From the NCBI RefSeq assembly GCF_000153725.1, contig NZ_DS022276.1, positions 3,205,498-3,245,173 on the forward strand: a stretch of 39,676 nt of DNA, written 5' to 3'. This stretch comes from Salipiger bermudensis HTCC2601. Lineage in GTDB: Bacteria > Pseudomonadota > Alphaproteobacteria > Rhodobacterales > Rhodobacteraceae. The translations under genes and the position numbers were made by a program. The notes beneath the pieces were generated by a model that was given only the letters and a program-made list of their open reading frames with translations, did no database searches and was not told the DNA's origin. How positions within the stretch are numbered: position 1 is the first letter of the stretch; each line of letters opens with the position of its first letter. Positions 1 to 39,676 of this stretch are shown here, piece after piece.

Positions 1-1247
1 TGATTCAAAGCCATTTCCGAGGCCAGCTGGCCGGCGGCGGGGCCGATGCCGAAGCCGTGCCTGAGAAACCTGTGGCGATCACCAGACCCGGGGATCGCGG
101 CGGCGTGGTCGATCACCGGAACCGCGTCCGGGGTCACGTCGATGATACCGCCCCATTTTTCAGCAATCTTCACATCCCTGAAGGCCGGGAAGACCTTCGT
201 CACTGCGCGCAGCGCCTGGTCGAGCATGGCGTGCTGCGGTTCGGGATCGAGCACGCGGCACTTCTCGAACGGCGTCACGCTGTCGGCGCTCCAGCGCCGT
301 GGCGTGATGAGCCCGTCCCAGAGGCCGCGATCGAGGGTCAGCGAGACCTCGCCGCGATGCTCCTTCAGGCTCTTCATGAAATGCGGCAGCAGGCGGAAGC
401 TGTCGGGGGTGATCTGCACCTTGGCGCGGCCCCGGCGCGAAATCGTGTAGCCGCCGTCGAGCCGGGGGCGGATGCCGAACTGGCCGTTTCCGAGCGCGTA
501 TTTCGGCCCGCCCTCGAGCGGTTCGGTGCGCATCACCGAGCCGCGCACCCTGAGCTGGGGCAGCGACACGCCGAGATTGCCGAGAAACAGCCGGGACCAC
601 GCGCCGCCGGCGAGGATCGCCGCACCGCAGGGGATGCGACCGCGCTCGGTCAGCACCGCAGAGACGCGCCCGCCCTTGGTTTCGATGTCACGCACGGCGC
701 AATTGGTGAGGATTGCAGCGCCCTTGGCGCGGGCGCCCTTTGCCAGCGCCGGGGCGGCGAGCGCCGGTTCCGCGCGGCCATCATCGGCGGTCAGAAGGCC
801 GGCGCGGGCCGGAACCGTGCCGCCGGGGAACTGCGCCTGCAACTGCGCCTCGGTCAGGCGGCGCGCGCCGATGCCGAAGGTCTCGGCATCCTGCGCAACG
901 CTCTCGATCCACGCCATCTCGGCGTCGGTCTGTGCGGTGTAGACGATGCCGGTGCGGCGAAAGCCGGTGTCATGGCCGGTGCGCTGCTGCAGCGTGTCCC
1001 AGATCCGCAGGCTCTCGATGCCCAGGGGATACTCGGCGGCGTCGCGGCCCATGCGGCGGACCCAGCCCCAGTTGCGGCTCGACTGTTCGCCGGCGACGCG
1101 GCCCTTCTCGATCAGTGCGACGCGAAAGCCCTGTTCGGCGGCCCAGAACGCGGCCGCGCAGCCGACGATGCCGCCGCCGATGATGGCGAGGTCGACCTCG
1201 CCGGGCAGCGCGGCATCGCCTTCGACGGTGTCGACATAGGGTCTCAT
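1..1247 (-). CDS. FAD-dependent amine/D-amino-acid oxidase (DAO family), 3' end cut by window
   Basis: The frame encodes about 415 residues and continues past the left edge. Near the N-terminus is a Rossmann FAD-binding motif (LAIIGGGIVGCAAAFWAAEQG, approx. residues 20-40), followed by an IEKG segment that should bind the FAD ribose. Further on come a TISRRGR stretch and, close to the edge, the DAO-type C-terminal signature HGFGIGPAAGQLASE. The family oxidises amines or amino acids (sarcosine, glycine, D-amino acids) to imino products with release of H2O2 or transfer to a carrier; the substrate cannot be read here. The start ATG at 1247-1245 overlaps the stop of the upstream SDR by one base (TGATG), which supports translational coupling. 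It is the last visible gene of the Hyu/ABC operon, so it probably oxidises the amino acid released from the imported compound. Confidence is high for the family and low for the substrate. Confidence 0.85.
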   Translation of the reverse strand, partial: MRPYVDTVEGDAALPGEVDLAIIGGGIVGCAAAFWAAEQGFRVALIEKGRVAGEQSSRNWGWVRRMGRDAAEYPLGIESLRIWDTLQQRTGHDTGFRRTGIVYTAQTDAEMAWIESVAQDAETFGIGARRLTEAQLQAQFPGGTVPARAGLLTADDGRAEPALAAPALAKGARAKGAAILTNCAVRDIETKGGRVSAVLTERGRIPCGAAILAGGAWSRLFLGNLGVSLPQLRVRGSVMRTEPLEGGPKYALGNGQFGIRPRLDGGYTISRRGRAKVQITPDSFRLLPHFMKSLKEHRGEVSLTLDRGLWDGLITPRRWSADSVTPFEKCRVLDPEPQHAMLDQALRAVTKVFPAFRDVKIAEKWGGIIDVTPDAVPVIDHAAAIPGSGDRHRFLRHGFGIGPAAGQLASEMALN

Positions 1248-1959
1248 CACAGCCCCGGCTCGTAGCGCCAGTTGACCACCAGTTCGGACACGCTGGCTGT
1301 GTTTGGCAAGGTGACGACGTCTGCCACGAGCTTGCCGAGGTCTTCAGGCTGGGTGATCTCGTGGCGCGGCAGGTCGTGCCGCAGGGTGAGATCGGTGGCA
1401 ACGAAGCCGGGACAGACGACGCAGGCGCGCACGCCGTCGTCCCAGCCCGCCCGCCGCGCGGCGTGGGAGAGCGCCACGGCGGCGTGCTTGGTCATCTGGT
1501 AACCGGCATTAAGCCCCAGCACGCGTTTGCCAGAGGCCGAGGCCAGCACGATCACCCGGCCGGCACCACTGCGGCATAGCGCCGGCAGCGCTGCCCGGGT
1601 CAGGCGGAAGGGCGCCTTGACGTTGATCGAAAGGAGCGCGTCGAGCATCTCTTCCATTTCGTCATCGGGTTGCGGCTCTGCCGGCATCAGCTCGAGCGGC
1701 CCTGCGATCCCCGCGTTGTTCACCAGCGCGTCGATGCGCCCGAAGCGCGCCTCGGTGGCCTCGACGAACGCGCGGGCATCTTCGGCTTTGGCAGCGTCGT
1801 AGGGCACGATCAGCGGATCGTATTGCTCCAAGCTGTCGGGCAGCGAGGACGGATCGCGCAGGCCAAGCGACAGGGCGTAGCCGCGCCCGGCCAGTGCGTG
1901 GGCGATCGCCGCGCCGATGCCGCGGCTCGCCCCGGTGATCATCGCGACGGGGGCCTCGC

Positions 1960-1963
<4 letters not shown>
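1247..1963 (-). CDS. Short-chain dehydrogenase/reductase (classical SDR)
   Basis: A 238-residue protein, close to the usual 240-260 of classical SDRs. It shows the cofactor glycine motif TGASRGIG (residues 10-17), the NNAG motif (82-85), Asn114, a Ser at about 142-144, and the catalytic YQMTK pair Tyr155/Lys159. It should be a cytosolic NAD(P)-dependent oxidoreductase acting on a carbonyl or alcohol; the sequence does not fix the substrate. Its ATG overlaps the stop of the DppF-type gene by 4 bases (ATGA), and its own stop overlaps the FAD oxidase start, so it is embedded in the operon and probably acts on an intermediate of the same pathway. No key residue is missing. Confidence 0.88.
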
Positions 1964-2975
<1,012 letters not shown>

Positions 2976-2979
<4 letters not shown>

Positions 2980-4832
2980 GTGACGGTCTCCCAGTGGAAG
3001 CAGCGGGTCACGCGGCCCGGGGCCGGGTGCTCCGCCTTGGGGGGATTGGCGGTGCAGCGCTCGGTGGCGAAGGCGCAGCGGGGCGCGAAGCGGCAGCCGC
3101 TGGGCATCTGGCGCGGCGAGGGCACCGAGCCGGGGATCGCGGTCAGCCGCTCGGCGCCGCCCTCGGGCACCGAGGCGATCAGCGCGGCGGTGTAGGGGTG
3201 GCGCGGGCGCTCGAAGACCTCGGCCACCGGGCCTTCCTCGACCACCTCTCCCGCATACATCACCGTCACCCGGTCGGCGATCTCGGCCACCACGGCAAGA
3301 TCGTGGGTGACGAAGATCATGCCCATGCCCGGCGTGTCGCGCTTGAGCTGCGCGAAGAGCTGCAGGATCTGCGCCTGGATCGTCGGGTCGAGCGCGGTGG
3401 TCGGCTCGTCGGCAATCAGCAGGCGCGGGTTGTTGGCCACGGCGACGGCGATCATCGCGCGCTGGCGCTGGCCTCCAGAAAGCTCGTGCGGGTAGGCCCG
3501 CACCCGCTGCTCGGGGTCGGGGATGCCGACATGGCGCAGCAGCTCCACCACGCGGGTCTGCAGAGCGTCGCCCTCAAGGTCGTGATGGGCGCGGATCGCT
3601 TCGGCCACCTGCTCGCCGATGCGCAGCACCGGATTGAGCGCCGCGGCGGCATCCTGGAACACCATCGAGACCTCGTCACCGCGCAACGCGCGGATGCCTT
3701 CCTCGTCGAGCTTGGCGAGATCGACCGCCTTGCCCTCGCGGGTGGTGTAGTGTGCGGTGCCGCCGGTGACCCGCAGCGTGTCGGGCAGCAGGCCGGTCAT
3801 CGCAAGGCCGGTCAGGGTCTTGCCCGAGCCGCTCTCGCCGACCAGCGCCACGGTCTCGCCGGGGCGGACGGTCAGCGACACGCGGCGCACCAGCTCCATG
3901 TCACGCACGGCGATCGACATGTCGCGGATCTCGAGCAGCGGGGCGTCGGCATCGGCCTCGACCGGGGTGGCGGGTTTCTTCGCGGCGGCAGAGCGCGGCC
4001 GCAGCCAGAGCGCGCCACCGGCGGTGACGGCGCGGGGATCGAGCGCCGATTGAAGACGATCGCAGAGCAGGTTGAAGGTCAGGATGGTGCCGGCAAGCGC
4101 CAGCGACGGCCAGACCAGCAGCAGCGGCGCGACCTCCATGGCACCGCGCGCCGATCGGATCATCAGGCCCCAGGAGGGTGTCGGCGGCACGACGCCGAGA
4201 CCGAGGAAGGACAGCCCGCTCTCGATTACCATGGCCGAGGCCACCACCAGCGACATCTGCACCAGCAGCGGCGGCAGCACGTTGGGCAGGATCGTGCGGA
4301 CGAGGATCTTCATCGGGTGCGTGCCCATCGACCGCTGCGCGGTGACGAAGTCGAGCCCGCGCACCTGCTGCGTCGCGGCATAGACCACCCGCGTGTAGTT
4401 GGGCGTGTAGAGGATGGTCAGTGCCAGCACGAGCGGCCATGTGCCCGCGCCGAGGATGGTCACCACCAGCAGCGCAAGCAGCAGCGGCGGCAGGCAGAGG
4501 ATGATCTCAGCGGCGCGCACCGTGACGAGCTCGACGGCGCCGCGGAAATAGCCGCCGAGCAGGCCGAGCGCGGTGCCGATGATGGCGGCGAAGATCGCCG
4601 AGCCCACGGCGATGAACAGCGAGGCGCGGCCGCCCCAGATCAGGCGCGAGAGCACGTCGCGGCCGAAATCGTCCTGGCCGAGCCAGTGTCCGGCGGAGGG
4701 GCCGGCGAAGCGGTTGGGGATGTCCATGCCGCGCACGTCCTGCAGGGGCAGGAGCGGGGCGAGCAGCACGGTGGCGACGATCAGCGCGGCGATTGTGCCG
4801 GGCAGGATCAGCTTGCGGGTAGACCGGCTCAT
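2976..4832 (-). CDS. Fused ABC importer permease-ATPase (DppC::DppD)
   Basis: One continuous 618-residue frame joins two components normally encoded separately. Residues 1 to about 270 are a DppC-type permease with a first membrane helix near the N-terminus, the [16 protein letters not shown] segment typical of DppC, several membrane helices and an EAA-like loop around 160-185. After a linker of about 30 residues rich in Ala, Lys and Pro, residues 298-618 are a DppD-type ATPase: Walker A GESGSGKT (332-339), an ELSGGQRQR signature, a LLIADEP Walker B and an oligo_HPY C-terminus with cysteines. The ATG directly follows the stop of the DppB gene, and the 3' end overlaps the DppF gene by 4 bases. 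The ATPase half would sit on the cytoplasmic face, fixing a 1:1 permease to ATPase ratio. Fusions of this kind occur in some Rhizobiales and Rhodobacterales, though separate genes are the usual arrangement. Confidence 0.92.
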
Positions 4833-5789
4833 TCAGCGCACCAGGGAAATTCGGGGGTCGAGCAGGGCGTTCACCACATCCACGACGAGATTGAGAAAGA
4901 CGAAGAGGACCGAGATCGTCATCACGATGCCGACCACTTCGGGATAGTCGCGCGCATCGACGGCGGCGACGAGGTAGCCCGAGAGGCCCGGCCAGTTGAA
5001 CACGAACTCGACCAGCACCGTGCCGCCGATCAGCGTGCCCATCTCGAGGCCGAGCACCGTCAGCACCGGGATCAGCGCGTTGCGCACCACGTGGCGGCGC
5101 AGGATCGGGTTGCGGGGCAGGCCCTTGGCGCGGGCTGTGCGCACGTAGTCGCGTTGCAGCACCTCGAGCACAGAGGCGCGGCTCATCCGGGTGATCACCG
5201 CCAGCAGCGACAGCGCCACGGTGCAGGCGGGCAGCAGCAGCAGCTGCAGGTGTTCGAGCGGGTCCTCGGAGAACGGCGTGAAGCCGCCGGCGGGAAGCCA
5301 TTGCAGCTTCTGCGCAAAGATCAGGATCACCACCGAGCCCACCACGAAGACCGGCGTCGAGAGCGAGGCCGAGGCGAAGAAGGAGATCACCGCATCGGCC
5401 TTGCCGTCGGCGCGGATCGCCGCATAGGTGCCCAGCGGCACGCCGATGCCGGTGGCGATCAGCGAGGCCGCGAGGATCACCTCGAGGGTGCGCGGCAGGC
5501 GCAGGGCGATCTGCTCGATCACCGGCGCGCCGTCGCGGAACGACGCGCCGAGATCACCGGTGAGCACACCGGTCATGTGGTCGATATATTGCTGCCAGAG
5601 AGGGGCGTTGAGCCCCATCTGCTCGCGCAGCGCAGCGACGGCCTGAGGATCGGCGGCGACATTGCCCTGACTGAGCAGCAGCTCCGCCGGATCGCCCGGA
5701 ATGAGGTGCAGGAGGAGGAACACCACCGAGACGACGATCCAGACGAGGAACAGCGCCACGAGGCTTCTGGTAGCAATATATCTCAGCAT
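4833..5789 (-). CDS. ABC transporter permease, DppB/OppB type
   Basis: A 318-residue inner-membrane protein, normal for DppB. The N-terminus MLRYIATRSLVALFLVWIV is the first membrane helix. It is followed by the family motif HLIPGDPAELLL, the conserved GDLGASFRDGAPV segment, and an EAA-type loop (DYVRTARAKGLPRNPILRRHVVRNALIP) that contacts the ATPase. The C-terminus ends NALLDPRISLVR, the usual DppB ending. It should pair with the permease half of the following fusion protein to form the channel. The stop TGA directly abuts the ATG of the fusion gene, so the two are probably translationally coupled. Confidence 0.93.
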   Translation of the reverse strand: MLRYIATRSLVALFLVWIVVSVVFLLLHLIPGDPAELLLSQGNVAADPQAVAALREQMGLNAPLWQQYIDHMTGVLTGDLGASFRDGAPVIEQIALRLPRTLEVILAASLIATGIGVPLGTYAAIRADGKADAVISFFASASLSTPVFVVGSVVILIFAQKLQWLPAGGFTPFSEDPLEHLQLLLLPACTVALSLLAVITRMSRASVLEVLQRDYVRTARAKGLPRNPILRRHVVRNALIPVLTVLGLEMGTLIGGTVLVEFVFNWPGLSGYLVAAVDARDYPEVVGIVMTISVLFVFLNLVVDVVNALLDPRISLVR

Positions 5790-5799
5790 GGGGTCAGCT

Positions 5800-7332
5800 T
5801 CAGCCCAGCACGGTTTCTTCCAGCGTCATGCCGGAATAGAAGACAAGCTGGCCGGGCATCACGGTGAACCCTTCGGCGTTGGCGCGCATGCCGTAGCCCT
5901 GCGAGCGCCAGGACAGACCGACGACCGGAACCGTGTCGATGGCGATCTCTTCCAGCTCCTTGTAGATTGCCTTGCGCTCCTCGGTGTCGAAGGTGGCGCG
6001 GCCACGAGCGAAAAGCTCTGAGATCTCCGGGGTTTCCATGCCGAAGCTGCGCACGAAGCTCGGGGAGAGCGAACCGTCGACCACGGTGGCGAGGCCGTCG
6101 GGGTCGTTGTTCATCGCGGCGGTGCCCATCACGGCAAGGTCATAGGTGCCCTCGTTGCCCTTCTTCACCCGGGTCGACCATTCCGGCAGGTCAAGCTGCA
6201 CGTTGATGCCGATCATCGACAGATACGCCTGGCAGACCTCTGCGGTGGACTGGTGCATGCCGTATTGCGCGGTCGACAGCATCACGCAGTCGAAGCCGTC
6301 CGGGTAGCCGGCCTCGGCCAGCAGCGCCTGAGCCTTCTCGGGGTCGTAGTTCCACGAGTTGGCCAGTTCCGGGTTGTAGAACTCGGAGCCCTCGGCGATC
6401 GGCAGGTGCTCGAGCGCGCCGCCGCGACCGTAGAACGCCGCCGCCGCGATGTCTTCGCGCTTGATGGCGTGGGCCACGGCCTGACGGACCTTCGGGTTGT
6501 CGAAGGGCGGACGCGAGGCATTGAAGGTCAGGTACATGAACGGACCGTCGGTGGCCTGCAGTGCCAGCTCGTCATTCGCTTCGATCTGGTCCATCGCCTG
6601 CCACGGCACGTATTCGACCAGGTCGACGTCGCCGGCCTCGAGCGCCGCCACGCGCAGGTTCTCGTCGGCATAGACGATGGCCTCGATATTGGAGACCTTC
6701 GGCATCTCGTCCTTGTAGTAGCCATCCCACGCAGAGAGCGAGATCGACACGCCGCGATCGGCGCTGTCATAGAGGAACGGACCCGAGCCCATGGTGGTGT
6801 CGCGGGCTTCGCCCTTCTTGATCATCGGCATGTTGAAATGCGCGAACCAGCCCGGCAGAACCGCCAGCGGCTCGTCGGTGACCATGCGCACGGTCTTCTC
6901 GTCCGGAGTCTCGACCGAAGTGATGGCGGCGAGCTGGCCCTGCAGGTAGGCGGCGCTGTCGGGCTTCTGCGCCTCGAGCACGTTCCAGGCGATATCCTCG
7001 GAGGTAACGGGGGTGCCGTCATGCCAGGTGGCGTCGCGCAGGGTGAAGACCCAGGCGCCCTCGTCGTCGACCTCCCAGCTTTCGGCCAGTTCGCCGCGCA
7101 TCGTGCCATCGGGGCCGTAGCCCAGCAGGCCGCGATGGATCATCAGCTTGATGGTGCCGGCGGCGGTGCCGTTCGAGGCCCAGGCATCGAGGCTCGGCGG
7201 GTAGGTCGAGAGGCCGAAGCGCAGCGTGCCGCCGTCCTGCGCGTGCAGGGCCTTGGGGCCGAGGAAGCTCAGTGCGCCTGCGGCGGCGCCGGTGGTGGCG
7301 AGAAAGCCGCGACGGTTCATTCGCGTAGTCAT
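5800..7332 (-). CDS. Periplasmic solute-binding protein, SBP_bac_5 (peptide/opine-type), Tat-exported
   Basis: A 510-residue family-5 extracellular solute-binding protein. I choose the ATG at 7332 because AAGGAG lies 9 bases upstream and the protein then opens with MTTRMNRRGFLATTGAAAGA, a twin-arginine signal peptide, with likely cleavage after ALHA (ALHAQDGG). The mature part carries SBP_5 landmarks such as LAESWEVDDEGAWVFTLRDATWHDGTPVTSED and later PDNPKVR-like segments (PPFDNPKVRQAVAHAIKRED). It would capture the substrate in the periplasm and hand it to the DppB/C channel. An in-frame ATG at 7401 overlaps the hyuB stop and would add 23 residues that do not look like a signal sequence. It lies between hyuB and dppB in the operon. 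Confidence 0.92.
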   Translation of the reverse strand: MTTRMNRRGFLATTGAAAGALSFLGPKALHAQDGGTLRFGLSTYPPSLDAWASNGTAAGTIKLMIHRGLLGYGPDGTMRGELAESWEVDDEGAWVFTLRDATWHDGTPVTSEDIAWNVLEAQKPDSAAYLQGQLAAITSVETPDEKTVRMVTDEPLAVLPGWFAHFNMPMIKKGEARDTTMGSGPFLYDSADRGVSISLSAWDGYYKDEMPKVSNIEAIVYADENLRVAALEAGDVDLVEYVPWQAMDQIEANDELALQATDGPFMYLTFNASRPPFDNPKVRQAVAHAIKREDIAAAAFYGRGGALEHLPIAEGSEFYNPELANSWNYDPEKAQALLAEAGYPDGFDCVMLSTAQYGMHQSTAEVCQAYLSMIGINVQLDLPEWSTRVKKGNEGTYDLAVMGTAAMNNDPDGLATVVDGSLSPSFVRSFGMETPEISELFARGRATFDTEERKAIYKELEEIAIDTVPVVGLSWRSQGYGMRANAEGFTVMPGQLVFYSGMTLEETVLG

Positions 7333-7397
7333 TGAAGGTGTCTCCTTGTCGGGTTGTGGCGGGCTCTTCCTGGCCCTGTTGAATTGTGCCGGGCGGA

Positions 7398-8996
7398 TCA
7401 TTCCGCCGCGATCTGTGTTTCGCTGGTCTCATCCGGCGTGCCGTAGCCACCGCCCCCGGGGGTGATGACCTCGAGCCATTCGCCGGCGCGCAGGGTGCCG
7501 TAGCCACGCTCGAACGGGGCGCAGCCGGGGCTGGTGGCATAGCTGCCATGGCCGCCTTCGCCGCCGCCTTCGAGGCCCCAGGACCGCGACTTGTTGCGCG
7601 AGACGTCGACGCGGACCATGCACTCCTCGGTGGCGCGGTAGACCCGGCGCAGGCCCATGCCGCCACGGTGCTTGCCGGCCCCGCCGGAGCCGTCGACCAG
7701 CTCGTAGCGCTCGAGGATCAGGGGGTATTCGCCCTCCAGCGCCTCGACAGGCAGGTTCGAGGTGTTGGTGGCGTGAACGTGGATGCCATCGAGCCCGTCC
7801 GCCTGAGGGCGGGCGCCGCCGCCGCCACCGATGGTCTCGAGATAGACCCAGTAGGTGCCCGCGTCCGGCCCGCTCTGGCGGGTGCCCGAGAACACCGCAA
7901 CCGAGCATGTGGAGTTGGTGCAGGCCGAGACCCGCTCGGGCACCGCTTGCGCCAGGGCGCCGAGGATCAGGTCGGCGACGCGCTGGCAGGTCTGCACCCG
8001 GCCGTTGACCGCGGCCGGGTGCTTGCAGTTGAGGATCGAGCCGTGCGGCGCGTTGACGGTGATCGGACGGGCAAGGCCCGCGTTGGGCAGCACCGTCGGG
8101 TCGATCACCGATTTCACGATGTAATAGACCGTCGCCAGCAGCGCCGTGCGGGTCATGTTGATCGGGGCGCGGATCTGCTCGGGCGCCTCGAAATCAAGCG
8201 ACAGCGCGTCGCCCGCGACGGTTACCGTCACCGCGAAGGGGATCGGGTCATCGAAATCGAGATTGTCGAACACGTCCTCGAAGCGCCAGCTGCCATCGGG
8301 CAGGGCGGCGATGCCGGCGCGCATCTTGCGCTCGGCATAGTCGAGCAGCGCCTCGCCCGAGGCCAGCACCACATCCGGGCCGTGGCGCGCGCAGAGCTCC
8401 TGGAAGCGTTGCACGCCGACCCGGTTGGCGGCCATTTGGGCGCGCAGGTCCGACAGGCGCTCGCGCGGGACCTGGCAGTTCAGCAGGATCAGCTCCTGGA
8501 TGTCCTTCTGCAGCTCACCGGCCTTGTAGAGCCGCACCGGCGGGATGCGCAGGCCTTCCTGGTAGATATGGGCATGCGCCCGGTCGACGAAATCCGAGTG
8601 GTGCGCGAGGTTCACCGTCCACGCCACGAGCTGGTCGTCGACGAAGATCGGCTCGGCCAGAACGATGTCGGGCAGGTGGGTGCCGCCGCCGCGATAGGCG
8701 TCGTTGCCGACGAAGACATCGCCCGGGCGCAGGTCCTTCTCGTCGTGATCCGCCAGCAGCATCGGGATGAAATCGAGGAAGCTGCCGAGGTGGATCGGGA
8801 TATGCTCGGCCTGACAGAGCGTGCGGCCCTGCCGGTCAAAGAGCGCCGTAGAACAATCGCGGCGTTCCTTGATGTTGGTCGAGTAGGAGGCGCGGACCAG
8901 CGCTTCGCCGGTCTCCTCCACGATCGAGGAGAGCGCGGCACCGATGACCTCGACCGTGATCGGGTCGAGTGCGTGAGTGGTGGTTTGGCCGGTCAT
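7398..8996 (-). CDS. hyuB: Hydantoinase B / oxoprolinase beta-type subunit
   Basis: A 532-residue HyuB/oxoprolinase B protein. The ATG at 8996 overlaps the hyuA stop by 4 bases, and the first residues MTGQTTTHALDPITVEVI match the family start; longer upstream extension in this frame is low-complexity and not protein-like. Family segments include ATLSSIVEE-like ALSSIVEETGEALVRASYS, GDVFVGNDAYRGGGTHLPD, and glycine-rich GGGGGARPQADGLDG and GGAGKHRGGMGLRR near the C-terminus. With HyuA it forms an ATP-dependent enzyme that opens hydantoin, N-methylhydantoin, 5-oxoproline or related cyclic amides; some family members are carboxylases. The exact substrate is not readable. Its partner gene and the peptide-type importer in the same operon suggest that an imported cyclic amide is opened in the cytoplasm. 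Confidence 0.93.
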   Translation of the reverse strand: MTGQTTTHALDPITVEVIGAALSSIVEETGEALVRASYSTNIKERRDCSTALFDRQGRTLCQAEHIPIHLGSFLDFIPMLLADHDEKDLRPGDVFVGNDAYRGGGTHLPDIVLAEPIFVDDQLVAWTVNLAHHSDFVDRAHAHIYQEGLRIPPVRLYKAGELQKDIQELILLNCQVPRERLSDLRAQMAANRVGVQRFQELCARHGPDVVLASGEALLDYAERKMRAGIAALPDGSWRFEDVFDNLDFDDPIPFAVTVTVAGDALSLDFEAPEQIRAPINMTRTALLATVYYIVKSVIDPTVLPNAGLARPITVNAPHGSILNCKHPAAVNGRVQTCQRVADLILGALAQAVPERVSACTNSTCSVAVFSGTRQSGPDAGTYWVYLETIGGGGGARPQADGLDGIHVHATNTSNLPVEALEGEYPLILERYELVDGSGGAGKHRGGMGLRRVYRATEECMVRVDVSRNKSRSWGLEGGGEGGHGSYATSPGCAPFERGYGTLRAGEWLEVITPGGGGYGTPDETSETQIAAE

Positions 8997-11095
8997 GCGC
9001 TGAGCTCCAGGATGAGGTTGTCGATCTTGTCCACGGTGGCGGTGACCCCGGGGGGCACCAGCGTTGTGGTGTCCATCTGCTCGACGATGGCGGGGCCGGC
9101 GAAGGCCATGCCGGGGGCAAGCTTCTCGCGGGCATAGAGCGTGGTCTCGGTGAACGCGCCGGTCTCGGGATACCAGACCTCGCGGCTTCCGATGACCGCT
9201 TCGCTGGGATCGGGATCGCCGAGCGCGCGCTCGGGCAGCTCGGCCTTCTGCACCAGGCCCATCGCCTCGGCGCGGAAGGTCACGCAAAGGATGCGCTCTT
9301 CGGGCACGGCAAAGCCGTAGAGCCGCTCATGCGCCTCGGTGAAGCCCTGCTTGAGCACCTCCAGCGTGGCCTCGGTCACCGGGCCGTCGGGCAGCGGGAT
9401 CGACAGCTCGTAGTTCTGGCCATCGTAGCGCATGTCGATGCGGCGGGTGAGGCGGCGCTTGTCGGCGGGGATCGCCTCGGCGTCGAACCAGCCGGAGGCC
9501 TCGGCCTCGACCGAGGCCACGGTCTCGGCGATGATGCCGAGATTGGCGGGCTCGAGCGCGGTCAGGCGGGTGGCGGAGAAATCCGCACGCAGATCGGTGA
9601 GCAGCAGGCCCATGGCGCAGAGGATGCCCGGGCTGCGCGGCACGATCACCGTGGTCATGCCCAGTTCCTGCGCCAGCCGCACCGCATGCAGGGGACCCGC
9701 GCCGCCAAAGGCCATCAGCGCGTAGTTGCGCGGGTCGTGGCCGCGCTGCACCGAGATGACCCGGATCGCCTTGGCCATGTTCGCCGTCACCACCGAGATG
9801 ATGCCCTGCGCCACATCCATGGTCTCCATGCCCAGCCGCTCGCCGAGCTTGGCGATGGCCTCGACCGCGAGATCGCGGCGCACCTTCATGCGGCCGCCGA
9901 GGATCTCGACCGGGTTGAGGATCTGCAGCACGATATTGGCATCGGTGACAGTGGGATCGGTGGCGCCGCGGCCATAGCAGACCGGGCCGGGATCGGCGCC
10001 GGCGCTTTCCGGGCCGACCTTCAGCAGGCCGCCCGAGTCGATCGACGCGATCGAGCCGCCGCCGGCGCCCACGGTGTGGATGTCGAGCATCGGCGCCTTG
10101 ATCGGGTAGCCATGCACGACGCTTTCATTGGTCTGCGCGGTCTCACCGCCGGCCATGAGCGCCACGTCCGAGGAGGTGCCGCCGACGTCGAAGGTGATGA
10201 TATCGTCAAAGCCCGCGCGGGCGCCGATGGCCTGCGCCGCGACCACGCCGGTGGAGGGGCCCGAGAGCACCGCCCGCACCGGGGTCTGTGCCGCGGCCTC
10301 GAAGCGCACGACGCCGCCGTTGGACTGCGTCAGGTGCGGTGCCACCGGCAGGCCGAGATCCTGCAGGCGCGGGGTCAGCCGGCTGATATAGCGGTGCATG
10401 ATCGGGCCGAGATAGGAATTGACCGTCGCCGTCGAGAGGCGCTCGAACTCGCGGAACTCGGGGGCGATCTCGTGGCTGGCGCAGAGGAAGACGCCGGGCA
10501 TCTCCTCCTCGACGATGCGGCGCGCGGCCTGCTCGTGCACCGGGTTCACGAAGGCATAAAGGAAGCAGATCGCCACGGCCTCGACCCCGGCCTCCTTCAT
10601 CGCGCGGGCGGCCTTGCGCACGGCCTCCTCATCGAGCGGTTTGTCGATCTCACCGGTGCGCAGCATGCGCTCGGGCAGCTCGAAGCGCAGCGCGCGAGGG
10701 ACCAGCGTCTGCGGCTTCTCGGCAAAGAGATCGTAGAGGTCGGGCCGCTTCTGGCGGCCGATCTCGAGCAGGTCGCGGAAGCCTTCGGTGGTCAGCAGGC
10801 CGACCTTGGCGCCACGATGGGTGATCAGCGCGTTGGTGGCGACGGTGGTGCCGTGGCCGAGATAGGCGATGGCGGCGGCAGGATCGCTCTCGCTGCCCTC
10901 CGCGTGTTCCTTCATGCCTTCCTCGACACCCTGCGCGATGCCGCGCGACGGGTCATCCGGGGTGGAGGAGACCTTCCATACCTCGATGCGGCCGCTGGCC
11001 TCGTCGAAGAGGCATACGTCGGTGAACGTGCCGCCGGAATCAACGCCGACGCGCCATGTGCCTGCTGGGGTGATGCCTTGCGATCCGTCCATCAT
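8993..11095 (-). CDS. hyuA: Hydantoinase A / oxoprolinase alpha-type (ATP-binding) subunit
   Basis: A 700-residue HyuA protein of normal length. The N-terminus has the ASKHA-type nucleotide-binding motif GVDSGGTFTDVCLFDE (about 17-32), then GTTVATNALITHRGAKVGLLT, FRDLLEIGRQKRPDLYD, and in the middle a second nucleotide motif around DVGGTSSDVALMAGG. It supplies the ATP-dependent activation of the cyclic amide for the HyuA-HyuB enzyme. It is the first gene of the operon, preceded by ATGATG with GAGGA upstream. The 116-base gap to the divergent GntR gene contains the probable operator, so the operon is likely repressed until an inducer appears. Confidence 0.93.
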   Translation of the reverse strand: MMDGSQGITPAGTWRVGVDSGGTFTDVCLFDEASGRIEVWKVSSTPDDPSRGIAQGVEEGMKEHAEGSESDPAAAIAYLGHGTTVATNALITHRGAKVGLLTTEGFRDLLEIGRQKRPDLYDLFAEKPQTLVPRALRFELPERMLRTGEIDKPLDEEAVRKAARAMKEAGVEAVAICFLYAFVNPVHEQAARRIVEEEMPGVFLCASHEIAPEFREFERLSTATVNSYLGPIMHRYISRLTPRLQDLGLPVAPHLTQSNGGVVRFEAAAQTPVRAVLSGPSTGVVAAQAIGARAGFDDIITFDVGGTSSDVALMAGGETAQTNESVVHGYPIKAPMLDIHTVGAGGGSIASIDSGGLLKVGPESAGADPGPVCYGRGATDPTVTDANIVLQILNPVEILGGRMKVRRDLAVEAIAKLGERLGMETMDVAQGIISVVTANMAKAIRVISVQRGHDPRNYALMAFGGAGPLHAVRLAQELGMTTVIVPRSPGILCAMGLLLTDLRADFSATRLTALEPANLGIIAETVASVEAEASGWFDAEAIPADKRRLTRRIDMRYDGQNYELSIPLPDGPVTEATLEVLKQGFTEAHERLYGFAVPEERILCVTFRAEAMGLVQKAELPERALGDPDPSEAVIGSREVWYPETGAFTETTLYAREKLAPGMAFAGPAIVEQMDTTTLVPPGVTATVDKIDNLILELSA

Positions 11096-11125
11096 CGAAG
11101 TCTTGTCCTCTTGGCGTGTACGTCA

Positions 11126-11133
11126 TGTATACA
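11126..11133. promoter_or_regulatory. Candidate GntR/FCD operator (TGTATACA palindrome)
   Basis: The perfect 8-base palindrome TGTATACA lies in the divergent hyuA/gntR intergenic region, within cATGTATACAAg. FadR-subfamily GntR regulators bind short sites of the type tnGTnnnACna, which this fits. A weaker GTGTAC half-site lies about 10 bases to the left. Placement between the two genes would let the regulator control both. Binding is inferred, not shown. Confidence 0.55.
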
Positions 11134-11211
11134 AGAAAGTGAGATCGATTCTGTCCAGCCTTGTTTTGCCTGAATGGAAACATCCGGCGGATATTTGTGA
11201 AAGATTGATGA

Positions 11212-11889
11212 ATGAGCAGTCACATGATTGTGGATACGGGCAATAATGGCGCTTTGGAAGGGCTTTCGGCGCGGGATCGGGCGTATCAGGGTGTCCGGGC
11301 GGGCATTCTGAAGGGAGACTTTCCGCCGGGCAGCTTCATCGAGGAGGCCATGGCCTGCGAGGTGACGGGGGTGTCGCGCTCGCCGGTGCGAGAGGCGCTG
11401 AACCGGCTGGCGGCGGAGGGCTATCTCGAACTGCACCGGCGGCGTGGCGCCATGGTGCGGGCGCTTTCGGCCACCGAGCTGCGCGATCTCTACGAGGTGC
11501 GGCTGATGGTCGAGACCCACGCGGTGCGCAAGATCTGCCGCGAGAGGCGGGCGCTGCCCGAGGAGCTGCTGCGGCTCTGCGAGGCGCATGAGGCGATGCC
11601 GGCGGAGGACCTGCTGGGCTGTGTCGAGATCAACCGGCTGTTTCACCAGGCGCTGGTGGCGGCGGCGGGCAACCGCGTGCTGGTCGACGTGTTCGACGGG
11701 TTGCAGGCGCCGCTGTCGCGGGTCGCGATGGTGTCGCTGCAGCAGGGTTTCGGCAAGACCGAGGTGATCGAGGAAGAGCATCGCGAGATGATCGCGGCGC
11801 TCTCGGTTCATGACGAGGCACGGGCGCTTGCCGTGGTCGAGCGCCACCTCGCCCTGATGCCGCGCCTGCAGTCGGCGCTGTCGTCCTGA
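11212..11889 (+). CDS. GntR-family transcriptional regulator with FCD domain
   Basis: A 225-residue regulator. Residues about 20-85 form a winged helix-turn-helix with typical FadR/GntR wording: YQGVRAGILKGDFPPGSFIEE, EVTGVSRSPVREALNRLAAEGYLELHRRRGAMV. Residues about 90-220 form the helical FCD ligand-binding domain (LRDLYEVRLMVETHAVR..., NRLFHQALVAAAGNR, EEEHREMIAAL...HL), with metal/ligand-type Asp/His positions. It is divergently transcribed from the Hyu/ABC operon and is the obvious candidate for its repressor. The ATG at 11212 is used; an in-frame ATG 12 bases downstream is an alternative because the upstream ribosome site is weak. Confidence 0.9.
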   Translation: MSSHMIVDTGNNGALEGLSARDRAYQGVRAGILKGDFPPGSFIEEAMACEVTGVSRSPVREALNRLAAEGYLELHRRRGAMVRALSATELRDLYEVRLMVETHAVRKICRERRALPEELLRLCEAHEAMPAEDLLGCVEINRLFHQALVAAAGNRVLVDVFDGLQAPLSRVAMVSLQQGFGKTEVIEEEHREMIAALSVHDEARALAVVERHLALMPRLQSALSS

Positions 11890-12251
11890 CAGGACAGCGC
11901 GAGGCGGCTTGCGGTGCAGGGCGGCGCGATGTTGCAGCGGTCTGGCCTCCGGCGTTCAGCGGTCTGAGTGCAGCGAAGTGAGGCAAGCGGCTGTCGTTGC
12001 GTCCAATTCAAAACTTTTGTGACGCGGAAGAAATTTTTTATCGGGGAGGGTGCGTGGGGGTCTGGGCCTCGCGCGGTTCAGGCGGTGGCAAGGGCCCGAT
12101 TGCTCCATGAAATATGGTCATTTTGAAAGGCGCGCTTGCCGTAGCGGCAAGCCCTGTATCTGTTTGCGGTCACGCCAGGGCGGGCGATCACGAAAACCCA
12201 AGCGATCGTCACTGCCCGTCGTCTAGGCAAATTTGCCGATGGTATGGTCGC
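11890..12251. other. Intergenic region without a convincing gene (about 360 bp)
   Basis: This stretch lies between the convergent 3' ends of the GntR gene and the triheme cytochrome gene. It contains an AT-rich patch near 12008-12045 (AAAACTTTTGTG, GAAATTTTTTATC) and one strong hairpin listed separately. No open frame here has a plausible ribosome site and protein-like composition. Confidence 0.6.
12134..12152. terminator. Hairpin between convergent genes, possible bidirectional terminator
   Basis: GCTTGCCG (12134-12141), loop TAG, CGGCAAGC (12145-12152): a perfect 8-bp stem. No clean T-run follows on either strand; the minus side reads GCGCCTTTCAAAAT and the plus side CCTGTATCTGTTT. Its position between two converging transcription units fits a terminator, but an intrinsic one would be weak. 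Confidence 0.4.
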
Positions 12252-13346
12252 TCAACCGTCCTGACGGGCCGCGTACCACGCCGCGAGATCGGCAATGTCC
12301 TCGTCGCTGAGCGGTTTGGCGGCGGCCTCCATCAGGTGGGCGCGGGGGCTCGAAGGCACCGGGCCGTCGCGATACATCTTGAGCCAATTGTAGATCCAGT
12401 AGCCATCCTGGCCGGCGATGCGCGGGGTGTCGGGGCGCTTGGGGGCCAGCCCGTCCGCGCCGGCGCCCTCGTGGCAGGAGGCGCAACTGGGAATGTCGTC
12501 GTGCTCGCTGCCTTGCGCGGCCAGTTCACGGCCGCGCTCGGGGTCGCCGAAGGCGAGCGGGTTGCCCTGCCAAGTGGCGCTCATCCCGGCATAGCGCGCG
12601 GCGATCCCGGAGATGGCCGCGTCGCCCAGCGGGGCGGCGAGCGGCTCCATGAAGCCGCTCTCGCGGTGGCCCTCGGCATAGGCTGTGAGCACCGTGGTCA
12701 GCCACGCCTCGGACTGGCCGGCGAGCTTCGGCGCGGTGCCCTCGCGGCCCAGACCGTCCTCGCCATGGCAGCGCGCGCAGGCAAGCTCCGGCTTGATCGC
12801 GCCGGGCAGGCCGCCGAAGCGGACACCGGCGCTGTTATAGCCTCCGGCCTCGCCGTAGGCAGCAATTTCAAAGCTTTCCCGGTCGAAGCTGTCATACTGC
12901 TTCAGGAATGCGGCGAGCGCCCAGGGCTCGTCATCACGCTCTTTGCCGGGCCAGGCAGGCATGCCGGTGTACTTGAAGCCGTGCCGCGCGATCCAGAAGA
13001 ACTCCTTGGCGTCGTAATCCTCCGAGGTGAGCATCGGCGGCGCCGGACGCATGCCCTCGACCACCGGGTTGCGCGGGATGCCGGGGCCGCCGTGGCAGGT
13101 CAGGCAGCCGGTGGCGAAGTGCCCCGCACCGAGGCGGATCAGGCCGGGATCTTCGAGATCGACCTGCCGTGGCACCTCGAGCGAGACGGCACGGATCGCC
13201 ACGGCATTGCCGAGATAACCGTGCAGGATGTTGGCCACGCCCGGCAGGTGCGGCACCGAGGCGGCGATGTTGTAAGGTGCGAGGAAGAAGAACGCGGCGC
13301 CGGCGACTGCAAGCGCCGCGAGGCTTGCGAGAATGTAGCGCCTCAT
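12252..13346 (-). CDS. Triheme c-type cytochrome of the caa3 oxidase cluster
   Basis: A 364-residue protein with an N-terminal hydrophobic segment (MRRYILASLAALAVAGAAFF) acting as signal or anchor. It has three CXXCH haem c sites: CLTCH (81-85), CARCH (190-194) and CASCH (288-292). Met residues such as those in YTGMPAWPG and RYAGMSATWQG are candidate axial ligands. Each unit resembles a class I cytochrome c domain. The protein should sit on the periplasmic side and carry electrons, plausibly to the oxidase encoded upstream in the same operon. Its ATG overlaps the stop of the CtaG-like gene by 4 bases. It is followed by a non-coding gap with a hairpin, so it ends the operon. Confidence 0.88.
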   Translation of the reverse strand: MRRYILASLAALAVAGAAFFFLAPYNIAASVPHLPGVANILHGYLGNAVAIRAVSLEVPRQVDLEDPGLIRLGAGHFATGCLTCHGGPGIPRNPVVEGMRPAPPMLTSEDYDAKEFFWIARHGFKYTGMPAWPGKERDDEPWALAAFLKQYDSFDRESFEIAAYGEAGGYNSAGVRFGGLPGAIKPELACARCHGEDGLGREGTAPKLAGQSEAWLTTVLTAYAEGHRESGFMEPLAAPLGDAAISGIAARYAGMSATWQGNPLAFGDPERGRELAAQGSEHDDIPSCASCHEGAGADGLAPKRPDTPRIAGQDGYWIYNWLKMYRDGPVPSSPRAHLMEAAAKPLSDEDIADLAAWYAARQDG

Positions 13347-13921
13347 GTGGTGGCCTCCGTCAGTTTCAGCGCCAGTCCGAGCCGGCGCAGCGCCGCGACG
13401 AGATAGATTGCGCCGCCCGCACCGGCCATCATCGCGCCCGCAACCTGCTGTTCCTGCAGCGCGCTGAGACCGAGATACCCGGCGCAGATGTCGCCGTAGA
13501 GATCGCGCGGCGACAGGCCGATCAGCGCGCCCAGAAGTGTCATGTGCATGGTGGTGGCGAGCAGCACCACGGCGCCGCCGAAGCCGCCTGCGGCGCGTAC
13601 CGTGGCCCAAAGCAGCATTCCGGCGCCGAGAAAGCTCGCCTGTTCGAGGATGAAGCCGGTCGTGGTCAGCCGCGCCCAGAGATGCAGCGAGGGGAGGTGC
13701 CAGGCCCAGACCACCAGCATCTCGGCCACTGCGCCCAGCGTCAGCGCCATGGCGCCCGCGGGCAGGCGGAGTTTGGGCGCGTAGAGCGCCGGCACCACCG
13801 CGGTCACGCCAAGATGCAGCACCATGTGCAGCACCATCGAGCCGGTCGCCAGCCCCGGCAGCGGCGAGAGCCAGAGCGCGGCGAGCAGCGACAGCGCGAG
13901 GAGGCGGCACGAGCTCAGCAT
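13343..13921 (-). CDS. CtaG-like cytochrome c oxidase assembly membrane protein (caa3_CtaG family)
   Basis: A 192-residue integral membrane protein. The N-terminus MLSSCRLLALSLLAALWLSPL is a membrane helix, followed by histidine-bearing helices of the caa3_CtaG type: GSMVLHMVLHLGV, VVWAWHLPSLHLWA, EQASFLGAGMLLWATV, TMHMTLLGALIGLSPRDLY and a conserved ALQEQQVAGAMMA segment. This family is distinct from the Cox11-type CtaG; it is found beside caa3 oxidases and is thought to help assemble a copper site. The ATG at 13921 overlaps the previous stop by 7 bases, and the 3' end overlaps the triheme cytochrome. Confidence 0.83.
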   Translation of the reverse strand: MLSSCRLLALSLLAALWLSPLPGLATGSMVLHMVLHLGVTAVVPALYAPKLRLPAGAMALTLGAVAEMLVVWAWHLPSLHLWARLTTTGFILEQASFLGAGMLLWATVRAAGGFGGAVVLLATTMHMTLLGALIGLSPRDLYGDICAGYLGLSALQEQQVAGAMMAGAGGAIYLVAALRRLGLALKLTEATT

Positions 13922-14337
13922 GTGGCGAAGACCAGCCCGGGGATCACGGTGAAGCCGATCGCCACAACCGAGAGCACGCAGAGCAGCAGCGCCACGTGGC
14001 CGATGAACCGGTCGCGGCCGCGCTCGGAGCTGTCGGTGATCTCCTCGAAGATCACGAAGACCCCGCCATAGCGCCGCACCGCGATCACCCCGAGCCACGC
14101 GATCAGCGCGGTGCAAATCAGGCCCAAAGCCACGATGATCCAGCGCGGCTCGAACAGCGATGCCATCGGGCCGGTCTTGGCGCACCAGATCGCCGCGACC
14201 CAGTAGCTGAGCAGGAAATGCGCCGCCCAGATCGAGGGCGCGGCCACGAGGATCCAGACCGAGCCCTGATCGATCACGCGGGGCGCGTCCCCGGGCGCGC
14301 TGAAGTGGCGTGGTTGCTTGTCGGAGCCGTGTCTCAT
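13915..14337 (-). CDS. Small multi-helix membrane protein of the oxidase operon
   Basis: A 140-residue protein with a polar N-terminus (MRHGSDKQPRHFSAPGDAPR), then about three membrane helices: WILVAAPSIWAAHFLLSYW, WIIVALGLICTALIAWLGV and VALLLCVLSVVAIGFTVIPG. I do not recognise a named family. Small membrane proteins of this style commonly sit between the COX1-COX3 fusion and CtaG in such operons and may act as an accessory or subunit IV-like protein; that is inference from position. It overlaps the oxidase gene (ATGA) and the CtaG-like gene (7 bases). Confidence 0.75.
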   Translation of the reverse strand: MRHGSDKQPRHFSAPGDAPRVIDQGSVWILVAAPSIWAAHFLLSYWVAAIWCAKTGPMASLFEPRWIIVALGLICTALIAWLGVIAVRRYGGVFVIFEEITDSSERGRDRFIGHVALLLCVLSVVAIGFTVIPGLVFATC

Positions 14338-16892
14338 GGGCCAACCCCCATCAGGAGCGGGAACAGCGCCAGCAGGGCGAAGATCGTCACCGCCGTGAGC
14401 GCGAGGAAGTGGGAGAACAGGGTGAGGTTCATCAGGTCGGCGCGGTACTCCGGCGTGCAATGGCCGAATTTCACCCGTGCCGCGACGTAAAGGTGCATCA
14501 CCCAGTTCAGCAGCAGGTGCAGCCCCATCCACAGGATCAACATCCAGACCATGGCGTCGAAGCTCTGCACCGTCGGGTCGAGCCCCTTGGAATAGGCGGA
14601 CCAGCACCACGCCCCGATCCCAAGCGCGCCCACCGGCAGCGCGCCGATCAGCAGCGCCATGGCGAGCCCGCGCTGTCCATGGCCCAGCGTCTCGCGCGCG
14701 GCGGTGGTCATCGCCCAGGTGCCGATCAGCAGCGCCAGCCCCAGCAGCAGCCAGCCGAAGCCCGGCAGATGCGCGGCGGAGGGCAGGAAATCGGGCAGGG
14801 CGGTCCAGTAGAAGAAGTAAGAGAACACCAGCCCCATGAAGGCGGTCATGTCGCCGGTCATGGTGATGAACACGGCCCACCAGCCCGGGGACCTGTTGCC
14901 CTGCGCATAGGTCGGCAGGGTGAGCCCGCGCCCGGCGTATTTCTCGGGCTTTTCCGGGATCAGAGAGGTGCCGGTCCAGAGCCACCAGAGCGTGAAGCCG
15001 ACGAAACCCGCGCCGAAGATCAGGGTGATGGCCCAGAGGTGGAAGGTCGCGAGAATGAACACCGCGCCGAGGCAGAAGGCCGCGCCAAGGGTCAGGAAGC
15101 TCGGACCGCCGACGCGCTGCACAAAGAGCGGCCGCGCGTCGAGGATGTCGGTCACGATGAGCTCGCGCTTGCCTTCCTCGGCGTCGGGCAGGAACCACTC
15201 GCCCCGGTCGATCTGGTCCACCAGCCCCTCCTGCTCCCAAAGCGGGTAGCGGGTATGGATATAGGGGATCGAGCGCACGCCCCACGGCTTGTCAGGCACT
15301 TCCGCCGCCCACTCCATCGTCCCGGCGTTCCAAAGGTTGCGTTTCACCAGCGGCGCCTTGCCGCGCGGCCAGAGCACGTTCAACGCCAGCACCGCGAAGC
15401 CCGCCGCGAAGACGAATGCGCCGATGGTCGAGACCATGTTGAGCACCGCCCAGCCATCCGAGAGGTCATAGGTCCAGACCCGGCGCGGCATCCCCATGAT
15501 GCCGGTCCAGTGCATCGGCAGGAACGCCACGTTGAAACCGCCGAACATCAGCCAGAAGCTCCACTTGCCGGCGCGGGCGCTGAGGTTCTTCTGGGTGACG
15601 AAGGGATACCAGTAGTGGATGCCCGCGAAGAGCGGGAAGAGCATGCCGCCGATCAGCGTGTAATGCAGGTGGGCGACGATGAAATAGCTATCATGCGCCT
15701 GCCAGTCGAAGGGCACCAGCGCCACCATCACGCCGGTCAGCCCGCCAAAGACGAAGATCGCCAGCGCGCCGCCGGCAAACAGCATCGGCACCGAGGGGCG
15801 CATTTTGCTCACCAGCATGGTGGCAATGAAGCAGAAGATCTGAATGCCCGTTGGCACCGCCACCGCCTCGGAGGCGGCGGAGAAGAAACTCAGCGAGATC
15901 TCGGGCAGGCCGGTGGTGAACATGTGGTGCACCCAGAGCCCGAAGCTCAGGAAGGCGACGCCCACGGCGCTCAGCACGATCCACGAATGCCCCACCATCG
16001 GACGGCCCGCGAAGGTCGGCAGCATGGTGGCGATGAGCGCGATCGAGGGCAGGAAGATGATGTAGACCTCCGGGTGGCCGAAGATCCAGAACAGGTGCTG
16101 CCACAGCAGCGGGTCGCCGCCGCGGTCGGGATCGAAGAAGGCCCAGCCGAAGGCGCGTTCCATCTCGAGCAGCAGGTCGCCGGCGATCAGCGGCGGGAAG
16201 GCGAAGAGGATCATCCCCGCCACCACCAGCACGTACCAGCAGTAAAGCGGCATCAGGTTCAGCCGCATCCCCGGCGGGCGCGATTTCAGCACGCCCACGA
16301 TCAGCTCGACCGCGGCGGCGATCGAGCTCACCTCGATGAACGAGAGGCCCAGCAGCCAGATGTCGGTGCCAAGGCCGCTATAGGCCGGGTCCGACGACAG
16401 CGGCGTGTACATGAACCAGCCGCCATCGGGGGCCACGCCGAAAAAGATCGAGCCGCAGACGAAGATGCCGCCGATCACGAAGCACCAGAAGCCGAAGGCC
16501 GAGAGCCGTGGAAAGGGCAGGTCGCGGGCACCGAGGATTTCGGGCAGGATGATGATCGCCACCGCCTCGAAGATCGGCACCGCGAAGAGGAACATCATCG
16601 CCGTGCCGTGCAGGGTGAAGAGCTGGTTGTAGAGCTGTTGCGAGAACAGATCGTTGCCCGGCACCGCGAGCTGCGCCCGGATCATCAGCGCAAGGATGCC
16701 CGCGAAGACGAAGAAGCCGAACGAGGTCAGCAGGTACCACTTGCCGATGTAGGAGTTGTTGACCGCCGTGACGATCTTCCAGCCCGGCGGCTCGCGCCAC
16801 GCCTCCATCAGGCGCTTGCGCTGCGCGGTGTCGCGGGCCTCGTCGTAAGGCTCGGGCGGGGGCAGGCGGGACAGGTCGATCTCGTCGGTCAT
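14334..16892 (-). CDS. Cytochrome c oxidase subunit I-III fusion (caa3-type, COX1-COX3)
   Basis: An 852-residue membrane protein. Residues up to about 560 are subunit I: haem a ligand His95 (LHGTAMMF), CuB ligand His273 in FGHPEVYIIFLP with the cross-linked Tyr277 and Glu275, CuB ligands His322/323 (VHHMFTTG), and haem a3/a ligands His408/His410 (VAHLHYTLIGG). A subunit III-like helical part follows from about 640 (PGWWAVFITMTGDMTAFMG). The enzyme reduces O2 to water at the inner membrane and pumps protons. Odd points: the PTGIK motif that carries the K-channel lysine reads PTGIQ (Gln351), and the usual D-channel Asn positions read Ile and Ser (IIILPEILGARD, FPRLSAF) while the Asp of GARD (124) is kept. 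Its start lies 7 bases after the subunit II stop. Confidence 0.93.
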   Translation of the reverse strand: MTDEIDLSRLPPPEPYDEARDTAQRKRLMEAWREPPGWKIVTAVNNSYIGKWYLLTSFGFFVFAGILALMIRAQLAVPGNDLFSQQLYNQLFTLHGTAMMFLFAVPIFEAVAIIILPEILGARDLPFPRLSAFGFWCFVIGGIFVCGSIFFGVAPDGGWFMYTPLSSDPAYSGLGTDIWLLGLSFIEVSSIAAAVELIVGVLKSRPPGMRLNLMPLYCWYVLVVAGMILFAFPPLIAGDLLLEMERAFGWAFFDPDRGGDPLLWQHLFWIFGHPEVYIIFLPSIALIATMLPTFAGRPMVGHSWIVLSAVGVAFLSFGLWVHHMFTTGLPEISLSFFSAASEAVAVPTGIQIFCFIATMLVSKMRPSVPMLFAGGALAIFVFGGLTGVMVALVPFDWQAHDSYFIVAHLHYTLIGGMLFPLFAGIHYWYPFVTQKNLSARAGKWSFWLMFGGFNVAFLPMHWTGIMGMPRRVWTYDLSDGWAVLNMVSTIGAFVFAAGFAVLALNVLWPRGKAPLVKRNLWNAGTMEWAAEVPDKPWGVRSIPYIHTRYPLWEQEGLVDQIDRGEWFLPDAEEGKRELIVTDILDARPLFVQRVGGPSFLTLGAAFCLGAVFILATFHLWAITLIFGAGFVGFTLWWLWTGTSLIPEKPEKYAGRGLTLPTYAQGNRSPGWWAVFITMTGDMTAFMGLVFSYFFYWTALPDFLPSAAHLPGFGWLLLGLALLIGTWAMTTAARETLGHGQRGLAMALLIGALPVGALGIGAWCWSAYSKGLDPTVQSFDAMVWMLILWMGLHLLLNWVMHLYVAARVKFGHCTPEYRADLMNLTLFSHFLALTAVTIFALLALFPLLMGVGP

Positions 16893-16899
16893 GGGCGTG

Positions 16900-17859
16900 T
16901 CAGTCCAGGCTCATCAGGAAGGCGACGAGCCGGTCGAGCCGGTCACCCTGCAGGTCGGGATAGGGGGGCATGTCGATATCGGGCTTCATCTCGTGCGTGT
17001 CGGTGATCCAGCGCGCCATGGTCTCGGGCGTCATGTCGTAGATCCCCGCGCCCAGCTTTTCGCGGGCGGCAAGATGGGTGAGGTCGGGGCCCACGGGGCC
17101 TTGCGCGTCGGTGCCGCGGATGGTGTGGCAGGCGCCGCAGCCCTCCTCCTGGAAGATTTCGAAACCACGGTCGTCGCCAGCGACCTGCGCCGCCTCTGCC
17201 TCCGCGGCAAGCCAGGTGTCGAAGGCGTCCTGCTCCATCACGATGGCATCGAAGCGCATCAGGGCGTGGGCGCCGCCGCAATACTCTGCGCAGAGCCCGC
17301 CCCAGTTGCCGGTCTGGATCGGGGTCAGCGCCAGCGTGGTCTCGCGCCCCGGGATCATGTCCATCTTGCCGCCAAGCGCCGGCACCCAGAAGGAATGTAT
17401 CACGTCATCGGCGGTGAGCCGGAAAAGCGCAGTGCGGTCGACGGGAAGCCGGATCTCGTTGGCCGTCACCACGTCGCCCTCTGGCGTCTCGTAGATCACC
17501 CGCCACCACCAGCGCTCACCGTCGACACGCACGGTGAGGTCGCCCTCGTCGGAGGTGATGTCGCGCAGGATGACAAGCCCCCAAACCAGCAGAGCACCCA
17601 CGACCACCGTCGGAAACACCGCGCCGCCCCAAAGGATGAAGCGCCGCGCCTGCGTCTCGAGGGAGGGATCGACCTGTCGGCGATGGGCGTAGACAGCGGC
17701 GCCGATCACAAGGCTCCAGATCACCGCGGCGCCGAGCAGCAGCACCCAGAACAGCTCTTCGACGCGCTGCGCCTCGGCACCGGCGGAGGCCAGCCAGTTG
17801 TGGCGCCCGTCGCAGCCCGCGAGCAGCGCCGGAATGATCAGAAGAATGCCTCGCCGCAA
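16900..17859 (-). CDS. Cytochrome c oxidase subunit II with C-terminal cytochrome c domain (caa3-type)
   Basis: A 319-residue protein. The lipobox LLAGC places the modified cysteine at 16. Two membrane helices follow (about 36-57 and 76-98). The cupredoxin domain has the complete CuA ligand set: His155 (DVIHSFWVP), Cys190, Glu192, Cys194, His198 and Met201 in CAEYCGGAHALM. Residues about 230-319 form a fused class I cytochrome c with CGACH (241-245) and a candidate Met ligand in DIDMPPYPDL. It receives electrons from soluble or membrane cytochrome c and passes them to subunit I. It is the first gene of the oxidase operon; the promoter should lie between 17860 and 17973. Confidence 0.94.
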   Translation of the reverse strand: MRRGILLIIPALLAGCDGRHNWLASAGAEAQRVEELFWVLLLGAAVIWSLVIGAAVYAHRRQVDPSLETQARRFILWGGAVFPTVVVGALLVWGLVILRDITSDEGDLTVRVDGERWWWRVIYETPEGDVVTANEIRLPVDRTALFRLTADDVIHSFWVPALGGKMDMIPGRETTLALTPIQTGNWGGLCAEYCGGAHALMRFDAIVMEQDAFDTWLAAEAEAAQVAGDDRGFEIFQEEGCGACHTIRGTDAQGPVGPDLTHLAAREKLGAGIYDMTPETMARWITDTHEMKPDIDMPPYPDLQGDRLDRLVAFLMSLD

Positions 17860-17973
17860 CCGCCTGCCCCGTCAAATTCGGTCCCTACGGAGGCGCAACC
17901 TGCGACAGCGCGTCGCGGTTCCCGAAAATGTGACGTGGAGTGAGATATTTGCGCGGAACACGCGGGCGGGGCG

Positions 17974-19020
17974 TCAGACCTTGCCGGAGGCCGAAAGCAG
18001 GATGGCGAAGGGGCGGGTGACGTCGATCTCGGCCATGACGATGATCAGGCTCGCGGTGAGCGGCACTGCCAGCACCGCGCCGGGCAGCCCCCAGAGCGCG
18101 CTCCAGAACGCCAGAGCGAAGAGCACGACAAAGGGGCTGAGGTTGAACGCCCGGCCCAGCATCCGTGGCTCGAGATAGCCGGCCACGAACATCTGCGCCG
18201 CGGTCAGCGACACCGCCACCAGCGAGGCCACGGTGAAGGAGCCGAACTGCGCGAGGCTCAGCAGCACCGGGAAGATCACCCCGATCAGCGAGCCGATATA
18301 GGGGATGTAGTTGAGCAGCGCGATGAGGATGGCCCAGAACAGCGCGAAGTCGATGCCGAAGAGCAGCATGACCCCGTAGGACAGCGCCCCGAGGATGATG
18401 TTCACCACCGTCTTCACCGACAGGTAGTCGCCGATCCGGGTGTTGATGCGGTTGATCAGCGCGATGGTGCGGTTCTCGGCATCGGCATTGCCCTCGAGCG
18501 CGAGGTTGAGCTTGCGCGCCATGCCGGCACGTTCCGCCGTCAGGAACGAGGCGTAGAGCACCACGAGGAACAGCGTGCCGCCAAGCCCGCGGATCGACAG
18601 GATCACCGGGCCGATGAAGGGCTGGATCTCGAGCCGGTCGAAGGTCATCGACCGCAGCTTGGCCCAGCTCGGCTCATCATCCACCCCGACGAGCTGCGCC
18701 ACATGGGTCATCAGGCTGTCGAGATTGGCCTTGTAGCTCGGCAGCACGGCGGCGACCTGAGTGAAGGTGTCGAGCACGTAGGTGAACAGCGCCACCAGCA
18801 CGACGGTGAAGGCCAGCAGAACGAGGATCCGCCGCAGGATCGACGGCAGCAGGCCGATCACCGGCACCTGTCCGAGCCGCGCGGTCACGTCGAACAGGAT
18901 GTAGACCGAGATCACCGCGATCAGTACCGGCAGCAGCACCGGCTTGCCGATATGCAACAGGTAGCCGATCATGATGAGCAGCGCGAGCAGGTAGGTGGTT
19001 TGTCTCAGGGTGACCATCAT
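17974..19020 (-). CDS. AI-2E family transporter / PerM-like permease
   Basis: A 348-residue membrane protein of the AI-2 exporter (UPF0118) superfamily. It has two N-terminal helices (TTYLLALLIMIGYLLHIGKPVLLPVLIAVISVYILFD), a central soluble stretch (about 85-140), and the family's C-terminal helical block with ILIALLNYIPYIGSLIGVIFPVLLSLAQFG, ARMLGRAF-like LEPRMLGRAFNLSPFVVLFAL and GLPGAVLAVPLTA. Family members export diverse small molecules or ions, and the substrate here is unknown. It stands alone; the next gene on the same strand starts 171 bases upstream. The ATG at 19020 is followed at once by a second ATG, and either could be used. Confidence 0.88.
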   Translation of the reverse strand: MMVTLRQTTYLLALLIMIGYLLHIGKPVLLPVLIAVISVYILFDVTARLGQVPVIGLLPSILRRILVLLAFTVVLVALFTYVLDTFTQVAAVLPSYKANLDSLMTHVAQLVGVDDEPSWAKLRSMTFDRLEIQPFIGPVILSIRGLGGTLFLVVLYASFLTAERAGMARKLNLALEGNADAENRTIALINRINTRIGDYLSVKTVVNIILGALSYGVMLLFGIDFALFWAILIALLNYIPYIGSLIGVIFPVLLSLAQFGSFTVASLVAVSLTAAQMFVAGYLEPRMLGRAFNLSPFVVLFALAFWSALWGLPGAVLAVPLTASLIIVMAEIDVTRPFAILLSASGKV

Positions 19021-19191
19021 GGGTGCATTTCGGTGTGGCGGGCCTCTGTTCAGTTGCGGCGTTCAGGTGCCGCTCTATCCTCATGGCATATCTAGGGTTT
19101 CCGCAACCCGATTACCTCCCCGCGACACGCTCGCAGGGCGAATTCTTTTGCGGATCTGCCCGGTTTCGCGTCAGCCGCCGCCCGCCGGTTG

Positions 19192-20310
19192 TCAGAGACC
19201 TTCGTGGAATTCCTCGATGAGATGGCTGACCACGGCGCGCATCTGCTCTTCCCCATCCTCGGGATGGGCCGCAGCCACCGCACGCTGCCGCGACGAGGAG
19301 TTGCCCTCGGCCACGATCTTGCGGCAGCGCTCGACTTCGGCCACGCAGCCGAGCGCCTCGGCATCCTCGGCGATGAGCAAGATCAGCTCCTCGGTGAGAT
19401 CCTCGAAGGGGGTGATCTGCGCGGCGCCGAAATCGATCAGACCCTCGGTGATGCCGTAGCGCTGCGCCCGCCAGCGGTTCTCGCCAATCAGGAAGTTCTC
19501 ATAGATCCGCCAGCGCAGGTTCTGCCGCCGCAGCCGCCAGAGCATCCGCAGGATGCACTGGTTGATCGCCGCCAGCATCAGCGCGTCCTCGAGCCGGGGC
19601 TGCACGTCCATGATGCGGGTTTCCAGCGTGGGGAAGCGGGCCGAGGGGCGCAGGTCCCACCAGATCTTCGAGCTGTCCTCGATGATGCCGAGATCGACCA
19701 GCGCCTGCACCGAGCGCTGGTAGTCCTGCCAGTTGGTGAAATGGGGCGGAAGTCCGGTGCGTGGCAGGTTGTCGAAAACCGAGATGCGGTAGCTCGCCAG
19801 CCCGGTGTCGATGCCCTGCCAGAACGGCGAGGAGGTCGAGAGCGCCAGCAGGTGGGGCAGGAAGTAACCGGCCTGCCGCATCAGGTCGGCGCGCAGCTGG
19901 TCGTCGCCGAGACCCACATGCACGTGCATGCCGCAGATCAGCATGCGCTGCACCACGCCGCCGAGATCGCGCCGCAGGTCGCGGTAGCGCTCCTTGTCGG
20001 TGTGGTGCTGGTTCTTCCAATGCGCCAGCGGGTGGCACGAGGCGGCGATCGGCGCGAGGTTGTAGCGCGCCGCGTGTTTCGAGATCGCCGCCCGCAGCCG
20101 CCTGAGATCCTCGCGCGCGGTGGCGATATCGGCACAGGGCAGGGTGCCGATCTCGATCTGGCATTGCAGGTATTCCGGGCTGACCTGCCCCTCGAGCTCT
20201 TCGCTGCAGGCCTCGAGAAGGCGCTTGGGCGCCTCGCTGAGCGCCAGCGTGTCGCGGTCGACGAGAAGGTATTCCTCCTCGATCCCGAGGCTGAACTCCG
20301 GCGTCTGCAT
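19192..20310 (-). CDS. ybdK: Carboxylate-amine ligase, YbdK type (glutamate-cysteine ligase family 2)
   Basis: The ATG at 20310 follows GGGAGGGG and gives 372 residues, the usual YbdK length. The N-terminus is [18 protein letters not shown], the GCS2 ATP/metal-binding signature. It continues with [23 protein letters not shown] and a conserved [13 protein letters not shown] region, all typical of the family. E. coli YbdK shows weak gamma-glutamylcysteine ligase activity in vitro and its natural substrate is uncertain, so a precise function should not be assumed. An upstream in-frame ATG (20367) would add 19 unlike residues and is rejected. It has no tight operon partner. Confidence 0.9.
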
Positions 20311-20382
20311 CGGCCCCTCCCTTCGATGGCGTTCACCGAGGAAAGCAGAGCAGACGCCGCCGGGCAAGCCCGGCGGTCGGTC

Positions 20383-20802
20383 TCAGCCGTGATCTGCCAG
20401 AAGATTGGAGAAGCGCTCCTGCTGGAGCCCGAGCACCGACAGAGCGTCGTCCTGGTGCTGTTGCAGGATCGGAACCACGGAGCCGACCCCGTCCCAGGAG
20501 CGCAGGATCATCTTGGAGACGGAGAGCGACAGCTTGGTCGGGCAGTAATAGACCTTGAGCGTCTGGCTGCCCCCGCCGCAGAAGAAGCCGGCCTTGAGGG
20601 CCTGAAGCTGCATGAGTTTCACGTAGTCCCACGAGATGGCGCTGACACGTGATAGGTCGACAAGATGCTTCTGAGCCGGATGTGCATCGGGATGCCGGCT
20701 GTACTCGCGGAAGGTAGAAATGATCTCGTCGATCAGGATGCGGTCCTCGAACCGCGTGTAGACAAGTCCCGACCGGGGCAGGATTCGGAAAGCGACAGGC
20801 AT
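20383..20802 (-). CDS. Conserved-looking hypothetical protein, 139 aa
   Basis: I do not recognise a named family. The predicted protein starts MPVAFRILPRSGLVYTRFED and contains DEIISTFREYSRHPDAHPAQKHLVDLSRVSAISWDYVKLM. Alternating strands and helices plus an HLVDLS segment after the first helix are reminiscent of the small SpoIIAA/STAS-like fold, but this is only a resemblance. There is no signal peptide or membrane helix. The frame stays open to 20985, but upstream residues are arginine-rich and look non-coding, so I prefer the ATG at 20802; the ribosome site there is weak. It lies 72 bases from the ybdK start on the same strand. Confidence 0.6.
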   Translation of the reverse strand: MPVAFRILPRSGLVYTRFEDRILIDEIISTFREYSRHPDAHPAQKHLVDLSRVSAISWDYVKLMQLQALKAGFFCGGGSQTLKVYYCPTKLSLSVSKMILRSWDGVGSVVPILQQHQDDALSVLGLQQERFSNLLADHG

Positions 20803-20985
20803 ACGGAGGCTCACCAACTGTTTGATAAAAAAGTACTCATTTAATCGGAGGCCGGCCGTCCGCTGACTCTGCGGACCCTCCTCATACCGTGCGGTATGCC
20901 TTGACCTCCACGGTGGCGCAAGTCTGGCTCGCAAGACTGACGAAAATCGCAACCGGCAAGACACGTCGCAGAACACATCCTGCAC

Positions 20986-21017
20986 AAAAAATGCCCCGGA
21001 CCTGGCCGGTCCGGGGC
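20986..21017 (-). terminator. Rho-independent terminator of mmsA
   Basis: GCCCCGGACC (20993-21002), loop TGGCC, GGTCCGGGGC (21008-21017): a perfect 10-bp GC-rich stem. Read on the minus strand it is followed directly by ATTTTTT (20986-20991). It starts about 30 bases after the mmsA stop codon, so it is a textbook intrinsic terminator for that gene. Confidence 0.92.
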
Positions 21018-21048
21018 GCGTCTTGGCGTCGGCGAGATGGGCTGTGCG

Positions 21049-22548
21049 TCAGTCCATGGCCTTGAAGTTGAACTCGCCGCCTTCCTTGATCCCCGAGAAC
21101 CAGCGTGCGGTGACGGTCTTGGTCTTGGTGTAGAAGCGGAAGGCGTCGGGGCCGTACTGGTTGAGATCGCCGAAGGCGGATTTCTTCCAGCCACCAAAGG
21201 TGTGGTACGAGAGCGGCACCGGGATCGGGAAGTTGATGCCGACCATGCCCACGTTGACCCGGTGCGCAAAGTCGCGCGCGGTGTCGCCGTCGGCGGTGTA
21301 GATCGCCGTACCGTTGCCATAAGGGTTGTCGATCACCAGCTCGAGCGCCTCGTCATACGATCCCGCGCGGACCTGGCTCAGCACCGGGCCGAAGATCTCT
21401 TCCTTGTAGATGTCCATGTCCGGCGTGACGTTGTCGAACAGCGACGGGCCCACGAAGAAGCCGTTCTCGTAGCCCTGCAGCGTGAAGTCGCGTCCGTCGA
21501 CCACCAGCTTGGCGCCCTGATCCACACCCGAGCTGATCAGCCCCTCGATGCGGCTCTTGGCGGCGCCGGTGATGACGGGGCCATAATCGACGTCCTCGCC
21601 GGCGGTGTAGGGGCCGACCTTGAGCTTCTCGATGCGCGGCACCAGCTTCTCGACCAGCGCATCGGCGGTTTCCTGACCCACCGGAACGGCCACCGAGATC
21701 GCCATGCAACGCTCGCCAGCGGCGCCGAACCCGGCGCCCACAAGTGCGTCGGCGGCCTTGTCGAGATCGGCGTCGGGCATGATGATCATGTGGTTCTTGG
21801 CGCCGCCGAAGCACTGGGCGCGCTTGCCGTTGGTGGCGGCGCGGCCATAGATGTACTGCGCGATCGGCGTCGAGCCGACGAAGCCCACCGCCGCGATTTC
21901 CTCGTTGTCGAGGATCGCGTCGACCACTTCCTTGTCACCGTTGACCACCTGCAGCACGCCCTCGGGCAGGCCGGCCTCGATGATCAGCTCGGCCAGACGC
22001 AGCGAGGTCGAGGGCACGCGCTCGGACGGCTTGAGGATCATGGCGTTGCCGCAGGCCAGCGCCGGGGCCATCTTCCACAGCGGGATCATGGCGGGGAAGT
22101 TGAACGGGGTGATGCCGGCCACCACGCCGAGCGGCTGGCGCATCGAGTAGAGGTCGATGCCGGGGCCGCCATCGTCGGTGTACTCCCCCTTGAGCATGTG
22201 CGGTGCGCCCATGCAGACCTCGACCACCTCGAGACCGCGCTGCACGTCGCCGCGGGCGTCGGGCAGGGTCTTGCCGTGCTCCATCGAGAGCATCTCGGCC
22301 AGCTCGTCCATGTGCTCGTTGATCAGGGCGCCGAACTTCATCATCACGCGGGCGCGGCGCTGCGGGTTGGTCGCGCCCCAGGCCTTCTGCGCCTCGGCGG
22401 CCTTGGCGACCGCGTCGTTGAGCTCGTCCACGGTGGCGAGCGGCGTCTTGGCGATGGCTTCGCCGGTGGCCGGGTTGAACACCTCGGTGAAGCGGCCAGA
22501 CGTGCCCTTCACGTGCTGTCCGTTGATGAAATGCGTCAGTTCTTTCAT
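21049..22548 (-). CDS. mmsA: CoA-acylating methylmalonate-semialdehyde dehydrogenase
   Basis: A 499-residue aldehyde dehydrogenase. It begins MKELTHFINGQHVKGTSGRF with AGGAGG 7 bases upstream. The MmsA-type active site includes FNFPAMIPLWKMAPALACGN (Asn150), CFGGAKNHMIIMPDAD and the catalytic Cys281 in GAAGERCMAISVAV. This enzyme converts methylmalonate or malonate semialdehyde plus CoA and NAD+ to propionyl-CoA or acetyl-CoA in valine, beta-alanine or inositol catabolism. It is a single-gene unit: a strong terminator follows, and a divergent LysR gene lies 105 bases upstream, suggesting local control. In-frame upstream codons extend far but are not protein-like. Confidence 0.95.
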   Translation of the reverse strand: MKELTHFINGQHVKGTSGRFTEVFNPATGEAIAKTPLATVDELNDAVAKAAEAQKAWGATNPQRRARVMMKFGALINEHMDELAEMLSMEHGKTLPDARGDVQRGLEVVEVCMGAPHMLKGEYTDDGGPGIDLYSMRQPLGVVAGITPFNFPAMIPLWKMAPALACGNAMILKPSERVPSTSLRLAELIIEAGLPEGVLQVVNGDKEVVDAILDNEEIAAVGFVGSTPIAQYIYGRAATNGKRAQCFGGAKNHMIIMPDADLDKAADALVGAGFGAAGERCMAISVAVPVGQETADALVEKLVPRIEKLKVGPYTAGEDVDYGPVITGAAKSRIEGLISSGVDQGAKLVVDGRDFTLQGYENGFFVGPSLFDNVTPDMDIYKEEIFGPVLSQVRAGSYDEALELVIDNPYGNGTAIYTADGDTARDFAHRVNVGMVGINFPIPVPLSYHTFGGWKKSAFGDLNQYGPDAFRFYTKTKTVTARWFSGIKEGGEFNFKAMD

Positions 22549-22589
22549 GATCGCGCCTCCTGCTGGTCGGGTTTGGCGACACCTTAGTC

Positions 22590-22597
22590 TTGCGCAA
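22590..22597. promoter_or_regulatory. Palindrome TTGCGCAA in the mmsA/lysR intergenic region
   Basis: A perfect 8-base palindrome about 42 bases upstream of the mmsA start and 57 bases upstream of the LysR start. LysR regulators bind T-N11-A inverted-repeat sites in such divergent regions, and this could be part of one. No experimental support is visible. Confidence 0.4.
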
Positions 22598-22620
22598 ATG
22601 CAGGCGACAGAGGTAATCGG

Positions 22621-22635
22621 GCAAAAGGGTTTTGC
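22621..22635. promoter_or_regulatory. Inverted repeat GCAAAA-GGG-TTTTGC near the lysR start
   Basis: A 6-bp perfect inverted repeat with a 3-base spacer, ending 18 bases before the LysR start codon. Its span resembles a LysR T-N11-A box and its position fits autorepression. It may form one composite site with the TTGCGCAA palindrome 23 bases away. Confidence 0.42.
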
Positions 22636-22653
22636 AAAAATAGAGGTTCGTGG

Positions 22654-23550
22654 ATGCGCGGGAACTGGGATGATTTGCGGATTTTCCTTGCCGTGGCGCG
22701 GGGAGACAGCCTCTCGGGCGCCGGCCGCGTGCTGCGCATGGACCCGGCCACGGTGGGACGGCGCATCGGGCGGCTCGAGGAAACGCTGGGCCAGCCGCTT
22801 TTTGCCAAGAGCCCGCAGGGCTACGCGCTGACCGAGGCCGGGGCGCGGCTGCTGTCCCATGCCGAGGAGGCCGAGCAGGCGCTCGGACAGGGCGCCGAGG
22901 CGGTGCGCGGCGCGGGCGAAGGCATGTCGGGGCAGATCCGCATCGGCGCGCCCGACGGCTGCGCCAATTTCCTTTTGCCGCAGGTCTGCGCCGAGATCGG
23001 CGCGCAGAACCCCGATCTCGAGATCCAGATCGTCGCCCTGCCGCGGATCGTGAACCTGTCGCGGCGCGAGGCCGACATCGCCATCGGCGTCTCGGCGCCC
23101 ACCGCCGGGCGGCTGGTGGTGCAGAAGCTCGCCGACTACAAGCTGCACCTAGCCGCCTCCGAGACGTATCTCGCGGAGCATCCGCCGATCCGCAGCCGCG
23201 CCGATCTGCGCGAGCACCGCGTCGTCGGCTACATCCCCGACATGATCTTCGACAAGGAGCTCGATTATCTCGCCGATCTTGGCGTCGATCGCGTGCGGCT
23301 GGCCTCGAACAGCGTCTCGGTGCAGTTCCACTGGCTGCGCCAGCACGCCGGGCTCGGGATCGTGCACGATTTCGCGCTGCCGGCGGCGCCGGGGCTGCGC
23401 AAGGTGCTGGCGGAGGAGGTCGAGATCACCCGCAGTTTCTATCTCGTGCGCCACGAGGACGATCGCCGCCTAGGGCGGCTCAACGCCTTTGCCGAGGCGC
23501 TGGCGCAGGGGATTCGCAAAGAACTTACCCTGCTCGAAGGTCTGACTTGA
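22654..23550 (+). CDS. LysR-family transcriptional regulator
   Basis: A 298-residue LTTR. Residues 1-60 are the winged HTH: WDDLRIFLAVARGDSLSGAGRVLRMDPATVGRRIGRLEETLGQPLF, with FAKSPQGYALTEAG following. Residues about 90-295 form the periplasmic-binding-like effector domain (GQIRIGAPDGCANFLLPQV... EADIAIGV... HWLRQHAGLGIVHDF). It is divergent from mmsA with a shared 105-base intergenic region, so the likely target is mmsA and the effector an intermediate of that pathway; this is inference from position. Confidence 0.9.
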   Translation: MRGNWDDLRIFLAVARGDSLSGAGRVLRMDPATVGRRIGRLEETLGQPLFAKSPQGYALTEAGARLLSHAEEAEQALGQGAEAVRGAGEGMSGQIRIGAPDGCANFLLPQVCAEIGAQNPDLEIQIVALPRIVNLSRREADIAIGVSAPTAGRLVVQKLADYKLHLAASETYLAEHPPIRSRADLREHRVVGYIPDMIFDKELDYLADLGVDRVRLASNSVSVQFHWLRQHAGLGIVHDFALPAAPGLRKVLAEEVEITRSFYLVRHEDDRRLGRLNAFAEALAQGIRKELTLLEGLT

Positions 23551-23611
23551 CAGATTGTCGCAGGCGCCGGACGCTGGATGCACGCGCAGAGAAGGCATGG
23601 AGGAGAGCCGG

Positions 23612-24046
23612 ATGCAGGTGCAGCAGATTCTCAAGGACAAGGCGGATGACGGCGTCGTCACCGTGCCACCGGCCACCACGGTGGCCGAGGCGGTACGAAT
23701 GCTGGCGGAACGGCGCATCGGCGGCGTGGTGATTTCGGAAGATGGCCAGACCCCGCTGGGGATCCTGTCGGAGCGCGATATCGTGCGGGTGCTGTCGGCG
23801 CAGGGTGCCGATGTGCTCACGGCCACGGTCGACGCGCTGATGACCACCAACCTTCAGACCTGCACCCGCGACGAGGACAGCAACGTGGTTCTGGCGCGGA
23901 TGACGGAGGGCCGGTTCCGCCACATGCCCGTGGTCGAGGAGGGTGTCATGGTCGGAATGATCTCGATCGGCGACCTCGTGGCGGCACAGATTGCCGAGCT
24001 TTCGATGGAGAAAGAGGCGCTTCAGGGCATGATCATGGGGCACTGA
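23612..24046 (+). CDS. Two-CBS-domain protein
   Basis: A 144-residue protein made almost entirely of two CBS motifs: QQILKDKADDGVVTVPPATTVAEAVRMLAERRIGGVVISED...GILSERDIVRVL, then DALMTTNLQTCTRDEDSNVVLARMTEGRFRHMPVVEEG...ISIGDLV. The paired motifs would form a Bateman module that binds adenine nucleotides or NAD and senses energy state. No catalytic domain is attached, so it may act on a partner. The ATG at 23612 follows GGAGGAG at a good distance; upstream in-frame ATGs at 23597 and 23555 are less likely. It sits 62 bases after the LysR gene and 85 before coaD on the same strand. Confidence 0.9.
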   Translation: MQVQQILKDKADDGVVTVPPATTVAEAVRMLAERRIGGVVISEDGQTPLGILSERDIVRVLSAQGADVLTATVDALMTTNLQTCTRDEDSNVVLARMTEGRFRHMPVVEEGVMVGMISIGDLVAAQIAELSMEKEALQGMIMGH

Positions 24047-24131
24047 CGGCGGGCCCGACAGCGGTCAAGGGGTTGCATTCAGGGGCGCAATATTGTTGCG
24101 TGCCTGAAACTGACAGATCAGGGGCAGCCCT

Positions 24132-24629
24132 ATGCGCATCGGCCTATATCCCGGCACCTTCGACCCAATCACGCTTGGCCATATCGACATCATCCGCCGC
24201 GCTGCGGCGTTGGTGGATCGACTGGTGATCGGCGTCGCGATCAACCGCGACAAGGGGCCGCTCTTCGATCTCGAGACGCGCGTCGCGATGATCGAGTCGG
24301 AATGCCGGGCCCTCTCCGAAGAGACCGGCACCGAGATCGTCGCCCACCCGTTCGAGAATCTGCTGATCGATTGCGCCCACGATGTCGGCGCGCAGATCAT
24401 CGTCCGCGGCCTGCGCGCGGTCGCGGATTTCGAGTATGAATTCCAGATGGTCGGGATGAACCGGTCGCTTGATGACAGCGTCGAGACGGTGTTCCTGATG
24501 GCCGAAGCCCGGCATCAGGCCATTGCCTCGAAGTTGGTCAAGGAGATCGCGCGTCTCGGCGGCGACGTGAGCAAATTCGTCACGCCACCGGTGCACGAAG
24601 CGCTCGTGAAGCGCTTCGACGGAGCTTAG
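24132..24629 (+). CDS. coaD: Phosphopantetheine adenylyltransferase
   Basis: A 165-residue PPAT, the normal length. Nucleotidyltransferase motifs are YPGTFDPITLGHIDII at the N-terminus (the T/HxGH site), RGLRAVADFEYEFQMVGMNR, and the C-terminal ASKLVKEIARLGGDVSKFV. It transfers AMP from ATP to 4'-phosphopantetheine, the fourth step of coenzyme A synthesis. It is cytosolic and essential in most bacteria. Upstream (24088-24095) lies CAATATTG, a short palindrome that may belong to its promoter. The stop overlaps the 3' end of the convergent DUF1127-like gene. Confidence 0.97.
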   Translation: MRIGLYPGTFDPITLGHIDIIRRAAALVDRLVIGVAINRDKGPLFDLETRVAMIESECRALSEETGTEIVAHPFENLLIDCAHDVGAQIIVRGLRAVADFEYEFQMVGMNRSLDDSVETVFLMAEARHQAIASKLVKEIARLGGDVSKFVTPPVHEALVKRFDGA

Positions 24630-24772
24630 GCGCCGTAGACCGCGCGGCGGGCAATCTCGTTCTCGTGCCCGGCAATGTCGCAGTCCATGCGCGTGCGCTC
24701 GGGCAGGTTGCGCAGCGTGTAGAGCGTGCGGCGATAGGCGTAGCGGCGGTAGATGTTGTTCAGTACGGTCAT
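24626..24772 (-). CDS. DUF1127-like mini-protein A (48 aa)
   Basis: A 48-residue basic protein, MTVLNNIYRRYAYRRTLYTL and onward, ending REL-like LPERTRMDCDIAGHENEIARRAVYGA. Its layout (basic N-terminal helix, L..L, then D(I)..., then an R-rich tail) matches DUF1127 proteins, which are abundant in alphaproteobacteria; some bind RNA or affect phosphate and carbon metabolism. AAGGA lies upstream at a proper distance. It ends by overlapping the coaD stop region. A second copy of the family lies 34 bases upstream on the same strand, and both end in AVYG. Function here is unknown. Confidence 0.78.
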   Translation of the reverse strand: MTVLNNIYRRYAYRRTLYTLRNLPERTRMDCDIAGHENEIARRAVYGA

Positions 24773-24806
24773 GGTCACGGTCCTTCGTGTGTCTTGGGGC
24801 CGGCAG

Positions 24807-24980
24807 TCAGGCGCGGGCCTGACCGTAGACGGCCTCTGATGCGATGCGGCGCAGGTCGCCGCGGTAGATGTCCAGATCGAGCGCGGTGTCGAGCGACATC
24901 CGGCGCAGTTCGCGCAGGGTGCGCTTGTACCGGGCGCGCTGATCAAGACGGGTTCTGAGCGTTGCGATAAGGCGGGTCAT
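24807..24980 (-). CDS. DUF1127-like mini-protein B (57 aa)
   Basis: A 57-residue protein read from the ATG at 24980: MTRLIATLRTRLDQRARYKR, then TLRELRRMSLDTALDLDIYR, ending RRIASEAVYGQARA. The L..L, DLDIYRGDLRRIA core is a good match to the DUF1127 pattern. GGAGA sits 8 bases upstream of the ATG. The gene is too short for standard length cut-offs. It is the first of two tandem paralogues, so the pair probably arose by duplication and may be cotranscribed. Cytosolic, highly basic, possibly RNA-binding by analogy with characterised family members. Confidence 0.8.
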   Translation of the reverse strand: MTRLIATLRTRLDQRARYKRTLRELRRMSLDTALDLDIYRGDLRRIASEAVYGQARA

Positions 24981-25193
24981 GCGGTGTCTCCGTAGCTCCC
25001 CCCTTCGTTGCTGTTGGCGCTAACCTAGGGTTCGCTGCGGCGCAGCACAATTTCCGAAATTCCAACCCCGTCCTGCAATTTTTGCATGGCGCGGTGCGAG
25101 GCGATGTCGTCAGACGGCGCCGTCAGGAAGATCTTAACCTTCCGTGCGTAGGGTTAACGGCATCGAGACAGCCAATGATCAGGAGGTGATCGC

Positions 25194-25409
25194 ATGGATA
25201 TCCGATCCTTCGGGGCACGCCCGACGCGTCGGCTGCCGCAGGCCGCGCCGTCGCGCCCACGCACATCAGGCACGGTTCAGGGCACCGCACGGGCCGGCGA
25301 CGCGCCGCCGCCGGGCCTGGCGATGTCGGATCCCATTGTCGCGCCGGGTGTGCAGCCTCGCAGCGCGCGGCATGGCTATGCGGTGGCGCGGCGGATGCAG
25401 AACGAGTGA
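25194..25409 (+). CDS. Hypothetical 71-aa protein with perfect Shine-Dalgarno
   Basis: The sequence AGGAGGTGA (25181-25189) is fully complementary to the 16S 3' end and lies 4 bases before the ATG, which makes translation likely. The protein opens MDIRSFGARPTRRLPQAAPS and ends ARHGYAVARRMQNE. It is rich in Arg, Pro, Ala and Gly, has no signal peptide or membrane helix, and is probably disordered. No family is recognised. It is divergent from the DUF1127-like pair, with a 213-base gap that should hold both promoters. Confidence 0.65.
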   Translation: MDIRSFGARPTRRLPQAAPSRPRTSGTVQGTARAGDAPPPGLAMSDPIVAPGVQPRSARHGYAVARRMQNE

Positions 25410-25411
25410 CC

Positions 25412-25533
25412 GTCAGGCAGGGGGGAAGGCAGGCACACAGGTTTGAAGACAGGCAGGTCCAAGGACAGGCATGCAGGCAGGCTGAAAGACAGGGCAGGCT
25501 GAAAGAGAGGCAAGAAACAGACAGGCAAGAGAA
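25412..25533 (+). repeat. Purine-rich degenerate CAGGCAGG/GACAGGCA tract with a tandem 17-mer
   Basis: About 120 bases with recurring GGCAGG and GACAGG words and almost no pyrimidine runs on the plus strand. Two adjacent 17-base units, GCAGGCTGAAAGACAGG (25477-25493) and GCAGGCTGAAAGAGAGG (25494-25510), differ at one base, which shows local tandem duplication. It lies beyond the gap terminator and after the 71-aa gene. Neither strand gives a protein-like frame with a ribosome site. Confidence 0.75.
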
Positions 25534-25561
25534 AGGGCGGGGCCGTTTCCGACCCCGCCCT
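25534..25561 (-). terminator. Probable intrinsic terminator of gap
   Basis: AGGGCGGGG (25534-25542), a 10-base loop and CCCCGCCCT (25553-25561) make a perfect 9-bp stem. On the minus strand the stem is followed by TTCTCTTGCC, a moderately T-rich tail. It begins 45 bases after the gap stop codon. Confidence 0.75.
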
Positions 25562-25605
25562 GAAGGCTTTCATGGCGGTCCCGGGCCGCGATCAGATCCG
25601 CAGGA

Positions 25606-26607
25606 TCAGATCAGCTTGCCCATGGCAACGGCGGTATCCGACATGCGGTTCGAGAAGCCCCACTCGTTGTCGTACCAGGTCAGGATGCGGCACATGGTGC
25701 CTTCCATGACCTTGGTCTGGTCGGTGTGGAAGATCGACGAATGCGGATCGTGGTTGAAGTCGATCGAGACATTGGCCTTGTCGGTGTAGCCCAGCACGCC
25801 CTTGAGCGGGCCGTCTGCCGCGGCGCGGATGGCGTCGTTGATCTCGTCCACGGTGGTGGTCTTCTTGGCCTCGAAGGTCAGATCGACGACCGAGACGTTC
25901 GGGGTCGGCACGCGGATCGCGACACCGTCGAGCTTGCCGTTGAGTTCCGGCAGCACGAGGCCCACGGCCTTTGCGGCGCCGGTCGACGTCGGGATCATCG
26001 ACAGCGCCGCGGCGCGGGCGCGGTAGAGATCCTTGTGCATGGTGTCCAGCGTCGGCTGGTCGCCGGTATAGGAGTGGATCGTGGTCATGAAGCCCTTTTC
26101 GATGCCGATGGCATCGTTGAGAACCTTGGCCACCGGCGACAGGCAGTTGGTGGTGCAGGACGCGTTCGACACGACGATGTCGTCCTTGGTCAGCACGCTG
26201 TCATTGACGCCGTAGACGATGGTCTTGTCGGCGCCCGCCGCCGGGGCCGAGACCAGCACCCGCTTGGCACCGTTCTCGAGGTGCAGGGCCGCCTTGTCGC
26301 GGGCGGTGAAGATGCCGGTGCATTCCAGCACCGCGTCGACATCGCCCCAGGGCAGGTCGGCGGGGTTGCGCTCGGCGCTGACCTTGATCGGGCCGCGGCC
26401 GACGTCGATGGTGTCGCCGGAGACGGTCACTTCCTGCGGGAAGCGGCCATGGACGCTGTCGAACTGCAGCAGGTGGGCGTTGGTCTCGACCGGGCCGAGA
26501 TCGTTGATCGCGATGACCTCGATGTCGGTGCGCCCCGACTCGATGATGGCACGCAGCACGTTCCGGCCAATGCGCCCGAAGCCGTTGATTGCGACTTTGA
26601 CGGTCAT
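25606..26607 (-). CDS. gap: Glyceraldehyde-3-phosphate dehydrogenase (type I)
   Basis: A 333-residue GAPDH. The N-terminal Rossmann motif is [14 protein letters not shown], with NDL at 35-37 in the cofactor region. The catalytic Cys151 lies in [11 protein letters not shown] and His178 in [10 protein letters not shown]. It interconverts glyceraldehyde-3-phosphate and 1,3-bisphosphoglycerate in central carbon metabolism. AAGGAG sits before the ATG. A strong hairpin follows the gene. A 47-aa membrane peptide gene lies 93 bases upstream on the same strand and may be linked in transcription. Confidence 0.97.
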
Positions 26608-26700
26608 GGGTATCTCCTTGCTATCGAAATACTGAAGGTTGGGCGCAGGTCATCAGGTTGCCGCCGCTAAGTCAACCTGCCCCGGGAGGCGGCAGAGCGA

Positions 26701-26844
26701 TTAGCGCCAGAAGGCCATCCAATCCAGCAATGCGAAGAACTTACGCCCCAGAAACACCAAATGCTCCGAGCCCCAGATCAGGGTGTCCGCGGCCAGCGCA
26801 GCGAGGATCAGCAGCCCGATCCATATGGCGATCCGATTGGTCAT
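26701..26844 (-). CDS. 47-aa single-helix membrane protein upstream of gap
   Basis: Read from the ATG at 26844: MTNRIAIWIGLLILAALAAD, then TLIWGSEHLVFLGRKFFALL, ending DWMAFWR. The first half is one membrane helix; the second is amphipathic with conserved-looking Trp and Phe. I recall short roseobacter peptides of this form next to gap, sometimes mislabelled as GAPDH, but cannot check this here. It sits between the membrane LuxR gene (32 bases upstream) and gap. Function is unknown; a small regulatory or membrane-tethering role is possible. Confidence 0.68.
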   Translation of the reverse strand: MTNRIAIWIGLLILAALAADTLIWGSEHLVFLGRKFFALLDWMAFWR

Positions 26845-26876
26845 GACGAGCCTGATGCCAGAGCGCGCGCGGGCTG

Positions 26877-27404
26877 TCACGCGCGATCTGGCGCGCTGCC
26901 GGGGGCGGTGGTCATCAGTTCCTCGATGAACAGGCTGAGAAAGGCGCCGCGCCCGTTGACGCCGGCTTTCCGATAGATGCCGTTGAGATGGGATTTCACC
27001 GTGCCCTCCGCAGACCCGCGCAGCTCGGCGATCTCGGGGATCGACAGGCCCTTGAGAGTGAACATCGCCACGTCCTCTTCCGACGGGGTCAGGCCCCAGC
27101 CGCGAAACTGCGCCGCGACGATGTCGTGAAAGGCGCCCGAGGCCAGCGACAGTTGCCGCTCGAGATGGGCCTTGCGCCGCAGCAGGGCCATCAGCCAGCG
27201 GATCTCGACGGCCACGGCGGCGATCAGGCTGAGCGCGGCTGCGAACTCGATCATGAAATGCCAGTGGGTGAAGGGGGGCCAGCCGATCTCGAGGCCGTCG
27301 CTGGCGACGTCGGCAAGGAAGAACGCCGCGCAGAGGCTCTGCACGGCGATCAGCGCCATCATCGGAGAGGCGCGCTCGGAGGCGGGCAGGACTCGATCCG
27401 TCAT
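26877..27404 (-). CDS. Membrane-anchored LuxR-type transcriptional regulator
   Basis: A 175-residue protein with two predicted membrane helices (about 14-32 and 50-70, SLIAAVAVEIRWLM), a short helical linker (KAHLERQLSLASGAF), then a complete LuxR/GerE HTH (106-162: LTPSEEDVAMFTLKGLSIPEIAELRGSAEGTVKSHLNGIYRKAGV). There is no receiver or PAS domain, so the signal should arrive through the membrane part. Its ATG overlaps the cytochrome b stop by 4 bases (ATGA), implying coupled translation and a functional link to that redox protein. A one-component regulator anchored in the inner membrane is the likely role. Confidence 0.85.
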   Translation of the reverse strand: MTDRVLPASERASPMMALIAVQSLCAAFFLADVASDGLEIGWPPFTHWHFMIEFAAALSLIAAVAVEIRWLMALLRRKAHLERQLSLASGAFHDIVAAQFRGWGLTPSEEDVAMFTLKGLSIPEIAELRGSAEGTVKSHLNGIYRKAGVNGRGAFLSLFIEELMTTAPGSAPDRA

Positions 27405-27940
27405 GGCTCGATCTTTGCACCCTCCGGCACGGATTTGGTACCTGTGATCATCGCCCGCGGCAGATTGACCCCGGTGCGCAGGCTGTCGAAGACCACCGCG
27501 CCGACATGCAGGAAGACCGAGATCTCCGCCCATGTGACCAGCGCCTCGTGGGTCTCCTCGACCCAGTCGACGCCCCAGAAGGCGTTGGTCGTCATCATGT
27601 AGCCGGTCGCCACGATGGCGGCGAGGGTGAGCAGCAGGTTGAAGATCATCAGCGCCCCGAGCGGCGTGTGCATCAGATGCACCCGGCGCCGCCCGGTGGC
27701 CATGTCTGTCAGTTGGCCACGGATGCCGGAGCGGCTTGGCAGGAAGCTCGAGAAGCGCGCCGAGTGCGGTCCGACGACGCCCCAGATCAGTCGGATCACC
27801 AGCAGCGCCGCGATGGCGTAGCCGATGGTCTCGTGCAGCTGGCTCTCGGGATCGGTGAGCAGGGCGTTGGCGATGAAGAAGCCCGCGAGGCTCCAGTGGA
27901 ACAGCCGCAGCAGCGGGTCCCATATGTAATGGCGTGTCAT
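27401..27940 (-). CDS. Cytochrome b561 / Ni,Fe-hydrogenase b-type membrane cytochrome
   Basis: A 179-residue four-helix membrane protein. It starts MTRHYIWDPLLRLFHWSLAG, the classic opening of this family, with haem-ligand candidates His15 (LFHWS), His36 (QLHETIGY), and later histidines in EETHEALVTWAEISVFLHVGAV. Such proteins carry two haem b groups and move electrons between the quinone pool and a partner. No hydrogenase genes are nearby; the neighbours are a PepSY protein 77 bases upstream and the overlapping membrane LuxR gene. A sensory or regulatory redox role is therefore plausible. Confidence 0.88.
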   Translation of the reverse strand: MTRHYIWDPLLRLFHWSLAGFFIANALLTDPESQLHETIGYAIAALLVIRLIWGVVGPHSARFSSFLPSRSGIRGQLTDMATGRRRVHLMHTPLGALMIFNLLLTLAAIVATGYMMTTNAFWGVDWVEETHEALVTWAEISVFLHVGAVVFDSLRTGVNLPRAMITGTKSVPEGAKIEP

Positions 27941-28017
27941 GGGGGGCTCCCGAAAGAGGGGGCGCGGCCCGGGGAAACATCCGGGGGGACAGACGACGGG
28001 CCGCGCCGGGCGGCGGC

Positions 28018-28263
28018 TCAGTCTTCGGTCTTGCTGCGCACGACGTTCAGATCGGCGTCAAGATAGAGTTCGAACCGCTCGCCGTTCTTGAGGGCATAGA
28101 CCTCGATCATGCCGTCCTCGTTGTCGATCTTGCGGACCTCGTAGCCCTCTGCGGTGAGCTTCCCTCGGATCTGGCTCTGGGTGGCGGCGTCGACGTCAGG
28201 CGAGGCGAAGGCCGGTCCGGCAAGGGCGAGGGCGGTCAGGGCGGCGGCGATGGATTTGATCAT
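28018..28263 (-). CDS. Small periplasmic PepSY-domain protein
   Basis: An 81-residue protein with a clear signal peptide (MIKSIAAALTALALAGPAFA, cleavage near ASPD). The mature part is a single PepSY unit: QSQIRGKLTAEGYEVRKIDN, MIEVYALKNGERFELYLDADL. PepSY units are thought to bind or inhibit partner proteins outside the cytoplasm. AGGAGA precedes the ATG. It is the first gene of a three-gene cassette with cytochrome b and the membrane LuxR, so it may be the periplasmic sensor or modulator of that unit. Confidence 0.85.
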   Translation of the reverse strand: MIKSIAAALTALALAGPAFASPDVDAATQSQIRGKLTAEGYEVRKIDNEDGMIEVYALKNGERFELYLDADLNVVRSKTED

Positions 28264-28347
28264 GGGGGTCTCCTGTCGAGGATGGACGGGGCCGGGGGAT
28301 CCGGCGCCTCGTGGACAGGAGATGTCAGCCTCGGCGGGCCTGGACCA

Positions 28348-28363
28348 TGCATCAAAGGATGCA
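28348..28363. promoter_or_regulatory. Inverted repeat TGCATC-AAAG-GATGCA upstream of the PepSY gene
   Basis: A perfect 6-bp inverted repeat with a 4-base spacer, 85 bases upstream of the PepSY start and 25 bases beyond the dsbB stop. It lacks a T-run, so it looks more like a regulator box than an intrinsic terminator. It is a candidate binding site for the LuxR protein encoded in the cassette. Confidence 0.45.
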
Positions 28364-28387
28364 GATCCGGGCCTCTGCAACTTTGGT

Positions 28388-28861
28388 TCAGGCCTTGCTT
28401 TTAAGGGCGGCCCAGATCCAGAGCGCCATGAAGACGAGGCTGGCGATGGTGTTCCAGCTGGCCATGGACAGGCCGAAAAGATCCCAGAGCACGTCGTCGC
28501 AGCGCTGGATCTCGGCGCTCATGATCTGGTTGAGAAGGTCGTCGGCACTGATGCCGGTGACCGAGCCGGAGGCGGTGCAGCTGGTCGGGCCTTCCCACCA
28601 GCCGCGCTCGACGCCGGTGTGGTAGAAGCCGATGCCGGCGGTGCTCAGCGCCGCAAGCGCACCGAGGCTCGGCAGCGCCGGGCCGCGGGTGGCCAGGGCG
28701 CCGAGCGCGATCACCACGGCGGCGACATGCGGCCAGCGCTGGTAGATGCACAGCTTGCAGGGCGGCAGATCGCCCAGGTACTGGAAGCCGAGCGCCCCCA
28801 GCAGCACAGCGACAGAGCCGGCGGCGGCCAGCAGGATGAGAAGGTTGCGGGTCGGTGTCAT
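28388..28861 (-). CDS. dsbB: Disulfide bond formation protein B (DsbB-like)
   Basis: A 157-residue membrane protein with four helices. The first periplasmic loop has the redox pair PPCKLCIYQRWPH, and the second carries two further cysteines (PTSCTASG and IQRCDDV), the full DsbB set. It reoxidises DsbA and passes electrons to quinone. The ATG at 28861 overlaps the DedA gene stop by 4 bases, so the two are cotranscribed. The length is a little short of E. coli DsbB but normal for alphaproteobacteria. Confidence 0.9.
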   Translation of the reverse strand: MTPTRNLLILLAAAGSVAVLLGALGFQYLGDLPPCKLCIYQRWPHVAAVVIALGALATRGPALPSLGALAALSTAGIGFYHTGVERGWWEGPTSCTASGSVTGISADDLLNQIMSAEIQRCDDVLWDLFGLSMASWNTIASLVFMALWIWAALKSKA

Positions 28862-29436
28862 AGGTATCTCACGATATAGAAGCCGCCGACGAGCAGCAGC
28901 ACGAAGAGCGTGAAGACGATCCCGAGGCGGCGCTCGATGAAGTGCCGGATCGGCTGGCCGAACCCCCAGAGCAGACCTGCGACCACGAAGAAGCGCAGGG
29001 CGCGCGCCACGATCGAGGTGACGATGAAGGTTCCGAGCGGCATCGCCGTCCAGCCCGACATAATCGTTATGACCTTGAACGGGAAGGGCGTCACGCCGGC
29101 GATCAGCACGGCCCAGAACCCGACGCCGTTGAAGCGTTCGTTGAAGGCGGCCATCTGGTCGGCCTTGCCCATCGACTCGAGGATCGGGCGGCCGATGCTT
29201 TCGAAGAAGAAATGCCCGATGCCGTAGCCCGCGAGACCGCCGAGCACCGACGAGACCGTCGCCACCAGCGCGATGAGCCAGGCCTTGCGCGGCGCGGCGA
29301 GCACCATCGGGATCATCAGCACGTCGGGCGGGATCGGAAACACCGAGGCCTCGATGAACGAGACGAGGGCAAGCGCCCAGAGCGCTTTGGGGTGGTCGGC
29401 CAGCGACATGGTCCAGTCGTAAAGGCGGCGCAGCAT
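28858..29436 (-). CDS. DedA/YqaA-family membrane protein
   Basis: A 192-residue multi-helix protein: SFIEASVFPIPPDVLMIPMVLA near the N-terminus, then GGLAGYGIGHFFFESIGRP, a TPFPFKVITIMSG segment and a C-terminal helix ending GGFYIVRYL. These match the VTT-domain (SNARE-associated/DedA) family, YqaA branch, linked to membrane lipid handling. CGGAGA precedes the ATG at 29436; an earlier in-frame ATG at 29490 is less likely. It is coupled to dsbB. Confidence 0.9.
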   Translation of the reverse strand: MLRRLYDWTMSLADHPKALWALALVSFIEASVFPIPPDVLMIPMVLAAPRKAWLIALVATVSSVLGGLAGYGIGHFFFESIGRPILESMGKADQMAAFNERFNGVGFWAVLIAGVTPFPFKVITIMSGWTAMPLGTFIVTSIVARALRFFVVAGLLWGFGQPIRHFIERRLGIVFTLFVLLLVGGFYIVRYL

Positions 29437-29565
29437 GGGCGATCTCCGTTTGTCCTCGACCGAGGAACCATGCCCGCGCGCGCCACGCAACAGACGAAAG
29501 CGTGTTGCCGGCTGGATCGCGTCCTGCGGGTGACACAGCGCTCTTCGCGGAGGCGGAAACCGGGG

Positions 29566-31602
29566 TCAGCCGCGCCGTCGCCTGCGCCGGCCGCCGCCCT
29601 CTGCATGGGCGTTGAAGCGGGTGTCGGGCAGGGTGACGTGCCTGGACAGCTCCGGGAACGGGTCGGAAGCGTGCGGGATCGCGTTTGCGGCCACGAAATG
29701 CTCCTGGAAACGTGGCTCGATGGCGGTCTCGACCTTGGTGATCGCGTGCACGTCGCGCTCGATCTGGCGCCGCGCCGCGAGGCTGCAGAGCGCGATGCGC
29801 GCTCCGGTGCCGGCGGCGTTGCCGGCCGAGCTGACCTTGTCGAGCGGCACGTCGGGAATCATTCCCAGCACCATCGCGTGCAGCGGCGAGATATGCGCCC
29901 CGAAGGCCCCTGCGAGCACCACCCGGTCGACGCGATCCACGCCGCGCGTATCCATCAACAGGCGCGCGCCGGCATAGAGTGCCGACTTGGCAAGCTGGAT
30001 TGCCCGGATGTCACCCTGGGTGACCGTGACCAGCGGCCCGCCATCGGCACGGCCGTCATGCAGCACGTAGGCATGGGTGCGGCCCTCCGGGATGCTGCGC
30101 GCGCTGCCCGTCTGCTCGGCGGAGCCGATCAGCCCTCCCGCATCCAGCAGTCCCGCGATGCGCATCTCTGCCACCGCCTCGATGATGCCCGAGCCGCAGA
30201 TCCCGGTGATGCCGCTTGCCGCGGTGGCTTCGGCAAAGCCCGGCTCGTCGGACCAGAGCGGGCAGCCGATGACGCGCAGGCGCGGCTCCTTTGTCCCGGG
30301 ATCGATGCGCACCGCCTCGATGGCGCCGGGCGCGGCGCGCTGGCCCGAGCTGATCTGCGCCCCCTCGAAGGCCGGCCCGGTGGGCGAGGAGCAGGCCAGA
30401 ACGCGCTCGCGGTCACCAAGCAGGATTTCGGCATTGGTGCCGACATCGACCACCAGCACCAGATCCTCCGACTGGCCCGGCTGCTCGGACAGCGCCACCG
30501 CCGCGGCGTCGGCTCCGACGTGGCCTGCGATGCAGGGCAGCAGGTAGACCTGCGCGCAAGCGGGCAGGGAGGTCAGACCCAGCTCATCGGCGCCAAGATC
30601 GAGGGCCGAGGAGGTCGCCAGCGCGAAAGGCGCCTGGCCCAGCTCCACCGGGTCGATGCCCAACAAAAGGTGGTGCATCACCGGGTTGCAGACGAAGGTG
30701 GCTTCGAGAATCAGCGCCGGGTCGATCTTGGCCTCGTGCGCGATCTCGCTGATCAGGGTCGACAGCGCCTCGCGCACCGAGCGGGTCATCTCGAGCGCGC
30801 CGCCCGGGGTCATCATGGCGTAGGAAACCCGGCTCATCAGGTCTTCGCCGAAACGGATCTGCGGGTTCATGATCCCTGCCGAGGCCACCACCGCCCCGGT
30901 GTCCAGATCCGTGAGATGCGCCGCGATGGTGGTCGAGCCGAGATCGATGGCGAGTCCGAATATGCCGTCCTCGTGCAGCCCCGGCCAGATCGCCACCAGC
31001 TCGGGCACCGCGTCCGCCGCGCGCCGGTGCAGCGCCACGGTGACGCGCCAATCGCCCTTGCGCAGAGCTGGCTGGAGCTGCGCGAGCAGCGGCAGTGCGG
31101 CCCGGATCCCGGCGATGCCCCATTGCGCCTTCAGCGCCCGTTCGAGCCGCTCGAGATCGCCGGTGGGCTCGTGCATGTCGGGCGCCCCGACCTCGACGAA
31201 GTGCAGCCGGGTCGCCGGGTCCATGGCGATGGCCCGCGCGGTGGCGTCCTTGCGCACCACCTGCCGGTGCACCTGGCTTCCGGCGGGCACGTCAATGACC
31301 ACGTCGCCCATGATCTGTGCCTGGCAGCCGAGGCGACGCCCCTCCGCCAGCCCGCGCTTCTCGTGATAGCGCGCCTCGACCTTGTTCCATTCAGACAGCG
31401 CGCCGGGCTCCGAGTGGATGCCGTGCTTGGCAAAGTCTCCGAAGGCCGGCGCGACCTGGCATTTCGAGCAGATGCCGCGCCCGCCGCAGACCGAATCGAG
31501 ATCGACCCCAAGCTGTCGTGCTGCCGCCAGAACCGGCGTGCCTGCCGGAACGCGGCCGCGCTTGCCCGAGGGGGTGAAGACGACGAGGGGGTCTTGGGTC
31601 AT
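29566..31602 (-). CDS. Ferredoxin-ASKHA protein (DUF4445), corrinoid reductive-activation type
   Basis: A 678-residue protein. The N-terminus is a 2Fe-2S ferredoxin with Cys39, Cys45, Cys48 (CGGRGICSKC) and Cys93 (RRLGCQAQI). A linker follows to about 210, then an ASKHA ATPase part with GLAIDLGSTTIAAHLTDL, LVLVVDVGTNAEILLG, GITGICGSGIIEAVAEM and VVLAGAFGAHIS. This arrangement is that of RamA-like activators, which reduce Co(II) corrinoid proteins of methyltransferase systems at the expense of ATP. No corrinoid protein or methyltransferase is visible in this window, so the partner must be elsewhere. The C-terminus ends in GGGRRRRRRG, an unusual basic tail. The neighbours do not indicate an operon. 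Confidence 0.88.
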   Translation of the reverse strand: MTQDPLVVFTPSGKRGRVPAGTPVLAAARQLGVDLDSVCGGRGICSKCQVAPAFGDFAKHGIHSEPGALSEWNKVEARYHEKRGLAEGRRLGCQAQIMGDVVIDVPAGSQVHRQVVRKDATARAIAMDPATRLHFVEVGAPDMHEPTGDLERLERALKAQWGIAGIRAALPLLAQLQPALRKGDWRVTVALHRRAADAVPELVAIWPGLHEDGIFGLAIDLGSTTIAAHLTDLDTGAVVASAGIMNPQIRFGEDLMSRVSYAMMTPGGALEMTRSVREALSTLISEIAHEAKIDPALILEATFVCNPVMHHLLLGIDPVELGQAPFALATSSALDLGADELGLTSLPACAQVYLLPCIAGHVGADAAAVALSEQPGQSEDLVLVVDVGTNAEILLGDRERVLACSSPTGPAFEGAQISSGQRAAPGAIEAVRIDPGTKEPRLRVIGCPLWSDEPGFAEATAASGITGICGSGIIEAVAEMRIAGLLDAGGLIGSAEQTGSARSIPEGRTHAYVLHDGRADGGPLVTVTQGDIRAIQLAKSALYAGARLLMDTRGVDRVDRVVLAGAFGAHISPLHAMVLGMIPDVPLDKVSSAGNAAGTGARIALCSLAARRQIERDVHAITKVETAIEPRFQEHFVAANAIPHASDPFPELSRHVTLPDTRFNAHAEGGGRRRRRRG

Positions 31603-31689
31603 GGTCCGGCCTGCCTGTTGCGCCCCCTCAGCATAGCCCCGGGGCCGGCACGCGACTGCCCGGATGCGACACCGCGCGGCAGCTGCGCG

Positions 31690-32832
31690 TCAGTCGGTGT
31701 CGAGCCAGCGCAGGATATCGGCGCGGTTGCCGTCGAGCTCGGGCGGGGCGGGGCGCGCGGGGCGGTCCTCCATGCCCGAGATCTTGATCGGGTTGCCGGC
31801 GGCCTTGAAGGTGGCACGGCCATAGCGGTCGAGCACATCGACGATCATGTTGCGTGCCAGCAGCTGCGGGTCCTTCATCACCTGCTCCATGCTCTGGATC
31901 GGCGCGCAGGGGATGCCGGCGGCGGTGAGCTTGGCCAGCCAGTGGGACCGCGGGAATTCCAGCGTCACCGCCTCGATCAGGCGTTTGAGAAGCCGCGCAT
32001 GGGTCAGGCGCGCGGCATTGTCGGCAAAGCGCGGATCGTCGGCGAGCGGCAGCTGAAGCGTCAGGCAGAGCTTCTCGAACTGCGCGTCGGTGCCCGCGGC
32101 CAGAACGAAGGGGCCATCCGAGGCGGCCACCGCCTCGCAGGGCGCGATCGAGGGGTGCCGCGTGGCGTTGCTCGGGGCCGTGTCGTTCAGGGCCGCCTGC
32201 GCGATGGCCTGGTCCATCAGCGCCACCTGCGCGTCGAGCTGGCCCACGTCGATGCGCCGCCCCGTGCCGTCGGCCTGCCGGGCGTAGAGCGCCGCGAGAA
32301 TGCCCTGCACGAGGAACATGCCCCCCGCCAGATCCCCCACCGAGCTGCCCGCCCGGCGCGGCTCGTCCGGCGTGCCGGTGAGCCCCATCAGCCCGCCGCG
32401 CGCCTGCACCACGGTGTCATAGGCGGGCCGCTTGGCGTCGGGGCCGGTCTGGCCGTAGCCGCTCACCGAGGCGTAGTGCATCTGCGGGAAGCGGCCGTGA
32501 AGGGTGTCCCAGTCGAGCCCGTGCCGCGCCATTACCCCGGGGCGGAAGTTCTCCACCAGAACATCGGCGCGGGCGAGGATGCGGTCAAGCAGGGCGCGGT
32601 CTGCCTCGACATCGAGATCCAGCGCGATCGAGCGCTTTCCACGGTTCACGGCGGCGAAATAGGCGCTCTTGCCATCCTTGAGCGGCGGAAGCCGGCGGGC
32701 GTCGTCGCCCTTGCCGGGGCGCTCGACCTTGATCACCGCGGCACCGAGATCGGCAAGGATCATCGTGGCGTAGGGCCCGGAGAGGATGCGGCTGAAATCG
32801 ACGATGGTGACGCCGTTGAGGGGGAGGGGCAT
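31690..32832 (-). CDS. CaiB/BaiF (type III) CoA-transferase
   Basis: A 380-residue family III CoA-transferase. It opens MPLPLNGVTIVDFSRILSGPYATMILADLGAAVIKVERPG, the family signature, then NRGKRSIALDL, VENFRPGVMARHGLDW, ASVSGYGQTGPDAKRPAYD, and the catalytic Asp167 in GDLAGGMF. It transfers CoA between organic acids in the cytoplasm. The substrate pair cannot be read. It lies 87 bases upstream of the ferredoxin-ASKHA gene on the same strand, and 171 bases from the agmatinase-like gene. Confidence 0.92.
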   Translation of the reverse strand: MPLPLNGVTIVDFSRILSGPYATMILADLGAAVIKVERPGKGDDARRLPPLKDGKSAYFAAVNRGKRSIALDLDVEADRALLDRILARADVLVENFRPGVMARHGLDWDTLHGRFPQMHYASVSGYGQTGPDAKRPAYDTVVQARGGLMGLTGTPDEPRRAGSSVGDLAGGMFLVQGILAALYARQADGTGRRIDVGQLDAQVALMDQAIAQAALNDTAPSNATRHPSIAPCEAVAASDGPFVLAAGTDAQFEKLCLTLQLPLADDPRFADNAARLTHARLLKRLIEAVTLEFPRSHWLAKLTAAGIPCAPIQSMEQVMKDPQLLARNMIVDVLDRYGRATFKAAGNPIKISGMEDRPARPAPPELDGNRADILRWLDTD

Positions 32833-33003
32833 GGGCCTTTGGCTCTCATGTTGTTTTTCTGCTCCCCTCGAGCTTTCCGCAGCTTCGGCTTTCCCGCAAG
32901 CGGTTCCGCGCCGATGCGCTCGACTCTGCCTGTTTCACGCGCAGGTTGTTTCCTGCGTGCCGCAGTTTCCGGGCCATTGTTCGGCCTAGATGAGGCGGGC
33001 TGC

Positions 33004-33984
33004 CTATCCGGCAGGCATCCGCTTGCCGCGGGCGTGGAACACGAAGCCCAGCAGGTTCATCAGGATCTGTGCGGCGAGGATCGAGGTCGAGCCGGTGGGA
33101 TCGTAATCGGGCGCCACCTCGACGAGATCGATGCCGACGATGTCGTGGCGGTTGGCGACCTGCTGCAGGATCTCGAGCACTTCGTAATAGAGAAAGCCGC
33201 CATGGCTCGGGGTGCCGGTGCCCGGCGCGATCGAGGGGCAGAAGCCGTCGATGTCGATGGTGATGTAGACCGGAACGCCCTCCGGGATGCGCTGCGCCAC
33301 GCCCGGCGCGCCAAGCCCGCGCGCCTGCCGCACCGACAGGATGTCGGAGCCCATGGCGCGGGCGGCGTCATAGCCTTCCTTGGCGGTGGAACTGACATTG
33401 CGGATGCCGACCTGCGTGAGCCCGCTGACCCAGTCCTTTTCCGCGGCCCTGCGCATCGGGTTGCCGTGGCCGCGGGTGACGCCGTGGCGCTCGTCGACGA
33501 AATCGAGATGCGCGTCGATTTGCAGGATGTGGAACGGGGCGTGACCCTTGTAGGCCTCGATGCAGGGGATGTTGACCGAGTGGTCGCCGCCGATCACCAC
33601 CGGCAGCGCGCCGGCCGCCAGCGCAGCCTCGACGCCTTCACGAATGTTGGCATGGCTGGCGATCGTGTCAGTGTGCACGATGTCGGCGTCGCCCATGTCG
33701 ACGATGCGCACCTCCTCGCCAAGGTAGGTGACGTCGTCCTCGTGGTCATAGGCCCCTGCATGGCCGAAGGAAAACAGCGTCGAGGCCTCGCGTACGCCGC
33801 GCGGCCCGAACCGCGCCCCGGCCCGCCACTGGGTGCCGGCGTCATAGGGCGCGCCGAGGATGGCGGCATCGGCGTCGATGGCCCTCCAGTCCGCAACGAA
33901 GGGCTTTTTCGCAAAGGTGCAGATGCCGGTGAAGGGCAGGTTCAGCCGGCCGCTCTCGTATCCATGTGCCAAGGTTGTCTCCAT
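33004..33984 (-). CDS. speB: Agmatinase/ureohydrolase (SpeB-like, arginase superfamily)
   Basis: A 326-residue ureohydrolase from METTLAHGYESGR. The di-manganese ligands are present: GGDHSVN, IDAHLDF, and the TIDIDGFCPSIAPGTGTPSHGG segment. The superfamily cleaves urea from agmatine, guanidinobutyrate or related guanidino compounds. Roseobacter members are usually named agmatinase, and guanidinobutyrase is a real alternative. The frame stays open far upstream, but codons there look non-coding, so the ATG at 33984 is chosen despite a weak ribosome site. Confidence 0.88.
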   Translation of the reverse strand: METTLAHGYESGRLNLPFTGICTFAKKPFVADWRAIDADAAILGAPYDAGTQWRAGARFGPRGVREASTLFSFGHAGAYDHEDDVTYLGEEVRIVDMGDADIVHTDTIASHANIREGVEAALAAGALPVVIGGDHSVNIPCIEAYKGHAPFHILQIDAHLDFVDERHGVTRGHGNPMRRAAEKDWVSGLTQVGIRNVSSTAKEGYDAARAMGSDILSVRQARGLGAPGVAQRIPEGVPVYITIDIDGFCPSIAPGTGTPSHGGFLYYEVLEILQQVANRHDIVGIDLVEVAPDYDPTGSTSILAAQILMNLLGFVFHARGKRMPAG

Positions 33985-34508
33985 CTCGCTCGATCTTGGC
34001 GCCACCCTGCGCCAGCGCGGCACCCGACGCAATTGCCGAGCGCTGCGGCCGCCCTCCGTGCGCCTCGGCTCGTGGCAAAGGCAGGACGCCTCCGGCGGGA
34101 GTATTTTTGACGAAGAGAAGCCAGGGATGCTGCGCTCCTGTCTTCTCTGGTTCCAAAATACCTCGGGGGTGAATTGGCGCACAGCGCCAAGAGGGGGCAG
34201 CGCCCCTCTGTTCTGCCCTTGTATTGCACTTTCCCTGGGACGACTCCGGTTGGATGGGAGGCATCGTCTTTGTGGCGCGTCTGGCAAGCGGCGAACGGTT
34301 TGGCATACGCAGGAGGGCCAATGGAAGCTCAGGAGGATGGGACCGGGCAACCCAAGTCCGGCGATGCGAAAGGCTGCAAGCCTGAATCGCCATCGGGCAG
34401 GCAGGCTGTTCGGCGAAAAGCGTGCAACATGTCAATCGGCGCCGCCAGATGGCTCTGACGCACATCGTGTGATGTTTTGCGGCCTAGGCCCTACATTTGG
34501 CGTCGTGT
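33985..34508. other. Intergenic stretch before the insertion sequence, no convincing gene
   Basis: About 520 bases between the agmatinase-like start and the probable IS end. It holds the inverted repeat pair listed at 34088-34175. A 45-codon frame at 34321-34458 has GGAGG upstream but low-complexity content and is not called. The rest looks non-coding. Confidence 0.6.
34088..34175. repeat. Inverted pair of short repeats (GGGAGTATTTTTG... / ...CCAAAATACCTCGG)
   Basis: Plus-strand copy 34088-34120 reads GCCTCCGGCGGGAGTATTTT then TGACGAAGAGAAG. Minus-strand copy 34141-34175 reads, in reverse, CCCCGAGGTATTTTGG then AACCAGAGAAG. The copies face each other across about 20 bases, so the RNA could fold with AGAGAAG/CTTCTCT and GTATTTT/AAAATAC pairing. 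It resembles the short intergenic repeats scattered through roseobacter genomes. Confidence 0.6.
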
Positions 34509-34520
34509 GTGGATGCCCCC
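34509..34520 (+). repeat. Left (transposase 3' side) 12-base inverted repeat of the IS
   Basis: GTGGATGCCCCC, matching in inverted orientation the repeat at 35847-35858. A shared GGCA follows each copy with a one-base shift. Confidence 0.6.
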
Positions 34521-34783
34521 TGTTTGGCAAGCATGATCTTCGATTTGTCGGCGGGGTCTTCGATCGGACGTGTGTCAGGCCTCTGAGCGTGGCCTTCCAT
34601 GACGCCACGGGCCGGTATGCTGTTCGGAAGGCTGGGTTCACATCGGTTCAGAGAGCTGCAAGCGCTCGAGCCCCGGGACTGAATCTCCCGCCTTGAACTT
34701 CGAAGTCCGTGTCGCCTACTCCTCGTCGATCGCTCACCCCGGCCCTGCGGCCATGCCGTGTTCAGGCCCTGCTCGGGCCCAGA

Positions 34784-35788
34784 TCACGGCATTCGATAAT
34801 CCTCTTTCTTCGTTGTCATGGCCCAGATTATGCGAGCCATCTTATTCGCCAACGCGACGGCCGCGACCATCCTGGGCTTGCGCGCCACCAGCGCAGCCAG
34901 CCAGCGGTTCGCACTGCCGCCCTTGCGAACCACCCAACGGATCACGCTCATGGCGCCGACAATCAGAAGGCGGCGGATGTCAGTTTGGCCCATCTTGCTG
35001 ACCGAGCCGAGCCTCGTCTTGCCGCCGGTGGACCTCTGCCGGGGTACCAGGCCGAGCCACGCTGCGAAGTTTCGTCCGCTGTCAAATGTATCGAGGTCCG
35101 GTGCAAATGCCGAGACCGCGCCAGCGGTGACCGGGCCGATCCCGGGGATGGTACACAATCGTCGCAGCTGTGCATCTGCCTTCGATGCCGCCTGGAGTTC
35201 GTCCGCCAGTTGTTCGATCACCGCAGTGAGGCGCGCGATTTGGTCGAGGTAAATCGCGCCCATCTCACGAACCGGGCTTGGCAGGTCCGTGGCCTCGTCG
35301 TCCAGCGCGTTCAGGCTCGCCGGGCCCTTCGGCGCCACGAGTCCGAACTCGGCCAGATGTCCTCGTAGCCCGTTGATAAGCTGCGTGCGTTGCCGGACCA
35401 GGCATTGGTGTGTCCGGAATGCGACCGCGCGCGCCTGGGTCTCGGCGCTCTTGACCGCCACGAAGCGCATAGTCGAGCGCAAGGCCGCCTCCGCGATGGC
35501 TTCCGCGTCCGCGCGATCATTCTTCTGGCGCTTTACGAACGGCTTCACGTAGGTCGCCGGAACAAGCCGAGCCTCGTGGCCGTGCAGTTGCGCCACCCGG
35601 CCCCAATGGTGCGACGTGGCGCAGGCCTCCATCGCCACGATGCAAGCTGGCTGCTCGGCAAGAAGGGACGCAAGCCGCGTCCGCGACATACTTCGGTTGT
35701 ATAGAACCGCCCCCTCCGGCCCGATGGCGCAGACCTGGAAGCTACCCTTCGCAAGGTCGATCGCCAGCATGCTGATATTCGTCGTCAT
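34784..35788 (-). CDS. IS110-family transposase
   Basis: A 334-residue DEDD transposase. The RuvC-like N-terminal domain has Asp11 (AIDLAKGSF), Glu54 (VAMEACATSHHW), and Asp91/Asp94 (KNDRADAEAI). The C-terminal Transposase_20 domain shows LCTIPGIGPVTA and FAAWLGLVPRQRSTGGKTRLGSVSKMG with the conserved serine. It catalyses excision and insertion through a circular intermediate, and no frameshift or stop interrupts it, so it may be active. GGAGGG precedes the ATG. An inverted repeat GGTTCC-AAT-GGAACC (35806-35820) lies just upstream and may be part of the promoter or end structure. Confidence 0.94.
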   Translation of the reverse strand: MTTNISMLAIDLAKGSFQVCAIGPEGAVLYNRSMSRTRLASLLAEQPACIVAMEACATSHHWGRVAQLHGHEARLVPATYVKPFVKRQKNDRADAEAIAEAALRSTMRFVAVKSAETQARAVAFRTHQCLVRQRTQLINGLRGHLAEFGLVAPKGPASLNALDDEATDLPSPVREMGAIYLDQIARLTAVIEQLADELQAASKADAQLRRLCTIPGIGPVTAGAVSAFAPDLDTFDSGRNFAAWLGLVPRQRSTGGKTRLGSVSKMGQTDIRRLLIVGAMSVIRWVVRKGGSANRWLAALVARKPRMVAAVALANKMARIIWAMTTKKEDYRMP

Positions 35789-35805
35789 CGATGTGCCCTC
35801 CGTTC

Positions 35806-35820
35806 GGTTCCAATGGAACC
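35806..35820. repeat. Inverted repeat GGTTCC-AAT-GGAACC upstream of the transposase
   Basis: A perfect 6-bp stem with a 3-base loop, 18 bases before the transposase start. It could weaken read-through from outside promoters or form part of the IS terminal structure. Confidence 0.5.
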
Positions 35821-35846
35821 ATCATGGCATATGAGATGCCGTTGGT

Positions 35847-35858
35847 GGGGGCATCCAC
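35847..35858 (-). repeat. Right (transposase 5' side) 12-base inverted repeat of the IS
   Basis: GGGGGCATCCAC on the plus strand, the reverse complement of the repeat at 34509-34520. Confidence 0.6.
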
Positions 35859-39214
<3,356 letters not shown>

Positions 39215-39242
39215 CCTGGCCCGCTTGACGCGGGAGCGTGTT

Positions 39243-39266
39243 CCCCGGCAAGCTGTGCAACCGGGG
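39243..39266 (+). terminator. Weak hairpin after the methyltransferase gene
   Basis: CCCCGG (39243-39248) and CCGGGG (39261-39266) could pair with a 12-base loop. No T-run follows. It may be a weak terminator or simply chance in GC-rich DNA. Confidence 0.25.
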
Positions 39267-39368
39267 GGGTGTCTCCGGGGCCTGGTTTACCTTTGGTTAA
39301 TGCCCGGTGACTAAGACCGGTTGCGAGGCCTCCCGGACGGGGTGCCGCGACCGGCGAAAGGGGGCCAG

Positions 39369-39676
39369 GTGACCGAGGGCACGGCGGCAGAGCGGCTGAA
39401 GGCGCGCGGGGCGCGCAGCATCTTGCGCAGCACCGGGGTTCTGGTCGCGCTGGCATTGGCCAGCGGACTTGCCGCGCTTCTGAGCGCGCAGCCGGTGCTG
39501 CGGACCGGCATGCTGGCCGCCGCCGCAGCCTTTGCCACCACCGCCGGGCTGGCGCTGGTGAGCTATGCGCTCGGGCGGCGCCGCGACGCGCGCAGCTTTG
39601 CCGCGGTCTGCGCCTTTGCCGAAGGCGACCCGGCTCCCATTCTCGTCACCGATCCGGCGCTGCGCCTGATCTATGC
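39369..39676 (+). CDS. N-terminal part of a membrane PAS-type sensor (histidine kinase-like), cut by window
   Basis: About 102 residues are visible, from a GTG preceded by AAAGGGGG. It opens MTEGTAAERLKARGARSILR, then two membrane helices (STGVLVALALASGLAALLSA and LAAAAAFATTAGLALVSYAL). After GRRRDARSF comes CAFAEGDPAPILVTDPALRL, a PAS-domain start (VTD..L.LIYA). This layout fits a two-helix PAS histidine kinase such as roseobacter CckA, the cell-cycle kinase, but kinase motifs lie beyond the edge, so the name is tentative. Confidence 0.65.
   Translation, partial: MTEGTAAERLKARGARSILRSTGVLVALALASGLAALLSAQPVLRTGMLAAAAAFATTAGLALVSYALGRRRDARSFAAVCAFAEGDPAPILVTDPALRLIY

Follow-up and report, generated by a model that had tools for sequence, protein, structure and literature searches.

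A PepSY–cytochrome b561–LuxR gene trio of Salipiger bermudensis as one version of a wider PepSY-regulator pattern in Rhodobacteraceae

The involvement of PepSY proteins in bacterial signalling is exemplified by DbfQRS of Vibrio cholerae, in which the PepSY protein DbfQ is described as binding the sensory domain of the kinase DbfS and shifting its activity (PMC12714742). According to the accessible part of that source, PepSY genes are found close to two-component genes more than 60 times as often as chance would give, and in some species a DbfQRS-type module has a single PepSY gene or two consecutive ones (PMC12714742). Likewise, BqsPQRS (CarRS) of Pseudomonas aeruginosa harbours two PepSY genes (PA2658 and PA2659) beside its regulatory pair; it is a two-component system, the accessible text on it mentions no cytochrome, and BqsRS is listed there as Fe(II)-sensing (PMC12802237). 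Among cytochromes of the b561 type, an excerpted source reports that CybB oxidises superoxide and feeds ubiquinone, and that LcoA works with the secreted lipocalin BcnA against lipid peroxidation, the b561 gene adjoining that of the small secreted protein (PMC9113575). Members of another PepSY family, the PepSY-like membrane reductases, are reported beside VIT1 in the available portion of a further source (PMC8238504). A search of the open-access literature returned no paper on a PepSY plus b561, a PepSY plus one-component or a PepSY plus cytochrome b561 plus two-component operon; the initial annotation of the locus described here had likewise pointed to no named system of PepSY, b561 and LuxR, and none was found in the same literature. 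Expression data on such a trio were not found either, and a stress study of D. shibae names b561 genes and, in the text available, neither PepSY nor LuxR (PMC4373377).

The window analysed here is a stretch of 39,676 nucleotides from Salipiger bermudensis HTCC2601. Its minus strand encodes, in this order, a PepSY_2 protein of 81 aa (28263-28018), a cytochrome b561-type protein (Ni_hydr_CYTB) of 179 aa (27940-27401) and a membrane-anchored LuxR-type regulator of 175 aa (27404-26877), and the Salipiger gene order reads dedA, dsbB, PepSY, cytochrome, regulator, a 47-aa membrane ORF and gap (GAPDH). The collinearity, the 77-base gap between PepSY and cytochrome and the 4-base overlap between cytochrome and regulator, all noted in the initial annotation, which left the strand unstated, were confirmed. 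In this overlap (ATGA at 27401-27404) the regulator ATG shares 4 bases with the cytochrome TGA, and the same overlap recurs in 30 of 37 cytochrome-LuxR pairs, a set in which two species are counted twice and one pair (L069) is spurious. As in DbfQRS, a small exported PepSY gene lies directly upstream of the signalling genes; however, a histidine kinase and a response regulator follow there, whereas here a single membrane LuxR with neither kinase nor receiver is found and a b561 is added in the trio. Compared with a PepSY two-component module, the locus has the adjacent exported PepSY gene but lacks the kinase and the receiver, and no kinase ORF lies between dsbB and gap in the window. The 47-aa ORF (26701-26844, minus strand) encodes a single-helix membrane protein just upstream of gap and is kept throughout Salipiger and in some further genera; at E 1 neither Pfam nor NCBIfam matched it. 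It was considered as a fourth part of the cassette and rejected, as it remains at gap where the trio is missing.

The window PepSY protein, with a signal-peptide-like start and one PepSY domain, scores 54.1 bits against PF13670 (PepSY_2; cut-off 24.3), and its model retrieved nothing below E 0.001 with Foldseek (best 4exr at E 0.33; YpeB 5boi at rank 6, E 0.47). The cytochrome exceeds the PF01292 cut-off (73.4 bits against 30.1), and His15, His36, His91, His131 and His145 are invariant across 23 aligned rows. Four of these (H15, H36, H131 and H145), which we take to be the four haem-ligand histidines of the cytochrome b561 family, align with the histidines of CybB, and the pattern also aligns with HyaC; the earlier identification of a haem protein is thus upheld by the retention of four histidines aligned with those of b561 proteins. 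By family membership, the protein is likely to be a dihaem, quinone-linked b561. Its solved relatives, E. coli HyaC (4gd3) and the superoxide oxidase CybB (5oc0), are b-type cytochromes of the same broad family but are distant (34.6 and 24.9 bits, respectively) and belong to different operons. With TIGR02125 (Ni/Fe-hydrogenase b-type subunit) the match is 16.9 bits against a cut-off of 121.5. A hydrogenase operon, which had been named as a possible refutation of the cassette, was rejected, as visual inspection of the ORFs between 22000 and 34000 revealed no hydrogenase gene.

The regulator lies 0.1 bits under the GerE cut-off (PF00196; 23.4 against 23.5). Its model (mean pLDDT 90.1) comprises helices 8-40 and 48-103 and then the HTH (107-165), and the Pfam matches include no receiver domain, in agreement with the first description of the gene. 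The protein is thus modelled as a two-helix membrane anchor whose second helix continues into a rod-like one, followed by a LuxR-type HTH; on the predicted topology, the periplasmic tip is short. Foldseek placed StyR 1yio, NarL 1je8 and GerE 1fse at probability 1.00, with a best E of 0.0025 and no match at E < 0.001. The best NCBIfam match, LIC13292 (NF047608), covers residues 72-164 with 56.1 bits, yet far below the family cut-off of 200, and no paper under that name was found in the open-access literature. The membrane-bound or transmembrane LuxR proteins of Eggerthella and Gordonibacter presumably represent another family.

The co-occurrence check proposed with the initial annotation was carried out across Rhodobacteraceae: of 120 family genomes from 119 genera, 28 have the PepSY-CytB-LuxR order, at 29 loci in total, and three plasmids, from P. 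fistulariae, Sulfitobacter and Thioclava, carry it as well. The three genes form a conserved unit. Could they nevertheless be ordinary chromosomal neighbours with no functional tie, their order inherited at one locus? The placement between dsbB and gap in 13 of 20 same-genus genomes would fit this, but the order recurs outside the genus at sites unrelated to this one and also on plasmids, which makes it highly unlikely; among the matches listed, with names assigned by eye, the trio adjoins ssb, petABC-like and other genes at many different sites. It is this conservation elsewhere, and not the TGCATC repeat upstream of the first gene, by which the cassette exceeds chance. The dsbB-gap junction is kept in all seven of the 20 genus members without the trio, six of which show none of the three genes there. 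The seventh (G003, locus L200) retains PepSY and part of the promoter block, with CytB and LuxR gone, L203 retains the promoter block alone and L198 a decayed-looking version; these residual blocks suggest loss of the trio in at least these genomes, while gain and loss cannot be told apart in the remaining trio-less Salipiger genomes. One of the 13 ordered trios has its cytochrome match divided between two reading frames (L007, 1468-2538), perhaps through a frameshift or an assembly error. On the 7.5-kb mobilizable plasmid p7465 of P. fistulariae (L063), PepSY-CytB-LuxR-VIT lies beside replication, mobilization and toxin-antitoxin genes, and CytB-LuxR and LuxR-VIT each overlap by 4 bases. At the ssb-linked loci L077, L097, L100, L103 and L106, a secreted protein of about 200 aa is encoded after the regulator gene.

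The window trio is one version of a wider PepSY-regulator pattern. A regulator alignment search at E 1e-12 gave matches in 76 of 120 family and 14 of 200 phylum genomes, HTH-only matches included; eight HTH-only matches (starting at profile position 61 or later) were left out, and five genomes had only these, leaving 71. In these 71 genomes, 104 membrane-LuxR loci were counted, 89 of them with PepSY within 1.5 kb upstream: 29 PepSY-CytB-LuxR (28 genomes), 60 PepSY only (53 genomes; 32 with one and 28 with two PepSY genes within 1.5 kb upstream) and 15 without PepSY, two of which lie at contig ends, leaving 13 of 104. Loci outside the family sample (L079, L182-L184, L186-L189) were excluded from the 104, L185 repeats L183 and L191 repeats L088, and no regulator row was obtained for L093 (internal stops) and L179 (cut by a contig end). 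A PepSY-linked copy occurs in 64 of the 71 genomes, and both versions in 17. At the 60 PepSY-only loci, many of which sit between trpB and pth, the nearest PepSY lies a median of 56 bases upstream (57 within 160 bases, three farther). Across 114 loci, 110 of 113 PepSY ORFs and 30 of 33 CytB ORFs share the strand of the regulator and are found no farther than 1.5 kb upstream of it; the PepSY profile behind this count started from the window PepSY and was extended with the first 76 loci, fetched via CytB or LuxR, some of which recur among the 114, such that the profile is not blind, while position was not required of its members. Judging from these neighbourhoods, the usual partner of the regulator is PepSY and not the cytochrome. 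The earlier proposal of PepSY as a periplasmic modulator is accordingly judged plausible, whereas the suggested coupling of the regulator to a haem protein, by which electron flow or quinone state might be sensed, could apply to only part of the class: a dihaem b561-type cytochrome lies between PepSY and regulator in about a third of the PepSY-linked loci (29 of 89, window included), but it is absent from between them in 60 of 89, and PepSY-CytB occurs without the regulator, so that regulator plus haem is not the core.

Our preferred reading, held with slightly better than even confidence, is that of a kinase-free, PepSY-linked transmembrane signalling unit, a counterpart of DbfQRS and BqsPQRS which would regulate its own operon and to which the b561 of the trio would add a redox step. 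Counted against it are the 13 PepSY-less regulators, the G003 remnant, PepSY-CytB without a regulator and L077, whose regulator belongs to the trio group of the tree and occupies the ssb-linked place where relatives have the trio, with PepSY and CytB missing and the secreted protein remaining. The PepSY proteins of loci without cytochrome are mostly of another subtype, with an RTxLGR motif and acidic tails, and only 11 of 62 PepSY-only-locus partners reach Pfam PepSY_2 at E 0.01; this type is modelled as one helix plus four strands, and profile comparison shows its homology to the trio type (hhalign 97.3%, E 1.9e-11). In loci without CytB, more than 40 residues with over 30% D+E follow the PepSY domain in 34 of the 62 near copies and 28 of the 32 farther ones, and it is conceivable that such Asp/Glu-rich tails bind divalent cations.

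Within the membrane part of the regulator, conserved His or Cys residues had been proposed as a check, and this was borne out in part: the region carries acids and one His (D32, D/E36, H49 and E53), and C25 is conserved in 86 of 111 regulator rows, beside Q22 in 99, E53 in 98 and D32 in 83. The set of D32, D/E36, H49 and E53 occurs in 27 of 29 regulators with cytochrome (28 trios plus L188, which has CytB without PepSY; the partial L176 was left out), in none of 64 with PepSY only and in 9 of 18 with neither neighbour, a split that partly tracks the regulator tree; the last of these counts suggests that the set may be of ancestral origin. In a quick maximum-likelihood tree of the 111 regulators, cytochrome-linked rows fall in few groups (8 changes against a shuffled mean of 25.7). 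The window regulator falls in a group of 16 (support 99), 15 of whose rows are cytochrome-linked, and a group of 63 (support 92) contains 58 of the 64 PepSY-only rows; since 54 of 108 inner branches are open, a single origin cannot be distinguished from several. Co-expression only, with the membrane LuxR alone sensing the membrane state or a small ligand and PepSY and CytB outside signalling, would agree with the conserved polar residues in the membrane part alone, with the retention of D32, D/E36, H49 and E53 in half of the regulators that have neither neighbour and with the PepSY-less regulators away from contig ends. PepSY upstream in 89 of 104 loci and the trio at many different genome sites speak against it, and we consider it unlikely.

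A further alternative takes PepSY as the partner of the cytochrome, the two forming an envelope redox pair (a metal reductase, superoxide oxidase or radical quencher, comparable to BcnA with LcoA) which LuxR merely controls, as a two-component system may in rhizobia. PepSY-CytB pairs without the regulator do occur in Ensifer, Sinorhizobium, P. marcusii and a Pseudorhodobacter MAG (L046); the Ensifer pair adjoins a PepSY-response regulator-kinase set and the Sinorhizobium pair a response regulator. Furthermore, a VIT-family transporter lies directly next to the trio on the P. fistulariae and Sulfitobacter plasmids and adjoins trio L146, the P. marcusii PepSY-CytB and a Shinella CytB, although only one of the 29 sample trios has such a neighbour. 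As described in the accessible text, lcoA-bcnA serves as a precedent, but it involves a lipocalin instead of PepSY, and no regulator is named in its three-gene operon (PMC9113575); VIT1 beside PepSY-like reductases, as far as the source seen goes, concerns another PepSY family (PMC8238504). The 60 of 89 PepSY-linked regulators without a cytochrome between, together with the homology of the trio PepSY to that of cytochrome-less loci, argue against this pairing, which is doubtful as the main explanation; both pairings may be true.

With regard to the control of its own operon, which the signalling-unit reading postulates, the DNA upstream of PepSY was compared among loci. The perfect TGCATC-AAAG-GATGCA repeat noticed initially is present at 28348..28363, but it did not prove to be a conserved site, its spelt halves occurring in 0 of 190 other loci. 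As a palindrome it is not rare, since the window holds 26 perfect 6-N4-6 palindromes (0.08 expected in the 124-base gap), and in the near relative L002 its place is taken by TGCACC-CCGC-GGTGCA, also a perfect dyad. A second perfect palindrome, TGCAGATCCGGGCCTCTGCA (28360..28379), overlaps both the TGCATC repeat and a conserved block, with a terminator-like score on the plus strand. This block, revealed by upstream alignment and a candidate operator, lies beside the repeat at 28375..28391 on the minus strand (CTGAACCAAAGTTGCAG) and overlaps the dsbB stop codon; the form AACCAAAGTTGCAG is exact in 11 of 14 PepSY-upstream alignments (13 Salipiger and one Maliponia) and stands just after dsbB in Salipiger. 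The TGCATC repeat, conserved only in part and not as such, was hence dropped as the operator, and the AACCAAAGTTGCAG block together with a TAAACC dyad was put in its place.

Among 7-base words upstream of PepSY, CATAAAC, GGTTTAT and ATAAACC lead at the PepSY-only loci; at the trio loci the leading words are CTAAACC and GAAAGGA, the latter resembling a ribosome site. In both sets alike, the TAAACC/GGTTTA inverted pair has a spacer peak at 2-3 bases, and the PepSY-only set shows lesser peaks near 11-13 and head-out peaks at 6 and 12, as repeated copies would give. Dinucleotide shuffles were used as the control, since that for the spacer counts was mostly coding DNA. With up to two mismatches, TAAACC-N2/3-GGTTTA occurs in 34 of 63 PepSY-only upstream regions (one of 64 being too short) and in 14 of 52 trio regions (29 sample loci plus 23 fetched earlier, 51 of them distinct as L044 is the L097 locus), compared with 0.65 and 0.35, respectively, in 20 shuffles, which control for base make-up and not for the choice of the half-site on the same regions. 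The remaining 38 trio promoters, the window's own included, are without the motif at two mismatches; the window block is a weaker dyad tied to TAAACC by likeness only, and on this likeness it is taken as the Salipiger form of the motif and a candidate operator. When up to three mismatches are allowed, additional copies appear at distances of about 20 or 47 bases in several PepSY-only promoters, and it is a guess that the TGCATC repeat, standing about where a second copy would, is one. No sigma-70 promoter was found upstream of PepSY by consensus.

In five genomes preselected for an operon copy, the perfect N2 form occurs once per whole genome, at the operon; 10 of 15 genomes scanned are without a perfect N2 copy, and in one of the 15 (G114) the regulator search had given no locus. 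A one-mismatch scan of eight genomes chosen for having the site gave 10 further sites against 24 in the reversed control. A wider regulon was considered on account of a one-mismatch copy in the organism's own genome (AACCAAAGTTACAG, 18 bases before a PstS-like gene, named by eye), which was read as chance; longer-form matches at two mismatches or fewer are on a par with the control (35 and 32, with 35 and 26 in the control).

For the kinase-free signalling unit, the following course is envisaged. PepSY in the periplasm would contact the short periplasmic tip of a regulator dimer and hold it in one state, a gating proposed on account of the DbfQRS-like layout, without the kinase. A metal or redox cue would then alter this contact; such a cue appears likely from the acid/His cluster, the few VIT neighbours and the metal-related annotated setting of the plasmid loci L067 and L066, and a metal or a proton may be bound by D32, D/E36, H49 and E53, residues located where each of the two helices has its outer end. 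The continuous helix could relay the change to the HTH, which would bind the inverted repeat and control its own operon, while the trio cytochrome might connect the quinone pool and the periplasmic side by electron transfer, either as a controlled output or as the redox input. More tentatively, these loci may represent an undescribed, widespread Rhodobacteraceae class in which PepSY gates a LuxR protein binding a dedicated palindrome, with electron transfer across the membrane acting directly on the transcription factor in the third that carries b561. If true, PepSY signalling would also exist in a smaller form, free of a kinase and equipped with its own operator, that is easy to rebuild and test, and many genes at present annotated as hypothetical or simply as LuxR would gain a function. 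With the trio, one could additionally ask whether a membrane-bound transcription factor can be driven by a haem protein.

Elsewhere in the window, two short Arg-rich ORFs lie in tandem on the minus strand (24626-24772 and 24807-24980), and we take these to resemble DUF1127/YjiS-type small proteins.
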